Position numbers and translations under genes: made by a program
NCBI GenBank assembly: GCA_035317825.1
Contig: DATHGB010000011.1
Coordinates: 29,003-93,002, forward strand
Source of the DNA: Candidatus Saccharimonadales bacterium
GTDB taxonomy: Bacteria; Patescibacteriota; Saccharimonadia; Saccharimonadales; Saccharimonadaceae
Direction: 5' to 3'
Length of the DNA: 64,000 nt
In this document: positions 1-64,000 of the stretch, one piece after another
Layout of the letters: each line of letters begins with the position of its first letter
How positions within the stretch are numbered: the stretch's first letter is position 1
Notes under the pieces: model-generated
What the model saw: only the letters and a program-made list of their open reading frames with translations
Told to the model about the DNA's origin: nothing
The model's database searches: none

Positions 1-377
1 ATAAATACGGTAATCGGTATAATCATAGCCCCGGCAATAAATGCGAGTACGTTATGAATACGGCTCAATTTGCCAGGCCTATCAGGAATCCATCCAATAA
101 GAATTTGGCATATAGCAGCCACACCAATACACCAACCGAATAAAGGAGGTAGTTGTAGCGTGGGCATAAACCACCAAAAAAAGAATGGGTAGATGAATAG
201 TGCCGTAACCGTCGCCCCGATCCCCATAGTGATGTATGCACTGGGATGTGCGGCAGCATGAAGACTTAACGTCATTGATTTATCGCCACGCCACTTATAG
301 AGCATCACGATAACGGCTATCGTGCCAAAAAGTAGACCATATAGCCCAAAGTAGTGCAGATCTTCATTCGGTTGCAT
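1..377 (-). CDS. Partial multi-pass membrane protein, cut by the left edge
   Basis: An open frame runs leftward from an ATG at 375-377 to the edge with no stop, starting MQPNEDLHYFGLYG. About 125 residues are visible with four hydrophobic segments (GLLFGTIAVIVML, AYITMGIGATVTALFIYPFF, LFGWCIGVAAICQILIGW, VLAFIAGAMIIPITVF). This resembles small DUF998-type integral membrane proteins, but I cannot name it firmly. A TATGAT box ends 6 nt before the ATG, so the mRNA is probably leaderless. A terminator hairpin (392-418) lies just upstream. It is the leftmost visible unit of the gene array headed by tRNA-Arg(UCU). Confidence 0.7.
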   Translation of the reverse strand, partial: MQPNEDLHYFGLYGLLFGTIAVIVMLYKWRGDKSMTLSLHAAAHPSAYITMGIGATVTALFIYPFFFWWFMPTLQLPPLFGWCIGVAAICQILIGWIPDRPGKLSRIHNVLAFIAGAMIIPITVF

Positions 378-391
378 GACCTAATCATACC

Positions 392-418
392 AAACAAAAA
401 AGACTTCCGAAGAAGTCC
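392..418 (-). terminator. Rho-independent terminator, minus strand
   Basis: On the minus strand GGACTTC-TTCG-GAAGTC is followed by TTTTTTG. It separates the HEAT-repeat cassette from the next minus-strand gene and has the same stem type as the hairpin downstream of tRNA-His. Confidence 0.8.
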
Positions 419-436
419 ATCCATAATGTCTATGCT

Positions 437-465
437 CGGTACGGCTCAAGTCAGCTATACTGAAG
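437..465 (-). repeat. Degenerate tRNA-Arg-type cassette site (possible)
   Basis: Read on the minus strand this 29-nt stretch ends GAGCCGTACCG, like the 3' half of the well-conserved sites of this array. Its 5' half is poorly conserved and overlaps the promoter of the HEAT gene. It lies where a site is expected between two cassettes. Confidence 0.3.
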
Positions 466-468
466 TAC

Positions 469-987
469 ATGGAAAAGTTTGTAGATGTACTAAGGGTTGG
501 TGGAAAAACAAATTCACTTGGCAGGGCGAATGAGGTAATAAGTGCTGTTTTGGAGGATAAGTCTTTATTGGAAGAGTTGTACGAATCTCTATTTGATGAC
601 GACGCTTGGGTGCGAATGCGAGCAGCGGATTGTCTTGAGAAGATTTGTAGGGCTCATCCGGATTGGATTGAATCCTACATAGATAGAATGCTAGATGGCT
701 TGACGACGAGTAGTCAGCCGTCTATCCAATGGCACTTAGCACAGATATTCGCAGAGGTAAATTTAATGGACAACCAAAAGAAGCGGGCTGTTGTCTGGTT
801 GAAAGGGCTACTCTCGACGAAAGATGTCGATTGGATTGTTTCCGCCAATACAATGAAAACCTTAGTCCAATTTCATCATGACGGACTAGTTATGAAAGAT
901 GAACTCGTACCATTGTTTGGACTTCAGCAACAGCATAAATCAAATACGGTACGAAAAAAAGCATCACAATTTCTACAGGATTTGTAG
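469..987 (+). CDS. HEAT-repeat-like alpha-helical protein
   Basis: This 172-residue protein appears all-helical and cytosolic. The segment DDDAWVRMRAADCLEKICRA (about residues 43-62) is a recognisable HEAT helix pair, and later helices (WIVSANTMKTLVQF, SNTVRKKASQFLQDL) keep the pattern. HEAT proteins are usually protein-binding scaffolds; no enzyme motif is visible. TATACT ends 7 nt before the ATG, indicating a leaderless transcript. It is the only clear plus-strand gene in this part of the tRNA-Arg array besides 3715-4062, so the cassette appears to be inverted relative to its neighbours. Confidence 0.75.
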   Translation: MEKFVDVLRVGGKTNSLGRANEVISAVLEDKSLLEELYESLFDDDAWVRMRAADCLEKICRAHPDWIESYIDRMLDGLTTSSQPSIQWHLAQIFAEVNLMDNQKKRAVVWLKGLLSTKDVDWIVSANTMKTLVQFHHDGLVMKDELVPLFGLQQQHKSNTVRKKASQFLQDL

Positions 988-1073
988 ATTTTCCAACAAA
1001 AGCCAAACAACTACGTCGGAATCAATAAATTGGCCTATAAAGTTCTAACTAAACCATATTTATTATCAAGATT
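988..1073 (-). repeat. Copy of the tRNA-Arg(UCU) downstream flank
   Basis: On the minus strand, directly after the 29-nt site at 1074-1102, the sequence (AATCTTGATAATAAATATG, then GTTTAGTTAGAAC, TTTATAGGCCAATTTAT) aligns with the about 90 nt that follow the CCA of tRNA-Arg(UCU) at 6490-6583, and with a third copy at 4945-5038. Three copies of a tRNA 3' flank imply that each insertion duplicated it. Confidence 0.75.
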
Positions 1074-1102
1074 CGGTACGGCGCTATGTATGAAATTAGA
1101 AC
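1074..1102 (-). repeat. tRNA-Arg-type 29-nt cassette site (e)
   Basis: Minus strand: GTTCTAATTTCATAC, then ATAGCGCCGTACCG. It follows the stop of the UbiA gene by about 20 nt and is followed by the tRNA-flank copy. It differs from the array consensus at only a few positions. Confidence 0.85.
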
Positions 1103-1122
1103 CAATCTTGCGGCATATTACG

Positions 1123-1986
1123 CTATGTACCCAAGAGCATAATACTCACGATGGATATGTAGATAAAAAATATAAAACGCGCCAAATTACCATTGCGCTT
1201 GCGAATAGCACTCACTACTCTCACTTCTTTTGGCCATAACAAAAATAAATTTAGAAACACTGCGGCTATAGAGACGTAAAAAAGAATACCTCTTCCATTG
1301 CTAATGTGGATTCCTACTATGATCGCTAGATACGCTAGACAGGTCAATGTAATTATTAATTTATGGGTGATACCCGGGCCGTACTGGACGAGCAATGTTC
1401 TTTTATTGTGCAAGGAATCTCCTTTTATATCCTTGAAATCTTTTAGAGATACAATACCTGCTGAGAAAAGAAAGGAAGCTACTAATAATAGGCATCCCTG
1501 TGCGCTCAGGGTTTCATTTGCGATAATATATCCTAATAACAAAGGCATGATGCCATAGCAAATACCCAGTGTGATAAGTGCGAGTGCTCCCCGACCCTTA
1601 AAATTAGCAGGCCCGGAATAAAGCCAACCCAAGAGAAAATACATGCTTAACCATAATAATGCTAAATTACTAAGTAGTGCTGCCGTGATACACCCTATAA
1701 TCATTAAGCCGAGTAAAAGATCTCGTAGATCCTTTCGGGAGACCCGACTATCTGCAAGAGGAATATCTTTCCTCCGATTTGCTGTATCGATCTTGTAGTC
1801 AGATAGATCATTATAAATTGTTACAAATCCGTAACTGGTCACAATAAGTAGTGAGCATAATATAAATGCCGCTACATTCGTGACATTATATGCGACAAGA
1901 ATAGAACTGCATAATAGCCAAGGTAATAAAGTGGAAGATATTCTTAGTGACTGAGCGAGAGAATGTGTTCGACTGATCTGCTGCAT
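1123..1986 (-). CDS. UbiA-family prenyltransferase
   Basis: This is a 287-residue integral membrane protein with about eight transmembrane helices. The two Asp-rich motifs of the UbiA superfamily are present: YNDLSDYKID (about residues 58-67, NDxxDxxxD) and KDFKDIKGD (about residues 182-190). The family transfers a polyprenyl group from its diphosphate onto an aromatic or sugar acceptor; the acceptor here is unknown. Its ATG directly abuts the stop of the upstream 123-residue membrane protein, so the two are co-transcribed. Two polyprenyl diphosphate synthases elsewhere in the window could supply the donor. The pair forms one cassette of the tRNA-Arg array. Confidence 0.88.
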   Translation of the reverse strand: MQQISRTHSLAQSLRISSTLLPWLLCSSILVAYNVTNVAAFILCSLLIVTSYGFVTIYNDLSDYKIDTANRRKDIPLADSRVSRKDLRDLLLGLMIIGCITAALLSNLALLWLSMYFLLGWLYSGPANFKGRGALALITLGICYGIMPLLLGYIIANETLSAQGCLLLVASFLFSAGIVSLKDFKDIKGDSLHNKRTLLVQYGPGITHKLIITLTCLAYLAIIVGIHISNGRGILFYVSIAAVFLNLFLLWPKEVRVVSAIRKRNGNLARFIFFIYISIVSIMLLGT

Positions 1987-2358
1987 CTACGCGGCGAACT
2001 CTTTTTCTTCTGCCGAGACTGTTAATTGAAAAATGTATGCTGAATAAATGACGCTGAGTGTCAGGAGAACTATGGCTATTGATCTTGCGGAAGCTTTTTT
2101 AAGGCCAAGATAGATGCCAATCCAAAGAATGAGTAGTAAGGTAATTGGCCAGTAGAAAGGTATGAGCAGCGCAGGCAGAGTGATTACTATAGAGGGCTCA
2201 TGTGACGCCCATCCTGAGGGGTTAAATAGACTAGCAACGAACCAGCTTATGAACGGCAAAATAATTGCTGCAATTGCTAGAGTGCCCTCTTTTGGCATTT
2301 TATTAGGCTGATCACGAATAGGACTTACTTTTATGTTGGCTGATTTTTTTGTTGTCAT
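1987..2358 (-). CDS. Small membrane protein, upstream partner of UbiA
   Basis: This 123-residue protein has a basic cytosolic N-terminus (MTTKKSANIKVSPIRD) and about three transmembrane helices. No family is recognised. TATTAT ends 7 nt before the ATG, so it is probably leaderless. Its stop codon touches the start codon of the UbiA gene (no gap), indicating a two-gene operon. Similar small 3-4 TM proteins (2514-2954, 3715-4062) are scattered in this array. Confidence 0.7.
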   Translation of the reverse strand: MTTKKSANIKVSPIRDQPNKMPKEGTLAIAAIILPFISWFVASLFNPSGWASHEPSIVITLPALLIPFYWPITLLLILWIGIYLGLKKASARSIAIVLLTLSVIYSAYIFQLTVSAEEKEFAA

Positions 2359-2453
2359 GAATATATAATAGCTTATTACAGCTAATGTCGAACAGAATGA
2401 AAAGTTGATCTTGTTTGTTTAATCCTGTGCCTAATTTTTATACACCACGGAAA

Positions 2454-2482
2454 TGGTACGGTACTATGTATGAAATTAGAAC
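2454..2482 (-). repeat. tRNA-Arg-type 29-nt cassette site (d)
   Basis: Minus strand: GTTCTAATTTCATAC, then ATAGTACCGTACCA. It is followed by the imperfect 9-bp hairpin flank (CCATTTCCGTGG, TGTATAAAAATTA) also seen after sites a and c. Confidence 0.88.
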
Positions 2483-2513
2483 CGAGTTAGCGAACGCTAA
2501 TATATCAATTCTC

Positions 2514-2954
2514 TCAATGCAAATACTCCAAGGGAGGTTGGATCCAACCTGACAGTAGCAAAATAACAATCAAAATAGTATACAGTACCGACCAAACTAG
2601 ACTCGATTTTAGCTCTTTTTTAAAATTGATGGGCTTCGAGGAACGAATAGCGTGTTTCATTCCATACTGTAGCAACACCAAGCCTAAAATGTTTGTAAGT
2701 AAGTATCCGACTACAAAAGCTACATTAAACCATACCGGCTGCATCCAAGTAACTGTCCCTGCAAACAGATAGGCTAGGGGTATATTGATTAAAAGATCAT
2801 TCCACCAGGATATAGGCGAAAGCAAAAAACCAATTATAGCTAACGCTCCACCGCCGGCTCGCTTAACGATACGACGAGCCCGTTTTTTATCAGGTATCAC
2901 TGACGGTATTGATTCAATAGGACTTAAAGCATTCTCGGTATCAGTATCTGGCAT
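2514..2954 (-). CDS. Small multi-pass membrane protein
   Basis: This 146-residue protein has a charged N-terminal 35 residues (KKRARRIVKRAGGG) followed by four hydrophobic segments. No family is recognised. TACACT ends 6 nt before the ATG, so it is probably leaderless. It is a single-gene cassette flanked by sites d (2454-2482) and f (2999-3027). Confidence 0.65.
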   Translation of the reverse strand: MPDTDTENALSPIESIPSVIPDKKRARRIVKRAGGGALAIIGFLLSPISWWNDLLINIPLAYLFAGTVTWMQPVWFNVAFVVGYLLTNILGLVLLQYGMKHAIRSSKPINFKKELKSSLVWSVLYTILIVILLLSGWIQPPLEYLH

Positions 2955-2998
2955 ATCTTAAGTGTACCATCGCGTAGGGGTATCATGTGCAACAGATT

Positions 2999-3027
2999 TG
3001 TTTTGACGTTATGTACGAAATTAGAGC
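2999..3027 (-). repeat. tRNA-Arg-type 29-nt cassette site (f), diverged
   Basis: Minus strand: GCTCTAATTTCGTAC, then ATAACGTCAAAACA. The 5' half matches the array consensus at nearly every position. The tRNA-like 3' end has decayed. Confidence 0.7.
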
Positions 3028-3048
3028 TAAACTGATTGTATGTAACGA

Positions 3049-3594
3049 CTAGTATTGTTGTATTGACTGAGCAAGCTCAACGAGTTTATCGTTCGCACCT
3101 GCAGGATAAATACTACATTTACGATTGTTTTGATAGATATAACGTAGGCCGTCTTTGGTAGGTGTAATTTCGCTAATGTATTTTTCAGCCGTGTGCACAT
3201 CTTTTGAAGTACTTATCTGAACCATTTTGTCACACGAAGGATCGTCATTGCTTTTCTGGTTACCAACAACATCGGTAGTGCTTAAGTATAAGTTCGCTTT
3301 GAAGTTGGGTGATGTAGAATATTGTAGCTTACGACTTATATCGGTTAAGGGAATGAAGATGCGGAATTCAGGAATATACACTCTATTCTCGCTTACGCTA
3401 ATAATTGGTGTCATATATCGTTTGGATTCACTTTCATTTATTAATCGTGCTAAAGATGAAGACGTACTATGCTCATTGTTTGTGTGAAACTTTACGATAT
3501 AACCTATAGTTATAATCTGTATCGAAAGTAGGACTATAAAAGCAAACCATAACTTATTGATCTTTGGCTTTTTAGTGGACGATTTTTTAACCAT
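3049..3594 (-). CDS. Single-pass membrane-anchored extracytoplasmic protein
   Basis: This 181-residue protein has a lysine-rich N-terminus (MVKKSSTKKPKINK), one transmembrane helix at about residues 16-33, and a soluble domain of about 145 residues with two cysteines (DPSCDK, NRKCSIYP) that could pair outside the cell. The family is unknown. A TATTAT box ends 6 nt before the ATG, indicating leaderless initiation. It lies between site f and an inverted membrane-protein gene in the tRNA-Arg array. Confidence 0.65.
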   Translation of the reverse strand: MVKKSSTKKPKINKLWFAFIVLLSIQIITIGYIVKFHTNNEHSTSSSLARLINESESKRYMTPIISVSENRVYIPEFRIFIPLTDISRKLQYSTSPNFKANLYLSTTDVVGNQKSNDDPSCDKMVQISTSKDVHTAEKYISEITPTKDGLRYIYQNNRKCSIYPAGANDKLVELAQSIQQY

Positions 3595-3714
3595 GAGTAT
3601 ATAATAACAAAATATCTCCTAAGCGGAAGTATTTGATGTGTGCGGATATAGTACCGTGTTAGAAAATTGGATCGCATCAGCTAGTTAAGGTTACGAGTAT
3701 GAGACTGGTATACT

Positions 3715-4062
3715 ATGATAATGGATGTTATAACTCTTGTTACGGTGTTTGTTTTTGTCGGTGTTATTCAATTATCTGCACGATTTAAGTTTCATCCTGT
3801 TTTGAGTAGTAGCCTGGTGGTTTTTTCACCTTTCTTACTCACACTACTGCTTAGATCGATATTCTTCAGCCAAGATGGATTTTCTTTATACAATCTTTTA
3901 TCGTGGAGAGATATTGTCGTTGTTATTTTGCAGTTTCTTGCATCATTACTGCTATTTTATAAGATACGATATGAAGAAGACTCACTGGCTGCTTGGTTTG
4001 GATGGTCGCTTGCAGGTATGATAATTATCTTTTTGGCAATTCCATTTTTAGTACGAGGTTAG
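3715..4062 (+). CDS. Small multi-pass membrane protein, inverted in the array
   Basis: This 115-residue protein is almost entirely hydrophobic, with four predicted helices, ending IIFLAIPFLVRG. No family is recognised. TATACT ends 6 nt before the ATG at 3715-3717, so it is leaderless. It runs opposite to its neighbours and its 3' end faces site c. A worn stretch at about 3640-3670 (minus strand TTCTAA, then CACGGTACTAT) may be the remains of another site between this gene and 3049-3594. Confidence 0.6.
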   Translation: MIMDVITLVTVFVFVGVIQLSARFKFHPVLSSSLVVFSPFLLTLLLRSIFFSQDGFSLYNLLSWRDIVVVILQFLASLLLFYKIRYEEDSLAAWFGWSLAGMIIIFLAIPFLVRG

Positions 4063-4092
4063 TATGAAAATAATTTCTATGCACCACAGAAA

Positions 4093-4121
4093 TAGTACAG
4101 CACTATGTATGAAATTAGAAC
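4093..4121 (-). repeat. tRNA-Arg-type 29-nt cassette site (c)
   Basis: Minus strand: GTTCTAATTTCATAC, then ATAGTGCTGTACTA. It follows the stop of the zinc-ribbon gene by about 11 nt. An imperfect 9-bp hairpin (ATTTCTGTG / CATAGAAAT) lies immediately downstream. Confidence 0.9.
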
Positions 4122-4132
4122 TGCGCTACGAC

Positions 4133-4537
4133 TTAAATTAACGTACCGGTTCTGCCACACTGAGAGCAGAGGGCATATTTTAAGATAGAATCCTCGTCGG
4201 TAATGTAGTCAGTGTATATGTCGCTAAGACGATCATCTTCACGTTCGTTTCGTAAGATACTTTCATATAAAGCCGGGTCAGTATCTCGTAATTTGTCGTA
4301 GTCAATTATTTCTCTTCCATGAACCTCAGTAAGGTATTTTTCATAATTTGCTCCGGCATGCCGGCGACCGACAATTTGAAAAGTTGACGAATCGTCGCTT
4401 GCCGATTCTGTGTGTGGCTGCGAATTGTGATTGTCGGTTTTATTAAAAAGCTTTTGTGCGGTCTTTTGAATCATTTCATTAGCGGCAAACGAAGCTTTAC
4501 AATTACTACATACGATTTGACCCGGTTCCCTATTCAT
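4133..4537 (-). CDS. Small protein with two CxxC knuckles
   Basis: The protein is about 134 residues. CSNCKASF near the N-terminus and CSQCGRTG near the C-terminus could bind one zinc, separated by an acidic, charged middle. The function is unknown. The ATG at 4535-4537 overlaps the end of the PPC/DUF296 gene by 8 nt, so the two are translationally coupled; an upstream in-frame ATG at 4546 is less likely. They form a two-gene cassette. Confidence 0.7.
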   Translation of the reverse strand: MNREPGQIVCSNCKASFAANEMIQKTAQKLFNKTDNHNSQPHTESASDDSSTFQIVGRRHAGANYEKYLTEVHGREIIDYDKLRDTDPALYESILRNEREDDRLSDIYTDYITDEDSILKYALCSQCGRTGTLI

Positions 4538-4943
4538 CAGGCCCACTCACAACCAACTCGGTGAAGCCGGTTTCCTTGTCCATTTCACGCTTTATCTCTA
4601 CATCGTTATTAATACCGATAACAATCTCTGCTGTCGGATGGATAATCGTACCTTCTTTAAGATGTCCGCCATGAACGTTACCTTCATTGTCGGAAAATGA
4701 TATATGCAGGTGAGTGCCATTTGTAGAGACAGTGCCTACAAGTGAAACGATTTCAAAGTCATCTTTGAATGTCCTTATGTCTTGCGCATCCGGCTTAGCT
4801 CCGGCCATGCGTACAGTTGCCTGCTCAAGACCTCCTACGCATGTAACGATAAAGCCAGCTTTGATGGTGTTCTGTTTGATTACTTCTTCGATTGAGCTTT
4901 TAAGATCAGCGCCAGGCTTTAGCCGGAAGATTATTGTTTTCAT
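4530..4943 (-). CDS. PPC/DUF296-domain protein
   Basis: This 137-residue protein matches the PPC (DUF296) fold: an N-terminal strand MKTIIFRLKPGADL, then FIVTCVGGLEQATVR, and the metal-site region HLHISFSDNEGNVHGGHL (about residues 79-96) with clustered histidines. Bacterial stand-alone PPC proteins are trimeric and of uncertain role; plant relatives bind AT-rich DNA. TATGAT ends 6 nt before the ATG (leaderless). This promoter region is part of the duplicated tRNA-flank sequence, so the promoter itself was probably duplicated. Confidence 0.85.
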   Translation of the reverse strand: MKTIIFRLKPGADLKSSIEEVIKQNTIKAGFIVTCVGGLEQATVRMAGAKPDAQDIRTFKDDFEIVSLVGTVSTNGTHLHISFSDNEGNVHGGHLKEGTIIHPTAEIVIGINNDVEIKREMDKETGFTELVVSGPDE

Positions 4944-4944
4944 A

Positions 4945-5038
4945 TATCCATCATAACAAACAAAGGTTAGAACTGATTAACAGGTAGGGCGATAAAGTGG
5001 TCTACAAGTTCGAACTAAATCGTATCTGTATCGAGATT
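4945..5038 (-). repeat. Copy of the tRNA-Arg(UCU) downstream flank
   Basis: On the minus strand the blocks AAATCTCGATACAGATACG, ATTTAGTTCGAAC, TAGACCACTTTATC and GTTCTAAC, ending in the TATGAT promoter, align along their length with 6490-6583 downstream of the tRNA. It carries the promoter of the PPC gene. Confidence 0.88.
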
Positions 5039-5067
5039 TGGTACAGCACTATGTATGAAATTAGAAC
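5039..5067 (-). repeat. tRNA-Arg-type 29-nt cassette site (b)
   Basis: Minus strand: GTTCTAATTTCATAC, then ATAGTGCTGTACCA. The TAA at site positions 5-7 is the stop codon of the EEP gene, so the site supplies the gene's stop. Confidence 0.92.
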
Positions 5068-5846
5068 TCAATTGGCTTAAGCTCTGCACCAATAGCAAGG
5101 TGATCTGATCCATTAAGCTCAACAAACTGATTCTCGGCTTTATAAAATCTTGGCTGATAGAGGATATGATCTAGCTGCTCATCGTATCCGATTACTGTGC
5201 TTTGGGCTTGAACAGCCTCGGCAAGTAGATTATCAGTGAAGAGTTCGGGAAATGCTATGTCAAGCTTAATATTTTTATTATTAAAGTCCCCCGTGATGAT
5301 GGTAGAAGCTGCTTCATTTTTGCCAAGGAGTATTTTAATAAGCTGTTGACGTACGTCACTAAATTCGGGGTCATCTAGACGACGATTGAAGTGATGAAAA
5401 GGGAAGTATGAAAAATTTATGATTGATATAATTTTATTATCTATCTGTAGATTAACTCGCTGTCCACCTTTATCTAACATTTTCCAGTGTTCGCCGTTTG
5501 GCCGTACAACTTCGATACCTGGGCTAGGGATTATCAATTCTTCCTGATCGATGATAGGATAGCGACTAATAATTGCCATCCCCATCCGCTTGTTTGTATC
5601 GAGATGTGAAGAATCGAGGGCAAGTGATGAATGATAAGGCATGTCAAGTTCTTTTGCCATATACTCAACCATCTGACTATTCGTCTTATCTTCAAGATGA
5701 ACTTCACTCAAGCTAATAATATCGGCGTCTTTTTCGCGAAAATATTCTATATAATTTTCTAGCGAGACTTTACTAAAAAGCATCTCACCATACGTTTGCC
5801 CAGCAAATATAAAACCACCACTTATATTAGAATAAATAATCTTCAT
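5061..5846 (-). CDS. Endonuclease/exonuclease/phosphatase (EEP) family protein
   Basis: This 261-residue protein is related to DNase I and AP endonucleases. Visible motifs in order: DADIISLSEVHLED (metal-binding Glu), IINFSYFPFHHFNRR, IITGDFNNKN (GDFN), DQLDHILYQP and NGSDHLAIGAEL (SDH, catalytic His). The substrate cannot be told; it could be nucleic acid or a phosphoester lipid or sugar. The start MKIIYSN at 5844-5846 is chosen because TATACT ends 6 nt before it; a longer in-frame start at 5876 would put that promoter inside the gene. The stop codon lies in cassette site b. Confidence 0.85.
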   Translation of the reverse strand: MKIIYSNISGGFIFAGQTYGEMLFSKVSLENYIEYFREKDADIISLSEVHLEDKTNSQMVEYMAKELDMPYHSSLALDSSHLDTNKRMGMAIISRYPIIDQEELIIPSPGIEVVRPNGEHWKMLDKGGQRVNLQIDNKIISIINFSYFPFHHFNRRLDDPEFSDVRQQLIKILLGKNEAASTIITGDFNNKNIKLDIAFPELFTDNLLAEAVQAQSTVIGYDEQLDHILYQPRFYKAENQFVELNGSDHLAIGAELKPIEF

Positions 5847-5910
5847 TGTATAAGTATAGCAGTAGAGAGTCGTCAAATAATCAATGCTTAATTTCTATGC
5901 ACCACAGAAA

Positions 5911-5939
5911 TGGTACAGCACGATGTATGAAATTAGAAC
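5911..5939 (-). repeat. tRNA-Arg-type 29-nt cassette site (a)
   Basis: Minus strand: GTTCTAATTTCATAC, then ATCGTGCTGTACCA. Its first G is the last base of the TAG stop of the NUDIX gene. The hairpin flank with GGTGCATAGAAATTA follows. Confidence 0.92.
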
Positions 5940-6487
5940 TAAATTAATTCAAACTCGATAGCTTTAATAACGGTCTGGTAGTAAACCTCACCATGAGGCA
6001 CAAATTCCTCCGTATGATAGTTTGTCTTAAATTCGTCTAAGGGTAGCCATTTTAGAGAAGCCACTTCCTCAGTCTGTAATGCAAATGATACGTCATTAGA
6101 TAATTTTAATGCGTAGAGCCATTGGAGTTCATTCTCAATTGATCCATTCTCAGCAGTTAAGTGTGCTCTATGAATAGAGAATAATTTCAGTGCAGAGAGT
6201 TCTATGTCTAGGTTAATCTCTTCTTTTGTTTCTCGTAGTGCGGCAGTTAGCGGCTCTTCACCAAGATCAATATGCCCAGCAGCTGATATGTCATATCTAT
6301 TTGGCCATGTTCTTTTAGAGGCGGCTCTTTTCTGAACAAGAATTTCAGGATTATTTTCATTATTACGCCAAATCCATACATGAGAGGCTCCATGTAATAG
6401 CCCTTTACTGAAAATATCTGTCTTATTCGCTCCTCTATCCTCAAGAGGCAGACCCTGTTCACTGTATAGCTGACATAATTCTTCCAT
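5939..6487 (-). CDS. NUDIX hydrolase (YfcD/IDI-like)
   Basis: This 182-residue protein contains a full Nudix box, GHIDLGEEPLTAALRETKEE followed by INLD (about residues 98-121). The preceding ILVQKRAASKRTWPNRYDISAA resembles the isopentenyl-diphosphate-isomerase-like and YfcD branch. It should hydrolyse a nucleoside diphosphate derivative with Mg2+; the substrate is unknown. TATGAT ends 6 nt before the ATG at 6485-6487. It is the first cassette downstream of tRNA-Arg(UCU), and the first cassette downstream of tRNA-His is also a NUDIX gene from a different subgroup. Confidence 0.9.
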   Translation of the reverse strand: MEELCQLYSEQGLPLEDRGANKTDIFSKGLLHGASHVWIWRNNENNPEILVQKRAASKRTWPNRYDISAAGHIDLGEEPLTAALRETKEEINLDIELSALKLFSIHRAHLTAENGSIENELQWLYALKLSNDVSFALQTEEVASLKWLPLDEFKTNYHTEEFVPHGEVYYQTVIKAIEFELI

Positions 6488-6583
6488 TCCTTAATCATAG
6501 CAAATAAAAGTTAGAACCAGCCAACAGATAAGTAGATAAAATGGTCTAAAGGTTCGAATTAAATCACATCTATTAACGAGATT

Positions 6584-6659
6584 TGGTACCCCGGGTTGGA
6601 ATCGAACCAACGACCAAAAGCTTAGAAGTCTCTTGCTCTATCCACTGAGCTACCGGGGC
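6584..6659 (-). tRNA. tRNA-Arg (anticodon UCU)
   Basis: The cloverleaf reads GCCCCGG acceptor, D arm GCTC/GAGC, anticodon loop CTTCTAA, T arm GTTGG-TTCGATT-CCAAC, then CCGGGGT, discriminator A and encoded CCA. The last anticodon-stem pair is A-G, a slight oddity. A TATAAT box lies just upstream on the minus strand. It heads a leftward array of gene cassettes whose sites copy its GTACCA end. Confidence 0.95.
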
Positions 6660-6689
6660 ATGGGGGTATTATAGCATAATTTATAGGGG

Positions 6690-7964
6690 TTACGTACGGC
6701 GTTTTTGTTTATGCACCGCAATAAATCGAAGGTAAAACAGGCCAATCATTGCGCTGATAATTGATGCGGAGAATATACTCATTTTGGCTGCGCTAATAAG
6801 TGTATCGTTCGTGCCGAATGCTAGCTTGGCAATAAATATAGATAGCGTAAATCCAACTCCGGCAATCATGGCGACGCCAATAATATGATGCATCGTCACA
6901 TTTTTAGGCAGGCTGGTTAATCGAAGTTTTGTGGCGATCCAAACGGCCACTACAATTCCGATGACTTTTCCAACAACCAGCCCTAGAAATATTCCTAACC
7001 CGGCGCGCATGGCATTTTCTTCGTTAAATACATGCCAGTCCAAAACGACCCCGGCATTTGCAAGCGCGAAAAGAGGAATAATAAGAAAGGTAGAGAAGGG
7101 AATAAGCGACCTTTCAAGACGCTCGGCAATCGACAATTTATTGGCATAATGTCGGACACTGATTGGTGCGGCGAGCCCTAAGATAACCCCCGCAATACTT
7201 GCGTGGACTCCCGATAAAAATACAGTGACCCAAAGTGCAATTCCTAAAGCGACGAATAGGCGCATACGTAAAAAACCAAGCCAATGGAGAACGAGAATAA
7301 CGGCATATAGTCCACCAGCCCATCCTAGGGCAACAAAATCTACCGAATCGGTATAGAACACGGCAATTGCACCAATCGCTGCTACGTCATCGACAACCAT
7401 GCTAGTGAGAAGAAATATTTTTAATGATGTAGGAATTCGCCTGCCAAGTAGTGCCAATAGTCCAATAGCAAACGCAGTATCGGTAGTCATCGGAATTCCC
7501 CAGCCATGTGCGCCGCTAAATCCATTGTTAATGAAAAAGTAGATAGCAATTGGGGCGGCTATTCCACCTAGTGCAGCGACAATAGGTAGGATGGCGGCGC
7601 GAGGTTTACGAAGTTCTCCGCGTACTAGTTCGCGCTTAATTTCGAGGCTGATAACTAAAAAGAATATAGCCATCAGGCCATCGTTAATCCAGTGGCGTAA
7701 ATCAGTACCTAACGTAAAGTTTGCGATGTTGATAGAAAAATCATGTTCCCAAAACGTATTAAAAGCTGGGGATACTGGGGAATTAACGATAATAATTGCG
7801 GCAACAGCGGCTAAAAGAAGGAATTTGCCACTAATAGCTTCGTCTTTTAGCAATAACTGGACGACACGCGAAACATGTCCATGGACTTTTTTGGCCGACT
7901 TTTGTAATTTGTGTTTAAACAAATGCCCCCTAATTTTTGTTTTTGTTTGGTAGAATAATTTCAA
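6690..7964 (-). CDS. nhaA: Na+/H+ antiporter NhaA
   Basis: This 424-residue, about 12-TM protein exchanges Na+ or Li+ for H+ across the cytoplasmic membrane. Recognisable NhaA blocks are IFFLVISLEIKRELVRGEL, TTDTAFAIGLLALLG, VVDDVAAIGAIAVFYT (the ion-binding Asp pair) and SGVHASIAGVILGLAAPIS. The N-terminus is about 30 residues longer than usual. The longest frame begins at a TTG only 2 nt after the CCA of tRNA-Gly; an internal TTG near 7926 preceded by AGGGGG is an alternative start. It is therefore likely co-transcribed with tRNA-Gly. The next gene downstream is tRNA-Arg. Confidence 0.95.
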   Translation of the reverse strand: MKLFYQTKTKIRGHLFKHKLQKSAKKVHGHVSRVVQLLLKDEAISGKFLLLAAVAAIIIVNSPVSPAFNTFWEHDFSINIANFTLGTDLRHWINDGLMAIFFLVISLEIKRELVRGELRKPRAAILPIVAALGGIAAPIAIYFFINNGFSGAHGWGIPMTTDTAFAIGLLALLGRRIPTSLKIFLLTSMVVDDVAAIGAIAVFYTDSVDFVALGWAGGLYAVILVLHWLGFLRMRLFVALGIALWVTVFLSGVHASIAGVILGLAAPISVRHYANKLSIAERLERSLIPFSTFLIIPLFALANAGVVLDWHVFNEENAMRAGLGIFLGLVVGKVIGIVVAVWIATKLRLTSLPKNVTMHHIIGVAMIAGVGFTLSIFIAKLAFGTNDTLISAAKMSIFSASIISAMIGLFYLRFIAVHKQKRRT

Positions 7965-7965
7965 A

Positions 7966-8040
7966 TGGTGCGGGCGGAGAGAATCGAACTCTCATCGCTT
8001 GCTTGGAAGGCAGGCATATTAGCCATTATACGACGCCCGC
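7966..8040 (-). tRNA. tRNA-Gly (anticodon UCC)
   Basis: The tRNA starts GCGGGCG and ends CGCCCGC-A-CCA with the CCA encoded. The anticodon loop is CTTCCAA and the T arm GAGAG-TTCGATT-CTCTC. The nhaA frame begins 2 nt after its CCA. There is no cassette site after this tRNA. Confidence 0.95.
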
Positions 8041-8082
8041 GCGCTCTCAAATTATAACAGCATTTACGGTATAATAAAAAGC

Positions 8083-8427
8083 ATGGGCATTAATAAATTT
8101 GCTAACCAACCAGACGACAGGCCTTTTTTCCATAGTACGGGCTATGCAGACGCTGCACATGGGACGAATCTTGGTTCGACAAGCACTCAATCATTTGCCG
8201 ATAGACACCATATGGAAAGAAACCGTAGTTCGGTAGGTAGATACCGAGACTCTATGATTGCTGGTGGTCCTGGCCAGCAGGAGAGGGAATCACAAATTAC
8301 AGATAATCCAATGCCAGGACGTAGTAGACTGAAAGTTCAGTCACGAAATCCTAGATCAAGCATACCCCCAGTCGCAAGATCTACATTTATTGAGCCTCCT
8401 GCTCGTAAATATAATCCATACGGCTAG
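8083..8427 (+). CDS. Small disordered, basic/polar hypothetical protein
   Basis: This 114-residue protein is rich in Arg, Ser, Pro, Gly and His with few hydrophobics and no recognisable domain, and is probably intrinsically disordered. TATAAT ends 7 nt before the ATG, so it is a leaderless transcript, divergent from tRNA-Gly. The tRNA-His promoter starts right after its stop. Confidence 0.6.
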   Translation: MGINKFANQPDDRPFFHSTGYADAAHGTNLGSTSTQSFADRHHMERNRSSVGRYRDSMIAGGPGQQERESQITDNPMPGRSRLKVQSRNPRSSIPPVARSTFIEPPARKYNPYG

Positions 8428-8475
8428 TTAAAACTTTTTTTACTCTGTTAACTATGCTACAATTGCATAGTATTT

Positions 8476-8553
8476 GGCGAATGTAGCTCATCTGGTTAGA
8501 GCGCCGGGTTGTGGTTCCGGAGGTAGTGGGTTCAATCCCCATCATTCGCCCCA
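8476..8553 (+). tRNA. tRNA-His (anticodon GUG)
   Basis: The 8-bp acceptor GGCGAATG / CATTCGCC includes the G-1:C73 pair typical of tRNA-His. The anticodon loop is TTGTGGT, the T arm GTGGG-TTCAATC-CCCAT, and the CCA is encoded. A TACAAT promoter box is at 8456-8461. It heads a six-gene cassette array to the right whose sites copy its GCCCCA end. Confidence 0.96.
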
Positions 8554-8571
8554 AGCATAAGCATAATGAAG

Positions 8572-8599
8572 CAGACTTTTTCGGAAGTCTGTTTTTTTA
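8572..8599 (+). terminator. Terminator of tRNA-His
   Basis: Hairpin CAGACTT-TTTCGG-AAGTCTG followed by TTTTTTT. Related GCATAA-plus-hairpin sequences recur after cassette sites H1 and H2. Confidence 0.9.
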
Positions 8600-8654
8600 T
8601 TTGCTGCTTTTCTATCACAAGCCTTCAAAGCCAGAAAGCTGATATACTGCTCTT

Positions 8655-9170
8655 ATGGCAATTAATCATGAACCTGATATCCATCACCTTGTTATGTGTG
8701 CGAACATCTTTATCCGTAAAGATGACAAGTATCTCGTCCTAAGGCGCTCTACCCTCAAACGCTGGGCGGCGGGCGTCGTTCATCCTGTTGGTGGAAAAAT
8801 AGACTTGAATGAAGACCCTTTAACAGCAGCCAAACGTGAAGCGTTTGAGGAAACTGGCGTAACCGTCAGAAATCTTAAATTAGAAGCTGTTATTTTCGAA
8901 GTTGAGCCAGTTAAGGCCGAGCCTGGCAACTGGATGATCTTCCATTTTAGTGGTGAATATGATTCTGGTGAAGTTATGCAGACAGAAGAAGGTGAATTAG
9001 TTTGGTTGACAGAAAATGAAATCAAGCAAGAAAAGCTATTTCCATCAGTCCGCGCTATTGTCGATAGAATCTTTGATCCCAATACGAGTACTATTTTTGC
9101 TCGATTCGAGTATAAATCAGATCGCGAACTTGATCCAGAGACTATGGCGATTGAAGCGATGACTCGATAA
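8655..9170 (+). CDS. NUDIX hydrolase
   Basis: This 171-residue protein has a canonical Nudix box, GGKIDLNEDPLTAAKREAFE then ETGV (about residues 47-70). It probably hydrolyses a nucleotide or nucleotide-sugar pyrophosphate; the specificity cannot be read. TATACT ends 6 nt before the ATG, so it is leaderless. It is the first cassette after tRNA-His and is followed 5 nt after its stop by site H1. Confidence 0.92.
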   Translation: MAINHEPDIHHLVMCANIFIRKDDKYLVLRRSTLKRWAAGVVHPVGGKIDLNEDPLTAAKREAFEETGVTVRNLKLEAVIFEVEPVKAEPGNWMIFHFSGEYDSGEVMQTEEGELVWLTENEIKQEKLFPSVRAIVDRIFDPNTSTIFARFEYKSDRELDPETMAIEAMTR

Positions 9171-9175
9171 AATAA

Positions 9176-9204
9176 GTTCGAACATCCCTCACTATCTCGC
9201 CCCA
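9176..9204 (+). repeat. tRNA-His-type 29-nt cassette site (H1)
   Basis: GTTCGAAC, ATCCCTCACTATC, TCGCCCCA. The following GGGCATAA and TTCGG hairpin parallel the sequence after tRNA-His. Confidence 0.92.
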
Positions 9205-9214
9205 GGGCATAATT

Positions 9215-9239
9215 AAAAAGATCTCTTCGGGGTCTTTTT
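9215..9239 (+). terminator. Terminator after the NUDIX cassette
   Basis: AAAAAGATCTC-TTCG-GGGTCTTTTT, a short hairpin with a U tract that is a diverged copy of the tRNA-His terminator. Confidence 0.8.
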
Positions 9240-9253
9240 GTTATTATAAATAC

Positions 9254-9514
9254 ATGCCTAAGTCGAAGCCCCTCGAAGAAATACTAGATAACTGGAAAGA
9301 GTTTGCGCGCCCTAGAAACGGTCAGCGTTTTCAACACTACAAAGGCGGGATCTACGAAGTGGTAGCGACGGGATTCATAGAGAACAGTGAATTACCGTGC
9401 GTAGTTTATCGTTCGCTGAAGAAGAATATCGTTTGGGTAAGGACAGCAGAAGATTTTCTTGAACTAATAGAGGACAACGGCGTCACGAAACCGCGCTTCA
9501 AGCCTTTGGCCTAA
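9254..9514 (+). CDS. DUF1653-like small protein
   Basis: This 86-residue protein contains the DUF1653 signature FQHYKGGIYEVVATGFIENS, then PCVVYRSLKKNIVWVRTAEDF (about residues 27-69), a small SH3-like beta barrel of unknown function that is often found beside NUDIX or deaminase genes. TATTAT ends 6 nt before the ATG (leaderless). It is the second cassette of the tRNA-His array. Confidence 0.82.
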   Translation: MPKSKPLEEILDNWKEFARPRNGQRFQHYKGGIYEVVATGFIENSELPCVVYRSLKKNIVWVRTAEDFLELIEDNGVTKPRFKPLA

Positions 9515-9534
9515 CGTTATAATCAATAGTAACA

Positions 9535-9570
9535 GTTCGAACATGAACAATCTTTCACTATCCCAGCCCA
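9535..9570 (+). repeat. tRNA-His-type cassette site (H2), with a 7-nt insertion
   Basis: GTTCGAACAT, an extra 7 nt, then CTTTCACTATCC and CAGCCCA. The next bases AGCATAATGA match those right after tRNA-His. Confidence 0.8.
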
Positions 9571-9582
9571 AGCATAATGAGA

Positions 9583-9613
9583 AGGGACTTCTATTTGGAA
9601 GTCTCTTTATTTT
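9583..9613. terminator. Bidirectional terminator
   Basis: GGGACTTC-TATTT-GGAAGTCTC with a U tract on the plus strand. The stop codon of the minus-strand HD gene lies inside the hairpin. Confidence 0.8.
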
Positions 9614-10214
9614 GATGAAAGAAGCCAGGATGAGCATCAAGTAAATCTCTCACTTCATTATAGTACTTCCCAACCGCAGGATAACTCTGTGCTTTTGCGC
9701 GGTGAGTTTCAAGACTCTTGTTGTAATCCTCGAGTGTGACTTTTCGCTCACGGAACAACTTGCCTTCGTCGATATAATCATAAGTAACCGCAATGTACTT
9801 ATCTAAGGCATACACAAATCTAGCTTCATCTGTGTCTTTACGCTCATACGCTTCAATGGTTCGAATAATCCATGGAAAATGAGCAAATTCTTCAGCGATG
9901 GTAAGCATTGCTTGTTCTTCACGCTGATCTTTCGTCGCTAGTTCGGCTTCACTTGCAAAAGCAGACGTGTCATTGGCATAGACCTCCACGACATCGTGGG
10001 CAACCGCAAATTGACAAATCTTACCTACATCTAAAGTCGGGTCTATTTCATGAGCTAGACTGCACGCTAACATAGCTACAGACCAAGAATGTTCTGCATC
10101 ATTTTCCCATCGACGCTCTCCGATAGGTAGGGGCATATCGCGCTTTATATGGTAAAAAGGCAGAACTATATTTTTCAGCAGGTGTTCGATTTGGCTATGG
10201 GTAGGCTTGGGCAT
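9591..10214 (-). CDS. HD-domain phosphohydrolase (YfbR-like)
   Basis: This protein of about 207 residues shows an HD signature: ENDAEHSWSVAMLACSL (His and metal ligands, about residues 37-53) and FAVAHDVVEVYANDTSAF (HD, about residues 75-92). Relatives are 5'-deoxynucleotidases or other phosphohydrolases acting on nucleotides. The start MPKPTHSQ at 10212-10214 is preferred because TATACT ends 6 nt before it; a start 21 nt upstream would lie in the promoter. It is the only inverted gene in the tRNA-His array. Confidence 0.87.
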   Translation of the reverse strand: MPKPTHSQIEHLLKNIVLPFYHIKRDMPLPIGERRWENDAEHSWSVAMLACSLAHEIDPTLDVGKICQFAVAHDVVEVYANDTSAFASEAELATKDQREEQAMLTIAEEFAHFPWIIRTIEAYERKDTDEARFVYALDKYIAVTYDYIDEGKLFRERKVTLEDYNKSLETHRAKAQSYPAVGKYYNEVRDLLDAHPGFFHQNKETSK

Positions 10215-10263
10215 GTGTATAGTATATAAGCTCAATACTTTTTAATGAAGATTAATGAGAATA

Positions 10264-10292
10264 GTTCGAACATCTGTTACTATCCCGCCCCA
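10264..10292 (+). repeat. tRNA-His-type 29-nt cassette site (H3)
   Basis: GTTCGAAC, ATCTGTTACTATCC, CGCCCCA, followed by TAGAGGTTATGC and a hairpin, as in H5. Confidence 0.92.
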
Positions 10293-10306
10293 TAGAGGTT
10301 ATGCCT

Positions 10307-10330
10307 AAAAGACACCGTTTGGTGTCTTTT
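10307..10330 (+). terminator. Terminator in the tRNA-His array
   Basis: AAAAGACACC-GTTT-GGTGTCTTTT, a near-perfect hairpin. It is directly followed by the promoter of the next cassette. Confidence 0.88.
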
Positions 10331-10350
10331 AGTTTGCTATACTATTACTT

Positions 10351-10743
10351 ATGATTAATGTGCCTGATACTACTACTGTAAATATGTCTGAATTTAAGCC
10401 AGATGCACATAGCATCGCGTTCGCTCCTGAGCTTATACAATTCATTAAAGACAATCAAAAACTCACAACGTATCGTTTTGGCAAAAAATACGATCATTTT
10501 AAAGTTGGCGATGTAGTAAATTACCAAAATTCCGAAACAGGAGAAATAGTTGGCAAGCTTCGTATCGCTAATAAAAAAGAAGAGACATTTGCAACATTAC
10601 CACTAGACAACCCTACACACGAAGCGTATCGAGATAAAGAGCATCAGCGCCAAGTCCTTTCTGGTTATTACGCGTACATCGGTCGGGAGGTTACTGATGA
10701 TGATTCTTTTCTCATTTTCGACTTTACTCTCGCCACTAATTAA
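10351..10743 (+). CDS. ASCH-like (PUA-fold) domain protein
   Basis: In this 130-residue protein the segment TTYRFGKKYDHFKVGDVVNY (about residues 36-55) and GKLRIANKKEETFATLPLD resemble ASCH domains, which are PUA-like RNA or nucleotide-binding folds. It may bind RNA or a modified nucleotide; no catalytic residue is evident. TATACT ends 7 nt before the ATG (leaderless). It is the fourth cassette. Confidence 0.7.
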   Translation: MINVPDTTTVNMSEFKPDAHSIAFAPELIQFIKDNQKLTTYRFGKKYDHFKVGDVVNYQNSETGEIVGKLRIANKKEETFATLPLDNPTHEAYRDKEHQRQVLSGYYAYIGREVTDDDSFLIFDFTLATN

Positions 10744-10779
10744 CGACTTTCTGTGTTAAAACTTGAGTCGATCAGTGTA

Positions 10780-10808
10780 GTTCGAACATCCCTTACTATC
10801 CTATATAG
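10780..10808 (+). repeat. tRNA-His-type 29-nt cassette site (H4)
   Basis: GTTCGAAC, ATCCCTTACTATCC are intact. The tRNA-like 3' end has changed to TATATAG and no good terminator follows. Confidence 0.85.
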
Positions 10809-10854
10809 GCAAAGATATTGACCCTACTTCAAAGAGGCGCATAATGGATAGTAT

Positions 10855-11079
10855 ATGAGCGAAGATCAATTTACAAAACTATTCAAGTATATGCAGACCG
10901 AGTTTGAAAGTACTCGTAGTGATCTTCAAAAGGTGCGTCAAGACGTACAGCGTGTTTATGAGGTTGTTGACGGCGATACCCATCAAAGAGAAAAAGATGA
11001 TCACGAACGTGCTGCACTTAGTTTACAAATTGATCGACTTGAAAAACGAATTGCTACGCTCGAGAAGAAACTCGCCTAA
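10855..11079 (+). CDS. Small coiled-coil protein
   Basis: This 74-residue, highly charged protein has heptad patterning throughout (STRSDLQKVRQDVQRVYEVV and SLQIDRLEKRIATLEKKLA), so it is probably a coiled-coil oligomer. The function is unknown. A CATAAT box ends 9 nt before the ATG. It is the fifth cassette of the array. Confidence 0.65.
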   Translation: MSEDQFTKLFKYMQTEFESTRSDLQKVRQDVQRVYEVVDGDTHQREKDDHERAALSLQIDRLEKRIATLEKKLA

Positions 11080-11084
11080 TACTG

Positions 11085-11113
11085 GTTCGAACATCCCTCA
11101 CTATCCTGCCTCA
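11085..11113 (+). repeat. tRNA-His-type 29-nt cassette site (H5)
   Basis: GTTCGAAC, ATCCCTCACTATCC, TGCCTCA. It begins 6 nt after the stop of the coiled-coil gene and is followed by TAGAGGTTATGC as in H3. Confidence 0.92.
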
Positions 11114-11127
11114 TAGAGGTTATGCTT

Positions 11128-11160
11128 AAAAAGACACTGTTACAGTGTCTTTTTAATTTT
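11128..11160 (+). terminator. Terminator in the tRNA-His array
   Basis: AAAAAGACACTG-TTA-CAGTGTCTTTTT then AATTTT: a strong hairpin immediately upstream of the next promoter. Confidence 0.9.
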
Positions 11161-11174
11161 GGTATGATAGCTAC

Positions 11175-11678
11175 ATGAAATGGATCGGAATAACTGGCTC
11201 ATGGCGAAAATCAAGCCCAGAAATGGAGGCAGATTTAAAACGTGAAGTTACCGCCGTTTTGCAAAACGGTGCGGGTATTGTGGCTGGTGGAGCACTAGGC
11301 GTAGACTACCTCGCAACGGAGTTAGCATTAATACACGCTCCTGATGGGTCGCGATTGAAGATATTCTTGCCAACCTCCCTTGACATGTACATAGCTCATT
11401 ATCGTAAGCGAGCCAAAGAGGGCGTCATAACGGTAGATCAGTCGGAAGCATTAATTCAACAACTTATGACAGTAGACAAACTTGGATCTCTAATTTCTAA
11501 TCTCGACCAAACTGAACCCAATGAAAAAACATACTTCCTACGAAATACCGAAGTGATAAATGCAAGCGACGAAATACTTGCGTTCCAAATCAACGCCAGT
11601 GCAGGCACGCAAGACACAATAGATAAGGCGCGACAACGTGGAATTCCTGTCGAAGTATTCACCTATACAGTAGAGTAG
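11175..11678 (+). CDS. SLOG/DprA-like Rossmann-fold nucleotide-binding protein
   Basis: In this 167-residue protein MKWIGITGSWRKSSPEME and then GAGIVAGGALGVDYLATELAL (about residues 32-52) resemble the SLOG superfamily (LOG, DprA, YpsA), whose GG-GxD motif binds nucleotide ligands. The C-terminal INASDEILAFQINASAGTQDTIDKA also fits. Proposed roles in the superfamily include sensing nucleotide signals or nucleoside phosphoribohydrolase activity. TATGAT ends 6 nt before the ATG (leaderless). It is the sixth and last cassette. Confidence 0.82.
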   Translation: MKWIGITGSWRKSSPEMEADLKREVTAVLQNGAGIVAGGALGVDYLATELALIHAPDGSRLKIFLPTSLDMYIAHYRKRAKEGVITVDQSEALIQQLMTVDKLGSLISNLDQTEPNEKTYFLRNTEVINASDEILAFQINASAGTQDTIDKARQRGIPVEVFTYTVE

Positions 11679-11680
11679 CA

Positions 11681-11709
11681 GTTCGAACATCCCTCACTAT
11701 CCGGCTCTA
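11681..11709 (+). repeat. tRNA-His-type 29-nt cassette site (H6), distal end of the array
   Basis: GTTCGAAC, ATCCCTCACTATCC, GGCTCTA. Beyond it lies the murA-VOC operon, probably the original chromosome downstream of tRNA-His. Confidence 0.9.
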
Positions 11710-11718
11710 AGGTATCAT

Positions 11719-11752
11719 AAAAAGGAATGCTTTATACATTTCTTTTATTTTT
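11719..11752. terminator. Convergent terminator
   Basis: AAAGGAATG-CTTTATA-CATTTCTTTT, a 9-bp imperfect stem between the convergent SLOG and VOC genes. A and T tracts on both sides suggest it acts in both directions. Confidence 0.65.
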
Positions 11753-12131
11753 CATAAACCTCAATCGGCAAATCATCCGGATCAAAGAAGAAAATAGTCT
11801 TCTTATTCGTGTATGGATCGTTTTGAAGCCTAGTCGTTTTTATATTTTTGCTTTGTAATTCCTTTAGGACTGCTTCAACATCATCAACTTCAAAGGCTAT
11901 ATGGCGAAGACCAGTTGCTTCGGGATAAGTAGGACGCAAGGGCGGATTTGGGAATGAGAAAAGCTCTAATAGGTATTCGCCGTTGATAGCAAGATCAAGC
12001 TTATATGAGTCTCGTTCTTTTCTGTAATATTCGTCCAAGATCGTAGCGCCTACAATATCTGTATAGAAGGCTTTTGACTTCTCGTAATCCGATGCAATGA
12101 TCGCAATATGATGAACTTTATTAATTTTCAC
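11745..12131 (-). CDS. VOC/glyoxalase family metalloenzyme
   Basis: This 128-residue protein has the VOC fold with plausible metal ligands: His in INKVHHIAI (N-terminus), Glu in YLLELFSFP, His in LRHIAFEVDD and Glu in LPIEVYEK at the C-terminus. It resembles the YaeR/GloA2 group; the substrate (methylglyoxal adduct or other) is uncertain. The start is GTG at 12129-12131, 2 nt after the murA stop, so it is co-transcribed with murA and is probably not part of the cassette array. Confidence 0.87.
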   Translation of the reverse strand: MKINKVHHIAIIASDYEKSKAFYTDIVGATILDEYYRKERDSYKLDLAINGEYLLELFSFPNPPLRPTYPEATGLRHIAFEVDDVEAVLKELQSKNIKTTRLQNDPYTNKKTIFFFDPDDLPIEVYEK

Positions 12132-12133
12132 CG

Positions 12134-13666
12134 TTAGATTTCTCGAATAGTTTCGATTTCAGCACCAAGTGCGTTGAGCCGATTTGCAAAATCTTCGTAT
12201 CCGCGGTTGATCGAATAAACGTCACGCAGGATCGATCGGCCAGGCGCGGCAAGCATGGCAAGCAAAATAACGACCGATGGACGAAGTGCGGGCGGGGCAA
12301 CCACATCTGCGGGTTTCCATTTTGTTGGGCCGTGAATAAATACACGGTGCGGGTCGACAAGTTCAATATGCGCGTTTAGCTTTGTGAGTTCGGTAAAGTA
12401 AATCGCGCGGTTTTCGTATGACCAGTCGTGCACTAGCGTGCGGCCATGAGCTTTGGTTGCGATCAAACCCAGGAAAGGAAGGTTATCCATATTCACACCA
12501 GGAAAGGGCATGCTGTGGAGCTTATCTTTTGGAGCATGAAGGACAGAACGTTTGATGCTGATATCAACGAGACGAGACTGTCCGTTTCGGGCTTTGTACT
12601 CATCAGTTAATTCAAACTGCAAGCCCATGCCGGAAAGTATTGCCAACTCCAGTTCGATGAATTCGATTGGTGCGCGCTGGATAGTAATTTCAGAATCAGT
12701 GACAACGGCTGCAGCTACAAGGCTCATTGCTTCGATAGGGTCTTCGCTTGGGCAGTACTCGACGTCTTTATTGATGCTTTTGACACCCTTAATCTTTAGA
12801 ATTGTCGTGCCGATTCCTTCAATCTTGACACCGAGTTTTTCTAGGAAGAAACAAACGTCCTGCACCATATAGTTTGGGCTGGCGTTACGGATAGTGGTTA
12901 TACCATCGTATAGCGCAGCAGCCATAATGACATTTTCGGTAACCGTGTCACCACGTTCGGTAAGGAGGATCGTCTTCTCGATCTTTTTTTCATGAACAGT
13001 AGCATGGTAGTAGTCGGTGTTTGGCTTTGCTTCAACACTTAGTCCAAATGGCGCTAAACCGACCATGTGGGGTTCGACCGTACGTGTGCCAAGGTTACAT
13101 CCGCCGGCAAACGGTAGCTTAAAATCGTCGTATTGATGCAAGAGCGGGCCAAGGAACATGATAACGGTACGAGTTCGCTTCGCGGCTTTGATGTCCATTT
13201 TATCTAACTGAAGTCGCTTTGGCGGAATAATTTCTAGATCGTTATTTTTAAGCCAGCGAACTTTTACGCCAATACTTTGAAGTACTTCGATAATGCGGTT
13301 AACTTCTTCAATACGTGCAACTCGGCGAAGGGTCGTTTTGCCTTTGTTTAAAAGCGCGGCACATAGTAAACCGACAGCCGCGTTCTTGCTCGTTTTAACT
13401 TCAATACTACCCGATAGCTTTTTGCCACCGTGTATGCGAAGGTTAATTTTACCTGACTTATTAAGGCTGACGATCTCACTAGAGAGGACTTCGCTGATTC
13501 TGGCTATCATCTCAAGGCTGATATTTTGTCCACCCTTTTCGATACGGTTAATAGCACTTTGGCTGGTGCCAAGCGCTTCGGCCAGCTGGGCTTGGGTGTA
13601 ACCCCTTGACTGACGTATTTCTTGAATTAAATCACCGATTTTGTCTAGGTAGGTGTCAGTTTGCAT
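12134..13666 (-). CDS. murA: UDP-GlcNAc enolpyruvyl transferase MurA with N-terminal XRE-type HTH
   Basis: This 510-residue protein catalyses the first committed step of peptidoglycan synthesis (PEP + UDP-GlcNAc). Residues about 9-65 form a Cro/C1-type HTH (GYTQAQLAEALGTSQSAINR). After a short linker the MurA part begins at about residue 75. TSKNAAVGLL carries the Lys-Asn substrate pair. FAGGCNLGTRTVEPHMVG keeps the catalytic Cys, so fosfomycin sensitivity would be expected. The normal length is about 420. The HTH may regulate its own or other wall genes, or may have become structural. A VOC gene follows in the operon. Confidence 0.93.
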   Translation of the reverse strand: MQTDTYLDKIGDLIQEIRQSRGYTQAQLAEALGTSQSAINRIEKGGQNISLEMIARISEVLSSEIVSLNKSGKINLRIHGGKKLSGSIEVKTSKNAAVGLLCAALLNKGKTTLRRVARIEEVNRIIEVLQSIGVKVRWLKNNDLEIIPPKRLQLDKMDIKAAKRTRTVIMFLGPLLHQYDDFKLPFAGGCNLGTRTVEPHMVGLAPFGLSVEAKPNTDYYHATVHEKKIEKTILLTERGDTVTENVIMAAALYDGITTIRNASPNYMVQDVCFFLEKLGVKIEGIGTTILKIKGVKSINKDVEYCPSEDPIEAMSLVAAAVVTDSEITIQRAPIEFIELELAILSGMGLQFELTDEYKARNGQSRLVDISIKRSVLHAPKDKLHSMPFPGVNMDNLPFLGLIATKAHGRTLVHDWSYENRAIYFTELTKLNAHIELVDPHRVFIHGPTKWKPADVVAPPALRPSVVILLAMLAAPGRSILRDVYSINRGYEDFANRLNALGAEIETIREI

Positions 13667-13739
13667 GAATTTTAGTATATATCATGTATGATATACGGTC
13701 AAGCTGCTATAATAAGACGTAAATAGGAGAGGTACAGCC

Positions 13740-15017
13740 ATGCAGGATACACAAATTGCCGATTTAATTACAGGTGAAGAACAACGAGAACGTGACGGAC
13801 TAGAGCTTATTCCAAGCGAAAACTATGTAAGCCGTGAAGTACTGAACGCGCTAGGAAGCATATTTACGAATAAGTATTCCGAAGGGTATCCAGGCAGGCG
13901 CTACTACGGCGGACAAGAATTTACCGACCAAGTCGAACAGCTAGCTATCGATAGGGCTAAGAAGCTATTTAATGCCGATCATGCCAACGTACAGCCACAT
14001 TCGGGCGCACCAGCAAACGAAGCGGTATACAGCGCATGGTTAGAACCAGGCGACACAGTGCTTGCAATGGACCTATCTCACGGAGGACATCTAACGCACG
14101 GAGCACCCGTGACGCGTAGTGCGCATCTATATAACTTTATTCGTTATAAGATGAAAGATCCTGCGACTGGTGAGATTGACTATGATGAGCTGCGACAGCT
14201 AGCACTGACGCATAAGCCAAAAATTATCCTTGCAGGATTTAGTGCGTACCCACGCGAACTGGACTACGCTAAGTTTGCTGCAATTGGTAACGAAGTCGGC
14301 GCGCTACTAATGGCTGACATGGCACACATTGCAGGCCTCATCGCCGGCGGCGTTGCCCGTAACCCATTCGATGACGGATTCCATGTTATTACGACTACAA
14401 CCCACAAAACACTTCGTGGTCCACGTGGCGGTCTGATTCTATCAAAAGGAACTGTCGGTAACCCACTTAAAGCTCCTGAGAAGACTCTTGAAAACATTCC
14501 GACACTAATTGACCGTTCGATCTTCCCGGGTATGCAAGGCGGCCCTCACATGCACTCTATCGCAGCAAAAGCTGTCGCCTTTCATGAGGCATTGCAACCA
14601 GAATTCAAAATATATGCTGCCCAAATTGTAAAAAACGCGTCTACGCTAGCTGACGCATTACAAGAACGGGGTTTCCAACTAATCACTGGAGGTACAAGCA
14701 ACCACCTGATCCTTGCTGATGTATACAAAAGTTTTGGAATTGATGGTAAAGTTGCCGAAAAAGCATTAGACAAGATTGGCCTGACTTTGAACGCTAACAG
14801 TGTTGCCGACGATCCACTACCACCATTTCGTCCAAGCGGCATTCGCTTAGGTACTCCAGCCCTTACGACACGCGGCTTAAAGGAAGAGCATATGGTGCAG
14901 ATCGCAGAATGGATGAAACAGGCAATTGACGCTCGTGAAGATGAAGAAACACTTGCAAAACTCCGCGCCGAAGTAAAGAAGTTCGTCGCAAAATTCCCAC
15001 TGCCTAGCGATAAATAA
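13740..15017 (+). CDS. glyA: Serine hydroxymethyltransferase
   Basis: This 425-residue PLP enzyme interconverts serine and glycine and charges tetrahydrofolate with a one-carbon unit. ERDGLELIPSENYVSREVL is the family N-terminus, and the PLP lysine lies in TTTTHKTLRGPRGG (about residues 219-232). The length is normal. A TATAAT box and AGGAGAGG ribosome-binding site precede the ATG, so unlike many neighbours it has a leader. FolD at 31 kb is the partner in one-carbon metabolism. Confidence 0.97.
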   Translation: MQDTQIADLITGEEQRERDGLELIPSENYVSREVLNALGSIFTNKYSEGYPGRRYYGGQEFTDQVEQLAIDRAKKLFNADHANVQPHSGAPANEAVYSAWLEPGDTVLAMDLSHGGHLTHGAPVTRSAHLYNFIRYKMKDPATGEIDYDELRQLALTHKPKIILAGFSAYPRELDYAKFAAIGNEVGALLMADMAHIAGLIAGGVARNPFDDGFHVITTTTHKTLRGPRGGLILSKGTVGNPLKAPEKTLENIPTLIDRSIFPGMQGGPHMHSIAAKAVAFHEALQPEFKIYAAQIVKNASTLADALQERGFQLITGGTSNHLILADVYKSFGIDGKVAEKALDKIGLTLNANSVADDPLPPFRPSGIRLGTPALTTRGLKEEHMVQIAEWMKQAIDAREDEETLAKLRAEVKKFVAKFPLPSDK

Positions 15018-15045
15018 TATCTATAGAGAAAGCTGAGAATGATAA

Positions 15046-15249
15046 TCCACTAGATATCAATTATCTCAGGTTGATTATTCTCACGGAGTAAACGGCAGTC
15101 CCGATGACCATGATGATTGGCTTGCGGTTTCGTTAGGAATGAATGATTTTATAACTTCACCATTTGAGTACTATAATACTCAAAACAAATCTTCTAAATC
15201 TAAAAATCAAATTGATCGCTCACATATGACTAACGCCATCCAACGGTAA
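15046..15249 (+). pseudogene. C-terminal coding fragment, possibly phage terminase large subunit
   Basis: An open frame without a start codon encodes about 67 residues including VDYSHGVNGSPDDHDDWLAV then SLGMND. The HG-N-(H)DD-A-SL pattern resembles the C-terminal end of terminase large subunits. No other phage genes are near. It is probably a decayed remnant; the assignment rests on one short motif. Confidence 0.4.
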
Positions 15250-15259
15250 GCGGTAAATA

Positions 15260-15294
15260 AATAATACCCTGATGATCTCAGGGTATTATTTTAA
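15260..15294. terminator. Terminator between the glyA fragment region and the pilin gene
   Basis: AATAATACCCTG-ATGATC-TCAGGGTATTATT, a long hairpin with T-rich flanks serving convergent transcription. Confidence 0.85.
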
Positions 15295-15329
15295 TATCTA
15301 TATCCTTAAAGGCGGGTAACGTGCTTAAG

Positions 15330-15824
15330 CTAGCAGCCCGGACCAACTTTAACGGAGGTAACTGTACTTGAAGTATAGTCGTAATAGAATACATTTGCGC
15401 CGAGTGCTGCACCACAGAGATAGTAGCCAACAATTTGATTGTTGTTATTGTTGCTCGTTGAATAGCCAGTACCCGCGGCAGCAGATGCGTATACGACATC
15501 CGTAGGATCATCCAACTTCGCTTCTGCACCTGCACTAATAGTACCTGTTGCACCACAGGTGCCGGTTGTTTGAGAAGTGTCTGTTTTATTCGTAGTTAAC
15601 TGACACCAAGTAGGATAGGATGAGTTAATTGTATTGTATGCTTGTGTTTTTTTTACTATTGAAGTTGCAAGGCTTTGACCGGCACTTGTTTTTGCTCGGT
15701 TCTGAATTCCGTTATAAGCCACAATCGTAATAGCCGCAAGAATAGCGATCACGACGATCACGATCAAAAGCTCGACGAGAGTGAAGCCACGATCAGACTT
15801 TAAAGATTTAACACTACGAAACAT
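15330..15824 (-). CDS. Type IV major pilin-like protein
   Basis: This 164-residue protein has a class III signal sequence, DRGFTLVELLIVIVVIAILA (cleavage after Gly13, Glu5 of the mature form), followed by the N-terminal helix and a Ser/Thr/Asn-rich globular domain with cysteines near the end (GTCGATGT, YYLCGAAL, VGPGC). It is exported, processed by a prepilin peptidase and assembled into pili. TATAAT and AGGAGG precede the start. Its N-terminal coding DNA is nearly identical to the paralogue at 16375-16854. A pilus could mediate host contact or twitching. Confidence 0.93.
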   Translation of the reverse strand: MFRSVKSLKSDRGFTLVELLIVIVVIAILAAITIVAYNGIQNRAKTSAGQSLATSIVKKTQAYNTINSSYPTWCQLTTNKTDTSQTTGTCGATGTISAGAEAKLDDPTDVVYASAAAGTGYSTSNNNNNQIVGYYLCGAALGANVFYYDYTSSTVTSVKVGPGC

Positions 15825-15986
15825 GTTATGTTCGCCTCCTAATTATACTTATCTTTAATAAGAATACTCTTAATATGCTTATGCTGCAATATTATCCTAA
15901 AAGTTCTTATCCACACCTACCATCATCTTGCACACATTTACTCACAGCCGTTAGGCTGGAAAGGAATGCAAATGAGGTATCGTTCC

Positions 15987-16270
15987 ATGACAGACAAGCA
16001 ACTCCATGTCTACGAAGCCCGTATCCGTTTGGGCTGGTTTCGGGCCGCCGAAGAACTCGGCAGCGTCACTAAAGCATGTGCTGCGACCTGAAGCGAGCGG
16101 ATCTGCTTCATACCACCAAGAAGCATGTGTCCATGTCCAGCGCCGTCTCAGTGATCGTCAATACGTCCCTGGTGAGGTTGGCCAGATGGACATCAAGCAC
16201 TGGAAGAAAACCGTCTAACCAGTACGGCATTGTCGACTGTGCCACCAGGATTAAATACAAGCGGGCATAA
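15987..16270 (+). pseudogene. Remnant of an IS481-like transposase
   Basis: An ATG opens MTDKQLHVYEARIRLGWFRA then AEELGSVTKACAAT followed by a stop (an HTH-like N-terminus). In shifted frames downstream come YVPGEVGQMDIKHWKK and NQYGIVDCATRIKYKRA, which resemble the start of an rve/DDE integrase core including its first Asp (QMDIKH). At least two frameshifts or stops and a large truncation are evident. The stretch is GC-richer than its neighbours, pointing to import. No terminal inverted repeats were found. Confidence 0.72.
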
Positions 16271-16320
16271 GCGTATTATGCAATACCTTTGACTTTTACA
16301 AGGTGTGCCCTTGTTTGCAT

Positions 16321-16358
16321 AAAAATAACCTGGATATTCTCCAGGTTATTTTTATTTT
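16321..16358. terminator. Terminator downstream of the pilin gene
   Basis: AAATAACCTGGA-TATTC-TCCAGGTTATTTTT, a strong hairpin between the IS remnant and the pilin gene at 16375. Confidence 0.85.
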
Positions 16359-16374
16359 GCTAAGAGGTTAGCTA

Positions 16375-16854
16375 CTAACAGCCAGCACCAGCTTTAATAA
16401 GAGTCGCAGCTGGGGTTCCTGCTGCATAGTCCCAGTACCAGATACTCGCCCCTCCGGGACATCCCCAAACGGCGACTGCATTGCCATTATTTGCATTACT
16501 GGCAGTAAGACCACTTACTGTTCCACTTGTAGCGGTGCCAAGCATAGATCCAATATTGTCAACTACTGCTTCGCCTACGGTTGGTGCAGTATTAGCGTAC
16601 GAGTTCATGCTTGTGCCCGTTACGGCTCCTGCAGGAGAAAAGTAGGCAGATTTAATAGCGTTAAGTGCTTCGAACTTCTTGACGGTAGCATTTGCCAAGC
16701 TCTGTCCTGCACTTGTCTTAGCACGGTTCTGAATTCCGTTATAAGCCACAATCGTAATAGCCGCAAGAATAGCGATCACGACGATCACGATCAAAAGCTC
16801 AACAAGCGTAAAGCCGCGGTCCTTTTTCATAGTTTTAATGTTATTAAGAGTCAT
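16375..16854 (-). CDS. Type IV major pilin-like protein (paralogue)
   Basis: This 159-residue protein has the class III leader KDRGFTLVELLIVIVVIAIL and a mature helix identical in sequence to that of the pilin at 15330-15824 for about 25 residues. The C-terminal domains differ apart from a final Gly-rich Cys tail (IKAGAGC). Cysteines in VWGCPGG and GAGC may form a terminal disulfide. It is the last gene of the pseudopilin run and may be transcribed with it. The shared DNA suggests recent duplication or gene conversion. Confidence 0.93.
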   Translation of the reverse strand: MTLNNIKTMKKDRGFTLVELLIVIVVIAILAAITIVAYNGIQNRAKTSAGQSLANATVKKFEALNAIKSAYFSPAGAVTGTSMNSYANTAPTVGEAVVDNIGSMLGTATSGTVSGLTASNANNGNAVAVWGCPGGASIWYWDYAAGTPAATLIKAGAGC

Positions 16855-16924
16855 CTTAATTGCCCCCTAGTTAATTGCTTTTATGTGAGTATAATACTAC
16901 TCTCGATGGATAAGCGCAAGCATC

Positions 16925-17722
16925 TTAGTTAAGTTTATCCACACGCAGCACCCCGCTATTTGTGAATTGACGTCCGGCCGTTGTTTTCGCAGCATTTATG
17001 GTAACTTCGATAGTTGACGCATTGCCCGCACTGGCGTCTCCCAGATCTGTCGCTGTGGTCGCATCGAGGTAATATTTCACATCAAAGGAGCTTACATCTT
17101 GCATGACCTCGACATCATTTGTCTGGCAACGAGCGCTTGCCGTATACGGAGGGACGCAGGTATTGCGTTGCCATGGAACGGCGCACACCGTGTTTGCATC
17201 AACCGTTGCGTTGGTATTGTATGTAGGGACGACGGTTCGCCGCCACAAAGACCCGCTTTTTATAAAGTAGATTATCTGAACTGGCAGAATGACATTAAAA
17301 TTTTGCGTTGCTGAGCCACAGGCTGCTGGCTGGTTTGCGCGGTACACTAGTTGACGAGTGGTATCTGAAGGGGTTTTATCTGTTGCATTTGTTGACAGAA
17401 TGAGGTTACTCGTATTAGTAAATGCAGCTGTTCCTGCAAAATTACTGTCGCTTCCTTGAGGTGAGGCGAGCGTTCCTGTGGTTGTTAAAAATTGCGTAGC
17501 AAGACGGGTATCTTGCTCGATGCGATCAAGAGCCTCTTGGGTTTCAAAAGTGACTGTACTACGATCACGGGTGATTAATACGTCACCGACAATCGCAGTC
17601 ATAACTGCGATGAAAGCCCCCAAGACAAGAATAACGACAGGGGCAACCACAAGCATTTCTACCAGTGTGAAACCCTTTGAGTGTTGGTTATTATTGTGGC
17701 GTAGCGAAAATCGCATGGACAA
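16925..17722 (-). CDS. Minor pseudopilin (PilW/PulJ-like)
   Basis: This 265-residue protein has the class III signal HSKGFTLVEMLVVAPVVILV with cleavage after Gly, followed by a long extracytoplasmic domain containing several cysteines (NTVCAVPW, RNTCVPP, SARCQTN). Its size and position fit the larger minor pseudopilin that caps a pilus. The start overlaps the upstream pseudopilin gene by about 30 nt, so translation is probably coupled. A proline (VVAPVVIL) inside the transmembrane helix is unusual. Confidence 0.87.
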   Translation of the reverse strand: MSMRFSLRHNNNQHSKGFTLVEMLVVAPVVILVLGAFIAVMTAIVGDVLITRDRSTVTFETQEALDRIEQDTRLATQFLTTTGTLASPQGSDSNFAGTAAFTNTSNLILSTNATDKTPSDTTRQLVYRANQPAACGSATQNFNVILPVQIIYFIKSGSLWRRTVVPTYNTNATVDANTVCAVPWQRNTCVPPYTASARCQTNDVEVMQDVSSFDVKYYLDATTATDLGDASAGNASTIEVTINAAKTTAGRQFTNSGVLRVDKLN

Positions 17723-18083
17723 CTTGCTCCTGGGGCGCTGGCCCGTAGGTTACGGTAACTTGCACTTTAGACGTTGTGGTCGTGCCCGTCCCAGTCGGGC
17801 AGCTGATGTTGACGCTAATAGTAGGGTTGAGAAGTCCGCTGCCAGCTGGAATCGTCGCTGCGGGGTTTGAAGCCACACACGGCTTCACTACCTGAGGCGA
17901 ATATTTACGGAGGGCTGCGTAAGCAATATTGCTGGCTTTGGCCTGTGTCCTTGCAGCCCCGCCGTCCTGAAGGATAACCGTATATAGTTGATACCCGGTA
18001 GCCAAAAAGGCCACCGCAACAAACAAGGTGACTAATAACTCAACGGCAGTGAATCCAGATTCGGTGTATGTAGGTAATTTCAT
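17691..18083 (-). CDS. Minor pseudopilin
   Basis: This 130-residue protein has the prepilin-type N-terminus ESGFTAVELLVTLFVAVAFL (Gly at -1, Glu at +5). The two cysteines in KPCVAS and NISCPTG could pair. It overlaps the genes on both sides (4 nt upstream, about 30 nt downstream), so it is the middle member of a three-gene minor pseudopilin operon. Confidence 0.87.
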   Translation of the reverse strand: MKLPTYTESGFTAVELLVTLFVAVAFLATGYQLYTVILQDGGAARTQAKASNIAYAALRKYSPQVVKPCVASNPAATIPAGSGLLNPTISVNISCPTGTGTTTTSKVQVTVTYGPAPQEQVVHAIFATPQ

Positions 18084-18631
18084 TGGTGTTTACTCATTAT
18101 TTTACGAACAACATTGTCTTTCTCGGTACGATAATAGAGGTTAAAACGTATACACCCTCCATTAAAACATACATTATTACTCGAATCGATCGGTTCGTAT
18201 ACGTATTTACTGATTGTCGTCATGCTATTGACGGTTGCTGCTACTTCGGCGGCGCAGGCGCTCGCACACATAAAATCAAGGTTGCTGCCCGTGCCTAATA
18301 TTTTTTCGGTTCCAGGAAGAAGTTCTTGGAGATAGCCACCACTGACGGATGTGGGTACAAATCCTGCCTTTGTAAATCCTAACGCATGGAACATTTCATT
18401 AATTCCAGGATATTCGCTTTTATTGATATAAGCCGAAGTCGCACGAGGGTTGCCATTGGCGTATCGAATTTCTAATCCCCTTGCGATAACTTCCGCATCG
18501 GTTGCCCGTTTTTCGTCGCGGGCGTTAACCTGAACGGAACGCAAATTAAATACGACGAGGGTCATTAAGATCACCATAATGGTAATAGTAATGAGGAGCT
18601 CGACAAGCGTAAATCCAGCACGACGGTTCAT
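18080..18631 (-). CDS. Minor pseudopilin, first gene of the operon
   Basis: This 183-residue protein has the N-terminal prepilin signal RRAGFTLVELLITITIMVIL and a globular domain with two cysteine pairs (DFMCASACAAE, NVCFNGGCIRF). It overlaps the next gene by 4 nt. murB lies about 40 nt upstream in the same direction and could share a transcript. Confidence 0.88.
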   Translation of the reverse strand: MNRRAGFTLVELLITITIMVILMTLVVFNLRSVQVNARDEKRATDAEVIARGLEIRYANGNPRATSAYINKSEYPGINEMFHALGFTKAGFVPTSVSGGYLQELLPGTEKILGTGSNLDFMCASACAAEVAATVNSMTTISKYVYEPIDSSNNVCFNGGCIRFNLYYRTEKDNVVRKIMSKHQ

Positions 18632-18672
18632 GTTATTAGCATAAGAGGTTTGGTGAATCTAAGCAAGCGTCT

Positions 18673-19692
18673 TTAAATTTCAAGAGGCTCTTGTTCGATC
18701 ATAATATGGAACTGATCGCGAACCGCACCTATAATTTCGTCGCGTGCCGCAGCTAGATCAGAATAGCTTTTTGCAGATTCGTTAATAAGGACAAGAGCAT
18801 TTTTATCGTGTATGTGCATTCCGTGAATGGTTTTGCCCTTTAGTCCGGTTCGCTCAATGAGCCACCCTGTCGGGACTTTAAAACGTCCATCGGACATGTC
18901 GTAGGTTGGAATATCGGGATATTCTTTCCGTAGTTCGTTTAACTGCCAATCTTCAACGATCGCGTTCTTAAAAAACGACCCCGTATTTGGAGTAAGCGCT
19001 GGGTCGGGGAGTTTATCACTGCGGATAACGGTGACTGCATCGCGGATTGCGTGAGGTGTAAAAATAGTAATGCCGTGAGATTCGAAATAATCTTGGATTG
19101 CTTTATAAAATGGCGGTTGGGGTGCGGCTTTGTAAAGTTTAAGGGTAATCGAAGTAATTACGTAACGGCCAGACTCAGTTCCGCGAAAAATACTATGACG
19201 GTATGAGAAGCCGCAATCTGCATTGGAAAGAAGCACGAATTGGTTGGTTTGAATGTCGTACGCTTCAACGGATACGAGTGTTTCGGCAATTTCTTGGCCG
19301 TACGCGCCCACATTCTGAACAGGGGCGGCGCCTGCGGTTCCTGGAATAGCCGACATCGCCTCTATACCTGAAAGGTTCATGCCGACTGCTCGTTTAACAA
19401 CTTCGTCCCAGTTTTCACCTGCACCGATTTTTATGGTTGTACCCATTGAATCGTCGGCAATAACTTCAAAACCCGGAATACGATTACGAATAATGATGCC
19501 TTGAAATCCTTCATCTCGAACGATAACGTTACTGCCACCGCCAAGTATAAAGATGGGAAGATTTTGCGTATGTGCATTATTGCAAACAACTGCAACATCA
19601 TCGGCAGTATGGACTTCTGTCATAAACCGAGCGTTGCCGCCTAGTCGCATCGTCGTATAGTTTTTTAGAGGTATATTTGTATGAATATCCAT
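18673..19692 (-). CDS. murB: UDP-N-acetylenolpyruvoylglucosamine reductase
   Basis: This 339-residue FAD enzyme reduces the MurA product to UDP-MurNAc using NADPH. FAD-binding motifs are FILGGGSNVIVRDEGF and GIEAMSAIPGTAGAAPVQN. YRHSIFRG and PNTGSFFKNAIV (catalytic Ser) match type I MurB. The length is normal. It lies upstream of the pseudopilin genes; murA is 5 kb away. Confidence 0.96.
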   Translation of the reverse strand: MDIHTNIPLKNYTTMRLGGNARFMTEVHTADDVAVVCNNAHTQNLPIFILGGGSNVIVRDEGFQGIIIRNRIPGFEVIADDSMGTTIKIGAGENWDEVVKRAVGMNLSGIEAMSAIPGTAGAAPVQNVGAYGQEIAETLVSVEAYDIQTNQFVLLSNADCGFSYRHSIFRGTESGRYVITSITLKLYKAAPQPPFYKAIQDYFESHGITIFTPHAIRDAVTVIRSDKLPDPALTPNTGSFFKNAIVEDWQLNELRKEYPDIPTYDMSDGRFKVPTGWLIERTGLKGKTIHGMHIHDKNALVLINESAKSYSDLAAARDEIIGAVRDQFHIMIEQEPLEI

Positions 19693-19752
19693 TGGCTTTC
19701 ATTATAGCCATACATGCGAAAACTTGCTAGGAAGGCACTGCTCTCAGGATTA

Positions 19753-21336
19753 TTACTCTTGTTCAGGGGTGGTTTTTCGTATACGTTCGTAAGCTTTGAG
19801 TTCAGTAAGGATGTCATCCATTGTCACTAACGAAGACTCAACCCCTGTAAGCCCTTCGTCGCGTACCTTCTTTTCTAATGTTCGCCGGATAATTTCGGCG
19901 ATATCTGCGCCACTAAAATCTACTGCATCACTAGATATAGCGCCTATGTCAATATTTTCATCAAAAAGGTTACGTTCTGCAAGGCTGTTAGCTTTTGCTA
20001 TGTGAATATCAAAAACCTGGTGGCGGCCTTGTTCGTCGGGGAGTTTAACTTCGATGATTCGATCAAGTCGTCCTGGTCGAAGCATAGCCGGGTCAATGCT
20101 ATCTTTGCGGTTGGTTGATGCGACAATCATAACGTTGCCTTTGGTTTTCATGCCATCCATGTTCTGTAAGATAATGCTAATAACGCGCTGCGAAGCTTCG
20201 TGTGATCCGTTGCGGTTTGGAATGATGGCGTCGATTTCGTCAAGATAGATAATTGCGCTGTCGTCTTCGGCTGCTTTATCAAAAATCTTTTGGACGCGTT
20301 TTTCAGAGTGGCCGTACCATTTTGATGTAATATCATTTGCTGTAATCGAATAAAATGGCGCGTTTACTTCTGATGCCAATGCTTTTGCTAAGAGCGTTTT
20401 GCCAGTTCCAGGTTCGCCGTATAGCAATACGCCTTTCGGTGGCGTTGTACCCCATTTTTTGTAAAGGTCGGGATTTGAGAGGGCAAATGCTAGGCTTTTA
20501 ATTTCGTTTTTCGCTTCATCCTGACCACCGATGTCGTCAAACGAAACTTCAGGCCGTTCGACGCCAAACTCGTTACTAATACTTTCCGGTGTTTTACCTT
20601 TTTCTTCTCCTGCCCCAGGAAAGGCATAACTAGTTTCTTTGCTTTGTGGCGGCGTAACTCTAATCTGTTGTTTGGGAATTGGTTTGCGTGCAGTGTCATA
20701 CGAGACATAGAGTGCCGTTGTCATAATACCAAGAATATCGCTTACGGCGCTGTCGAATGTTTCTCTGCTGAGTTTAAGTGGAGGTAGGATTTCGACGGAA
20801 TCATCATAGCCCTCTTTTATTTCACCAGTAGATACGTTAATTTTATTTTCCTGAGAATAACCTCTGCCTCGTCCAACAACGATTTGCGTACCATTATCTC
20901 CTTGGACAATAATATTGCCTCCTCGTTCTATGATCTCATCGTTGGCCGCAAGTGCCCTCATAGCAAGGTGTTGAGAGATTTTGTCGAATGTTTGTTCGGC
21001 GATCTCTTTCCCGTCCTTGCTGCTAGGATATTCGATGGTCCCAAGAAGTTTGAAATGTTCTTCGTCAGAACTCATATGAAGCGTTACGCCGTCAACAGGT
21101 TGTTCGGTAAGCGTGCGTACGATATTGCCTTTTTCGCTGTTTCGCGCGCTTTCGTATAGCTCGTCGGGCTGGCTGTTAACGAATGTTAATGGGCCGTCAG
21201 TGAGCGTAGGTCGGTAGACCTCGGCACTATTTTTAGGAGTAGAGTTGTTATTTTCTGGATTTACCGTAAGAGAAAGAGAGGTCTCTTTTGACTGCGAAGT
21301 AGGTTTTTTGGGAGAACGAATTCTATCAAACATCAT
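19753..21336 (-). CDS. AAA+ ATPase of the Cdc48/Vps4/FtsH clade, no protease domain
   Basis: This protein of about 527 residues has one AAA module in its C-terminal half: VSFDDIGGQDEAKNEIKSLA, Walker A GEPGTGKTLLAKAL, Walker B AIIYLDEIDAI, sensor/Arg finger ASTNRKDSIDPAMLRPGRLDR. There is no HExxH zinc-protease motif and no TM helix. The N-terminal part of about 250 residues is unfamiliar and presumably binds substrate. The start MMFDRIRS is preferred because TAAAAT ends 5 nt before it; a TTG 33 nt upstream is the alternative. It is probably an unfoldase or remodeller. Confidence 0.88.
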   Translation of the reverse strand: MMFDRIRSPKKPTSQSKETSLSLTVNPENNNSTPKNSAEVYRPTLTDGPLTFVNSQPDELYESARNSEKGNIVRTLTEQPVDGVTLHMSSDEEHFKLLGTIEYPSSKDGKEIAEQTFDKISQHLAMRALAANDEIIERGGNIIVQGDNGTQIVVGRGRGYSQENKINVSTGEIKEGYDDSVEILPPLKLSRETFDSAVSDILGIMTTALYVSYDTARKPIPKQQIRVTPPQSKETSYAFPGAGEEKGKTPESISNEFGVERPEVSFDDIGGQDEAKNEIKSLAFALSNPDLYKKWGTTPPKGVLLYGEPGTGKTLLAKALASEVNAPFYSITANDITSKWYGHSEKRVQKIFDKAAEDDSAIIYLDEIDAIIPNRNGSHEASQRVISIILQNMDGMKTKGNVMIVASTNRKDSIDPAMLRPGRLDRIIEVKLPDEQGRHQVFDIHIAKANSLAERNLFDENIDIGAISSDAVDFSGADIAEIIRRTLEKKVRDEGLTGVESSLVTMDDILTELKAYERIRKTTPEQE

Positions 21337-21446
21337 TAGATATTTTAACAGTTTTTTTAAAATATGCAATATATTTCATAATAAGGACTTATACGCCTGG
21401 CTACAGGTTGGCGTAGGGATAAAATCTGGTATAATTACAAAGTTAC

Positions 21447-21523
21447 GCACCCGTAGCTCAGCGGATTAGAGCACTGGTCTTCGGAACCAGGTGTCGCAAG
21501 TTCGAATCTTGCCGGGTGTACCA
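21447..21523 (+). tRNA. tRNA-Arg (anticodon UCG)
   Basis: Acceptor GCACCCG / CGGGTGT, anticodon loop CTTCGGA, T arm GCAAG-TTCGAAT-CTTGC, discriminator A and encoded CCA. TATAAT lies upstream at about 21430. The terminator after it is duplicated 660 bp downstream behind a tRNA-like site, with one gene in between. Confidence 0.96.
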
Positions 21524-21560
21524 CGAAAAACAGGTTAGCGAAAGCTAGCCTGTTTTTCGT
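21524..21560. terminator. Terminator of tRNA-Arg(UCG)
   Basis: CGAAAAACAGG-TTAGCGAAAGCTA-GCCTGTTTTTCG, a long symmetric hairpin, copied almost exactly at 22180-22217. Confidence 0.93.
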
Positions 21561-21568
21561 GGTCTATC

Positions 21569-22075
21569 CTAAACAGGTTCTTGCTGAAGATAAGATTGAA
21601 TGACCTGGCTGGCATCAATCGCAAGAGCTCGATGAGCAAGACTATTTTTCAGCACCTCATCCCTTCGTGACGAGTCGGATAAATAACTAAGTCTACTTTC
21701 AATATAGTTTTCGCTTTTTCTGCGGTTACTTTCCGTTGAATCGGTTGCGAGGAGATGGGTAGTTGCTAGATGAAGGAGGTCGAGGGGAATTTCACTTTGA
21801 AAAATGCCTTTTTCAAGATCTGGCTTTCTGGCCATCAGGAGTTCCTCGCGAAGGTTAAAAACTTGACTTGACGAGAGAGACTCTACCCCCTCATAGATAT
21901 GATGAGGATCTGGATGGTTCTGGTTAATATTCATGACATCGCCTAAAGCTGACCAGAGCCAGGTTACCACTTCATGATCTATCTTTAAGGCGTCTAGTTG
22001 ATCGTGCGGATTAACTATTGGTTCAATTCCAGATATGATTGCAGGGCCGTAAGGGAAGCCTTCTCTTGATTTCAT
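21569..22075 (-). CDS. Hypothetical protein, cassette gene at tRNA-Arg(UCG)
   Basis: This 168-residue soluble, mostly helical protein matches no recognised family (MKSREGFPYGPAIISGIEPI; helix-rich SEIPLDLLHLATTHLLATDS). TAAAAT ends 6 nt before the ATG (leaderless). It is inverted relative to the tRNA and sits precisely between the tRNA terminator and a tRNA-like 29-nt site followed by a second copy of that terminator, so it appears to be a single inserted cassette. Confidence 0.65.
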   Translation of the reverse strand: MKSREGFPYGPAIISGIEPIVNPHDQLDALKIDHEVVTWLWSALGDVMNINQNHPDPHHIYEGVESLSSSQVFNLREELLMARKPDLEKGIFQSEIPLDLLHLATTHLLATDSTESNRRKSENYIESRLSYLSDSSRRDEVLKNSLAHRALAIDASQVIQSYLQQEPV

Positions 22076-22151
22076 ACGTATATTTTAACATATATTACAT
22101 ATTTACGCAATAAGATATATTTATGCTTGATCATAGTGATCTGCGAGAAGG

Positions 22152-22180
22152 GTTTGAACTTCTCCGACTAATGTGTACCA
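22152..22180 (+). repeat. tRNA-Arg(UCG)-type 29-nt cassette site (T1)
   Basis: GTTTGAAC, TTCTCCGACTAA, TGTGTACCA. The last 8 nt equal the acceptor end and CCA of tRNA-Arg(UCG). GAGAAG upstream can pair with CTTCTC to form a T-arm-like hairpin. Confidence 0.92.
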
Positions 22181-22217
22181 AGAAAAACAGGTTAGCGAAA
22201 GCTAGCCTGTTTTTCTT
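22180..22217. terminator. Second copy of the tRNA-Arg(UCG) terminator
   Basis: AAGAAAAACAGG-TTAGCGAAAGCTA-GCCTGTTTTTCTT. It differs from the copy after the tRNA only at the stem base, where both sides have changed so that pairing is kept. Confidence 0.95.
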
Positions 22218-22240
22218 GGGTCGATTCCTGACGAAGAAAA

Positions 22241-22735
22241 CTAGTTAGCGATCCAGGAATTCCAAACGCCATTGGTCGTAAATGCCAAGTAGGTTGAGGT
22301 CGACACACCACTATCCGTACAAAGCTGAGGCGCGGTTTGCGATCCTGAATAAGCTGAGATTTGACCAGTGATTGAGCTATACTGCACGACCATTTGCGAC
22401 TTTACCCGCGTTACGATGCTAAACTCTGATTCGTCAGTTTTGACACAATAAAATCCTGTGGCACCTGTCGGATTAACGCCATACGCAGCCTTGTTGACCT
22501 TGATGTTTAGGGTGTCCATCTCTGCAATTGTCGGATATCGGCCAAGGCTTGTTTTGAAGTACTCTACTTGTTTAGCAATGTTACTTACATCAACTTTAAC
22601 GGATGCCTCATTAGCGCGATCCTGCACGCCGTCATACGCAATGACTGTGATAGCTGCAAGAATAGCAATCACGGCAATCACGATCAATAGTTCGACGAGT
22701 GTAAATCCTTTTTGGAGCGGTCGTATAATAAGCAT
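22241..22735 (-). CDS. Type IV pilin-like protein
   Basis: This 164-residue protein has the class III signal LQKGFTLVELLIVIAVIAIL followed by AAITVIAYDGVQDRANEASV, related to but diverged from the two pilins at 15-17 kb. The C-terminal domain has two cysteines (FYCVKTD, QLCTDSG). TATAAT ends 7 nt before the ATG (leaderless), so it is a stand-alone gene outside the pseudopilin operon. It may be an alternative pilin subunit. Confidence 0.92.
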   Translation of the reverse strand: MLIIRPLQKGFTLVELLIVIAVIAILAAITVIAYDGVQDRANEASVKVDVSNIAKQVEYFKTSLGRYPTIAEMDTLNIKVNKAAYGVNPTGATGFYCVKTDESEFSIVTRVKSQMVVQYSSITGQISAYSGSQTAPQLCTDSGVSTSTYLAFTTNGVWNSWIAN

Positions 22736-22768
22736 TAACGCTATTATATCAGTTCGAGCATTTCTGTA

Positions 22769-23704
22769 TTATTTTATTTTGACAATAATTTTGCCAGTCG
22801 TTGTTCCTGACTCTCGGGTTTCAAATGCCTCCTTGACCTGATCAAGAGGGAATACGTTACTTACTTGAGGTTTTACCGTGCCATTCTCAACGAGGTCACG
22901 GAGCGTATCAAGAACTTCGGTCGTTACTTTTGTAGATTGGTGTATTGCCGAAATTTCAAGTTCTTTGGCTTTTGCCTCGTTAGCAGTCGCAGCCATAGAA
23001 ACGGCTATACCACCTTTTTTTAAGATGGCTAAAGACTTAGTAAAGTCGTCTCCTCCGACTGTATCGAATACTGCGTCGTAGCCGCTAAGCATTTCAGTGA
23101 AATCGTTTGTTTTATAGTCAATTACCTCGTCAGCACCGAGTTGCTTAACGGTTTCAATCGCGTTACCCGTAGCGGTCGTGGCGACATATGCTCCAATATG
23201 CTTTGCAATTTGAACGGCGATTGTTCCGATTCCACCAGCACCACCGTGAATAAAGATCTTTTGACCGGGTTGCAGCGCGATATGCTGGTTAATCGCTTGA
23301 ATTGCCGACGAACCGACGAGTGCAAGAGAAGCCGCTTCGATAAAATCTAATCCGCTCGGGCTTTTGGCGATATTTTTTGCGAAAACCGCTGTGAACTCAC
23401 CGAGCGCTCCGCTATTGCCGGCTGTTCCACCTGCTTGTCCGTATACTTTGTCACCAACGGTAAAACTGGTCACATCATCGCTTACTTCGGTTACGATTCC
23501 GGCGATGTCACCACCTAGCGTGAAGGGAAATTGAAGGGGGATATGCTCTTTCATGTATCCTTCGCGAAGCTTGGAGTCGAACGGGTTAAGGCTGGCGGCG
23601 TGAACCTCAACCAAAACCTGATTTTCTTTGAGCGTTGGTTTGTCGGTTTCGTTAATTTCGATAACAGACGGATCGCCGTATGTGCTAATTTGTGCTGCTT
23701 TCAT
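22769..23704 (-). CDS. MDR-family NADP-dependent oxidoreductase (quinone reductase-like)
   Basis: This 311-residue protein has a GroES-like N-terminal domain (VEVHAASLNPFDSKLREGYM, FTLGGDIAGIVTEV) and a Rossmann domain with HGGAGGIGTIAVQIAKHIGA (about residues 153-172). It lacks the zinc-binding Cys cluster of alcohol dehydrogenases, so it fits the zeta-crystallin/quinone oxidoreductase branch that reduces quinones or enones with NADPH. It is a single gene with AGGGGGAA before the start. Confidence 0.93.
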   Translation of the reverse strand: MKAAQISTYGDPSVIEINETDKPTLKENQVLVEVHAASLNPFDSKLREGYMKEHIPLQFPFTLGGDIAGIVTEVSDDVTSFTVGDKVYGQAGGTAGNSGALGEFTAVFAKNIAKSPSGLDFIEAASLALVGSSAIQAINQHIALQPGQKIFIHGGAGGIGTIAVQIAKHIGAYVATTATGNAIETVKQLGADEVIDYKTNDFTEMLSGYDAVFDTVGGDDFTKSLAILKKGGIAVSMAATANEAKAKELEISAIHQSTKVTTEVLDTLRDLVENGTVKPQVSNVFPLDQVKEAFETRESGTTTGKIIVKIK

Positions 23705-23830
23705 ATTCCCCCTACGATGTATTATTTCCAGTGTATCACGACACTATACTTATTATAGCAAGCATGTGCGAACCTTTAAATTTAAGTAGCGATCTTGTAA
23801 TATAAAATCATCTAATAGGAGGGTGGCGTA

Positions 23831-24016
23831 GTGGCAACAAAAAAACAACAAGCGAATGATCAGGCAAATTCAGCGGGCGGGACAGTACTTGCTGGATGTG
23901 TTGTTATTGGAGCCGGACTTGGATTTTTAGCTGACGAACTTGTCGTAGGTGCGGTTCTTGGAACGGGTGTAGGTCTACTCGTTATGGGGCTTATGATGGT
24001 GGGTGCTAAAAAATAG
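23831..24016 (+). CDS. Small Gly-rich two-TM protein
   Basis: This 61-residue protein has a polar start (MATKKQQANDQANSAGG) and two Gly/Val-rich hydrophobic stretches (VLAGCVVIGAGLGFLADELV and AVLGTGVGLLVMGLMMVG). The start is GTG with a good Shine-Dalgarno AGGAGGG. The next gene, also a small membrane protein, follows 33 nt downstream but has its own -10 box. Confidence 0.7.
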   Translation: MATKKQQANDQANSAGGTVLAGCVVIGAGLGFLADELVVGAVLGTGVGLLVMGLMMVGAKK

Positions 24017-24048
24017 CCTGGCGTGGCTGTATATGGTAAAATTTTATT

Positions 24049-24372
24049 ATGGAAAATGAAGTCAAAACGGATGTAGTTCAACAGCAGAATACCACTAAAA
24101 AAAGCACAGAAGAGCGTAAAGCGCTTCTCGCCCAAACCCTTCAAACACAAGTTGTCGGGGGCGGTCGCATTGAGTCACAAAGTGACTTTCAAGCGGTTGT
24201 TATTAAAGGCCACAAGGTAAACCATGTCCTCCACTTTATTATTGGATTCTTTACTCTTTTCCTTTGGTGGATTGTGTGGGCGATTATTGCAATTACCGGT
24301 GGTGAAAAACGTTCGTTGCTGAGCGTTGACGAATTTGGTAACGTCCTTGTCCAGAAGATTTCCAAGTCTTAA
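24049..24372 (+). CDS. Small membrane protein, hypothetical
   Basis: This 107-residue protein has a charged N-terminal half, then one strongly hydrophobic segment (VLHFIIGFFTLFLWWIVWAI, about residues 62-81) and a short polar tail. The family is unknown. TAAAAT ends 6 nt before the ATG, so it is probably leaderless despite the gene just upstream. Confidence 0.7.
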   Translation: MENEVKTDVVQQQNTTKKSTEERKALLAQTLQTQVVGGGRIESQSDFQAVVIKGHKVNHVLHFIIGFFTLFLWWIVWAIIAITGGEKRSLLSVDEFGNVLVQKISKS

Positions 24373-24435
24373 ATCCAATACCAGCCCATATTTACAGATT
24401 AACCTCTATCTGCTATAGTTTTTAGAGTTAAATAT

Positions 24436-24512
24436 GGGCCAGTAGCTCAGCTGGTTAGAGCACCTGCCTCTTAAGCAGGGTGTCCGGGGTTCAAGTCCCC
24501 GCTGGCCCTCCA
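24436..24512 (+). tRNA. tRNA-Lys (anticodon CUU)
   Basis: Acceptor GGGCCAG / CTGGCCC, anticodon loop CTCTTAA, T arm CGGGG-TTCAAGT-CCCCG, discriminator T and encoded CCA. The terminator that follows recurs in diverged form 520 bp downstream behind one gene. Confidence 0.96.
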
Positions 24513-24560
24513 AACAAAGAACGTCGACATTTTCGCTACCGGTCGGCGTTTTTTGTTTGG
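24513..24560. terminator. Terminator of tRNA-Lys
   Basis: AACAAAGAACGTCGAC, loop, GTCGGCGTTTTTTGTTTG: a long imperfect hairpin. A diverged copy lies at 25031-25080. Confidence 0.85.
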
Positions 24561-24575
24561 GCTTATATCTTCTGG

Positions 24576-24977
24576 TTACTGTTGATTAGAGTAAAGTTTT
24601 AATATTGAAGTAATAACAAAAACAGCTACACCGAGTGTTGCGAGGAGGAGAAACCAAAGGCTGACTATATTGAAGGCGCGCCTTTTGTTGCTATATGTAT
24701 GATTGAGCTGGCTACCGGTCATTCTGATAAAGACGACAATAAAAAGTACAAACGCTTCTAGAAAACAGAAAGCTGTAAGACCCAAGACTATACCACTTTC
24801 AGTCTGATGTGTGAGGAAGTGCTCCTGAGATGATTTACCATAAATGAACAAAACTCCTGCTAAACACAGCAGCAGATTACTGAGGATTTTAAAAACTTTA
24901 CCCATTCTGTCGTCATTGCTTGGTCGAGCGAAGCTTAAAATATTTTGATACTGTCTATTTTTAGGATCTGTAAGCAT
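24576..24977 (-). CDS. Small multi-pass membrane protein, cassette gene at tRNA-Lys
   Basis: This protein of about 133 residues has three to four TM helices (LSNLLLCLAGVLFIYG, VLGLTAFCFLEAFVLFIVVF, FNIVSLWFLLLATLGVAVFV). The family is unknown. The start MLTDPKN is chosen because TATAAT ends 7 nt before it. It is inverted relative to tRNA-Lys and bounded by the tRNA terminator and its diverged second copy, as for the single cassette at tRNA-Arg(UCG). Confidence 0.65.
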   Translation of the reverse strand: MLTDPKNRQYQNILSFARPSNDDRMGKVFKILSNLLLCLAGVLFIYGKSSQEHFLTHQTESGIVLGLTAFCFLEAFVLFIVVFIRMTGSQLNHTYSNKRRAFNIVSLWFLLLATLGVAVFVITSILKLYSNQQ

Positions 24978-25007
24978 GAAGTACATTATATATTAACTTT
25001 ATGCAGA

Positions 25008-25080
25008 TGCGTTTTTATGATATAGCTTTCAGACAAGGATCGTCGATCTTCTCGCTATACCGTCGGTGTTTTTTTGTTTG
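25008..25080 (+). repeat. Diverged copy of the tRNA-Lys 3' end and terminator (site K1)
   Basis: After GTTTTTATGATATAGC comes TTTCAGACAAGGATCGTCGA then a loop and CGTCGGTGTTTTTTTGTTTG. This aligns with TCCAAACAAAGAACGTCGAC and the terminator arm that follow tRNA-Lys. The terminator is well conserved; the 29-nt core is not. Confidence 0.6.
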
Positions 25081-25181
25081 GCCGACAACCATATACTGCG
25101 CCATAAATACTATTTATTTCGACGGTAGACAACCATAAAGGTAGCGTTTATCATGGATCTATCAGTAAAAAAGGAGGGTGG

Positions 25182-26771
25182 ATGAAGTATAAATTAAGAG
25201 TTAAGCATATCGGTTTAGGCATAATGCTTGTGGCGATAACAGCCATGGCAATGATGATTCCTGTGAAACCAGTCAGTGCGCATGGCAATGAGCCGGTTGT
25301 CCATACTAATGACGGTAATATTCGTGGCAAAACGACCAGTCAGGGACGATCTTTTCTGGGAGTTCCTTTCGCGGCTTCCCCAGTAGGCGAACTACGATGG
25401 AAGTCTCCCGCGAAGGTTGCTTCGTGGAATGGTGTTAAGAATACAACTGAATTTAAAAGTCCATGTGCCGCGTTGCCACTTCCGGCAAAAGTAGGTATTC
25501 CTAGCCGAAATGGCAGTACGAATGAGGATTGTCTATATCTCAATGTCTACACGCCGCAAAAAACCCACAAAAACACGCCTGTCATGGTATTTATTCACGG
25601 TGGCGGTTTTCAAAACGGTGCTGGTAGTGATCACGAAGGGGACGTGATGGCTGCAAAAAGTGGGGCTATCGTCGTAACGGTCAATTACCGTATGGGTCCG
25701 TTCGGCTTTTTGGCACTCCCTACGCTCACATCAGAAAGTTCTATGGGAACATCTGGTAACCTAGGGCTTCTTGATCAAGTCGCTGCATTAAAATGGGTGA
25801 AAAATAATATCGCAAACTTTGATGGAGATGCCAAAAACGTCACGGCATTTGGTATATCAGCAGGTGGCCGGAGCATCTGTTCGCATCTTATCTCACCAAT
25901 GGCCAAGGGGCTGTTCCAGCGTGCTGTTATCGAAAGTAGCCCATGCGTACGAAACGTAAAAACGCTTGCAACATCTGAAGGTCAGGGTATGAACATTGCC
26001 GCTCAAGCGGGATGTGCTAATGCTGCAACCCAGTTGACATGTCTTCGTTCTAAATCAACGACAGAAATTCTAAACGCAGGGGGCAATTCTATTGGCACCT
26101 GGGCACCTAATGTTGACGGAGTGATCATACCGCAGCAATTTACAGACGCCGTTAATTCCGGAAAACTTAACAAAATGCCAGTCATGCAGGGAACGACACA
26201 TGACGAATATGGATGGCATGTTGCTATAGGCTTTGAGAATTCTCCTGTTACGGTAGCTCAGTATCCTCAGCTGATTCAATCTATGTTTGGTGCTACAGCG
26301 CAGCCGCAGATACTTTCTAAGTATCCAGTGGGCGATTATCCAACGCCAGGTGATGCACTTGCAAGAGTCGTCACGGATGCAAACTATTCTTGTCCTGCGC
26401 GAGCAACCGACCAATTACTTTCAGCACATGTGCCAACCTATGGCTATGAGTTTAACGACCAAAATGCCCCAGACTATCTATGGGTAGGTCTACGTGGTCC
26501 GGTTCATGCGGCTGAAACGCCTTACCTATTTCGGGCGGCTAATGCAGTTAGTTCAGGCTACTTTACGCCAGCTCAGGGAAAACTTTCTGACCAGATAATT
26601 GATTACTGGAGTACTTTTGCTGATAAGGGTAATCCGAATGGCTATAACTTGCCTTACTGGCCTGCCTATATGAGTAATTCGGATAAGGTCCAATCTCTTC
26701 AACCGGGTAATACCCGTCCAATTGCGACTTTAGCTACTGACCACAAATGTGGTTTCTGGAATTCTCTGTAA
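25182..26771 (+). CDS. Secreted type B carboxylesterase
   Basis: This 529-residue protein has an N-terminal signal segment (GLGIMLVAITAMAMMIPVKP, then VSA-HG). The fold is alpha/beta hydrolase, carboxylesterase/cholinesterase type: NEDCLYLNVYTP, VMVFIHGGGFQNGAGS (oxyanion hole), nucleophile Ser in FGISAGGRSI (GxSxG), and His in RGPVHAAETPYLF. It should hydrolyse carboxylic esters outside the cell. GGAGGGTGG precedes the ATG. A strong terminator follows. Size and domain order are typical. Confidence 0.95.
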   Translation: MKYKLRVKHIGLGIMLVAITAMAMMIPVKPVSAHGNEPVVHTNDGNIRGKTTSQGRSFLGVPFAASPVGELRWKSPAKVASWNGVKNTTEFKSPCAALPLPAKVGIPSRNGSTNEDCLYLNVYTPQKTHKNTPVMVFIHGGGFQNGAGSDHEGDVMAAKSGAIVVTVNYRMGPFGFLALPTLTSESSMGTSGNLGLLDQVAALKWVKNNIANFDGDAKNVTAFGISAGGRSICSHLISPMAKGLFQRAVIESSPCVRNVKTLATSEGQGMNIAAQAGCANAATQLTCLRSKSTTEILNAGGNSIGTWAPNVDGVIIPQQFTDAVNSGKLNKMPVMQGTTHDEYGWHVAIGFENSPVTVAQYPQLIQSMFGATAQPQILSKYPVGDYPTPGDALARVVTDANYSCPARATDQLLSAHVPTYGYEFNDQNAPDYLWVGLRGPVHAAETPYLFRAANAVSSGYFTPAQGKLSDQIIDYWSTFADKGNPNGYNLPYWPAYMSNSDKVQSLQPGNTRPIATLATDHKCGFWNSL

Positions 26772-26790
26772 GTTAATTTCAGTCACTTTT

Positions 26791-26833
26791 GATACCACCG
26801 GCCTCTCTGTTGCGGCCGGTGGTATCTTTTCTT
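26791..26833 (+). terminator. Terminator of the carboxylesterase gene
   Basis: GATACCACCGGCC-loop-GGCCGGTGGTATC then TTTTCTTT: a 13-bp perfect stem. Confidence 0.95.
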
Positions 26834-26900
26834 TGAAAGAAATAGACTTGACGTGCATTCTGGTTATGGTATTATGGACTTGACTTAAACGGGGATTCTT

Positions 26901-27623
26901 ATGAAAATAATTGGCCATCGCGGTGCGGCTGGACATGAACCGGAAAATACTTTAATTTCATTTAAAAGAGCCTTAGAATTAAATGTAGACATGATAGAAC
27001 TTGACGTGTATGTTCTATCAACGGGTGAGCTAGTGGTTATGCACGACAACAAAGTCGACAGGACCACAAATGGCGCAGGGTATGTGATGGACTATACTTT
27101 TTCTGAGCTGCGTGAATTAGATGCGGGCCATGGCGAAATAGTTCCATTGCTCAGTGAGGTTCTTGACCTCATTGATAAAAAAGTGCCTGTCAATATCGAA
27201 CTAAAAGGCCGAGCAACGGCAAAAAGTGTCGCCTCGTTGATTAAAATATATAAAGATGAAAAAGGTTGGACTGACGATCTATTTATCATATCTTCTTTTA
27301 ACCACGTTGAACTAGCGGAATTCGCGGCACTAATGCCATTAATCAAAACGGGGGCATTAACAGAAGGTATATTACTTGGATATTCTGAATATGCTCAGCG
27401 TCTTGGTTCTTTTTCTGCAAATCTAAGCGCAGAATTCGTGACGGCAGAATTGGTTGACGATGCTCACAGGCGACACCTTGAAGTATTTGTCTATACGATT
27501 AATGACGAAAGCGAAGTAACGCGCATGTGCGACCTGGGCGTTGACGGGATATTTACTAATTTTCCTGATCAAGCCCGGGCGTACCTGGGTGGGTTTTGTT
27601 TGGTTACCCCTGCAGTTTCTTAA
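26901..27623 (+). CDS. Glycerophosphodiester phosphodiesterase family protein
   Basis: This 240-residue TIM-barrel protein has the GDPD signature IGHRGAAGHEPENTLISFKR at the N-terminus and MIELDVYVLSTGELVVMHDN (metal-binding Glu-Asp, His) at about residues 36-55. It hydrolyses glycerophosphodiesters to glycerol-3-phosphate and an alcohol, which suits an organism that scavenges lipids. No signal peptide is seen, so it is cytosolic. A -10-like TATTAT precedes the gene. Its 3' end overlaps the 3' end of the convergent AsnA-like gene by 20 nt. Confidence 0.95.
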   Translation: MKIIGHRGAAGHEPENTLISFKRALELNVDMIELDVYVLSTGELVVMHDNKVDRTTNGAGYVMDYTFSELRELDAGHGEIVPLLSEVLDLIDKKVPVNIELKGRATAKSVASLIKIYKDEKGWTDDLFIISSFNHVELAEFAALMPLIKTGALTEGILLGYSEYAQRLGSFSANLSAEFVTAELVDDAHRRHLEVFVYTINDESEVTRMCDLGVDGIFTNFPDQARAYLGGFCLVTPAVS

Positions 27624-28443
27624 CCGCGTCAATTATTCTTGTGACGCCGATACCACCACCGACCCTAGGGAAGAAGTTGAGTTTAAGGAAATCATTCAGT
27701 TCTTTCTCGACCCGGTCTTTGCCGAATAGATCAAATAGTTTTTTTGCGTATCCACCGTCGCTTATGGTGTAAAAACTCTCTTGCATTTCTTTCACGTTCG
27801 AACTACGTTCGGCGCTACCGATTGTCTCGTGACCATATAAGATAACATCAATTTTATGTGCATGATTGTCGCCATTCTTTTTCATATTCCAAAATGGCGA
27901 AGTGTAGGTGGGGAAGTCCGTACAGAACATAACCGGCCCAAAATCTTTTTGCATTTTACCTTCATGCGCATGGGTTAGTTCGGATGTTTTATAGAATTCT
28001 TTTAGTTCATCATATTTTTTGTAGAAATATGAACTGCTATCGCCGAAGCCAAGATATTCAAGTAGCTCAGTTTCGAATGTTCGCAGATCATCAATTGTCC
28101 CTTTTAGTTCGAATTCGAACATCGGAAAGATCAGTTTATGACGGCCAGGAACAGGGTTTTGTTCGTTGCGGTAACTTGTGCTGACACAAAATACTCCAGG
28201 CAGGTTGGGTTTGGTGAGCAGCTCGTATTCTAGCCACATTTGGCCGGTTTGAGGCAGCGGCCAGACTTCGCCCATGTAGTTATAGGTAGCGACCGTGTCT
28301 GGGTCTTCACACGCAGCCAGGATGCTCAGTCTATCCTGCGTGCTGACTTCACAAAACCCTTTGTTCAGGCAAAAGCTACGTAGTTTATTAATAACTTCAC
28401 TAAATGCTTCGCTGTCTTCTACGCCCCTATAATTGTCTATCAC
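27604..28443 (-). CDS. Class II aaRS-like asparagine synthetase (archaeal AsnA-like)
   Basis: This 279-residue protein is a stand-alone class II aminoacyl-tRNA-synthetase catalytic core of the AspRS/AsnRS type without an anticodon-binding domain. Motif 2 is FCVSTSYRNEQNPVPGRHKL then IFPMFEFE; motif 3 is GGGIGVTRIIDAV at the C-terminus. Such AspRS paralogues (AS-AR) amidate aspartate to asparagine via aspartyl-AMP. It could instead be another aaRS paralogue. The start is GTG with AAAGGAGG. A terminator hairpin between promoter and start suggests attenuation. Confidence 0.82.
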   Translation of the reverse strand: MIDNYRGVEDSEAFSEVINKLRSFCLNKGFCEVSTQDRLSILAACEDPDTVATYNYMGEVWPLPQTGQMWLEYELLTKPNLPGVFCVSTSYRNEQNPVPGRHKLIFPMFEFELKGTIDDLRTFETELLEYLGFGDSSSYFYKKYDELKEFYKTSELTHAHEGKMQKDFGPVMFCTDFPTYTSPFWNMKKNGDNHAHKIDVILYGHETIGSAERSSNVKEMQESFYTISDGGYAKKLFDLFGKDRVEKELNDFLKLNFFPRVGGGIGVTRIIDAVKKLQG

Positions 28444-28474
28444 TTTTCCTCCTTTGGATTAATATTTTGATGTA

Positions 28475-28500
28475 TAAAAAAACAACCCCGAAGGGTCGTT
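28475..28500 (-). promoter_or_regulatory. Terminator-like hairpin in the leader of the AsnA-like gene (attenuator)
   Basis: On the minus strand AACGACCC-TTCG-GGGTTGTTTTTTT ends about 30 nt before the GTG start. No same-strand gene lies upstream (the next gene is divergent), so it must act on the leader of this gene. A tiny frame MICPRIYM lies just upstream of the hairpin. The ligand is unknown. Confidence 0.7.
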
Positions 28501-28648
28501 CCAATTACATATATATTCTTGGGCAAATCATGCTTTCGAATACCTATGTTTATACATCCATATAAATTTACCATAAACAATTTATTAATACAAACAACAC
28601 AACTCTTTTTCTTTCTACTAAAACCCTAGCTTGCTATACTTAATAGAT

Positions 28649-29404
28649 ATGAAACTATCTTACTACCGAATTTTTATTACAGCCCTTGCCGTTACCGGGC
28701 TTTTAATTGTATTTAAATACATCCTCCATCAATTACACCTGGAAATTATTGTTTTGGGGTCGCTTCACGGTAGTGCCGTGTCCGGCGTGATATTTGTAAT
28801 TGGTTTTTTGCTGTCTGCGACGATTGCCGACTATAAGGAAGCAGAACGTATTCCAGCAGAAGCAGCATCTGCTATCGAGAATATGCATGAAGACGTGATT
28901 TCAATCCATGAAAATTACCCTAAATTTGATCTAAAGGGCTACCAAAAACAGCTTGAAAAAGTAGCAAGAAGTTTCGCGGCCGATCTTCGCAATAGCAGAA
29001 GTGATAGGGCTAAAAAAGAGCTTCACGAACTGAGCCGCCTAAGTGCCAGTATGGAGAAAGCAGGTGTGCCCGCCAACTTTATTGTCAAGCTAAAGCAGCA
29101 ACAGTCGCAACTGGTTCGTCATCTGTTTCGCGTTAACTATATTCAGCGAATTACCTTTGTGCCATCGGCAACGATCTTGGCCTGGTCAATCGTATTTCTG
29201 GCAGTTGCGCTTTTGATGTTTACTGAAATCGAGCCTTTTGTTGGCGGTATGATGCTAACGGGAGCAATTACGTTTATCATGCTGTACGTTTTGCTTTTGA
29301 TCCAAGTTCTGAAAACGCCGTTTCACCATGAGGGTCAGACAAAAGACGATGTCAGCCTATTCTTATTTGAACGCACTATTGATCATCTTAAGAAAGGAAA
29401 ATAA
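28649..29404 (+). CDS. Membrane protein, bestrophin-like/DUF4239-like
   Basis: This 251-residue protein has two N-terminal TM helices, a cytosolic helical domain of about 110 residues (AERIPAEAASAIENMHEDVI, then a charged helix bundle) and two C-terminal TM helices. The layout resembles bestrophin-like channels, but the assignment is tentative. The start MKLSYYRI at 28649 is chosen because TATACT ends 8 nt before it. The MORN gene follows 3 nt after its stop. Confidence 0.7.
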   Translation: MKLSYYRIFITALAVTGLLIVFKYILHQLHLEIIVLGSLHGSAVSGVIFVIGFLLSATIADYKEAERIPAEAASAIENMHEDVISIHENYPKFDLKGYQKQLEKVARSFAADLRNSRSDRAKKELHELSRLSASMEKAGVPANFIVKLKQQQSQLVRHLFRVNYIQRITFVPSATILAWSIVFLAVALLMFTEIEPFVGGMMLTGAITFIMLYVLLLIQVLKTPFHHEGQTKDDVSLFLFERTIDHLKKGK

Positions 29405-29407
29405 ACG

Positions 29408-29797
29408 GTGGAAGAAAATCAGCTTAATGAGCACGGTGAAAAAACTGGTGTTTGGAAAAACTTCTTTAAAGACGGCAAATTAGAAAGTATCATCGAATAC
29501 AAGGCAGGTAAAAAGCATGGCCTCGCCAGGCATTATCTGTTAAATGGACAGCTGAAAGCCGAAGGTAGATTTGAAGAGGGTGAATTCGAAGGTCCATGGA
29601 AATGGTTTCGTGAAAATGGCAATTTATTGCAAGAGGGTAACTTTAAAGCAGGCAAACAAATAAGGCTATGGAAAAGGTATCACCCGAATGGTAATCTTTA
29701 TGACATTGGTAACTATGATTCCAGGGGCAAAAAAACAGGTGAATGGAAAGTCTTTGGCAAAGACGGCGAGCTCGTTCGGGCAAAAACAATAAAATAA
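29408..29797 (+). CDS. MORN-repeat (YwqK-like) protein
   Basis: This 129-residue protein consists almost wholly of about five MORN_2 repeats of the form G-x-W-x-x-(Y/F)-x-x-(D/N)-G-x-L, for example GVWKNFFKDGKLESIIEYKA and GPWKWFRENGNLLQEGNFKA. The YwqK family is often annotated as an antitoxin-like or surface repeat protein; the real role is unknown. The GTG start is 3 nt after the upstream membrane-protein gene, forming an operon. No toxin gene is adjacent. Confidence 0.85.
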   Translation: MEENQLNEHGEKTGVWKNFFKDGKLESIIEYKAGKKHGLARHYLLNGQLKAEGRFEEGEFEGPWKWFRENGNLLQEGNFKAGKQIRLWKRYHPNGNLYDIGNYDSRGKKTGEWKVFGKDGELVRAKTIK

Positions 29798-29890
29798 TAA
29801 GATAGAATAAGCATAATAGCTGGTTTTTCATGGGTGGGTCAATTGGCATTTCACGATCGTACACCTCTAAATAGTAGTAAGATAGATATC

Positions 29891-30967
29891 ATGACCCACG
29901 ACGAACGGCTGAAAACGTATAAAGACTTAATTGATAAAGACATTGCCGAATATTCTAAAGTACTTTTGGATAATACCGAAGATGAGTATGGTGCATACTC
30001 GCGCGAAACGCTCGAATCTTTCGTGGCCATTCTTGGTCGTGGTGGCAAGCGCCTTCGGGGAGCTTTGACAATCGCAAGCTATGAAATGATGGGTGGTACG
30101 GACCGCACCATGATCATCCAGGCGGCGCGAGCGATTGAAATGATTCATGCGTACGTACTCATAATCGACGACATTGCTGATCGTTCCGATATGCGTAGGG
30201 GCGGACCATCGGCGCATAAAATTATGCAGGAATATCATCATAAAAATCATTTAAAAAGTGACGATGCTCATTTTGGTGAATCGATGGCAGCGCAAGCCGC
30301 GCTAATTGGGGGGTATTTAGCCGAACTCATAATCGACGACCTTGGTATTTCTGCGGAAACGAAGCTCGCTGTGTTAAGAAATCTCCACAGTAACCTGGTT
30401 CGAACTGGTCATGGGCAGCTTCGTGATATCTTAAACGAAACTCTGCCAGAAGTTACCGAAGACGACGCGCTGTGGACGGCAAAATATAAAACCGCATACT
30501 ACACGGTCGTTAATCCACTGGAAATGGGCGGAATCCTTGCGGGCGCAACTAAAGAAGACCTTATGATCCTTCGCGAGTATGGTACGTATGCTGGAATAGG
30601 GTTTCAGATTACGGATGATATCATTGGGATATTTGGTGATTCTGCTGCGACCGGCAAATCATCGCTCGATGATCTTAAAGAGGGAAAGATCACTGTTCTT
30701 ATGACCAAGGCATTGCAGATGGCTGGTAGTGTCCAGCGGCAACAATTGCTGGCTATGCTAGGGAACGCACACGTTAATGACGAAGATCTAAAGAAATGCC
30801 AGCAAATTCTTGCAGACACTCGTGCGCTAGAATACGCAAATCAAAAAGCCAAAGCCTTGGCAGGGCAAGCACGGGACGTACTCGCTCGTGCTCCTTCTAC
30901 GTGGAGTCCTGAGTTGGTTGGATTTTTGGATCATCTAACGGAAGTATTCGTAGAAAGAAAGACGTAA
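29891..30967 (+). CDS. Polyprenyl diphosphate synthase
   Basis: This 358-residue trans-isoprenyl synthase elongates an allylic diphosphate with IPP. The first Asp-rich motif is VLIIDDIADRSDMRRGGPSA (DDxxD) and the second is ITDDIIGIFGD. GRGGKRLRG supplies the substrate lysine/arginine. The product is probably a C40-C50 or shorter chain for a carrier lipid or for the UbiA enzyme. MTHDERLK is preferred as the start over a GTG/ATG 57 nt upstream because a -10-like TAAGAT lies just before it. A second paralogue is at 40549-41541. Confidence 0.93.
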   Translation: MTHDERLKTYKDLIDKDIAEYSKVLLDNTEDEYGAYSRETLESFVAILGRGGKRLRGALTIASYEMMGGTDRTMIIQAARAIEMIHAYVLIIDDIADRSDMRRGGPSAHKIMQEYHHKNHLKSDDAHFGESMAAQAALIGGYLAELIIDDLGISAETKLAVLRNLHSNLVRTGHGQLRDILNETLPEVTEDDALWTAKYKTAYYTVVNPLEMGGILAGATKEDLMILREYGTYAGIGFQITDDIIGIFGDSAATGKSSLDDLKEGKITVLMTKALQMAGSVQRQQLLAMLGNAHVNDEDLKKCQQILADTRALEYANQKAKALAGQARDVLARAPSTWSPELVGFLDHLTEVFVERKT

Positions 30968-31025
30968 ACAGATTTTGAACGCGGTTCTTTTTGTTTATGT
31001 CCTACCTCTGGTACAATAAGGTGTA

Positions 31026-31847
31026 ATGCCAAAAATATTAGACGGAACCGAACTAGTCGGATATATCAAAGAGCGCCAAGCAAAACAGGTGCGCGCTTTG
31101 AGACAAGCGTCCAAGGTATTTCCACGCCTCGTGGTTATTAAAAGTACGTCTGCCACAGCGGTTATTGACACGTATGTGCGCATGAAACAGCGCTACGCCG
31201 AAGATATTCTAATTGAAACTGTCGTTGAAACAATAGATGAATCTGAAATGATAAGCGCGCTTCAGCGCCTCAACGCCGATCCCATGGTTCACGGGATTAT
31301 CGTGCAGCTGCCATTGAAGGATATTAGCAAAACTGACGAAATCGTTGATCAGATTGCACCCGAAAAAGATGTTGATGGACTTGGCAAAAATGCTGGTTTC
31401 GAAAGCGCAACAGCGGGTGCGGTTAGTTGGCTTTTGGCCGGATATGCAGTTGAATTAACCGGTAAAAAAATAGCCATAGTCGGTAATGGGCGTTTAGTCG
31501 GAGCTCCCCTTGCGAAAATGTGGCGCGACAGCGGCCATGACGTAACGGTTCTTGATAGTACCCATGCTGACATTCCAGGCGTACTTCGTCAAAGCGATGT
31601 CATCGTCAGTGCTACGGGCGTGCCTAATCTTATTAAAAGCGACATGGTGGCAATTGGCGCAACGGTTGTTGATGCAGGCACCGCCAGCGAAAACGGCGTC
31701 ATCGTCGGTGATGTTGACCCAAGCCTAAGAGACCGCGATGATCTAAAAATTACACCCGAAAAAGGTGGCGTAGGCCCGCTCACAATCGCGGCACTTTTTG
31801 ATCACGTTATTCAAGCAGCGCAAACAGTGGCTAGTACTAAAAACTAA
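31026..31847 (+). CDS. folD: Methylenetetrahydrofolate dehydrogenase/cyclohydrolase
   Basis: This 273-residue bifunctional enzyme oxidises 5,10-methylene-THF and hydrolyses methenyl-THF. TYVRMKQRY carries the catalytic Tyr-xxx-Lys. GIIVQLPLKD, EKDVDGLGKNAG, IAIVGNGRLVGAPLAKMW and TPEKGGVGPLTIAAL match FolD, though the usual GRSxxVGxP is GNGRLVGAP, a mild change at the NADP site. TACAAT ends 8 nt before the ATG. It works with GlyA. Its stop overlaps the convergent response-regulator gene. Confidence 0.96.
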   Translation: MPKILDGTELVGYIKERQAKQVRALRQASKVFPRLVVIKSTSATAVIDTYVRMKQRYAEDILIETVVETIDESEMISALQRLNADPMVHGIIVQLPLKDISKTDEIVDQIAPEKDVDGLGKNAGFESATAGAVSWLLAGYAVELTGKKIAIVGNGRLVGAPLAKMWRDSGHDVTVLDSTHADIPGVLRQSDVIVSATGVPNLIKSDMVAIGATVVDAGTASENGVIVGDVDPSLRDRDDLKITPEKGGVGPLTIAALFDHVIQAAQTVASTKN

Positions 31848-32215
31848 GAAAGTCCGAGGGCTTCTTTGACTCGTCCAACAACCTGGCGTGGAGTTAGATC
31901 TGCTTTGACGATGTAGCTGTGAATGGAAAGATTTTTTAGGCTCTTTGGAGCTTCTTCTTCACCTAGGTTTGTCAGGATGATAACTGGGATATCTTTACCC
32001 CAGTCATGAGCACGCATTTCGGCTAATGCTTCGGCACCATCCATGTGGGGCATTTTCATATCAAGCAGGATAAGGTCGGGCTGAAATTCTTCAACTAAGG
32101 CAACCCCACGCTCGCCATTATCGGCAAGCTGTACTTCGAAACCGTCCGCCTCAAACTTCATACGGTACATCTGGCTAATTACTGGATCGTCTTCGATGAT
32201 TGCTATTCTTGTCAT
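31844..32215 (-). CDS. Stand-alone response regulator receiver protein
   Basis: This 123-residue protein is a CheY-like receiver domain with no output domain. The acidic pair is IIEDDP, the phospho-acceptor Asp is in PDLILLDMKMPHMDG (about residue 52), the Thr is in IPVIILTNLG and the Lys in SYIVKADLTP. It probably receives phosphate from a histidine kinase such as 35772-37973. TATCAT ends 8 nt before the chosen ATG; a start 9 nt upstream is possible. Confidence 0.93.
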   Translation of the reverse strand: MTRIAIIEDDPVISQMYRMKFEADGFEVQLADNGERGVALVEEFQPDLILLDMKMPHMDGAEALAEMRAHDWGKDIPVIILTNLGEEEAPKSLKNLSIHSYIVKADLTPRQVVGRVKEALGLS

Positions 32216-32340
32216 ATAGTTCAATGATACAATCTTTGCAAATTTCTAGCAAATAGATTAAAGTTGCTAATATCACATTATGTATTAATATATGGATAGT
32301 TAAGATTAATTTTAGACTATTTTAATATGGATAAACCAAA

Positions 32341-33474
32341 ATGACTGAAAACACAAGAAAAAATTGGCTAAAAAAAATTAAAGATCAAGGTGAAGTACCA
32401 ACTCCGTATATATTAACGGATCTTAGTATTGTAGAAGACAGCGCAAAACGACTAAAAAGTCTGCTCAATAATGTAAAAATATACTATGCCGTTAAGAGTA
32501 ACTCCGACCCTAAGATCATAGAACGACTAAACCCTATCGTTGAAGGATACGACATTGCTTCACTAGGAGAATGGGAATTGTTACGTAAGAAGAAGGTCTC
32601 GCCTAAACGAGTCCTTTTTAGTAACCCCGTAAAAATACCGAGTCACATAGAAAAAACATATAAAGATGGGCTACGCTATTATGCACTGGATAGCACCGAC
32701 GAGATCAAGAAGCTGAGCCGGCTTGCTCCGGGTTCGAATGTCTATATTCGAGTTCAAGTATCTGACTACGGAAGTAAATTTCCGCTCTCGAAAAAAACCG
32801 GACTACTACCTGCTCACGTTACAGAATACGCATCGTTTGCAGAGAGTATGGGATTAAAAGTGTGCGGACTCGCGTTTCATGTCGGATCGCAATCCGAAAA
32901 CCCTCAGGTATGGGATCGTGCATTTGAAATTACAGGAGAACTCATCACCCGACTCCAGGAAATGGGCTGTAAGATGGAATTCCTGGATATTGGCGGTGGT
33001 TTTCCTGCGGATTATGGACAACCTATTCCGTCAATTTCAGTGATCTGCCGCCTTATTAACAAGGCGATTAAGAAATATATCCCCGCAGGAATTGAAGTCG
33101 TAGCAGAGCCAGGTAGGTTTCTTGTAGCAGAGTCGAGTGTTATTGTGACTGAAATTATTGCTCGTGAACACCGCAGCGGAACAGACTGGCTTCATCTTGA
33201 TATGGGAGTTTTCCAGGGCATTATGGAGCCACTCGAGATGAGATCATGGAAATATCCTACGTTTACCGAGAAAAATCCTAGGGGGTATAAAAAGGATTTT
33301 GTTCTTACCGGGCCTACTTGTGATGCATACGACACTATCGGTACGGACTATTCGCTGCCCTCAGAAATGAACACAGGAGACAAGATCTATATAGGTTCTG
33401 CGGGTGCTTATACTTCTGTCTATGGTTCAAATTTTAATGGTTTCGAGAAGCCAGAAGTGAGATTTGTGAGATGA
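32341..33474 (+). CDS. PLP-dependent ornithine/lysine-type decarboxylase (fold III)
   Basis: This 377-residue protein has an alanine-racemase-fold barrel. YYAVKSNSDPKII holds the PLP lysine, LAFHVGSQ the ring-stacking His, FLDIGGGFPADYG the phosphate loop, and GPTCDAYD the catalytic Cys-Asp of ornithine decarboxylases. It is expected to make a diamine (putrescine or cadaverine) from an amino acid; diaminopimelate decarboxylase is less likely given the GPTCDAYD form. It overlaps the next gene by 4 nt. This is unusual in a genome with so little amino-acid metabolism. Confidence 0.9.
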   Translation: MTENTRKNWLKKIKDQGEVPTPYILTDLSIVEDSAKRLKSLLNNVKIYYAVKSNSDPKIIERLNPIVEGYDIASLGEWELLRKKKVSPKRVLFSNPVKIPSHIEKTYKDGLRYYALDSTDEIKKLSRLAPGSNVYIRVQVSDYGSKFPLSKKTGLLPAHVTEYASFAESMGLKVCGLAFHVGSQSENPQVWDRAFEITGELITRLQEMGCKMEFLDIGGGFPADYGQPIPSISVICRLINKAIKKYIPAGIEVVAEPGRFLVAESSVIVTEIIAREHRSGTDWLHLDMGVFQGIMEPLEMRSWKYPTFTEKNPRGYKKDFVLTGPTCDAYDTIGTDYSLPSEMNTGDKIYIGSAGAYTSVYGSNFNGFEKPEVRFVR

Positions 33475-34709
33475 GTAACATAGAAGCAGCTCCAGGCCTA
33501 AGTAATGAATATGAATCAAAGCCATTTCTGGGTTATGACGAGTACCGAACATTATGCGAGGAATCACAACCGGATGTAGCGCGTAAGACATGTCTTCCAA
33601 CCCCGGAGGATTATGAGGCAGCACAAGCGAATTCAAGAACTATCTATGTCGAGCTGGGTGATCGACGAGTACCCTTATTTACTCCCCTCGAAAGTGTCGG
33701 CGGTTACAATCCAGAAGCCAGTCAGCGAATGACCGAGAGTGAAGATATTTTTGTGCTTAGTTTGCCTTTTGAAGTAATTAACGAACAGGAGATAGATATC
33801 TCATCTCAACTCGCGCGTCTTGATGGTAATGCGGCGGTAATTGTCGAAACATCATCTAATCGCACAGCTGAGATGCAAGCAAAGGTTGCCGAGATAAACC
33901 CTGAGGGTGGTGTCTATGAATTTCTTGATCCACGGCTCAAAGGAGAACGCCAGAAGGCCAACGTCTCCTTTTACGTGGCCTACATGGAGGCGCGCGACGA
34001 TGAGGGCAACCTCATTCCGTTGCGAAGAGATAGAACTTTGCTTGAGGCATACAACCAAGAACACGAAACAACTGGCGGAGGGCCCGTTAAATTAATTGAG
34101 GCTCAAGACTTACGTGAAGATAGGAAACTTCGTGACGATCTTTGGCATCTTCACGAGGATAGATTTGATTGGCTAGGAAAGTATCATCCGGTTTCAATGC
34201 AGGAAACTGAAGCTTATTTTAACTACATTCTCTCAAATGATCACACTCATTCATTTGCTAGTTTTGAGGAAAATGAGGAGAATAAAAAAGTCCCAAACAT
34301 TCAAGGTATTATCATGGACGATGGGCTAAGTCAGGTAGGATGGGCTACTGATTCTTTTAAAGAGCAGATGCGGGCAAAACTAGATCCTGAAAATGATCGT
34401 ATTCAGTTTTACTACGGTATTGCAGGCAAGAGCAGCGAAGATAAGATGGCGCATCTCTCTGAAGCCGTTATTGCGCAGTATGCTCGCTTACTGAAGCAAA
34501 ACGGAGGAAGAACCTTAGTGATGTTTGAGTCTACAAATATGTCCAGTGGGTATATTCCTCGTATGATTGGCGCATACTCGGCTGCTGAGCCAAATGGGGT
34601 GAAGCTATCTCAGGATATCGTAAAACTAGCAACGCTTGACTACTGGTATCTTAAGCCTCAAGCTCAGAGTCAAGAATCATCGCATGACGACTTAGACTTA
34701 GCAGCATAG
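33471..34709 (+). CDS. Hypothetical protein, possible GNAT-like acyltransferase
   Basis: This 412-residue protein is not firmly recognised. The C-terminal half (about residues 220-400) has a GNAT-like rhythm: LWHLHEDRFDWLGKYHPVSM, IQGIIMDDGLSQVGWATDSF, YYGIAGKSSEDKMAHLSEAV, then LVMFESTNMSSGYIPRMIGA. The N-terminal half is unfamiliar and acidic. It is translationally coupled (4-nt overlap) to the ODC-like decarboxylase, so it may act on the amine product. The last residues are disordered. Confidence 0.7.
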   Translation: MSNIEAAPGLSNEYESKPFLGYDEYRTLCEESQPDVARKTCLPTPEDYEAAQANSRTIYVELGDRRVPLFTPLESVGGYNPEASQRMTESEDIFVLSLPFEVINEQEIDISSQLARLDGNAAVIVETSSNRTAEMQAKVAEINPEGGVYEFLDPRLKGERQKANVSFYVAYMEARDDEGNLIPLRRDRTLLEAYNQEHETTGGGPVKLIEAQDLREDRKLRDDLWHLHEDRFDWLGKYHPVSMQETEAYFNYILSNDHTHSFASFEENEENKKVPNIQGIIMDDGLSQVGWATDSFKEQMRAKLDPENDRIQFYYGIAGKSSEDKMAHLSEAVIAQYARLLKQNGGRTLVMFESTNMSSGYIPRMIGAYSAAEPNGVKLSQDIVKLATLDYWYLKPQAQSQESSHDDLDLAA

Positions 34710-34775
34710 TGGGTCGAAAGAGACTCTTAAGATGCGATTATGTGAAGAAATCGCAATAGAATCACTGTTGCTTGA

Positions 34776-35720
34776 CTACTGGTCCTTGACGGCTGATTCT
34801 AACCATACAGTGTAGCGTTGCAAAAACTTAGCAGGCCTAAGAATAGTCTTAATAAACTTAAGACCATCTTTACCTAGATCTTGTTCACAATTTAGCCACT
34901 GAATACCTTCTGATTGAGCAACAATAGCAAGGTGATGCACGGTGAAGCCAAAAGCCCCTGGATAGTCGGTGTCGTATTTCAGGTGATTTCCGATTAACCA
35001 TCCTTTATGCGGTGGAGCATGAACGATAGTAATACATGCAAGTTCATTCTCCACATAAATACCATATGCACGAATATCAAAGTGCTGGGCAAGATCGAGG
35101 TGTTTATTGATTGCATTTAACTCGACTTTCGCCGGATCATTGCTGTGGGCCATGTTCTTTTTCGACCATATTAGAATAGCAGAGTCAATGATTGCTCTAT
35201 CTAGAGGATCGGTGCAATTGAATAGTTTTGTATGAATACTTTTTCCGCTTGCAAATTTAATAACTCTTTCTCGTAAGTTTCTATAGTGCTTGCCTTGCAT
35301 GCCTGCTAGATCAGTAGTGTTGTACACATAATCTTTATTATCAATATCTTCCTCAATTCTAATGTCGACGCGATTGAGTTGTCGGATAGTGTCAATTATT
35401 TCTTCGGGAACATATGATAATTTCACACAATCTGTGTGCGTTGTTAGGAAATCTAGAAGACTATCTGCGGCTGTTGAGATATTAGAGCTTCCCACAAGTG
35501 AATAGCAAGTAGCGTCGTCATCGAGTATGTTGGTGAATCTGATAACAAGATTATTGTTTAGGTCGCTGGCCTCTAGATCATTATGGTAATCGAGCCATAT
35601 TATCAGATTGTCAAAACTGAAATCCGAATAAGGCTCGTTAAGCTGAGAATAATAATGGAGATAGGCATGTTTGTCCTTCACAGTAAGCTTGCGAAATTCG
35701 GGAAATTTAGGGAAAGACAT
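34776..35720 (-). CDS. DUF2156-like acyltransferase (aminoacyl-lipid synthase C-domain type)
   Basis: This 314-residue protein has two tandem GNAT-like halves typical of DUF2156, the soluble domain of lysyl-phosphatidylglycerol synthase. YVYNTTDLAGMQGKHYRNLR (about residues 129-148) and the C-terminal FGFTVHHLAIVAQSEGIQWL and LNCEQDLGKDGLKFIKTILR are characteristic. There is no membrane part. It could transfer an acyl or aminoacyl group. It is divergent from the sensor kinase and next to the decarboxylase/GNAT-like pair. Confidence 0.83.
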   Translation of the reverse strand: MSFPKFPEFRKLTVKDKHAYLHYYSQLNEPYSDFSFDNLIIWLDYHNDLEASDLNNNLVIRFTNILDDDATCYSLVGSSNISTAADSLLDFLTTHTDCVKLSYVPEEIIDTIRQLNRVDIRIEEDIDNKDYVYNTTDLAGMQGKHYRNLRERVIKFASGKSIHTKLFNCTDPLDRAIIDSAILIWSKKNMAHSNDPAKVELNAINKHLDLAQHFDIRAYGIYVENELACITIVHAPPHKGWLIGNHLKYDTDYPGAFGFTVHHLAIVAQSEGIQWLNCEQDLGKDGLKFIKTILRPAKFLQRYTVWLESAVKDQ

Positions 35721-35771
35721 TTTTGCGAAAAACCTCTATAATATTGTTAATGCTTAAACGTAATACTTTCG

Positions 35772-37973
35772 ATGCAGTTTAATGTAATTTATTATACTCT
35801 CTATTTGTCAGCTATCCTTGGAATCATTATAATATCCTTCCTCGTCTATTCTAGACGACGTGAACCAGAGTACCGCTATTTTGCTATATTTTCAGTTTTG
35901 CTTAGTCTTTGGCTTACTTTCCAATTTTGCACCCAACTCTTTTCTGATAACTTCGTAGTCAGTACGACTTTATTGCTGCGATTATCTGTGGCTGTAGCGC
36001 CTTTCTTCGCAATCTATTTCTATTTCTTTGCTATTGAGCATGCAGGTCTAAAAGCTAGGAAAAAGATTCATTTCATTCTACCTGCAATTTTGGCGCTAGT
36101 GACCATACAGAGCTCACTGGCGGTACAGAGTGGTACCGCCTCAATCGATGGAATCACATTGCGTGACGGTCCATTATATTTCCCCATTTTTGGAGTTGCT
36201 GCTGCCTACATTCTCGTGTCGATATTTTATATGTTCAAAGGCAACAAATCACCTAAAGTTAGTTCCAATCCTGCAAGGAAGCAGGCGAATAATATTCTTA
36301 TAGCAGGTGTCTTGCAAGCTTTGATCATCATCTCTTTAGCGGCAATTTTTCTTTCTGAAGAACCACTAGCCCAGGTGCTGAGTCCTTTTGCTCTTTTTCT
36401 GATGGTTGCCATTTTCAGTTATGCAATAATTCGCCACCAGCTCTTCGATATACGACTAATCGCTGTAAGGGCACTAACATATTCATTTTCACTTGTTACA
36501 ATTGCAGCACTCTATTCCTTGTTAGCTTTTGGTTTAATCAACACCGCGCTGGAAGGTCAGCATGATTTTCTACAAAAGGCTTTATATCTATTTATTGCAC
36601 TTTTATTAGCTCTAACGTTTTCTCCTCTGAAGTCTTTCTTTGACAGGATTACTCGCACCATTTTCTATCAGGATTCATATAAATCACAAGAGGTGATTGA
36701 TCGATTCAGCAGCACATTAGTGAGTACGGTTGATATTAAGGATTTAAGTCAAAATGCAGGGGAGATATTAAGATCAGCTATTAAATCGCAATACATTGCG
36801 ATTCTGTTAGCTCCGACTAGTCAAGAAGACACTAAGCCACGCATTATGATAGATGGTCAAGATAAGGGGCTAAACCAAGAAGAGCTTTACGGGTCATTAT
36901 CAAAACATTCTGAGAGATTATTCATACAAGATGAAATATACGGGGATCGAGAGCGTCAGAAAGTCTTTAAAAGTATGCATAATTCTAGTTGTGCAGTTGC
37001 TGCTCGTCTTGAAACCCATGGTGATTTTATCGGATATGTACTATTTGGTTTAAAAAACAACGGTAAACCGTATACGCATCAAGATATTGAGCTAATACGT
37101 ATTACCACCGATGAATTAGCCTTGGGAATACAAAACACACTCAGATTTGAGGAGATTCAATCATTTAACGTTACGCTACAGGCAAAAGTTAATGAGGCAA
37201 CATCACAGTTAAGACGTACTAACACAGAATTACGACGCCTTGACGAAGCCAAAGACGAATTCGTCAGTATGGCCTCGCATCAACTTCGCACGCCGCTAAC
37301 GAGTGTTAAAGGCTACTTAAGCATGGTTCTTGAGGGAGATGCGGGCAAGATTAGCGATACACAAAAAAAGCTTTTGGGTGAAGCTTTCACAAGTAGCGAA
37401 CGAATGGTACATTTAATCAATGATTTCTTAAACGTATCACGTCTGCAGACGGGTAAATTTATGCTGGAAAGTCGCGCACTAAATCTTGCAAAAATAGTTG
37501 GTCAAGAGGTTGATAGTTTGCAGTCAACAGCCGGAGCGCATGCCTTGAAGCTTCGTTACCGTATGCCATCACACTTTCCTATACTCTATATCGATGAAAG
37601 CAAGATTCGACAGGTGGTTATGAATTTTATTGATAACTCGATCTATTATTCAAAAGAAGACTCTACAATCACAGTTACTCTAGAGATTGAGGATTCAGAG
37701 GCTGTTTTGAAAGTTCACGATACAGGTATCGGAGTTCCCGAGGCGGAACAAGTTCATATATTTACCAAGTTCTTCCGCGCGGCAAATGCGCGTCGCCAGC
37801 GCCCCGATGGAACGGGCGTAGGACTTTTCCTGGCTAAAAAAGTAATTGTTGCTCATGGCGGCAGTATGGTATTTGAATCAACTGAGAGTGAGGGAAGTAC
37901 GTTTGGATTCCGTTTGCCTATTAAGAAATTAAGCACCGCTCCCGCTGATGATACGGATGAGCTCAAAAAGTAG
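35772..37973 (+). CDS. Sensor histidine kinase with 7-TM-like input and GAF-like domain
   Basis: This 733-residue protein has eight or so TM helices in the first 270 residues, then a GAF-like region (about 310-460), a coiled linker, a HisKA dimerisation helix DEFVSMASHQLRTPLTSVKG (phospho-His) and an HATPase domain with N box VMNFIDNSIYYS, G1 VHDTGIGVPEA and G2 GTGVGLFLAKK. It autophosphorylates in response to a membrane or small-molecule cue. No receiver gene is adjacent; the nearest is 31844-32215. The 3' end overlaps the end of the convergent small gene. Confidence 0.94.
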   Translation: MQFNVIYYTLYLSAILGIIIISFLVYSRRREPEYRYFAIFSVLLSLWLTFQFCTQLFSDNFVVSTTLLLRLSVAVAPFFAIYFYFFAIEHAGLKARKKIHFILPAILALVTIQSSLAVQSGTASIDGITLRDGPLYFPIFGVAAAYILVSIFYMFKGNKSPKVSSNPARKQANNILIAGVLQALIIISLAAIFLSEEPLAQVLSPFALFLMVAIFSYAIIRHQLFDIRLIAVRALTYSFSLVTIAALYSLLAFGLINTALEGQHDFLQKALYLFIALLLALTFSPLKSFFDRITRTIFYQDSYKSQEVIDRFSSTLVSTVDIKDLSQNAGEILRSAIKSQYIAILLAPTSQEDTKPRIMIDGQDKGLNQEELYGSLSKHSERLFIQDEIYGDRERQKVFKSMHNSSCAVAARLETHGDFIGYVLFGLKNNGKPYTHQDIELIRITTDELALGIQNTLRFEEIQSFNVTLQAKVNEATSQLRRTNTELRRLDEAKDEFVSMASHQLRTPLTSVKGYLSMVLEGDAGKISDTQKKLLGEAFTSSERMVHLINDFLNVSRLQTGKFMLESRALNLAKIVGQEVDSLQSTAGAHALKLRYRMPSHFPILYIDESKIRQVVMNFIDNSIYYSKEDSTITVTLEIEDSEAVLKVHDTGIGVPEAEQVHIFTKFFRAANARRQRPDGTGVGLFLAKKVIVAHGGSMVFESTESEGSTFGFRLPIKKLSTAPADDTDELKK

Positions 37974-38159
37974 CCAGATAACAACGAGTCCTACAGCTAC
38001 GGCGATAAGAACGGGCTTAGCGATACGTTTTTTCTCAAACCACCACTGACTAAGTACATTACGATTTGCCGCACTAAGGCGCGTAACGGTTGGCCGCGTG
38101 ACGCTAGCATCACTGCCACGGTAGACTTTGTTGCGTTTTTTCTTGGGTTTACTACTCAT
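37929..38159 (-). CDS. Small basic single-TM protein
   Basis: This 76-residue protein has a strongly basic N-terminus (MSSKPKKKRNKVYRG) and a C-terminal TM helix (PVLIAVAVGLVVIWLLFELI). Tail-anchored topology is likely; the family is unknown. The start at 38157-38159 is chosen because TATACT ends 10 nt before it. Its last 45 nt overlap the end of the histidine-kinase gene on the opposite strand. Confidence 0.75.
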   Translation of the reverse strand: MSSKPKKKRNKVYRGSDASVTRPTVTRLSAANRNVLSQWWFEKKRIAKPVLIAVAVGLVVIWLLFELIRIISGSGA

Positions 38160-38171
38160 AACTATATTCAG

Positions 38172-38211
38172 TATAACAAAAACCACCCCCGTTTAGAATG
38201 CGGAGGTGGTT
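38172..38211 (-). terminator. Terminator of the candidate ncRNA
   Basis: On the minus strand AACCACCTCCG-CATTCTAAA-CGGGGGTGGTT then TTTG. It closes the transcription unit starting near 38300. Confidence 0.88.
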
Positions 38212-38300
38212 ATGAGCTATAGGCTGACGCCTGGGAAGGGTTTGGAGCGGTCAGTCTCGGAAAAGGGATAGCCTTTCTTGTATATAAATACACAAGCTAT
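38175..38300 (-). ncRNA. Candidate structured small RNA, about 125 nt
   Basis: A consensus promoter (-35 TTGACT at 38330-38335, 17-bp spacer, -10 TATATT at 38307-38312) and a strong terminator frame a stretch without a coding frame. It begins GGCTATAGC, which can pair with CTATAGC near the 3' side. Inside, CTTGTGTA/TATACAAG, AAAGG/CCTTT and CTGAC/GTCAG can form three hairpins. I do not recognise it as SRP RNA, RNase P or tmRNA. A 6S-like or novel regulatory RNA is possible. Confidence 0.65.
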
Positions 38301-38306
38301 AGCCTA

Positions 38307-38335
38307 AATATATCATAAATTAGCGTAAAAGTCAA
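38307..38335 (-). promoter_or_regulatory. Sigma-70 promoter of the candidate ncRNA
   Basis: TTGACT, 17 nt, TATATT on the minus strand. It is one of three near-consensus -35/-10 pairs in this 4-kb region; most other genes show only a -10 box. Confidence 0.8.
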
Positions 38336-38404
38336 TAAAGATGCTTTTTGTCTAATAGCCTCTTGATACAGAGGCGGTTTTTTGGTACAATTGGCCAAGT
38401 TAAG

Positions 38405-38478
38405 GTCTCATCGTCTAACGGTTAGGACACCAGGTTTTCATCCTGGCAATCCGGGTTCGATTCCCGGTGAGATCACCA
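38405..38478 (+). tRNA. tRNA-Glu (anticodon UUC)
   Basis: GGTCTCA / TGAGATC acceptor, anticodon loop TTTTCAT between CCAGG and CCTGG, T arm CCGGG-TTCGATT-CCCGG, discriminator A, encoded CCA. A terminator follows at 38514-38545. I see no cassette site behind it. Confidence 0.96.
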
Positions 38479-38513
38479 TGATATTATTATAGTTTTTACA
38501 GAGAGGAAAAGTT

Positions 38514-38545
38514 CCAATATTTATTGTTGGAACTTTTCCTTTTTT
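38514..38545. terminator. Terminator after tRNA-Glu
   Basis: GGAAAAGTTCCAA-loop-TTGGAACTTTTCC then TTTTTT, a 13-bp stem. Confidence 0.93.
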
Positions 38546-38547
38546 CA

Positions 38548-38826
38548 CTACATCTGCTCTTTAGTGTTCGATTCCCCGGAGGTAAGAGAAATAGAGTGGA
38601 CACAAACAGAGACCTGCCAATCTGGCCCATAAATAGCTTGGAATAGGTTGTTAATGATAGATTTCAAAGCTACATCTCGATTCATATATGACACCACATG
38701 CGGGAGGGTAGGTATTATAACTACGTTCCGCGAATACAGCAGGACATTTGAAAAGGCTTGCTGACGCCTAGATAGCTTAACTACTCTCGCGCTTTCTTCT
38801 GCTCGTATAACACGAAAAGGTGGCAA
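38548..38826 (-). CDS. Doubtful short ORF beside tRNA-Glu
   Basis: This 92-residue frame has only a TTG start, no clear ribosome-binding site, and no recognised domain (RVVKLSRRQQAFSNVLLYSR, SIINNLFQAIYGPDWQVSVC). It may be a real small gene or a fragment of something larger. The amino-acid composition is plausible for a protein. If it is not coding, this stretch is otherwise empty. Confidence 0.3.
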   Translation of the reverse strand: MPPFRVIRAEESARVVKLSRRQQAFSNVLLYSRNVVIIPTLPHVVSYMNRDVALKSIINNLFQAIYGPDWQVSVCVHSISLTSGESNTKEQM

Positions 38827-38883
38827 GAACTTGTCACTCGTGCGTCAACTACGGATTTACTGGCGCTAACTCTAAATATATAG

Positions 38884-38912
38884 TTGACACATACGTTACA
38901 TACTGTTATGGT
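38884..38912 (+). promoter_or_regulatory. Consensus sigma-70 promoter of the GC-rich gene at 38968
   Basis: TTGACA (38884-38889), 17-bp spacer, TATGGT (38907-38912). Confidence 0.82.
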
Positions 38913-38921
38913 ATTACTAGT

Positions 38922-38935
38922 CTGACAATTGTCAG
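38922..38935. promoter_or_regulatory. Perfect 14-bp palindrome at the transcription start (possible operator)
   Basis: CTGACAATTGTCAG lies about 10 nt after the -10 box, where a bound repressor would block initiation. Confidence 0.5.
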
Positions 38936-38967
38936 GTCAACGCATTCGAGTTCTCGGAGGGAATCAC

Positions 38968-39204
38968 ATGCCCGGTGGTAATGGCCGCAACAGCAAGCGG
39001 CAGACCAGCAGGACGCACCACGACGGGACCGGCCAATCTGGCCAGCAGCAGCGCAACCAGGCCCCGAGGCCGCAGCGCGGCAATGGCGGAGGACCCGGCT
39101 TCGGCCAGTCCATCACGAACGCCATCTTCGGCCCCGCACCGCGGAGCACCTCCCACGGCGGTTCGAGCAAGAACCGCAAGAAGAAGGGTGGCGGCAGCCG
39201 CTGA
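38968..39204 (+). CDS. GC-rich, basic, Gly/Arg/Ser-rich small protein
   Basis: This 78-residue protein has low complexity (RNSKRQTSRTHHDGTG, GNGGGPGFGQSITNAIFGPA, SKNRKKKGGGSR). The net charge is strongly positive and there is no domain. The start ATG at 38968 is preceded by GGAGGG at good spacing; an upstream GTG/ATG at 38929 would overlap the palindrome. Base composition and codon use (mostly G/C third positions) differ sharply from neighbours, so it is probably imported, perhaps from an actinobacterial source. It may bind nucleic acid. Confidence 0.72.
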   Translation: MPGGNGRNSKRQTSRTHHDGTGQSGQQQRNQAPRPQRGNGGGPGFGQSITNAIFGPAPRSTSHGGSSKNRKKKGGGSR

Positions 39205-39261
39205 ACTGAGCCTGTCGGCTCATGCGTAAAGGCCAACCTCTAGGGTATAATGAAATTATCT

Positions 39262-40200
39262 ATGTTACATACCTACATTCATCATAAGGAATATTCTGGC
39301 GCGTCTTGGGACGTAGCTCATATATACGAACATCTTGTTACGCGCTCATTCCATGCGTACTTGGAGTCGCTCAACATACACCCCGGCTTTATTGGTCATA
39401 TTAGTGGCGACACTTTTGAGCGCATTATCTTCCTAAATGCAACCTTCTATAGTCAACAGATTGCAGATGCATATAAGCATTTTCTTGCAAAATCTGAGCT
39501 GGTTGATATTTCTTTTGTGCCACAAATGCTTCTTGAATGTGAGACTGAAGAAAAAGTAATCTTCACTCTTCAAGATAAAGTAAAATTTAACGAGCAGCTC
39601 CGAACGCTTGTCGCCGAGCCGTGGGTTAATAATGATTCAGTACCACAAAGTTTTATTAATGAAACAACGAATCCTGAGATTCTTTTACAGGTTAAGCGAG
39701 CTGCAAAAGAATTCCGTGATGTGAGCGTGGGCGTATATGTGGATGTTAATGATCTGGATAATGAAGAACAGGTATTATTTCTACGGCTTTCTGCGCTCAT
39801 TGGTGACGTGATTGGTTATGTAATTCGCAAAGAGTTGCACGGTTCTTACTATATCGCTAGTTCACCTATCTCAAAAGATACTAACATTATGGGCAGTACA
39901 CACCATATTCGCTTTCAACAAAGCACTTCTCTTAAGTCTGTCCAAGAGATTGCCGAAGCTGCAATTAATGACATTGATGTCCAGTCTGTAACGCCACTGG
40001 TCTTAGCCCAATTTGAAGAGTTTTCAGACCGAGCGACATGGAGGACATTCGTAATAGACTACTATCGTCATACGGGCATTGTGACAAATACCGCGTTTAT
40101 AGCTTCCTTAGCGACCCTAGAGAGAATCGGCGCTATTCTCTCTAAAGTAAAGATCCATGTTCGTCCTATTCAAAAGAGTGACAAAGAGCATCTCTCGTAG
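39262..40200 (+). CDS. Single-domain M16-like metallopeptidase homologue
   Basis: This protein of about 312 residues carries SGASWDVAHIYEHLVTRSFH, containing HxxEH, the inverted zinc motif of M16 peptidases (pitrilysin, PqqL, mitochondrial processing peptidase). About 70 residues later LLECETEEKVIFTLQ offers a third ligand Glu. Later TWRTFVIDYYRHTG and the beta-rich middle fit an M16 half. The usual second inactive half is missing, so it may dimerise. TATAAT ends 10 nt before this ATG; an ATG at 39250 overlaps the box. The substrate may be a peptide made locally. Confidence 0.68.
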   Translation: MLHTYIHHKEYSGASWDVAHIYEHLVTRSFHAYLESLNIHPGFIGHISGDTFERIIFLNATFYSQQIADAYKHFLAKSELVDISFVPQMLLECETEEKVIFTLQDKVKFNEQLRTLVAEPWVNNDSVPQSFINETTNPEILLQVKRAAKEFRDVSVGVYVDVNDLDNEEQVLFLRLSALIGDVIGYVIRKELHGSYYIASSPISKDTNIMGSTHHIRFQQSTSLKSVQEIAEAAINDIDVQSVTPLVLAQFEEFSDRATWRTFVIDYYRHTGIVTNTAFIASLATLERIGAILSKVKIHVRPIQKSDKEHLS

Positions 40201-40310
40201 GCGCTATATCCCTCTAAGGGCGTAGACACGCATGGTGCAGCGGTTCTTAAAGATCTCTCCTTTTGACAATATAGTCAAGCCAGTATCTCAGCCATTATTA
40301 ATGCCTAATT

Positions 40311-40439
40311 TTTCAAGCCGCGCACTTATTCGCTCCAAATCTCCCCATAAAGTGTTCCAAAACTGGTCCGGCAGGGTCACCACGACATCATTTTCACTAT
40401 TCTGGGAACACCTTCCAGATGGCAATAAGCTTCGACAGA
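40311..40439 (-). pseudogene. Short gene tail, paralogous to 41587-41685
   Basis: The minus-strand frame ends DQFWNTLWGDLERISARLEK then LGINNG. The block WNT-W-L-R-S-RL-LGI is shared with the fragment at 41587-41685. No start codon with a ribosome-binding site is evident. The rest of 40201-40548 contains two inverted repeats (AATAAGCT/AGCTTATT at about 40425-40455, and GGAACAC/GTGTTCC) but no gene. Confidence 0.45.
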
Positions 40440-40548
40440 GTTCGGAGCTTATTGTTTATCAAAACACTGTCTCTGTAAAGTGTTCCACGATTTATTTTTC
40501 CCGCATGGCGTGAGGTGAGCATGTATAGTAAAATGGCCCACTCATGTG

Positions 40549-41541
40549 TTAAACTGTATCTCTTTTAGCCGGATGCGCTACCGCCAAGGTCTCATCGATA
40601 CTCTTTCCCATGAGCGACTTACTTAACGGAGCAATCCACTCACCAAGACGTGTCGCAAGAGGATTTAGAGCAACATCTTCTTGGGCTATTTGGATATCTT
40701 CACTTGTCTTATTAATGTAATTAGTCGCTATATCTCGAGTGTGAGTAATTCCCTGAATCCATTCATCGTGTGAAATTCTCTCCAAGTCCGTATCGCCGAG
40801 GCCACGCTTCAATCTCTTAGCAGCGAGCTGCGCTGCAAATATCGTGGGAGTAGTGTAATTTCCTAGATCAATGTCAGATTCTGCTTGCTTCGATCGACCA
40901 TTCCGTATTGTTCGATTAAGCCACGATTCGACGTCCTCCGCGTCATCTACGAGTTGAAACGCTATACCCAAGTTGTGTCCTGCCTGGATAACCTTATCTG
41001 GTTTCGTGTGATGTTCAGGCGATGTATCGTGACCAACCTGGATTGCTAACTCAAACATTGCTGATGTTTTGCCACTATATGCTGCGATACATTGGGCAAT
41101 TGTTTTTGTGAGACGAAACCTCTCGTGTAGTTCAGTTTGTTGTGCAATGTTTATTCTATCAATAGTCATAATAAAGTGACGCTGAAGAGCTGCTGAAGCA
41201 AGCAACAGCGCATGACTCGACAATATATTGCCTATCATGAGAGCTTGCTCGATACCCCTTCCTTCAGACAGAGTAGTATAGTGACGTCTCATGTTTGCTT
41301 TATCAATAATATCGTCATGAACCAAAGTAGAGGTGTGAAGCATCTCTAAAGCAACGCACTTTTCAAGCAGAGGAGTCGAAGGTTCACCCGCTGTAGCCAA
41401 AGCTAGTCTGCTTCGCAGCATTCGTCCTGCGGCAAGCAGTTCGACAAACTCCTCCATGTCATAAGGCGCCAGTATCTCCTCGTAGGCTTCCTTTAGTAGG
41501 CCCTGTAACTGTTCTGTAAATTCGTGTTCAGTATTAGTCAT
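40549..41541 (-). CDS. Polyprenyl diphosphate synthase-like protein
   Basis: This 330-residue isoprenyl synthase is homologous to but distant from that at 29891-30967. The first motif is STLVHDDIIDKANMRR (DDxxD) and the second is AFQLVDDAEDVESW (DDxxD). Substrate-lysine positions near the N-terminus are less clear (LAAGRMLRSRLALAT instead of GGKRLR), so the IPP-binding residue may be altered. TACACT ends 9 nt before the ATG. It sits in an accessory region between orphan genes and may make a specialised lipid. Confidence 0.85.
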   Translation of the reverse strand: MTNTEHEFTEQLQGLLKEAYEEILAPYDMEEFVELLAAGRMLRSRLALATAGEPSTPLLEKCVALEMLHTSTLVHDDIIDKANMRRHYTTLSEGRGIEQALMIGNILSSHALLLASAALQRHFIMTIDRINIAQQTELHERFRLTKTIAQCIAAYSGKTSAMFELAIQVGHDTSPEHHTKPDKVIQAGHNLGIAFQLVDDAEDVESWLNRTIRNGRSKQAESDIDLGNYTTPTIFAAQLAAKRLKRGLGDTDLERISHDEWIQGITHTRDIATNYINKTSEDIQIAQEDVALNPLATRLGEWIAPLSKSLMGKSIDETLAVAHPAKRDTV

Positions 41542-41586
41542 CTGATTTTTAGTGTATGAGCCAAACTGATTAAATTCAAGCTGTCA

Positions 41587-41685
41587 TTTATTCAACCTTA
41601 ATACCTAATTCTTTAAGTCGCTCACTCATTCGCATTAAGCTTGGCCATACGGTGTTCCACATTTGGGACGTAAAGATCACCAAGT
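41587..41685 (-). pseudogene. Truncated gene tail, paralogous to 40311-40439
   Basis: The minus-strand frame ends SQMWNTVWPSLMRMSERLKE then LGIKVE. Its 5' side is interrupted by the 21-bp hairpin at 41677-41724, so only the C-terminal about 30 residues remain. Confidence 0.45.
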
Positions 41686-41724
41686 AAAACACCCATCCTC
41701 GCCGATGGGTGTTTTACTTGGTGA
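41677..41724. terminator. Perfect 21-bp hairpin
   Basis: Two arms of 21 nt (41677-41697 and 41704-41724; core AAGTAAAACACCCATC) pair without mismatch around a 6-nt loop. No long U tract follows, so it may be a terminator for both strands or an element end. Confidence 0.75.
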
Positions 41725-41755
41725 GTTTCCTAGAGGTCTTAGGACCTTTCTCTAG

Positions 41756-41784
41756 TTGACATAATATTATTTATATTCTAAAAT
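41756..41784 (+). promoter_or_regulatory. Consensus sigma-70 promoter of the GC-rich gene at 41845
   Basis: TTGACA (41756-41761), 17-bp spacer, TAAAAT (41779-41784), giving a leader of about 55 nt. Confidence 0.82.
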
Positions 41785-41844
41785 ACATTATCCAATCGCA
41801 TCGGAAGGATTCTGGTAATTCCAGATCAGCCAGGGAGGCAAGTA

Positions 41845-42258
41845 GTGTCCGGTTTCTTGACCAAGAAAATGGTCGGCCAGGCCATCGACATGGCAATGCC
41901 GTCGATCGATTTCGTGCTTCGCACCGTCGCCAAGCGGCACGCGGGACACCTGCGCGTGTCCACCGTCGTCAACGGCGGATGGGAAACCATCGCGACCCGC
42001 GACTTCGGAGACCGCAGTACGTGGCAGCACGAGTACGAGGAGCACGCGACCGGCAAGGAGGAGATCAGCCAGCGGACGGGCAAATCGTCTCGTGCCGTTC
42101 AGAGCATGTACCCCGAGTTGCTCGAGCATGATGATACCGTCTACTACGGCAGTGTCATCAGCCCAGGAGGCACCATCGTCGTCGCCTTCTCGGGCGTCGA
42201 GGCTCTCGAGGCTCAGCGCGCTGCCGGCCAGTCGTTCTTCTTTCGCGAAATCGACTAG
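41845..42258 (+). CDS. GC-rich orphan protein, hypothetical
   Basis: This 137-residue soluble protein has a mixed composition (MSGFLTKKMVGQAIDMAMPS, HLRVSTVVNGGWETIATRDF, SPGGTIVVAFSGVEALEAQR). The family is not recognised. The start is GTG at 41845 with GGGAGG 7 nt upstream. Codons are strongly G/C-ending, unlike adjacent genes, which points to recent horizontal transfer. It has its own consensus promoter and a terminator (42297-42326), like a self-contained unit. Confidence 0.78.
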   Translation: MSGFLTKKMVGQAIDMAMPSIDFVLRTVAKRHAGHLRVSTVVNGGWETIATRDFGDRSTWQHEYEEHATGKEEISQRTGKSSRAVQSMYPELLEHDDTVYYGSVISPGGTIVVAFSGVEALEAQRAAGQSFFFREID

Positions 42259-42296
42259 CTACCCATTCACACCCTCACGAGAGGAGATGCACCTGA

Positions 42297-42326
42297 AAAA
42301 CGGAGCACCCTCGACGGGGGTGTTTC
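42297..42326 (+). terminator. Terminator after the GC-rich gene
   Basis: GGAGCACCC-TCGAC-GGGGGTGTTTCC. The stem is short and the U tract poor. Confidence 0.55.
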
Positions 42327-42401
42327 CATACCTAGTTGATTTTAAAAAGAAAATAGCTCGATGCCTGCTGTGGCCGAGCTATTTGGAGACGAACGAATTT
42401 T

Positions 42402-42731
42402 TTATAGAGGCCAGATTTTGGCGTTGACTGTCTTGTTGCCGTAATTTGCAATGTGCAGTATCAACTCATATTCTTTGTCCGAACCAAGAGTTGTTACTTG
42501 GGTTACAATCGCTTCGGGGTCCGGATCGGGGGTGATATGGATCGAGAAACCTCTAGGGGGATTGTTTGCTGTAAAGTTACCGAGTGATATGCGAGGTTGA
42601 CCATGCGCTTTTACTTCCACTTTACCGATAGGTGTCTTTTCAGGATTCGCGCTCCTCGCATGGTGCGAAGCTTGACTCTTTGTTTTCAGTTTTTCTGTGG
42701 ACGTTGCTGGTTGCGATGTGTTTAGCATCAT
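42402..42731 (-). CDS. Small beta-rich protein A, partner of HTH-methyltransferase 1
   Basis: This protein of about 109 residues has a basic, Ser/Thr/Lys-rich N-terminal half and a conserved C-terminal half: ISLGNFTANNPPRGFSIHIT, then PDPDPEAIVTQV, YELILHIANYGNKT and a terminal WPL. The C-terminal half looks like a small beta sandwich and is about 60% identical to the protein at 44247-44531. No known family. GAAAGG lies 8 nt before the chosen ATG. It is divergent from the HTH-EgtD-like gene at 42977, and the same pair recurs next door. Confidence 0.75.
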   Translation of the reverse strand: MMLNTSQPATSTEKLKTKSQASHHARSANPEKTPIGKVEVKAHGQPRISLGNFTANNPPRGFSIHITPDPDPEAIVTQVTTLGSDKEYELILHIANYGNKTVNAKIWPL

Positions 42732-42935
42732 AAGCATCACCTTTCATAACTTAGTAAGTACCCTGGGAAGTGACTTTCTTCAGGGAAAGTATGTACATAC
42801 ACTTCGAAAGGTGTTACAATTACATTTTTAAGCTTGTAAATGGACTTAGAAAAACACAATAGATAAGGTACAATAGTACCCGACAATTGGATGGGTAAGC
42901 AAGCGCGCTGCTTACTTTTATGTTACACGTTTTTG

Positions 42936-42949
42936 GTGTAACATACAAT
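42936..42949. promoter_or_regulatory. Shared promoter motif TGTAACATACAAT, with palindrome
   Basis: TGTTACAC-GTTTTTG-GTGTAACA (about 42922-42943) forms an inverted repeat that ends in the -10 box TACAAT of the methyltransferase gene. The same 13-mer occurs inverted at 44582-44594 in the second module. Confidence 0.65.
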
Positions 42950-42976
42950 AGTAGAAGGCGAAAGAAATTATATATT

Positions 42977-44218
42977 ATGCATTATTTTAAACATTCCGAA
43001 CTCGTTGACAGATACCATGTGTCTTTAAAGACCGTGCATAATTGGATCGACGCTGTAAAACAAAATAAACTTGATCTAAAACTATATGAATCTAGCGGTA
43101 GAACATACATTGAGAATACTGCTAAGAATGTGATGATCCTTGAACAACTCGTGGAAAAAGGCAAAAAATACCGTAATACTCTTCACCATAAAGTTGCTAC
43201 CCCTACTCTACAGTTCTATACGCTCTACAGTCGCAAGCAAATCCTTGATATAATCTCTAGTCTTAATATTCATAAAGAAATACCTCGACAATATAATTAT
43301 TTCGATGGTGGCGCAACAAACTGGGAAAAGTTTGCAGATCGTATGTGGGAAGAGAAGACCCCGAGTCTTCTAAAAAGTACCGTCGAACTCATGAAAGCTA
43401 ATCTTGGTGCAATAGATTCGCTTCTCGAGGGCCATAGCCGGGTTAATGTGATTGATATTGGCCCCGGTAATGCCGTCCCCGTGAGAGATTTACTCGCACA
43501 TCTGCTAGAAAGAGGTGTACTGCATCGATATATTGCTATAGATATTAGTGAATCAATGTTACGTATTGCTGAGAGAAACATTAAAGAATGGTTTGGCGAT
43601 AAGATTAAGTTTGAGGGCTACGTAAGAGACATAACTTATGAGCGGTTTGATGACGTCCTTGTAGATGATATGCTCGACAGCGATGCAGATAAAACTATCA
43701 ATCTAGCACTCTTGTTAGGTGCTACTCCTATGAACTTTCAGGCACCTTACGATTTGCTAAAAGTTATCTACGCAAGTATAGGTCGGGATGATCTTTTAAT
43801 CTACACGGATAAGCCTGATACTGAAGCTGATCGTCGCTATTTTGATGTGAACGCTGATCCTGGTGTTAGTGCTCTCTCTCCTAAATATAGTTTCATTTTC
43901 GATCTCCTTAACATAGACGAATCACTTTATGATGTCGAAATGGGCTTTAATAATGAGAAGCGAATACGATATATTCACGTACGGCTGAAAGTTGCGCTTA
44001 CAATAAGCTTTAAATTCGAGAACAGTGAACGTGATGTAAAGCTTGATAAAGGTGACACGATTTTACTTTGGCGAGCATGGCACCAAACTGTCCTTGAGAT
44101 TGTCTCTGAATTTGAAAAAACCGGTTTCACACTGTTACATTCAAGTTTGACCAAGGACCGTCAGTATTTTCTATCTATCTCTGGTATAGAAACAAAACAA
44201 GAGCTTAACCAATCGTAG
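42977..44218 (+). CDS. HTH + EgtD-like SAM methyltransferase protein 1
   Basis: This 413-residue protein starts with a MerR/excisionase-like winged HTH (YFKHSELVDRYHVSLKTVHN W, about residues 3-24). After a linker there is an EgtD/DUF2260-type methyltransferase domain with the SAM-binding loop VNVIDIGPGNAVPVRDLL, YIAIDISESMLRIAERN, and LLLGATPMNF. EgtD trimethylates histidine; the substrate here is unknown and could be a peptide. The start at 42977 aligns with the paralogue at 44715. A promoter palindrome overlaps its -10 box, suggesting self-regulation. Confidence 0.82.
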   Translation: MHYFKHSELVDRYHVSLKTVHNWIDAVKQNKLDLKLYESSGRTYIENTAKNVMILEQLVEKGKKYRNTLHHKVATPTLQFYTLYSRKQILDIISSLNIHKEIPRQYNYFDGGATNWEKFADRMWEEKTPSLLKSTVELMKANLGAIDSLLEGHSRVNVIDIGPGNAVPVRDLLAHLLERGVLHRYIAIDISESMLRIAERNIKEWFGDKIKFEGYVRDITYERFDDVLVDDMLDSDADKTINLALLLGATPMNFQAPYDLLKVIYASIGRDDLLIYTDKPDTEADRRYFDVNADPGVSALSPKYSFIFDLLNIDESLYDVEMGFNNEKRIRYIHVRLKVALTISFKFENSERDVKLDKGDTILLWRAWHQTVLEIVSEFEKTGFTLLHSSLTKDRQYFLSISGIETKQELNQS

Positions 44219-44246
44219 GACAGTGTTTCTAATAGTGAACCCAATT

Positions 44247-44531
44247 TTACAGCGGCCATACCTCCACATCTAGTGTAACGTTACCGTAGTTAGCGATATG
44301 CAGTACGAGCTCGTATTGCCATTCTGTCCCAATCTTTGCTACTTGCGTAATGATAGCGTCTGGTCCGGGATCGGGGTTAATATGGATGACAAAACCCTTA
44401 GGGGGAAGATTAGCTGTAAAATTACCGAGCGACACACGATCTTGCTCACCTGGACTGAGGCTTCTTGAGTATAGTGCACTTGTTCCTGAATCATTCCTCT
44501 TAGCTGCCTTGAACTGCGAAGTTTTTGTCAT
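44247..44531 (-). CDS. Small beta-rich protein B, partner of HTH-methyltransferase 2
   Basis: This protein of about 94 residues is a paralogue of 42402-42731. VSLGNFTANLPPKGFVIHIN, PDPGPDAIITQV, YELVLHIANYGNVT and a terminal WPL are shared, while the N-terminal 35 residues differ (TKTSQFKAAKRNDSGTSALY). ATG at 44531 is preferred over a GTG 21 nt upstream because GAAAGG stands at the right distance. It lacks a signal peptide or transmembrane segment. Conserved tail plus variable leader could fit a scaffold, a substrate or a ligand-binding protein. Confidence 0.75.
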   Translation of the reverse strand: MTKTSQFKAAKRNDSGTSALYSRSLSPGEQDRVSLGNFTANLPPKGFVIHINPDPGPDAIITQVAKIGTEWQYELVLHIANYGNVTLDVEVWPL

Positions 44532-44581
44532 TGTGACTCTACCTTTCGTCACTTAACTTATGTAAAAACGAGCTATGTTAA

Positions 44582-44614
44582 TTGTATGTTACAAGATTTT
44601 ATAGGAACATACAA
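44582..44614. promoter_or_regulatory. Shared promoter motif, second module
   Basis: TGTATGTTAC, 12-nt spacer, GGAACATACA. On the minus strand TGTAACATACAAT provides a -10 box for the small gene B. Compare 42936-42949. Confidence 0.62.
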
Positions 44615-44714
44615 CTATAAAATAGCGATATAGCATCTTTTTTCATGTACGATACCAATAATCAAAGGAACATATATCGAATCGGGGTATAATGTGGTAT
44701 AGTAAAGGCTTATT

Positions 44715-45935
44715 ATGAAGTATTACAAAAACAGTGAATTAACCCTACGCTATAATGTTTCGGATAAAACTGTGCGTAATTGGATTGCTGCAAGTAGTAA
44801 TAAAAAGCTGGGCTTGAAGCTATATGAGGAAAATGAAAAAAAATATATCGCTGACTCAGTTGCAAATAACTATCTTCTCGCTCAACTTGCTGTAACAGGG
44901 AAAAAGTATCGCAATAATCGCACTCATAAAATTCTGAGTCCTTCACAAAAATTTTACGATTTATATACGACTCGTCAAATTATAGAGATAGCTAATTCAT
45001 TAGATAAATATCATGAGCTATCATGGCATTATTCTTATTTTGGTGATGCAGCTAAATACTGGGACAAGTATTTGTACGAATTATACAATGCGGGGAAGGG
45101 CAATTTGCTCACTAACACAGTCGAAACACTTCATCTCAACCTTCCCTATATAGATGCGATTATAGGGTCATACAAATATGTAAATGTAGTAAATATATGC
45201 ATTGGGAACAACCTTGCGGTGCGTGAGGTGCTAGGTCATATCCGAAAATCTGGAAAATTAAAGCGGTTTATTATGATGGACATTAGTCCGGATGTTCTAG
45301 ATATATCAGAACAAAATACTAAAAAATGGTTCAAGGACACTTTTATAGTAGAGAAACACCTTATAGATATTCGCCATGAGACTTTCGGTCATATTTTAGC
45401 GCAGGATAGCTTTGGAGCGGATAGTTCTAAGACGGCGAACCTTATCTTCTTTGTGGCAGGGCCAATCGTGAATTTCCGAGATCCTGGCCATACCTTTAAA
45501 ACGCTCCACGACAGTATGGGAAAGAGCGATTTTCTCTTCATCTCTCACAAAAGAGATACTGATCAGTCGCGTGGTTTTTTCGATTTTAATATAAAATCTG
45601 ACGCAACGTTGCTTAGTTTTCGACATAAAATGCTACCTGATCTACTTAATATTAAAGAGTCATTCTATGAGGCAGAACAAGCATATGATGAAAATAGAAA
45701 GCTTCGGTATATACAGATTCGGTTAAAGGTGGGTTTTTCACTTGAGTTTAAGGTTGAGAAGTTTAAGAAAACGGTAGAGCTGCAAAAAGGCGATACTATT
45801 CGTTTATGGTGGTCACGGCAGTATTCTGACCAAGAGAGTGTCAATCTGCTTAACGAGGCGGGCTACAGTGTTTTGCAGGCCGTACAGTCAGTTGATCGAG
45901 AGTTATTTTTGACTATCTCAAAGCTTAAGCCTTAA
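44715..45935 (+). CDS. HTH + EgtD-like SAM methyltransferase protein 2
   Basis: This 406-residue paralogue of 42977-44218 is collinear over its whole length: HTH KNSELTLRYNVSDKTVRNWI, methyltransferase part YVNVVNICIGNNLAVREVLG and FIMMDISPDVLDISEQNTKK. The SAM loop has changed from DIGPGNAVP to NICIGNNLAV, losing the first acidic/Gly pattern, so SAM binding may be weakened or lost. TATAGT precedes the ATG by 11 nt. It is divergent from small gene B. Confidence 0.78.
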   Translation: MKYYKNSELTLRYNVSDKTVRNWIAASSNKKLGLKLYEENEKKYIADSVANNYLLAQLAVTGKKYRNNRTHKILSPSQKFYDLYTTRQIIEIANSLDKYHELSWHYSYFGDAAKYWDKYLYELYNAGKGNLLTNTVETLHLNLPYIDAIIGSYKYVNVVNICIGNNLAVREVLGHIRKSGKLKRFIMMDISPDVLDISEQNTKKWFKDTFIVEKHLIDIRHETFGHILAQDSFGADSSKTANLIFFVAGPIVNFRDPGHTFKTLHDSMGKSDFLFISHKRDTDQSRGFFDFNIKSDATLLSFRHKMLPDLLNIKESFYEAEQAYDENRKLRYIQIRLKVGFSLEFKVEKFKKTVELQKGDTIRLWWSRQYSDQESVNLLNEAGYSVLQAVQSVDRELFLTISKLKP

Positions 45936-46000
45936 GGTAGGAAGACCTTTATTGTATTATTGGGTTAGAGTAAGTCAACCAATAACGTAAGTGAGGCAAA

Positions 46001-47095
46001 ATGAATTCTGATAAAGACCTATCTAGCGACTCAACTAGTGAAAAAGTTACCCCGACTGAAGCGCTTTCCGAAAAAGCAAAAGTAAAGGAGCCGTCCTTAG
46101 CTCAGGCAATACCCGAAGGATCAACGGATAATCCGAGTACGTCCGGGACGATGGTTCTTCAGTGGCTTACCTATGCACTATGGGGGTGGACGATTGTAGG
46201 TGTTGCGTATCTCATATCTATCACGGCGACATTCGTGTTTGAGGGTGGACGGCTAGCGAATTCTTTTCAAGAACCTGTTGCCTACGGGATCGCGGCTGTT
46301 TTAGTGCTGCTGCCGGTTTCTCTTCTTTGCGATATCTTTTATTCACGGCAAGAAGTTGAACATAAAAAAGGCGCTTCATCAGTTATTATGGTGATCCATG
46401 CGGTTCTATTTGCTCTTTTTGCCATCGGTACGCTTATTGCGGCCGTGTTTAGCTTTGTGAATATATTTCTGTCCGGATATCATACGAGCCCACAAGTTAT
46501 TCTTGTTACCGCGACAAGCATGTTCGTGCTGTATGTTTTAACGCTAATCCGTACGGTCAAGCCATTCGAAATTCGCAAACTAAGGTTTATTTATAGAATT
46601 GTCATGAGTATCATTGTCCTAGGTGTTTGCGTATGGGGCATCGTAGGTCCTGTTGCCGCAACGGCAATGACTAAAGATGACCGAGCAGTGAGTGAAGGGC
46701 TAACTACCGTAAGTACGGCCATTAGCAGCTTCACGGCAAACAGCCATACGCTTCCTAAGGATATCAACCAGATTATCGATAGCCGGGCAATATACGGGGC
46801 TCGTAACTGGGATACTACTAAGGATTTGGCCAACAGGGGCTTGGTTACGTATACGCCAAATACAACACCGCCAGCAGCGAAACCAGCCGATGACTTAAAA
46901 GGTATGCAATCATCATATAAGACATACTATTACGAATTATGCGGTGTGTTTAAATATGCTGCGAACGAAGATTCCTACTCTTCTTACTCCACGCTAAGTA
47001 ATGACGGATACTCATCATACCCTCGGTCTACCAATCATACGGCAGGCAAGAACTGCTATAAATTAAAAGCCGTTGACTACTCAGTTCAAAATTAA
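46001..47095 (+). CDS. Membrane protein with exported C-terminal domain
   Basis: This 364-residue protein has a disordered acidic N-terminus (about 45 residues), five TM helices (about 50-220), then about 140 residues outside with two cysteines (YELCGVF, GKNCYKL) near a Tyr/Ser-rich stretch (SYSSYSTLSNDGYSSYPRS). The family is unknown; the C-terminal part resembles pilin-like globular domains only vaguely. GTGAGG precedes the ATG. Its end overlaps the start region of the GH5 gene. Confidence 0.7.
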   Translation: MNSDKDLSSDSTSEKVTPTEALSEKAKVKEPSLAQAIPEGSTDNPSTSGTMVLQWLTYALWGWTIVGVAYLISITATFVFEGGRLANSFQEPVAYGIAAVLVLLPVSLLCDIFYSRQEVEHKKGASSVIMVIHAVLFALFAIGTLIAAVFSFVNIFLSGYHTSPQVILVTATSMFVLYVLTLIRTVKPFEIRKLRFIYRIVMSIIVLGVCVWGIVGPVAATAMTKDDRAVSEGLTTVSTAISSFTANSHTLPKDINQIIDSRAIYGARNWDTTKDLANRGLVTYTPNTTPPAAKPADDLKGMQSSYKTYYYELCGVFKYAANEDSYSSYSTLSNDGYSSYPRSTNHTAGKNCYKLKAVDYSVQN

Positions 47096-48101
47096 GGTGA
47101 ACCAAAAACGCTTCTTGCGCGGAGTTAACCTCGGGGGATGGCTTTTACTTGAAAAATGGATGACACCATCACTTTTTAAGGGGATAGACGCAGTTGATGA
47201 ATTTTCATTCATGAAAACCACGGGTGCGGTAGGAAAAATCGATAAACACCGACGTGAATTTATTACTGAAGCAGATTTCAAATGGTTGGCGGGGAATGGC
47301 ATAAACGCGGTCCGTATTCCAATCGGCTACTGGATTATTAAAGATGACAAGCCATATGAATCCGGTATCAAATATCTAGACTGGGCAGTCGAGACGGCTA
47401 AAAAATATAACATTTTTGTGCTTATAGACCTGCACGGAGCAAAAGGCTCGCAGAATGGCCATGACCATAGCGGGAAAGTCGGACCTAGCGAATGGTTCAA
47501 ATATAGCGAATATCGCAAGCAGACGATTAACGTATTAGAGGAACTGGTACTACGGTATAAAAACGACGAAAACGTATGGGGAATTGAGCTATTAAACGAG
47601 CCGCGAATCGGATTGTTTCATTTCAAGCTTCGTACATTTTATAAGGATGCTTATAAACGTTTATCTGCGACGGCTCGCCCAGGTATGAATATTATATTCC
47701 ATGACGCATTTACTCCTAGGCTTATGTCGGGGGCGATAAAGGGCAGTACGAAATATCCCGTTGTGATGGATATCCACTTGTACCAATTTACGGTACTCTT
47801 TCCGTGGCTCTATAATCTAGAAAGTTATTTCAAGAAAGTTCAGCGTCGTAGTAAATTAATCGATCGTCTTCAAAAAAACCAGCCTGTGATTATTGGTGAA
47901 TGGAGCGTGACCCTTTCGGGGAAAATCCTGGATGGGCGTACGAAAACGCAGGAAAAAGATACGTTTAAGCATCACGCCGACCTACAGCTAAAAGCATATG
48001 AAAATGCCGCCGGTTGGTTTTATTGGACATACAAAACCGAAGGCCGGGGCATCTGGCATTTTCGTTCACTCGTCGAAGACGATGTAATCACCCTAGAATA
48101 A
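47073..48101 (+). CDS. Glycoside hydrolase family 5 (exo-beta-1,3-glucanase-like)
   Basis: This 342-residue TIM-barrel hydrolase has the family opening FLRGVNLGGWLLLEKWMTPS, then VRIPIGYWII, IDLHGAKGSQNGHDHSG, the acid/base Glu in WGIELLNEP and the nucleophile Glu in VIIGEWSVTLSG. It is closest in pattern to fungal and bacterial beta-1,3-glucanases. No signal peptide is seen, so it may act inside the cell on oligosaccharides. The start is TTG at 47073, overlapping the upstream gene by 23 nt; GTG at 47097 is an alternative. Confidence 0.92.
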   Translation: MTTQFKIKVNQKRFLRGVNLGGWLLLEKWMTPSLFKGIDAVDEFSFMKTTGAVGKIDKHRREFITEADFKWLAGNGINAVRIPIGYWIIKDDKPYESGIKYLDWAVETAKKYNIFVLIDLHGAKGSQNGHDHSGKVGPSEWFKYSEYRKQTINVLEELVLRYKNDENVWGIELLNEPRIGLFHFKLRTFYKDAYKRLSATARPGMNIIFHDAFTPRLMSGAIKGSTKYPVVMDIHLYQFTVLFPWLYNLESYFKKVQRRSKLIDRLQKNQPVIIGEWSVTLSGKILDGRTKTQEKDTFKHHADLQLKAYENAAGWFYWTYKTEGRGIWHFRSLVEDDVITLE

Positions 48102-48128
48102 CAGAGGTAAAAGTGCTACACTTGGTGC

Positions 48129-49547
48129 ATGAGTGTAATATTTAAACGAACAAAAATCTTAGCAACCGTTGGACCAGCAACAGATAATTACGAGTCTGTT
48201 AAGGCGCTTGCCGTGGCGGGAGTAAACGGATTTAGGCTGAACTTTAGCCATGAAACTTTCGAAGCGGCCGATCGCCACATCGAGTGGGTACGAAAAGCGA
48301 GCGAAGAACTAAAAAAACCTGTCGCTATCTTGCAGGATTTGCAAGGTCCGAAAATTCGTTTAGGTAATCTAATCGAAAACACACCTGTTTCAAAAGGTGA
48401 TGAATTAATACTTGATTACGCTGCCGAGCATAGTGGTTTGACGCTACCTATTCAGTACAACCTAGCCGCGAAGGTAAAAGTTGGTGAGCCAATCTACATT
48501 TTTGATGGTAAGATTCGCACCAAAGTTATAGAGATCGTAAGTGATACGGCTATTAAGATTCTTGTTGAAAATCCAGGAATGCTGATGAGCCGTAAAGGCA
48601 TTAACCTGCCTGACACTGACTTCGGTGGAGATATCCTGACCCCAAAAGACTTAAAAGATATCGAGTATGGCGTAACGAAGGACTTCGATTACGTCTCGCT
48701 TAGCTTCGTGCAGTCAGCTGATGACATTAATAATCTTCGCCAAATCCTTATTGGGCTTGGTTCTGACGCGCAGGTTATTTCTAAGATTGAAACCAAGGCA
48801 GCCATAAAAGATGACGTGCTAGAAGAAATCGTAAAAGCCAGCGACGGCGTTATGGTGGCTCGCGGAGATCTTGCAGTTGAAGCCGGCGCCGAAGTTGTCC
48901 CGATCGTGCAGCGACGTATTGTCGCGCTTTGCCGGAAATACGGCAAGTTAAGTATCGTTGCAACGCAAATGATGGCAAGTATGGTTGATGCGCCCGAACC
49001 AACACGCGCTGAGGTGAGCGACGTGGCGAATGCGGTGATCCAAGGTGCGGACACGGTAATGTTGAGCGACGAAACGGCGAATGGTAATTATCCACTTGAA
49101 ACGGTTGCCGCAATGAAGCGCGTGATCGTGTATACGCAGGAGCATGCGACCATCCGTCCGCTGCAAGAGGTCGTGCAAATGGACAATCACCAGCAAGACG
49201 CGATTAGTACGGCCGCAGTCAGCCTTGCCGAGCAACTCAAGGTAGATGCTATTGTGGCCGAGACAAAATCTGGCGCGACTGCTGCAAACATTGCCGCCCA
49301 TCGTCCCGGTTTGCCTATCATTAGTGTGACAAGCAGCGCCCGCGCTGCCCAGCAGTTGGCACTAAGCTATGCCAACAAGAGTTTTGTCCGTCCTGACGGT
49401 GAACGTGCAGGTTTTGAACTGGCTAAAGAACTAAAGGCGAGCGGCTATTTTGGTGATGAAGAAGTTGTTACTGTCGCCATTGTGAGCGGACGCCAGCCGG
49501 GCCTCGTTGGCGCTACCGATACGATTCGCGTTCGTGTTTTGGAATAA
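48129..49547 (+). CDS. pyk: Pyruvate kinase
   Basis: This 472-residue enzyme converts PEP + ADP to pyruvate + ATP. TKILATVGPATDNYESVKAL, the LQDLQGPKIRLG loop, KIETKAAI, VMVARGDLAVE and MLSDETANGNYPLE match the family, and an allosteric-type C-terminal domain is present. TACACT ends 6 nt before the ATG (leaderless). pgk and tpiA lie 2-4 kb downstream, making a loose lower-glycolysis cluster, the likely main ATP source. Confidence 0.97.
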   Translation: MSVIFKRTKILATVGPATDNYESVKALAVAGVNGFRLNFSHETFEAADRHIEWVRKASEELKKPVAILQDLQGPKIRLGNLIENTPVSKGDELILDYAAEHSGLTLPIQYNLAAKVKVGEPIYIFDGKIRTKVIEIVSDTAIKILVENPGMLMSRKGINLPDTDFGGDILTPKDLKDIEYGVTKDFDYVSLSFVQSADDINNLRQILIGLGSDAQVISKIETKAAIKDDVLEEIVKASDGVMVARGDLAVEAGAEVVPIVQRRIVALCRKYGKLSIVATQMMASMVDAPEPTRAEVSDVANAVIQGADTVMLSDETANGNYPLETVAAMKRVIVYTQEHATIRPLQEVVQMDNHQQDAISTAAVSLAEQLKVDAIVAETKSGATAANIAAHRPGLPIISVTSSARAAQQLALSYANKSFVRPDGERAGFELAKELKASGYFGDEEVVTVAIVSGRQPGLVGATDTIRVRVLE

Positions 49548-49603
49548 GCATATTCTTAAAACCTTCAGCTGATGATATGCTGAATGTAATAAGGAGAAGC
49601 GGG

Positions 49604-51346
49604 ATGACAGAACAAATAACCGAGCCTACAGACGAAGCAGCTGAAACGACGGAAAAACCAGATAAGCCTACGGAAAAAAAGGTATCTAAACAGTCAAAAT
49701 TGAAACGATTTTTTGCGGCGTACTGGCGTAAGAAAAAGTGGACGCTTCCCGTGACGGTTTTGGTGATCCTGGTAGCTTTGGTATTGGTACCAGTGACTCG
49801 TTTTATTCTTGTCGGTTGGTTCTGGCAAGAGAAAATCACCGTAACTGTTTACGACAGCCAAAATCATAGCCGAGTTACTCAGGCTACCGTCAAGATTGAC
49901 GGCAAGTCAGTGCAGACTGACAGTAACGGCCAGGCAAAAATAGGAAGTGTTCATGTTGGTAATCGTTCCCTTAGCATTGAAAAGAAATATTATAAAGCCG
50001 CTAATACGGATGTGGCAGTTGACGTATTTGCAAATGGCAAAAATTACGATGCATCCTTGCAGGCAACGGGCCGGCTAAATAAAATTACGGTCACTAACCG
50101 TATTACGGGCGATGCGGTTGAGGGCGCATTAATTGATGCAGGCGAGGGCAACCAGGCCCGAACCGATAAAACCGGTAGCGCGAATGTTATCATTCCAGCT
50201 GAGAAACAAAGTCTGGCGGTGACAATAGGAGCTGATAGTTACAACAAAATTTCAGCTATTATTCGACAAGGCAAAGCAAATACACAACAACTTGTTCCGT
50301 CTGGAAAGATGTATTTCCTTTCAAAGGCAAGTGGCAAGATTGACGTCGTAAAGGCTAATTATGACGGTACGGACCGTCAGGTCATCGTAACGGGTACTGG
50401 GCAAGAGGATGATAACGATACGAGCCTGCTTGCATCACGGGATTGGAAATACCTTACTCTAAAAGCTAAGCGCGAGGCTAGCAAGCCATCAGCACTTTAT
50501 CTTATTTCTACGGCTGACGGTAGTATGACGGTGATGGATCAAGGGGATGCTTCGTTCTCATTGGTTGGATGGTCGGGACACAGGCTTCTATACACGGTTA
50601 ACCGTAACAGTGTCCAGTATTGGCAAGCAAAGAAAGCTGCCCTAAAGAGTATCAATGCTGAGAATAAACAGCTAGCCACACTTGACGAAACAGCTGGAAC
50701 AGACGATCGATATAACGGAGCTTTTGAAAGTTTTAGCAACTTCTACATTCTTGATAATCAGATTACATACGTAAAAAGATGGTCACCAATGAATTCGTAC
50801 TTTACGAATGCATTATCTGGTAAGCAGACGGTAATTACGAGCATTGCGCCTGACGGCGCAAATAAAAAGACCCTTAAGGCTTTTCCGGCTGAACAACAAC
50901 CTATTATTAATGCGGCATTATATAAACCGCAAGAAGTGTATTATTCGGTTAATATTGGCAGCGCGCCTGCTCAATTCTACGAATTGGAGGACGGAAACCT
51001 GAAGGGTATGCCTAGTGACGACAGTGCATTTACCCGACAGTATCCAACATTCTTGATTTCTCCTGACGGTGCGAAAACCTTCTGGTCTGAATCGCGCGAT
51101 GGGAAAAACACATTGTTTATAGGGGGTAAAAATGCCGAGAATGAAAAACAATTAGCAGCAAAGAGTGAGTTTACCCCATACGGCTGGATGACAGAAGACT
51201 ATCTGTTAATGCAAAAAGGCAACAGTGAATTATTCATCACGACTAAGTCGCAAATAGAGAAGGGTGCCGAGCCTCTAAAGATTAGCGATTACCACAAGCC
51301 GAATATCAATTATCCGGGGTATGGTTACGGATACGGCGGACAGTAG
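49604..51346 (+). CDS. Single-pass surface protein with Ig-like/PEGA-type and propeller regions
   Basis: This 580-residue protein has an acidic Thr/Pro/Glu-rich N-terminus, a Lys-rich stop, a TM helix LPVTVLVILVALVLVPVTRF (about residues 48-67), two carboxypeptidase-regulatory-like beta domains (VTVYDSQNHSRVTQATVKID; ITVTNRITGDAVEGALIDAG), and a region with WD/TolB-like repeats ending in a Gly/Tyr tail. It is probably displayed outside. The start is at 49604 with AAGGAG; an in-frame ATG 27 nt upstream lacks one. Confidence 0.8.
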   Translation: MTEQITEPTDEAAETTEKPDKPTEKKVSKQSKLKRFFAAYWRKKKWTLPVTVLVILVALVLVPVTRFILVGWFWQEKITVTVYDSQNHSRVTQATVKIDGKSVQTDSNGQAKIGSVHVGNRSLSIEKKYYKAANTDVAVDVFANGKNYDASLQATGRLNKITVTNRITGDAVEGALIDAGEGNQARTDKTGSANVIIPAEKQSLAVTIGADSYNKISAIIRQGKANTQQLVPSGKMYFLSKASGKIDVVKANYDGTDRQVIVTGTGQEDDNDTSLLASRDWKYLTLKAKREASKPSALYLISTADGSMTVMDQGDASFSLVGWSGHRLLYTVNRNSVQYWQAKKAALKSINAENKQLATLDETAGTDDRYNGAFESFSNFYILDNQITYVKRWSPMNSYFTNALSGKQTVITSIAPDGANKKTLKAFPAEQQPIINAALYKPQEVYYSVNIGSAPAQFYELEDGNLKGMPSDDSAFTRQYPTFLISPDGAKTFWSESRDGKNTLFIGGKNAENEKQLAAKSEFTPYGWMTEDYLLMQKGNSELFITTKSQIEKGAEPLKISDYHKPNINYPGYGYGYGGQ

Positions 51347-51401
51347 TCACCCGGCACTCGTCGTGCTAAAATAAACACTAGTTTAATTAAGGTGGGGGAA
51401 T

Positions 51402-52622
51402 ATGGGATTTTTCAAGCAAACAATTAATACGGTACCACTTCACGGCCAGACGGTTCTTGTACGTGCGGATTACAATGTCCCGCTGCATAAAGACGGTACG
51501 ATTGCTGATGATCTTCGAATTCGAGCATCTTTGCCAACAATCAAAAAACTCTTAGCTGATAACTGTAAGGTAGTCATTATTAGTCACTTGGGACGTCCCG
51601 AAGGACGGGATGAAAAGCTAAGCCTTGAACCTGCTGCCCTAAGGCTATCTGAGCTTCTAGGCGAGCCTGTACGCTTTATTGATCAGACTATTGGCGACAA
51701 ACCCAGGATGGCAATCAAACGTGCTCCCAAACGAAGCGTAACAGTACTTGAGAACCTTCGTTTCTACACCGAGGAAGAGGCAAACGACGAAAAGTTCGCA
51801 AAAAGTCTTGCCGAGACATCAGGCGCGCGTTACTTTGTTCAGGATGGATTTGGCGTCGTGCACCGTGCGCACGCTAGCACGTCGGCCATCACCCATTATT
51901 TGCCAGGTGTCGCAGGGTTACTGCTAGAACGTGAATACACAACGATTACAGACGCAATGAAAGCACCAAAGCGTCCCCTCGTTGCGGTTATGGGCGGTGC
52001 GAAAGTAAGCGATAAAATTAAAGTCATTGATGAATTTATTAAGGTGGCTGATACCATCATTATTAGTGGCGCTATGGCGAATACGTTTCTAGCCAACAAA
52101 GGCTTTCCTATGGGAAAAAGTAAATACGAACCTGATGAGACCGATATAATACAAGAAATTTATAAAACAGCGCGCGCTAAGGTCGGCGATGACAAGGTTG
52201 ATGATTTTCTCATCTTACCTGTTGATCTGGCGGTCGCTTCTAAGATCGACGAGACAGAGCCCCGACGTTTGGTAAAAGCGAATGAAATGGGAGCGGATGA
52301 CATTGCGCTTGACGTGGGCGACCAAAGCATTGAGCAAATGATCGAAATAGTTAAAAATGCAGGTACGGTGATCTGGAACGGCACGCTTGGTATGGCCGAA
52401 CTGCCTAACTTCGCGCATGGATCTGCCAGGCTTGCCCTGACGCTCGCGACTCATCCGGATATCACTTCGATCATTGGCGGGGGTGATACTGCCGATTTCG
52501 TGCTTAATTGGGACGCTCGAAAGGGTGACAGTTTCACGCACGTTTCCACAGGTGGAGGAGCAAGCCTCGACTTAATGGCTGGCGAAAAGCTGCCAGGAGT
52601 CGAAAGTTTGCTAGACGCGTGA
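51402..52622 (+). CDS. pgk: Phosphoglycerate kinase
   Basis: This 406-residue enzyme makes ATP and 3-phosphoglycerate from 1,3-bisphosphoglycerate. VLVRADYNVPLHKDGTIADD, VVIISHLGRPEGRDEKLSLE, LENLRFY, VMGGAKVSDKI and IIGGGDTADFV are the standard blocks, and STGGGASLDLMAGEKLPGVE closes the protein. A good AGGTGGGGG ribosome-binding site precedes the ATG. tpiA follows 46 nt downstream, with a TACACT box in between. Confidence 0.97.
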   Translation: MGFFKQTINTVPLHGQTVLVRADYNVPLHKDGTIADDLRIRASLPTIKKLLADNCKVVIISHLGRPEGRDEKLSLEPAALRLSELLGEPVRFIDQTIGDKPRMAIKRAPKRSVTVLENLRFYTEEEANDEKFAKSLAETSGARYFVQDGFGVVHRAHASTSAITHYLPGVAGLLLEREYTTITDAMKAPKRPLVAVMGGAKVSDKIKVIDEFIKVADTIIISGAMANTFLANKGFPMGKSKYEPDETDIIQEIYKTARAKVGDDKVDDFLILPVDLAVASKIDETEPRRLVKANEMGADDIALDVGDQSIEQMIEIVKNAGTVIWNGTLGMAELPNFAHGSARLALTLATHPDITSIIGGGDTADFVLNWDARKGDSFTHVSTGGGASLDLMAGEKLPGVESLLDA

Positions 52623-52668
52623 AAAGAAGTACGCTACACTTAAAATAACAAAGAAGCATAAGCGAGAT

Positions 52669-53451
52669 ATGGCTGTAGAATCGAAACTCATTGTCGGAAA
52701 CTGGAAAATGAACCTCACAACTCATGAGGCGAGTTTATATCTGCATAAATTATCGGGGCTTATTGCCACTCATCGCGATGTCGATGTCGTGCTCGCGCCG
52801 ACACTTTTAGCGGTTCAATCGCTCAGCCTTCAGATTGATCGCCGCCAGTTTAAACTGGCTGTCCAAAACCTTTATTGGCGTGATCATGGTGCATACACTG
52901 GTGAAGTTTCGGCTTCACAATTAAAAGGAGTAGCCGACTACGCGATTATCGGACACTCTGAACGCCGTCATATTTTCGGTGAAACGGATAAAGATGTCCG
53001 CAACAAAGTACAGGCTGCGATTCGTAACCATATCAAACCGATCTTGTGTATCGGCGAGACCGCAACCGAACGGGCTGACGGTGAAACGAACGATGTCATT
53101 CACGATCAATTGCTGGGCGGTCTTGCGAACGTAACAAGTGAAGATCTTGAGCAGATTACAGTGGCATACGAACCCGTTTGGGCAATCGGAACGGGCGTTA
53201 GCGCACTTCCTGATGATGTTATTAAGGCCGTTAAGGCCATTCGTAGCCAAATAAAACACCTTTACGGACCAACACCGGCAGATAATATACGAGTGTTATA
53301 TGGTGGGAGCGTAACGGCAAGCAGTGCCGCTGATTATTTGGCAATTGATGGGGTTAATGGATTATTAGTCGGAGGCGCGAGTCTAGACGCTCGTGCATTC
53401 AGTGAAATTGTTAGTCAGGCACATAATGGTTCAGCAGTAGCTAAAAAATAG
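52669..53451 (+). CDS. tpiA: Triosephosphate isomerase
   Basis: This 260-residue TIM barrel interconverts DHAP and GAP. VGNWKMNLTTHEA holds the Asn and Lys, IIGHSERRHIF the catalytic His, VAYEPVWAIGTGVSA the catalytic Glu, and LYGGSVTASSAADYLAIDGV the phosphate loop. The length is normal. It is adjacent to pgk; the next gene begins 9 nt after its stop with a GGGGTGGGG site, so they are co-transcribed. Confidence 0.97.
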   Translation: MAVESKLIVGNWKMNLTTHEASLYLHKLSGLIATHRDVDVVLAPTLLAVQSLSLQIDRRQFKLAVQNLYWRDHGAYTGEVSASQLKGVADYAIIGHSERRHIFGETDKDVRNKVQAAIRNHIKPILCIGETATERADGETNDVIHDQLLGGLANVTSEDLEQITVAYEPVWAIGTGVSALPDDVIKAVKAIRSQIKHLYGPTPADNIRVLYGGSVTASSAADYLAIDGVNGLLVGGASLDARAFSEIVSQAHNGSAVAKK

Positions 53452-53460
53452 GGGTGGGGA

Positions 53461-54666
53461 ATGAAAGATTTAGATTTTGATGAACTTGATAGGGCAGTCA
53501 ATACATTGATGAATGATGTGCCTAAAAGCGATCTTTCGGGGAGCGATGACGATCAAACGAAAACTTTATCAATTAGTCCAACGCTTCCTGATGATACTGC
53601 CGCGCCTGCCTCAAGTAGCGTTACCGAGCTCGTAGCGCCTGTTGCGGCAACAACTACTCCAGCGCCTCAAGCAAGGTCTCTCACCCCGCCTGCGACACGC
53701 CGAGGCGGACGATTTATGGACGTCGTTCATCATTCTTCAGATATGAAGAAGGACAAACCGGCTTCAACGAAACCTTTTTCACGCCAAGGCGTTACTATCG
53801 AACCGGTAAAAAGTAGTGTTTCCTCTAAAGACGTTGCACCTTCCGTTCCAAGCCCAGCACCTGCGCTAGACGCAAATCCTCCTGTGATTGAAAAAGAAAC
53901 TCCACCGGTTACTTCTGTTGATACCTCGGCTCCTACGAGTGATTGGCCTGACCCTCTTGATATATCAACTCCCAAGCCTTCAGCTCCAAGCCAACCCGAA
54001 GTGATAGTTGATCAACCTGATCCTATGCCGCTATTAGAAGAGGGCAGTGAAACAGCAGTGACTGCTCCTGCATCCGATGATTTACAACCGCTCACTTCCC
54101 CATTCTTATCTGGCACGAAGGTTGACAAACGGCCTTTAGGATCTGGCCAGACATCACTGGATATCGAAGCACCCGAACCAGATCATACACCAGTCGTAAG
54201 TGATACTGAAACTGAATTGACTGTCGATGACCCGTCAGATCAATTACCACCTTCTCCAAGTGAAACGAAAAAAGACCTCCCACCTGAACTGCAGGGTGAT
54301 TTAGTCGCAATCGAATCCGGTTCGACGACAAAAGCGGCAAAACTGCAAGAATCCACTCAGGAAGAGCCTAAAGAGCCAGAACAAGAAACCAAATCGGAAA
54401 CCTCTCCTCCTACAGCTCTTTTAGAAGCAACTACAGACGACGAACCGGCATTTACCGGTCCAACCTCGATTGCTCAACAATACAAGGAAGAACCAAACAC
54501 CGGTGATCCTAAGAACGGTGCAATTTATGATACGGACACGTATCATAAGCCTCTTGCGCATCCAGCCCAAAAGAAATCAGGTTGGTTGTGGGTAATTTGG
54601 ATCGTATTAATCCTGCTGATCGGCGCAGGAGCCGGTGCCGCTCTCTACTTTTTAAGGGTTATATAG
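53461..54666 (+). CDS. Tail-anchored, disordered Pro/Ser/Asp/Glu-rich protein
   Basis: This 401-residue protein is low-complexity and acidic over nearly its whole length (runs such as PAPALDANPPVIEKETPPVT) and ends in one TM helix, SGWLWVIWIVLILLIGAGAG then AALYFL (about residues 375-400). It is probably a cytosolic disordered domain anchored at the membrane. No domain is recognised. It is coupled to tpiA by a 9-nt gap. Its role is unknown; a scaffold is possible. Confidence 0.72.
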   Translation: MKDLDFDELDRAVNTLMNDVPKSDLSGSDDDQTKTLSISPTLPDDTAAPASSSVTELVAPVAATTTPAPQARSLTPPATRRGGRFMDVVHHSSDMKKDKPASTKPFSRQGVTIEPVKSSVSSKDVAPSVPSPAPALDANPPVIEKETPPVTSVDTSAPTSDWPDPLDISTPKPSAPSQPEVIVDQPDPMPLLEEGSETAVTAPASDDLQPLTSPFLSGTKVDKRPLGSGQTSLDIEAPEPDHTPVVSDTETELTVDDPSDQLPPSPSETKKDLPPELQGDLVAIESGSTTKAAKLQESTQEEPKEPEQETKSETSPPTALLEATTDDEPAFTGPTSIAQQYKEEPNTGDPKNGAIYDTDTYHKPLAHPAQKKSGWLWVIWIVLILLIGAGAGAALYFLRVI

Positions 54667-54684
54667 ATTGAACAAGTGACTAGC

Positions 54685-55503
54685 TTACGCTAGGTGATCT
54701 TTAAGGACCTTGCGCATTGCCTGAAATGCCGCGAGAGGTGTCGGAGTCATGATACTACCGTGATCGGGCTCAAAATGAGTTGGATATTCAGGCATGATGG
54801 TAATAACTTCGCTATTGGGGAGTTTGCCTACCTCTACGCGCGCAGCAACATTATGATGTGGACTATCATCAATTTTAATAGCAAGAATATGATCACTGGC
54901 GCTCGGAAACTTCTGGATAACGTTACTCATTACATGACCTTTTGTTATAGGGAGGGTGCCGTCGTGATTACGCGGAAATGCGACACCCTGCAACCCGACT
55001 GGAATATGCTGTTTGAAAAAATCAATCGTGCCTAATTCGCAACCAGGTAGCGTCGATGTATTAGCGAAGACATATGCGCCCATATCTGCGGCCTCTTCGA
55101 TAATGTCAGAAATTTCTTCGATGCCGGGAACGGGATTCACCAGACCTTTAGTCATCATAACTCGTAGTACGTTTTTGATATCTGCTGCGCTTTCTAGACA
55201 CGTACCGGCAGCATATTGATGGATATTACCGTTAAAACGTTCTTCGTTGGCGAAAATAAGGCTTCGAATTGCTAAATGCGTATCTCTCATCACTCCGCAT
55301 ACGTCCAAAGAGACATAAGCACGCGGTGCTTCATGGGGCATGGACATAACGCCATATACACCTGGCGCGTCAACTATATCAGCATCAGGATTATACTCCT
55401 GCCATTTTTTAGTCAATTCTGCTTGAGTTGCAGTAGGATATTCATCAGCTAGGTCGTGTTCTTGACCTGGTATCCATAGCCTTGGGGTATATTCGGTAGT
55501 CAT
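54685..55503 (-). CDS. Hypothetical protein, HAD-like pattern
   Basis: In this 272-residue soluble protein the order YVSLDVCGVMRDTHLAIRSL (motif 1-like, Asp but Cys instead of the second Asp), VFANTSTLPGCELG (motif 2-like Thr) and HILAIKIDDSPHHNVAAR (motif 4-like Asp-Asp) resembles the HAD phosphatase superfamily. The altered motif 1 makes activity uncertain. A TATAAC box precedes the ATG by 12 nt. It is convergent with the tail-anchored protein gene. Confidence 0.65.
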   Translation of the reverse strand: MTTEYTPRLWIPGQEHDLADEYPTATQAELTKKWQEYNPDADIVDAPGVYGVMSMPHEAPRAYVSLDVCGVMRDTHLAIRSLIFANEERFNGNIHQYAAGTCLESAADIKNVLRVMMTKGLVNPVPGIEEISDIIEEAADMGAYVFANTSTLPGCELGTIDFFKQHIPVGLQGVAFPRNHDGTLPITKGHVMSNVIQKFPSASDHILAIKIDDSPHHNVAARVEVGKLPNSEVITIMPEYPTHFEPDHGSIMTPTPLAAFQAMRKVLKDHLA

Positions 55504-55596
55504 AATCTGTATTGTTATACCATAAAAAATTAGAGAAAGGAATAGAAGTTACAGTTAACCTCGTGTAAAAACACTAAAACACGTATAATAGAGATA

Positions 55597-57708
55597 ATGG
55601 ATATTCTTAAAGACCTAAACCCCGCCCAAGCCGAGGCGGTGCAAACCACGTCTGGGCCGCTGCTTATTCTTGCCGGTGCCGGCAGTGGTAAAACAAAAAC
55701 ATTAACTCACCGTATTGCCTACCTTATTTCTCACGAAGCAATTTGGCCTAATGAAATTCTAGCTGTAACCTTTACGAACAAGGCTGCGCGCGAAATGCGT
55801 GAACGGCTGGGCCACTTGTTGCAACAGGACGGATCGGTTCGAAATTTCATGCCATGGATGGGAACGTTTCATGGTGTTTGCGTGCGGTTACTTAGACTTG
55901 ACGGTGATAAAATTGGTATTTCGTCGAACTTTGTTATTTATGACGAGGATGACCGACAAGGGCTGATCAAGCAGGCGATGAAACAATTATCCATTGCGGA
56001 TAAACAGATCAAACCAAGGGCAGTAAGTAGCGCCATCTCGAACGCAAAGAATGAGTTGTTAGATCCGGAAGGCTATGCGGCTTCGAGCAGCTATCCATTC
56101 CAACAGTCCGTGGCTAAGATCTATGCGTTATACGAAAAACTTCGTAAAGAAGCAGGCGCTCTTGATTTTGATGACTTATTGATTGAAACAGTCCGTCTAT
56201 TTCAGGAACAACCGGAAGTACGCAAGAAATGGCGTGCGCAGTTTAAGCATATTCTGATAGATGAATACCAAGATACCAATGCCGCCCAGTACGCTATCGT
56301 CAAAAGTTTAGTGGGTGAAACGCGAAATATTTGCGTAGTTGGGGACGATTGGCAGTCGATTTATTCATGGAGAGGTGCCGATTTTACTAATATTCTCAAT
56401 TTTGAACGTGACTTCCCTGGTGCGAAAATCATCAAACTTGAACAGAACTATCGAAATACGGGTGCGATTTTGGAAGCGGCACAGAATATCATTACCAAAA
56501 ATGTCCAGCGTTCGGATAAAAAGCTGTGGACGACAGAACCAGCTGGCGCTCCCGTTCAAGTCCATCCCGTATATGATGAAAGTGAAGAGGCTTACACGGT
56601 TGCAGGTCGTATTAGTGCACAGGAGGCTATCGGCGCGCGTAAATACGGGGAATTTGCCATATTGTACCGTATGAACTCGCAGAGCTATAGCCTGGAACGG
56701 TCTTTATTGCAGCAACATATCCCCTATCAGATTATTGGCGGCGTAAGGTTCTACGACCGCAAAGAAATCAAAGACGTTATCGCGTACTTACGTTTACTGT
56801 ATCAACCAAATGATCGTATGAGTTTTAGCCGGATTGTTAATGTTCCAACCCGTGGTATTGGCGCAACAAGCCTGGAAAAGTTCCTCACATGGCAGGCAAA
56901 TAGCGGATTCGATATCGTTTCCGCCCTAGTGAATGTTGAACAGACAACCAGTCTAACTCCACGGGCCAAGATGGCCATGGCGAAGTTTGGTGAGATACTC
57001 CGTACTCTACAAGCAAAGCAACAGGCCGATATGGCTCCAAGCGATATCATTCAATACCTCATCGATAAAACGGGTTATCGTGAATACTTATTAGACGGAA
57101 CGCCGCAAGCAGAAGAGCGTGAGTCAAACATCGGGTCGTTAATCTCGGATGCTAAATCGTTCGCGACCTTACCGGATTTCCTCGAAGAAGTTGCGCTTAT
57201 GTCCAGTGCCGATACGGATGGCAACGAGCAAAAGGTAACCTTAATGACCGTTCACGCGGCTAAAGGTCTGGAGTTCCCTGTTGTCTTTATGGTTGGTATG
57301 GAAGAGGGGATGTTTCCACACTCCCGTATCTATGAGGCCGGCCCGAGTGAATTAGAGGAAGAGCGTCGTCTATGCTACGTGGGTATGACCCGCGCACGTG
57401 AAGAACTGCACCTTACGTATGCGCAAAGCCGCCTGCAATTTGGCCAGCGCGGTTATAATCAGCCATCACGGTTTCTAAGTGACATGGGTCATGAAATAAT
57501 GGCGACGCCACCTCCGTCGTTTATGACACCAAAAGATGACAATGAATTCTTTGATATGCCGAGCTTTGATATTGGCGATAATGTTCGTTCGGCGCAATTC
57601 GGAAGAGGTGAGATTGTAGATATTGACGGCATGGCCGTGACCGTAAAATTTGATGGCGGCAGCACTAAAAAATTGAATGTAGAATACGCTCGACTCGAGA
57701 AGCTTTAA
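55597..57708 (+). CDS. pcrA: ATP-dependent DNA helicase of the UvrD/PcrA/Rep family
   Basis: This 703-residue superfamily 1A 3'-5' helicase functions in repair and replication restart. Motif I AGAGSGKTKTLTHR, Ia FTNKAAREMRERL, II ILIDEYQDTNAAQY, III VVGDDWQSIYSWRGA, IV KLEQNYRNTGAIL, V VTLMTVHAAKGLEFPVVFMV and VI RRLCYVGMTRAREEL are all intact. A C-terminal PcrA-like Tudor segment is present (KFDGGSTKKLNVEYARLEKL). TATAAT ends 7 nt before the ATG (leaderless). Confidence 0.96.
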   Translation: MDILKDLNPAQAEAVQTTSGPLLILAGAGSGKTKTLTHRIAYLISHEAIWPNEILAVTFTNKAAREMRERLGHLLQQDGSVRNFMPWMGTFHGVCVRLLRLDGDKIGISSNFVIYDEDDRQGLIKQAMKQLSIADKQIKPRAVSSAISNAKNELLDPEGYAASSSYPFQQSVAKIYALYEKLRKEAGALDFDDLLIETVRLFQEQPEVRKKWRAQFKHILIDEYQDTNAAQYAIVKSLVGETRNICVVGDDWQSIYSWRGADFTNILNFERDFPGAKIIKLEQNYRNTGAILEAAQNIITKNVQRSDKKLWTTEPAGAPVQVHPVYDESEEAYTVAGRISAQEAIGARKYGEFAILYRMNSQSYSLERSLLQQHIPYQIIGGVRFYDRKEIKDVIAYLRLLYQPNDRMSFSRIVNVPTRGIGATSLEKFLTWQANSGFDIVSALVNVEQTTSLTPRAKMAMAKFGEILRTLQAKQQADMAPSDIIQYLIDKTGYREYLLDGTPQAEERESNIGSLISDAKSFATLPDFLEEVALMSSADTDGNEQKVTLMTVHAAKGLEFPVVFMVGMEEGMFPHSRIYEAGPSELEEERRLCYVGMTRAREELHLTYAQSRLQFGQRGYNQPSRFLSDMGHEIMATPPPSFMTPKDDNEFFDMPSFDIGDNVRSAQFGRGEIVDIDGMAVTVKFDGGSTKKLNVEYARLEKL

Positions 57709-57782
57709 GCGTCATCACTAGCGACGTGCTGTCAATTTTGCTATAATTGAATCCAGTGCACCACGTGAGGTGTTACCTATTT

Positions 57783-58952
57783 ATGAACAGACTTATTCAG
57801 AAAACCAGAACCCCTTACGGTGCTATTATCGCGGCTAGCTGTCTTTTGATTTTAATTTTGGGCGTTGTTATGGCGACGCGTACGTACGCCGTTTCACCAG
57901 ACGCCGCGGTAGCATCTGGTAAACGTCTGATCACCATCCACGATGATGGTCAGGATAAAGGTGTTCTGACAAGGGCTACGACGATGCGCCAAGCACTCGC
58001 TGAGGCAAAGATTAACCTTGATGTAAATGACACTGTCGAGCCAGGCCTCGATGAGGAGCTTGTCGGTAATAACTACGAAGCCAATATCTATCGTGCGCGT
58101 CCAGTGACTATCGTTGACGGGGCTATCCGCACCAAGGTTATGTCGCCGTATCGCACGGCTTCTCAGATTGTCAAACAAGCTGGTATGGTGCTACAGGACG
58201 AAGACCTTACAAAGATTGCGGCAAATACCGATCTTGTTTCTGAAGGAACCGGCGTTAGCTTAACGATTGACCGCGCAACACCCGTTACTCTTGTACTATA
58301 TGGCAAACAAACGCAGACATACACGCAAGCCGCTACTGTCGGTGAAATGCTAGAAGAAAAGAAGGTGACGCTTGCCAAAGACGATACATTGTCCGTGGTC
58401 CAATCTACCCCGCTCAAATCTGGTCTGATCATCGAGCTCTGGCGTAATGGCAAACAGACACTTACGCAGGAAGAGGAAATTCCATTTGATACCGATAAGG
58501 TGCAAGATTCTGCACGCGAAGTCGGTTACAAAGAAGTGAAAACTCCAGGCGAAAAGGGTAAGAAGACGGTTACCTATGAGCTTGCTATGAAGAACGGCAA
58601 AGAAGAGAACCGATCCGTTATTCAGAGTGTCGAGACGAAGAAGTCTGTGAAGCAAGTTGAAATCGTAGGATCTAAACTGACGAATACATTCAGTGGTGAT
58701 TTTGCTGGCGCCTTGGCTCGCCTTCGCAGTTGTGAATCTGGCGGTAACTATGCCAACAAAAAGAATCCAAAGTACCGAGGGGCATACCAATACGACTACT
58801 CAACTTGGGCAAACTACGGTGGATTCTACGATCCTGCAGATGCACCTCCGGCATTGCAAGATGAAAAAGCTTGGCTGACATATCAAAAACGTGGATGGCA
58901 GCCTTGGCCATCTTGTTCAAAGAGCCAGGGCCTACAGGATATCTACCGTTAA
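57783..58952 (+). CDS. DUF348/G5 protein with Rpf/transglycosylase-like C-terminal domain
   Basis: This 389-residue exported protein has an N-terminal TM/signal (IIAASCLLILILGVVMATRT), three DUF348 repeats (RLITIHDDGQDKGVLTRATT; PVTIVDGAIRTKVMSPYRTA; PVTLVLYGKQTQTYTQAATV), a G5 domain (VGYKEVKTPGEKGKKTVTYE) and a lysozyme-like domain ARLRSCESGGNYANKKNPKY with the catalytic Glu. It resembles resuscitation-promoting factor of actinobacteria and would cut peptidoglycan. It could act on the host wall or its own. The next gene starts inside its stop codon (TAATG). Confidence 0.92.
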   Translation: MNRLIQKTRTPYGAIIAASCLLILILGVVMATRTYAVSPDAAVASGKRLITIHDDGQDKGVLTRATTMRQALAEAKINLDVNDTVEPGLDEELVGNNYEANIYRARPVTIVDGAIRTKVMSPYRTASQIVKQAGMVLQDEDLTKIAANTDLVSEGTGVSLTIDRATPVTLVLYGKQTQTYTQAATVGEMLEEKKVTLAKDDTLSVVQSTPLKSGLIIELWRNGKQTLTQEEEIPFDTDKVQDSAREVGYKEVKTPGEKGKKTVTYELAMKNGKEENRSVIQSVETKKSVKQVEIVGSKLTNTFSGDFAGALARLRSCESGGNYANKKNPKYRGAYQYDYSTWANYGGFYDPADAPPALQDEKAWLTYQKRGWQPWPSCSKSQGLQDIYR

Positions 58953-60163
58953 TGTTAAACGTAACGAAACCCTTTAGCCGGCAGATACTTGTTGCCGCTA
59001 TGAGCTGCCTTGCGGTGGCTCTTTTAGGACTTGTGCTAGTGAATACCGTACATGCAGAATCTGCTAACCCCGAATCTGGTAAGCGGCTTATTCTTGTACA
59101 TGATAACGGGGTCGACCGGGGACTTTTGACCCGTCAGACGACTCTGCGCAAAGCTCTTGCAGAGGCTAAGATTCCCGTTGACCCGAACGATATTACCGAA
59201 CCTGGTCTTGACGAAAAGCTTGAGGCAAATAACTACGAGGCGAATGTCTACCGGGCCCGGCCAGTCACGATTGTCGATGGCGAAACGCGTATTAAAGTTA
59301 TGTCGGCATACCGCACGGCTAAACAGATTGTGAGTAGCGCCGATGTCACGCTCCGTAACGAGGATATTACGGAAATAAAAGCCAATACCGATATCGTTAG
59401 CCAAGGTACCGGGGTGCGGTTAGAAATTACCCGCGCAACCGAATTTACCCTTATGCTGTACGGCAAAAAGGTCACTGCGTACACGCAAGGTAAGACTGTC
59501 GGGGCAATGATAAAAGAAAAAAGCATTAAGTTAGCAAGTGATGATACCGTCTCCGTATCCCTAAACGTGCCAATAACAGCAGGAACGACAGTAGAGATCT
59601 GGCGTAACGGTGTACAAACGGTAACCGAAGAACAAGCAGTGCCGTTTGTTGTCCAGAAAGTTCTTGATATGGACCGTCCTGTTGGTTACCACGAAATTAA
59701 AACCAAGGGCGAGCCGGGTACGCGTCTTGTCACATACGAGATTGACGCAAAAGATGGCAGAGAAATCAGCCGCAAGGAAATTCAGAATGTCGTTAGTAAC
59801 GATCCGGTAAAGCAAGTCGAGCTTGTCGGTAATAAACCAAGCAACCCACTAAGCAAGTCAAAGGGCGCGGCCTATTTTACGGATAGCCAAGGGGTGAGTC
59901 ATCGTGAAACCTACTACGATTTACCAATGAATGTCGTCATAAATGCCTGTGGCGGCGGCACTTATAGTGTCCGCGCTGACGGTGCTAAGATCGACCGTGA
60001 CGGCTATATTCTAGTAGCGGCAAATTACGGCCGTTACCCGCGTTGTACGGTGGTAGAAACAAGTATGGGGCTTGGAAAGGTGTACGATACGGGTGGTTTT
60101 GCCGCAGTACACCCAGATGGCTTTGACCTTGCAACTGACTGGACTAACAATAATGGGAATTAA
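58952..60163 (+). CDS. DUF348/G5 protein with C-terminal 3D (beta-barrel) domain
   Basis: This 403-residue protein is a tandem paralogue of the upstream gene: TM/signal QILVAAMSCLAVALLGLVLV, three DUF348 repeats and G5 (VGYHEIKTKGEPGTRLVTYE). The C-terminus is instead a 3D domain with GLGKVYDTGGFAAVHPDGFD then LATDW, typical of MltA-like/YuiC lytic enzymes (Asp triad). It is expected to act on peptidoglycan. The ATG overlaps the previous stop by 1 nt, and rsmA follows 3 nt after its stop. Confidence 0.92.
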   Translation: MLNVTKPFSRQILVAAMSCLAVALLGLVLVNTVHAESANPESGKRLILVHDNGVDRGLLTRQTTLRKALAEAKIPVDPNDITEPGLDEKLEANNYEANVYRARPVTIVDGETRIKVMSAYRTAKQIVSSADVTLRNEDITEIKANTDIVSQGTGVRLEITRATEFTLMLYGKKVTAYTQGKTVGAMIKEKSIKLASDDTVSVSLNVPITAGTTVEIWRNGVQTVTEEQAVPFVVQKVLDMDRPVGYHEIKTKGEPGTRLVTYEIDAKDGREISRKEIQNVVSNDPVKQVELVGNKPSNPLSKSKGAAYFTDSQGVSHRETYYDLPMNVVINACGGGTYSVRADGAKIDRDGYILVAANYGRYPRCTVVETSMGLGKVYDTGGFAAVHPDGFDLATDWTNNNGN

Positions 60164-60166
60164 TTA

Positions 60167-60940
60167 ATGTCTGCACCTAAAAAATCTCTCGGACAGCACT
60201 GGTTAAAAGATCGTGACGTACTTGAGCACATTGCGGATTGTGCGGAGTTAGAAGATACGGATACCGTGCTTGAGATCGGTCCTGGACTGGGAACGCTCAC
60301 CTCTGTCCTTCTTCGTCAGTCCATGGGCGTTATTGCCGTTGAATTTGACGAAGAGCTAGCACGTAAACTTCCCGCACAGTTCCCTGGCAAAAACCTGCAC
60401 GTAGTCCAAAGTGATATCCTTTCCTTTGATCTCTCGGGCTTGCCAGCCGATTACAAAGTCGTTGCAAACGTTCCGTACTATATCACGAGTAAAATCGTGC
60501 AGCTTTTAATGACTACCGAAAACAAACCGAGTATTGCCGTTTTGTTGATCCAAAAAGAAGTTGCCGAGCGGCTAGCGGCAAAACCTGGTGATATGAGTAT
60601 CCTGGCGATAAGCGCTCAATTATTTGCAGATGTTACGCTCGGTGATGTTGTGCCTGCCGAATTCTTTACGCCACCTCCAAAAGTTGATTCACAGGTGGTC
60701 ATCTTAAAGACCAGACAACAACCCTTTTTAACGGATATTTCCGAAAAAGATTTCTTCCGCGTGGTCAAAGCCGGATTCTCGGCAAAACGTAAAATGCTCC
60801 GGAGTAGTTTATCTGGGGGGCTGGGTATTTCAAAACCAGAAGCCGAAGAATTACTGAAAAAAGCTAATATAGACCCAAACACTCGCGCTGAGAGTTTATC
60901 ACTTGATGACTGGGTCAGGGTTGCAAGAGCCACCGCATGA
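60167..60940 (+). CDS. rsmA: 16S rRNA dimethyladenosine transferase
   Basis: This 257-residue SAM enzyme dimethylates two adjacent adenines near the 3' end of 16S rRNA. SLGQHWLKDRDVLEHIADCA (usually FLxD), VLEIGPGLGTLTSVLL and the catalytic VVANVPYYITSKIV are present. A KsgA C-terminal helical domain is present. It follows the wall-active pair by 3 nt and overlaps the next gene by 4 nt (ATGA). Confidence 0.95.
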   Translation: MSAPKKSLGQHWLKDRDVLEHIADCAELEDTDTVLEIGPGLGTLTSVLLRQSMGVIAVEFDEELARKLPAQFPGKNLHVVQSDILSFDLSGLPADYKVVANVPYYITSKIVQLLMTTENKPSIAVLLIQKEVAERLAAKPGDMSILAISAQLFADVTLGDVVPAEFFTPPPKVDSQVVILKTRQQPFLTDISEKDFFRVVKAGFSAKRKMLRSSLSGGLGISKPEAEELLKKANIDPNTRAESLSLDDWVRVARATA

Positions 60941-61644
60941 TAGCAGGTGACCAACCAAAAATATTTGCTGATAACGTCGTTGCTGCTGTCTCGTCTAGGA
61001 ATGATGGCAATATGAGTTTTTCAAAAGGCGATCATGCTAAAACAGTACAAAATCGCGTTATTTTTCTAAAGAAAACAGATATTGATCCAGAGCATACGAC
61101 GCTTGTTCGGGTAACATACGAAAACGTCGAACACTTTGCCCGCTATAAAATTATAAGTGACGTTGATAAAGCCGAGGGAATGCTTGACGCTACATCAGAG
61201 CTTGTTGCGGATGCGCTCGTTGTCACAAAGCCTGGCCATGCCTTATTTCTACCTCTTGCTGATTGCGTAGGTGCAATTATTTACGATTCCAAGCAGCATA
61301 TTCTAATGGTTTCGCATCTTGGCCGGCATAGTACCGAGCAACAAGGGGCAACAAAAAGCATCCAGTATTTTATAGATCAGTTTGATACCGATACGAATGA
61401 TATGAAAGTTTGGCTTAGCCCGGCTGTGGGACAAGAAACATATCCGCTTAAAACCCTCAACGACAGTAGCCTTCAGGACGCAATCCTTGAGCAACTGCTG
61501 ACTGCGAATATCCCTCGCCAAAATATTGAATTAAGCGATATCGACACGGCAACAAACGAAAACTATTTTTCGCATAGTCAGTTTTTAGCAGGCAACCGTG
61601 AAGAGGATGGACGCTTTGCAATTGTCGCGATGATGCACGAATAA
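60937..61644 (+). CDS. PgeF/YfiH-like (multicopper polyphenol oxidase superfamily) protein
   Basis: This 235-residue protein has the laccase-domain (DUF152) pattern: DALVVTKPGHALFLPLADCV (the zinc-site Cys), HLGRHSTEQQGATKSIQYFI (equivalent of the usual H-x-G-W-R) and VWLSPAVGQETYPL. Family members hydrolyse purine nucleosides or edit the peptidoglycan stem peptide. The sequence is divergent. The ATG overlaps the rsmA stop by 4 nt, indicating coupled translation. Confidence 0.8.
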   Translation: MIAGDQPKIFADNVVAAVSSRNDGNMSFSKGDHAKTVQNRVIFLKKTDIDPEHTTLVRVTYENVEHFARYKIISDVDKAEGMLDATSELVADALVVTKPGHALFLPLADCVGAIIYDSKQHILMVSHLGRHSTEQQGATKSIQYFIDQFDTDTNDMKVWLSPAVGQETYPLKTLNDSSLQDAILEQLLTANIPRQNIELSDIDTATNENYFSHSQFLAGNREEDGRFAIVAMMHE

Positions 61645-61668
61645 ACCTCTCTGTTATAATAAAAAGCA

Positions 61669-63153
61669 ATGGCTAAAAAACTATACATTACGACTGCTAT
61701 TCCTTACGTCAACGGTAGCCCGCACATCGGTAACGCTCTTGATTATCTAATTGCTGACATTTGGGCACGTTATCAAAAACAGAATGGACATGAAGTCAGA
61801 TTCCAGGTGGGAACCGACGAACACGGCAACAAGATCGCTTCAAAAGCTGCCGAATTAGGGATAACACCTCAAGAATATACTGATAAAATGTACCCTAACT
61901 TTGAAATGTTAATGAGAAAAATTGATGCTAGTTTTACGGATTTTATCCGTACGACCGAACCGCACCACGTTGGCGCCGTTCAGTATATCTGGCAAAAATT
62001 ACAGCCGTATGTCTATAAAGGGAGCTATGAAGGCTGGTACTGCATGGGCCATGAGGCTTTCTTTACCGATAAAGAAGTTGAATCTACGGGAGGTATTTGC
62101 CCTGACCACCAAACCCCGTACGAGCGTGTAAGTGAAGAAAACTATTATCTAAAAACGAGCGCATTTACCGATCAAATCCGCGAAGCAATCGAAACGGGGC
62201 GCATGCAAATTGTGCCCGAATTCCGTAAGAAGGAATTTTTGGAGCTTATTAAAGACGGCCTTCAGGATGTCAGTATTTCACGTCCTAAGAAGAGTCTTTC
62301 CTGGGGAGTACCCGTTCCAGGTGATCCCGAGCAGATTATGTATGTGTGGTTAGATGCGCTTTCCAACTATATTACAGTGCTTGGCTACCCGGACCACGAA
62401 GAATGGAAAGAATACTGGCCAGCAGAAGTGCAGGTGATCGGTAAAGATATCCTTCGTTTCCATGCAGGAATTTGGCCGGCAATGCTTCTAGGGCTTGATG
62501 TTCCGCTTCCGAAAAAGCTGCTTGTTCACGGATTCGTGAATGTCGGTGGTGCCAAGATGAGTAAAACGGTCGGAAATGTGGTTGATCCAAACGAAATTAT
62601 TGACCAGTACGGGTTAGATGCTTTCCGTTTTTTCTTTTCAAGGCATATTCCTACGCTTGATGACGGTGATTTTACCTGGGAAAAATTTGAAACGGCATAC
62701 AACACCGAACTTGGAAACGATCTTGGCAACCTAGTACAGCGCGTATCCAGTATGATTACCAGGTATCAAGCAGGTGTTATTGGTGAAGCGCCAAGTGGAG
62801 AGCACGATATGCAACCATACCGCCAAGCAATGGAATCACTCAATTTCAATAAGGCTGTTGATGAGATCTGGGTGAATGTTCGTTCATTAAACCAGTTTAT
62901 CGAGAATGTTAAACCATGGGAAATCGCTAAAAAACGCGAAACCGACCCCGAAGCCGAGGCTCATCTAGCCGAGGTTCTTGCTCATGCCGTCGGGACACTT
63001 TTACAGGTCGCCGACCTACTTATACCTTTTCTTCCCGGGACCGCGGAAAAGATTCACAAAATGTTCGACAGCGGTGTCATTGTGCCAGTTGAAGGCGTAT
63101 TGTTCCCTAAAGTTTATCTGCATACGCCAGACCCTCACGCGCCAAAGGCGTAA
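61669..63153 (+). CDS. metG: Methionyl-tRNA synthetase
   Basis: This 494-residue class I synthetase has the HIGH motif in YVNGSPHIGNALDYL and a KMSKS-type loop in GGAKMSKTVGNVVDP. The zinc-less connective peptide and anticodon-binding helical domain are of usual size, and the extra C-terminal tRNA-binding domain is missing, making it a minimal form. TATAAT ends 8 nt before the ATG (leaderless). tatD follows 4 nt after the stop. Confidence 0.97.
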   Translation: MAKKLYITTAIPYVNGSPHIGNALDYLIADIWARYQKQNGHEVRFQVGTDEHGNKIASKAAELGITPQEYTDKMYPNFEMLMRKIDASFTDFIRTTEPHHVGAVQYIWQKLQPYVYKGSYEGWYCMGHEAFFTDKEVESTGGICPDHQTPYERVSEENYYLKTSAFTDQIREAIETGRMQIVPEFRKKEFLELIKDGLQDVSISRPKKSLSWGVPVPGDPEQIMYVWLDALSNYITVLGYPDHEEWKEYWPAEVQVIGKDILRFHAGIWPAMLLGLDVPLPKKLLVHGFVNVGGAKMSKTVGNVVDPNEIIDQYGLDAFRFFFSRHIPTLDDGDFTWEKFETAYNTELGNDLGNLVQRVSSMITRYQAGVIGEAPSGEHDMQPYRQAMESLNFNKAVDEIWVNVRSLNQFIENVKPWEIAKKRETDPEAEAHLAEVLAHAVGTLLQVADLLIPFLPGTAEKIHKMFDSGVIVPVEGVLFPKVYLHTPDPHAPKA

Positions 63154-63157
63154 AACC

Positions 63158-63901
63158 ATGCTGATTGATACGCATTGTCATATTCACGAAGCTGACTATC
63201 CGTTAGATGCGGACGAGGTTATAAAACGTGCCTCTGAAGTGGGCGTTGAAAAGATGATTTGTGTCGGTACAAGCGAAGAAAGTTCAAAGCGGGCTGTGGA
63301 ATTCGCCTCAACCAGGCAAGGTATATTTGCCGCAATTGGCGTTCACCCTCATGACACGAAAGATGGCTGGGAAGAGATAACCGCTCATATCCAGAAAAAG
63401 CCGGTAGCTATAGGCGAGATTGGTCTGGATTATTTTTACACGCATAGCCCTCGTGATGTGCAGATAAAAGCCCTAGAGGGTCAGATTGATTTAGCTCTTA
63501 CGCATAACCTGCCGATTATTTTTCATGTTCGCGATGCGTTTTCTGACTTTTGGCCAATACTCGACAACTTCAAGGGTATTCGCGGCGAGCTGCATAGTTT
63601 CACGGATACGAAACAGCATTTGGAAGAGGCGCTAAAGCGCAATTTATACATTGGCGTGAATGGAATCAGCACATTCACCAAAAATGAAGCGCAAAAATCG
63701 ATGTTTTCGTCCATACCGTTGAATAAATTACTACTAGAAACAGATGCGCCCTTCTTGACACCCATACCGTTTCGTGGTAAGGTCAATGAGCCCGGGTTTG
63801 TGAAGGGCGTAGCCGAACATCAAGCTTTAGTCCGTGGATTATCACTTGAACAAATTGCTGCGACCACCTCTGCAAACGCCGCTGCGTTATTCGCACTCTA
63901 A
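63158..63901 (+). CDS. tatD: TatD-family metal-dependent DNase
   Basis: This 247-residue TIM-barrel hydrolase has MLIDTHCHIHEADYP (two metal-binding His), GIFAAIGVHPHD, VAIGEIGLDYFYTHSP (Glu), IIFHVRDAFSDF (His), LHSFTDTKQHL and LLLETDAPFLTP (Asp), all canonical. Relatives are 3'-5' exonucleases or D-aminoacyl-tRNA deacylase-like. It begins 4 nt after metG, a common pairing. A longer frame reading back into metG is not the real start. Confidence 0.95.
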   Translation: MLIDTHCHIHEADYPLDADEVIKRASEVGVEKMICVGTSEESSKRAVEFASTRQGIFAAIGVHPHDTKDGWEEITAHIQKKPVAIGEIGLDYFYTHSPRDVQIKALEGQIDLALTHNLPIIFHVRDAFSDFWPILDNFKGIRGELHSFTDTKQHLEEALKRNLYIGVNGISTFTKNEAQKSMFSSIPLNKLLLETDAPFLTPIPFRGKVNEPGFVKGVAEHQALVRGLSLEQIAATTSANAAALFAL

Positions 63902-63947
63902 TACCAAAAACAAACCAAAAGCCAACTTTAAATAGGTAGGATTAGTC

Positions 63948-64000
63948 ATGACGACTCCAAAATCTAACAATCCCGAAATTTCCCCTTCTGAATTCCTTTC
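63948..64000 (+). CDS. Start of a gene cut by the right edge
   Basis: ATG at 63948 with TAGGTAGGA upstream opens MTTPKSNNPEISPSEFL, which runs into the edge. The N-terminus is polar with no recognisable domain. It follows tatD by 46 nt and could be part of the same transcript. Confidence 0.55.
   Translation, partial: MTTPKSNNPEISPSEFL

Follow-up and report, generated by a model that had tools for sequence, protein, structure and literature searches.

What placed six small, unrelated genes in a row behind a tRNA-His gene, each followed by a short sequence resembling the end of that tRNA? The locus lies in the window, the whole 64,000-nt stretch of Candidatus Saccharimonadales DNA that was analyzed. 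The six genes are probably single-gene cassettes, and a large serine recombinase that recognizes the sites would have inserted them at tRNA 3' ends. The initial annotation had proposed that the array is integron-like and grew from a tRNA gene, and comparative data, from the genome G022 and from a wider family of sites, support it. The features are listed below, with the genes numbered as cassettes under this reading.

8476..8553, plus strand: tRNA-His (GTG) with G-1, last six nucleotides GCCCCA; anchor and predicted attB half-site (start 8476 or 8477, end 8553)
8554..8563, plus strand: AGCATAAGCA trailer, predicted cassette-borne right arm
8568..8595, plus strand: terminator-like hairpin 3' of tRNA-His
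8655..9170, plus strand: cassette 1 gene, NUDIX hydrolase, 171 aa
9176..9204, plus strand: site H1, 29 nt, dinucleotide GC
9214..9240, plus strand: terminator-like hairpin 3' of H1
9254..9514, plus strand: cassette 2 gene, DUF1653, 86 aa
9535..9570, plus strand: site H2, 36 nt (7-nt insertion), dinucleotide AG, mismatched to the anchor
9581..9608, plus strand: terminator-like hairpin 3' of H2
9591..10214, minus strand: cassette 3 gene, HD-domain protein (HD_3, YfbR-like), 207 aa from the ATG at 10214
10264..10292, plus strand: site H3, 29 nt, dinucleotide GC
10305..10332, plus strand: terminator-like hairpin 3' of H3
10351..10743, plus strand: cassette 4 gene, ASCH-like, 130 aa
10780..10808, plus strand: site H4, 29 nt, degenerate 3' end (TATATAG)
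10855..11079, plus strand: cassette 5 gene, short coiled-coil-like protein, 74 aa
11085..11113, plus strand: site H5, 29 nt, dinucleotide GC
11126..11156, plus strand: terminator-like hairpin 3' of H5
11175..11678, plus strand: cassette 6 gene, SLOG/DprA-like (PF02481), 167 aa
11681..11709, plus strand: site H6, 29 nt, dinucleotide GC, the last site of the array

All six sites start where they had been placed (9176, 9535, 10264, 10780, 11085, and 11681), each 3' of an unrelated gene, and the 7-nt insertion of H2 and the altered 3' end of H4 were confirmed. With up to three mismatches allowed, GTTCGAACATCCCTCACTATCC matched five of the six window sites, all but H2, and nothing in 100 shuffles, and the same search across the window's own genome returned these five sites and none besides. 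The window's His-type sites are divergent, keeping 12 or 13 of the 19 bases of the consensus arm, and the dinucleotide of the anchor is gone from H2 and H4. The flank of H3 is similar to the trailer immediately 3' of tRNA-His in G028 (L059).

The gene list held for NUDIX, DUF1653, HD, and SLOG/DprA-like, all recovered by Pfam. The cassette 4 protein had no Pfam match of its own and is ASCH-like by way of its homologues, two of 43 of which carry PF04266, the ASCH domain, and one of which is labelled ASCH by a source. For cassette 5, the coiled-coil matches in Pfam were all below cut-off. PADLOC returned weak matches only, to cassettes 1 and 6. The suggestion that each gene has its own promoter found no support, with six promoter-like sites counted against 7.3 in shuffles.

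The sites belong to a family described by GTTCGAAGTACGTCCACTA followed by 7 nt and CCA (29 nt, up to three mismatches). Of the 344 genomes searched in the order, 57 had a match, spread over 37 of 149 genera, against three genomes in the backwards control. A CCA-ending class (GTTTGAAATACGTCAACTATGCTGCACCA and relatives, eight genomes) was excluded as doubtful, as was one match, in G109, falling within a different kind of ORF, and 48 site-positive genomes were kept. A joint motif, GTTCGAA-N7-YACTAWC, was rejected as a general motif since its matches (10 of 394 genomes) were outnumbered by those of its backwards control (17). In the phylum search, six of 249 genomes were positive (control two), five of them in the same order, and the one match outside the order was a lone match with three mismatches. 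The exact window site occurred in one further genome among 295 of the family; in GTDB contigs it gave three matches, namely G022 and two contigs (L008 and L010) with no tRNA within the sequence piece examined. Three exact patterns detected no site in viral contigs.

Altogether, 137 distinct sites from 61 loci in 45 genomes were examined, with reversed sequence giving one match in 1.15 Mb. Arrays of up to ten sites lie 3' of tRNA-Trp, -Gln, -Asn, -Arg, and -His, while 32 of the 137 sites had no tRNA upstream within the piece examined. A same-strand stop codon was located within 60 nt upstream of 104 of the 137 sites, at a median distance of 11 nt, compared with 445 of 2520 random positions. Neighboring sites are separated by a median of 680 nt, and 42 of 67 intervals contain exactly one ORF of at least 50 aa; a number of intervals are longer and contain several ORFs, up to seven.

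Sites and anchors agree at two positions. Across 38 anchors, positions -6 and -5, counted from the 3' end, matched the anchor tRNA at frequencies of 0.87 and 0.92, compared with 0.41 and 0.52 in shuffles that ignore kinship, and neither value was reached in any of 2000 shuffles. Positions -7 to -12 had no comparable excess. The dinucleotide of the own anchor was present in 91 of 112 sites, and in eight genomes with differing anchors, 40 sites matched their own anchor, two matched another, and ten matched neither. A central dinucleotide common to both partners, as in large serine recombinase sites, is thus present, both in these counts and in the covariation.

In 281 of 293 tRNAs, the distance between the motif GTTCRA and the 3' end is 24 nt, whereas for GTTCGA in the sites it is 29 nt; the left 22 nt of the site are not the T-arm of tRNA-His. 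The zinc-ribbon motifs of serine integrases are placed at positions 16-24 of attP and 11-19 of attB, a 5-bp offset (PMC3783163). Assuming that GTTCGA is the motif read, the sites have it 5 bp further out than the tRNA, as attP has relative to attB. Because distances of 24 and 29 nt reproduce this offset, the crossover dinucleotide is predicted at -6/-5; the published geometry predicts position 1 at -6 in both tRNA and site. We infer that the -6/-5 pair is the crossover point. Directly 3' of the tRNA, AGCATAAGC (up to two mismatches) was found at 11 of 43 array tRNAs and at none of 350 others. Two of the predicted crossover dinucleotides, TA for Gln-TTG and GC for His and Arg, are palindromes, and orientation would be expected to be less well controlled with them.

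Comparison of loci revealed that the genes change while the sites persist. The same six genes do not recur everywhere, as G022, from another genus, has a single gene behind its tRNA-His, a different NUDIX gene with one site of this kind, and across the wider site family other genes with matching sites stand behind the same tRNAs, in line with what the initial annotation had expected of such loci. Relative to G022, the segment of tRNA-His plus array is inverted with respect to murA and to ORF 8083/tRNA-Gly; in G028 and G036, the order downstream of tRNA-His is as in G022. Ten of 13 array pairs from the same genus and behind the same tRNA had no gene in common. Two arrays, G482 and G525, have two cassette genes in common, besides recombinase and Rep.

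While a tyrosine recombinase had been suggested as the mover, the predicted enzyme is a large serine recombinase found at array heads. It forms a single subfamily, comprising the enzyme of G150 and its nine closest relatives. An opposite-strand site lies within 10 kb on the same contig for eight of these ten genes, against a rough chance expectation of 0.12 in ten; no site was detected for the recombinases of G404 and G023. The 3' end of the gene overlaps the anchor tRNA in G150, G482, G422, and G525 and a tRNA in G070, G078, G404, and G023, that is, at all eight of the loci where a tRNA could be placed. The G150 enzyme has the resolvase, recombinase, and zinc-ribbon domains of large serine recombinases (PF00239 and PF07508 pass their cut-offs, and PF13408, with 23.6 bits, is just short of its cut-off of 25.3), and its gene neighbors a PF23343 Rep gene. 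Its best NCBIfam matches, XisF and CcrB, were far under cut-off. Among the matches listed, the best plasmid or phage relatives were about 30-31% identical and those in viral contigs 32%, while solved structures gave short resolvase-domain matches only.

The close subfamily occurred in eight of 48 site-positive and two of 32 site-negative genomes. Serine recombinases of any kind did not track the arrays, occurring in 14 of 18 genomes with and 13 of 16 without them. No recombinase is tied to either His array, that of the window's genome included; the genome's own serine recombinases lie on other contigs (C9 and C20), the nearer one being 26% identical to the G150 enzyme. Because the own genome has no close relative of the subfamily, the window's array may be a relic, perhaps static now.

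At the level of sequence, these comparisons establish a family of sites, their position at gene ends, arrays behind five tRNAs, agreement at -6/-5, changing genes, and a recombinase at array heads. We infer cassette excision and insertion; no recombination product or circle was seen. The tRNA would serve as attB, with its T-loop GTTCGA as the zinc-ribbon motif, and each site would be the P side of an attP, in which this motif is displaced outward by 5 bp. Strand exchange would take place at the -6/-5 dinucleotide; each insertion would thereby restore a complete tRNA and shift the previous tRNA end to a place downstream of the incoming gene. For cassettes that lack a recombinase, mobility would be supplied in trans, by elements encoding the recombinase and a replication protein.

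A rival of limited probability is that whole recombinase-bearing elements were inserted serially at the same tRNA and decayed to single genes, leaving the sites as attR remnants with no self-contained cassette movement. Recombinase-Rep elements do head some arrays, and the long intervals with up to seven ORFs fit such an origin, whereas most intervals are short with one ORF, the sites follow closely upon stop codons, and the G150 array counts ten sites behind the one recombinase found there.

Movement of the cassettes by a Xer-type tyrosine recombinase, as in an integron or a pdif module, appears improbable. All 34 genomes surveyed encode a PF00589 enzyme whose score and size are Xer-like, and the window's own genome has no other, but such enzymes are just as frequent in genomes without arrays. 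No IntI-type integrase is encoded with the array; the own enzyme, which integron typing covered, is best matched by XerD/XerC, scoring 135 bits against an integron-integrase cut-off of 265. A second PF00589 enzyme was absent from 14 of 18 array genomes and present in the other four. No site was detected at 31 xer loci, whereas the serine recombinase stands at array heads, and the 300-nt flanks of the 31 xer genes had no 10-mer common to more than five loci. Covariation limited to 2 bp also fits the overlap of a serine recombinase.

A reading of the sites as common intergenic repeats, or as elements of transcription termination, that lie after genes by chance is very improbable. The array region has eight terminator-like hairpins compared with 2.4 in shuffles, with hairpins 3' of the tRNA and of four of the six sites (H1, H2, H3, and H5), but the same search detected none 3' of H4 or H6, and this explanation leaves unexplained the anchoring at specific tRNAs, the -6/-5 covariation, and the recombinase at array heads.

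Single-strand folding of the sites was no better than in shuffles in eight of eight folds (six sites, two on both strands; DNA parameters; z from -0.15 to 1.67), and by eye the right half of the site has no clear inverted copy of the left half. That the sites act in RNA, as tRNA-like 3' ends for mRNA processing or protection, is hardly credible: they end in CCA and enclose a T-loop-like GTTCGAA, but no conserved 5' T-stem partner is seen upstream by eye, the folds do not exceed shuffles, Rfam matched the tRNA itself and nothing else in window positions 8400-11800 and three array loci, and the gene before H3 is on the reverse strand.

If the reading of single-gene cassettes moved by a large serine recombinase is true, an order-wide cassette system on tRNA ends would be a second, independent solution to gene capture, and a new route by which host-bound bacteria with genomes of ~1 Mb gain NUDIX, HD, ASCH, and SLOG genes. 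A natural serine recombinase retargeted by two bases would be directly testable and useful for genome engineering. The site is also a marker for the large-scale collection of cassette genes. A search of the open-licence literature in PubMed Central, with subscription papers and preprints outside its scope, found no paper on such a system.

Gene cassettes are known from integrons, in which a tyrosine recombinase acts on folding sites. Like integrons (IntI, attI, attC), the arrays string single-gene cassettes in tandem from one fixed anchor in the chromosome, and a short site comes soon after each stop codon; the set of genes changes over time, and a recombinase gene may head the array. Unlike in integrons, the recombinase is predicted to be of the serine and not the tyrosine class, various tRNA genes provide the anchor with their 3' ends, the sites are 29 nt long and do not fold as attC does, and specificity apparently resides in two tRNA bases. 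The system is integron-like, but it is no integron, as two tested defining features fail.

Tandem genomic islands at tRNA genes use tyrosine integrases that target the tRNA 3' end, rebuild the tRNA, and grow in tandem. The arrays resemble them in target, in the rebuilding of the tRNA proposed here, and in tandem growth, and differ in recombinase class and in a unit of about 0.7 kb. With serine-integrase phages and elements (A118/Listeria integrase, phiC31), they have in common the domain order and a zinc-ribbon motif that lies 5 bp further out in attP than in attB; those are single autonomous elements, whereas here many units without a recombinase have common sites. In the cassette chromosomes of staphylococci and enterococci (SCC, ECC; Ccr serine recombinases), a large serine recombinase likewise targets the 3' end of a gene that is conserved, rlmH, several att sites may lie in a row, and ECCs average 42 kb (PMC6222049). 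The arrays differ in consisting for the most part of single genes, placed behind tRNAs and headed by one recombinase; insertion into rlmH and a ccrA/ccrB pair are absent, and the G150 enzyme scores 69 bits against a CcrB cut-off of 900. We lean towards regarding the system as a "serine integron" of Saccharibacteria, in which a large serine recombinase would use the near-invariant T-loop and tRNA 3' end as an insertion platform, retarget between tRNAs via two crossover bases, and pile up single-gene cassettes as satellites of small recombinase-plus-Rep elements.

The window sequence contained the six sites and the six genes that the initial annotation placed behind tRNA-His, in the following order.

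8476..8553: tRNA-His, the tRNA gene heading the array (the anchor)
NUDIX gene, followed by site H1 at 9176
DUF1653 gene, followed by site H2 at 9535, which carries the reported 7-nt insertion
HD protein gene (minus strand), followed by site H3 at 10264
ASCH-like gene, followed by site H4 at 10780
Short coiled-coil-like gene, followed by site H5 at 11085
SLOG/DprA-like gene, followed by site H6 at 11681

A single 22-mer was matched by five of these sites with at most three mismatches and was not matched in shuffles. Terminator-like hairpins stood behind tRNA-His, H1, H2, H3, and H5, and Rfam returned nothing on the array stretch beyond the tRNA itself. The proposal that each gene has its own promoter was not borne out, as promoter-like sites were no commoner there than in shuffles. 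Within 8083-13666, tRNA-His and the array are inverted relative to murA and to ORF 8083/tRNA-Gly when genome G022 is taken as reference, and the downstream order of G022 was also found in G028 and G036.

The initial annotation had suggested searching the tRNA-His loci of relatives for the same site with different genes. Among 295 genomes of the family, the window site occurred in one other, G022 (genus g23), as one copy with the dinucleotide GT, standing after a different NUDIX gene directly behind tRNA-His; JAUCSD010000001.1 (Saccharibacteria RYN_404) shows this site at an identical position. Sites of this divergent His type were present in 1 of 81 relatives (G022 and 80 further fetched tRNA-His loci). 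By eye, the flanks behind H3 and H5 resemble the trailers directly after tRNA-His of G028 and G036, respectively. In these two genomes (loci L059 and L060), other genes lie between tRNA-His and the conserved ORF/tRNA-Gly without recognisable sites, including a third NUDIX-like and an acyltransferase-like protein (both by eye). At the G078 locus (L047), the minus strand downstream of tRNA-His holds three copies of a roughly 50-nt repeat that includes a small hairpin (ATTTCGATGTGCCATAGAAATGGTACGG...), at distances of about 2.1, 4.2, and 5.8 kb; two copies come immediately behind a gene on the reverse strand, and this may be an unrelated repeat of cassette-like kind.

A second kind of array was found in G048 behind tRNA-Arg(TCT), with sites of equal length, GTTCGAAGTACGTCCACTAACCGGCACCA. 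This sequence matched 6 of 60 relatives, compared with 1 for the backwards control; the 7 nt preceding CCA varied with the adjacent tRNA. The pattern GTTCGAAGTACGTCCACTA-N7-CCA with at most three mismatches was found in 57 of 344 genomes of the order and 37 of 149 genera (control 3); nine of the 57 were later set aside for a doubtful CCA-ending class or a match within an unrelated ORF. The window's genome (1.116 Mb, 30 contigs) belongs to the 57 through a second locus, on contig 18, where one site of the consensus pattern stands behind tRNA-Trp; the window 22-mer had no further copy in this genome. Across the wider phylum, the pattern matched 6 of 249 genomes, five of them in the same order (control 2), so the site family looks order-specific. 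The window's His-type arm, the conserved left part of the site, has 12 or 13 of 19 bases in common with the consensus arm, and the two kinds of site agree in length, CCA end, and anchor placement. Loci L167, L169, L175, and L176 carry the CCA-ending GTTTGAAATACGTCAACTATGCTGCACCA or GTTCGAACTTCGTGCACTATGGTGCACCA, near-identical across several genera and, in L167 and L175, immediately upstream of a terminator-like hairpin (by eye); no Rfam family was found at these loci, and the sequence may represent a further class of site or else a small RNA resembling tRNA.

An exhaustive site finder recovered 137 distinct sites from 45 genomes in 61 fetched loci, compared with one match in 1.15 Mb of reversed sequence. 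A same-strand tRNA lay within 13 kb upstream of 105 sites, giving 38 anchors: Asn (12), Trp (10), Gln-TTG (7), Gln-CTG (6), Arg (1), and Glu and Leu (1 each, possibly misassigned); the other 32 had none in the piece fetched. The largest arrays held ten sites. Neighbouring sites were spaced by a median of 680 nt, and 42 of 67 intervals contained exactly one ORF of at least 50 aa; 20 of 106 such ORFs were oriented against the array, like the window HD gene. A stop codon preceded 104 of 137 sites within 60 nt (median 11 nt), compared with 445 of 2520 random positions. Gene content turns over: ten of 13 same-genus, same-tRNA array pairs had no gene in common. G482 and G512 shared one gene (NUDIX-like by eye), G006 and G126 one ORF overlapping the tRNA itself, and G482 and G525 the recombinase, Rep, and two adjacent small genes (86 and 80% identical). 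The G150 array shared only recombinase and Rep with those of G482 and G525.

Nearly all sites share CCA. With one site per anchor and a finder blind to the bases concerned, agreement with the anchor tRNA reached 0.87 at position -6 from the 3' end and 0.92 at -5, against 0.41 and 0.52 for shuffled anchors (0 of 2000 shuffles each). Position -4 was weak (84/2000), and the best of -7 to -12 gave 134/2000. Counting the His sites, 91 of 112 sites carried the exact dinucleotide of their anchor, and in eight genomes with anchors of differing dinucleotides, the site agreed with its own anchor in 40 cases, with another anchor in 2, and with neither in 10. In the window, GC was kept at H1, H3, H5, and H6 and lost at H2 and H4.

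In PMC3783163, the Listeria integrase model places the zinc-ribbon motif of attP at positions 16-24 counted from the crossover and that of attB 5 bp closer, at 11-19; the comparison in that paper allows the same reading for every other system except one. Here, 281 of 293 tRNAs (predicted attB) have GTTCRA starting 24 nt from the 3' end, and the sites (predicted attP) have GTTCGA 29 nt from theirs. If GTTCGA is the zinc-ribbon motif, both partners would have position 1 at base -6, which would make the covarying pair -6/-5 the central dinucleotide. Covariation and motif geometry, two mutually independent lines of sequence evidence, converge on the same predicted crossover bases. An inverted copy was not clearly apparent in the right half-site, and TA and GC, both among the putative dinucleotides, are palindromic. 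Directly behind the tRNA, AGCATAAGC (at most two mismatches) followed 11 of 43 array tRNAs, including the window tRNA-His, and 0 of 350 others; it also followed 34 of 105 anchored sites compared with 37 of 24,000 random positions, and is read as a putative right arm brought by incoming cassettes.

The tyrosine recombinase anticipated by the initial annotation did not track the arrays: a PF00589 enzyme, Xer-like in score and size, was present in 34 of 34 genomes, and a second in 4 of 18 array genomes versus 5 of 16 others. Serine recombinases as a class did not track them either (14/18 versus 13/16). Instead, one serine recombinase subfamily tracks the arrays by position, at their heads. In G150 and G482, its gene, convergent with the tRNA, lies between anchor tRNA and first site; its final codons are formed by the tRNA's opposite strand, and it adjoins a Rep-like gene (PF23343 for G150). 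Among 80 genomes searched, of which 48 carry sites and 32 do not, the G150 query had nine close relatives (>430 bits, 44-47% identity), in G070, G404, G422, G023, G046, G485, G525, G482, and G078. Eight of ten close recombinases had a site within 10 kb on the same contig, always on the opposite strand, where a rough estimate expects about 0.12 of 10; the two without, in G404 and G023, belong to site-negative genomes. In each of the eight loci for which the tRNA position was available (all but G046 and G485), the 3' end of the recombinase gene overlaps a tRNA, which is the anchor in G150, G482, G422, and G525 and a tRNA in G070, G078, G404, and G023. Counting against this link, the subfamily was absent from 40 of 48 site-positive genomes, and the closest enzyme of the window's genome is 26% identical, so most arrays would need a visiting element or be static. 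Other large serine recombinases were seen at tRNA-Trp, tRNA-Gly, or tRNA-Lys in seven loci (L281, L288, L289, L291, L295, L296, and L079), ending on the tRNA's opposite strand or beside it, mostly without consensus sites nearby; tRNA 3' ends seem to be often targeted by serine recombinases of this order.

The finding is real and extends far wider than the window, and its best explanation, with the mechanism quite probable, is a serine-recombinase-driven, tRNA-anchored cassette system. Whether the window's own array is still active is doubtful. The recombinase would bind the tRNA T-loop and the site and exchange strands at -6/-5. The incoming cassette would provide the tRNA's terminal bases, leaving it functional, and the old tRNA end would be displaced to behind the new gene, which would be why sites end like their anchor. 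Elements carrying recombinase and Rep genes would supply the enzyme.

No description of such a system appeared among the papers listed in searches of the open-licence literature. The integron likeness put forward initially holds for the way the system would work, but two tested defining integron features failed. With SCC/ECC elements it has the enzyme class and insertion at a gene 3' end in common, while target, size, and enzyme pair differ.
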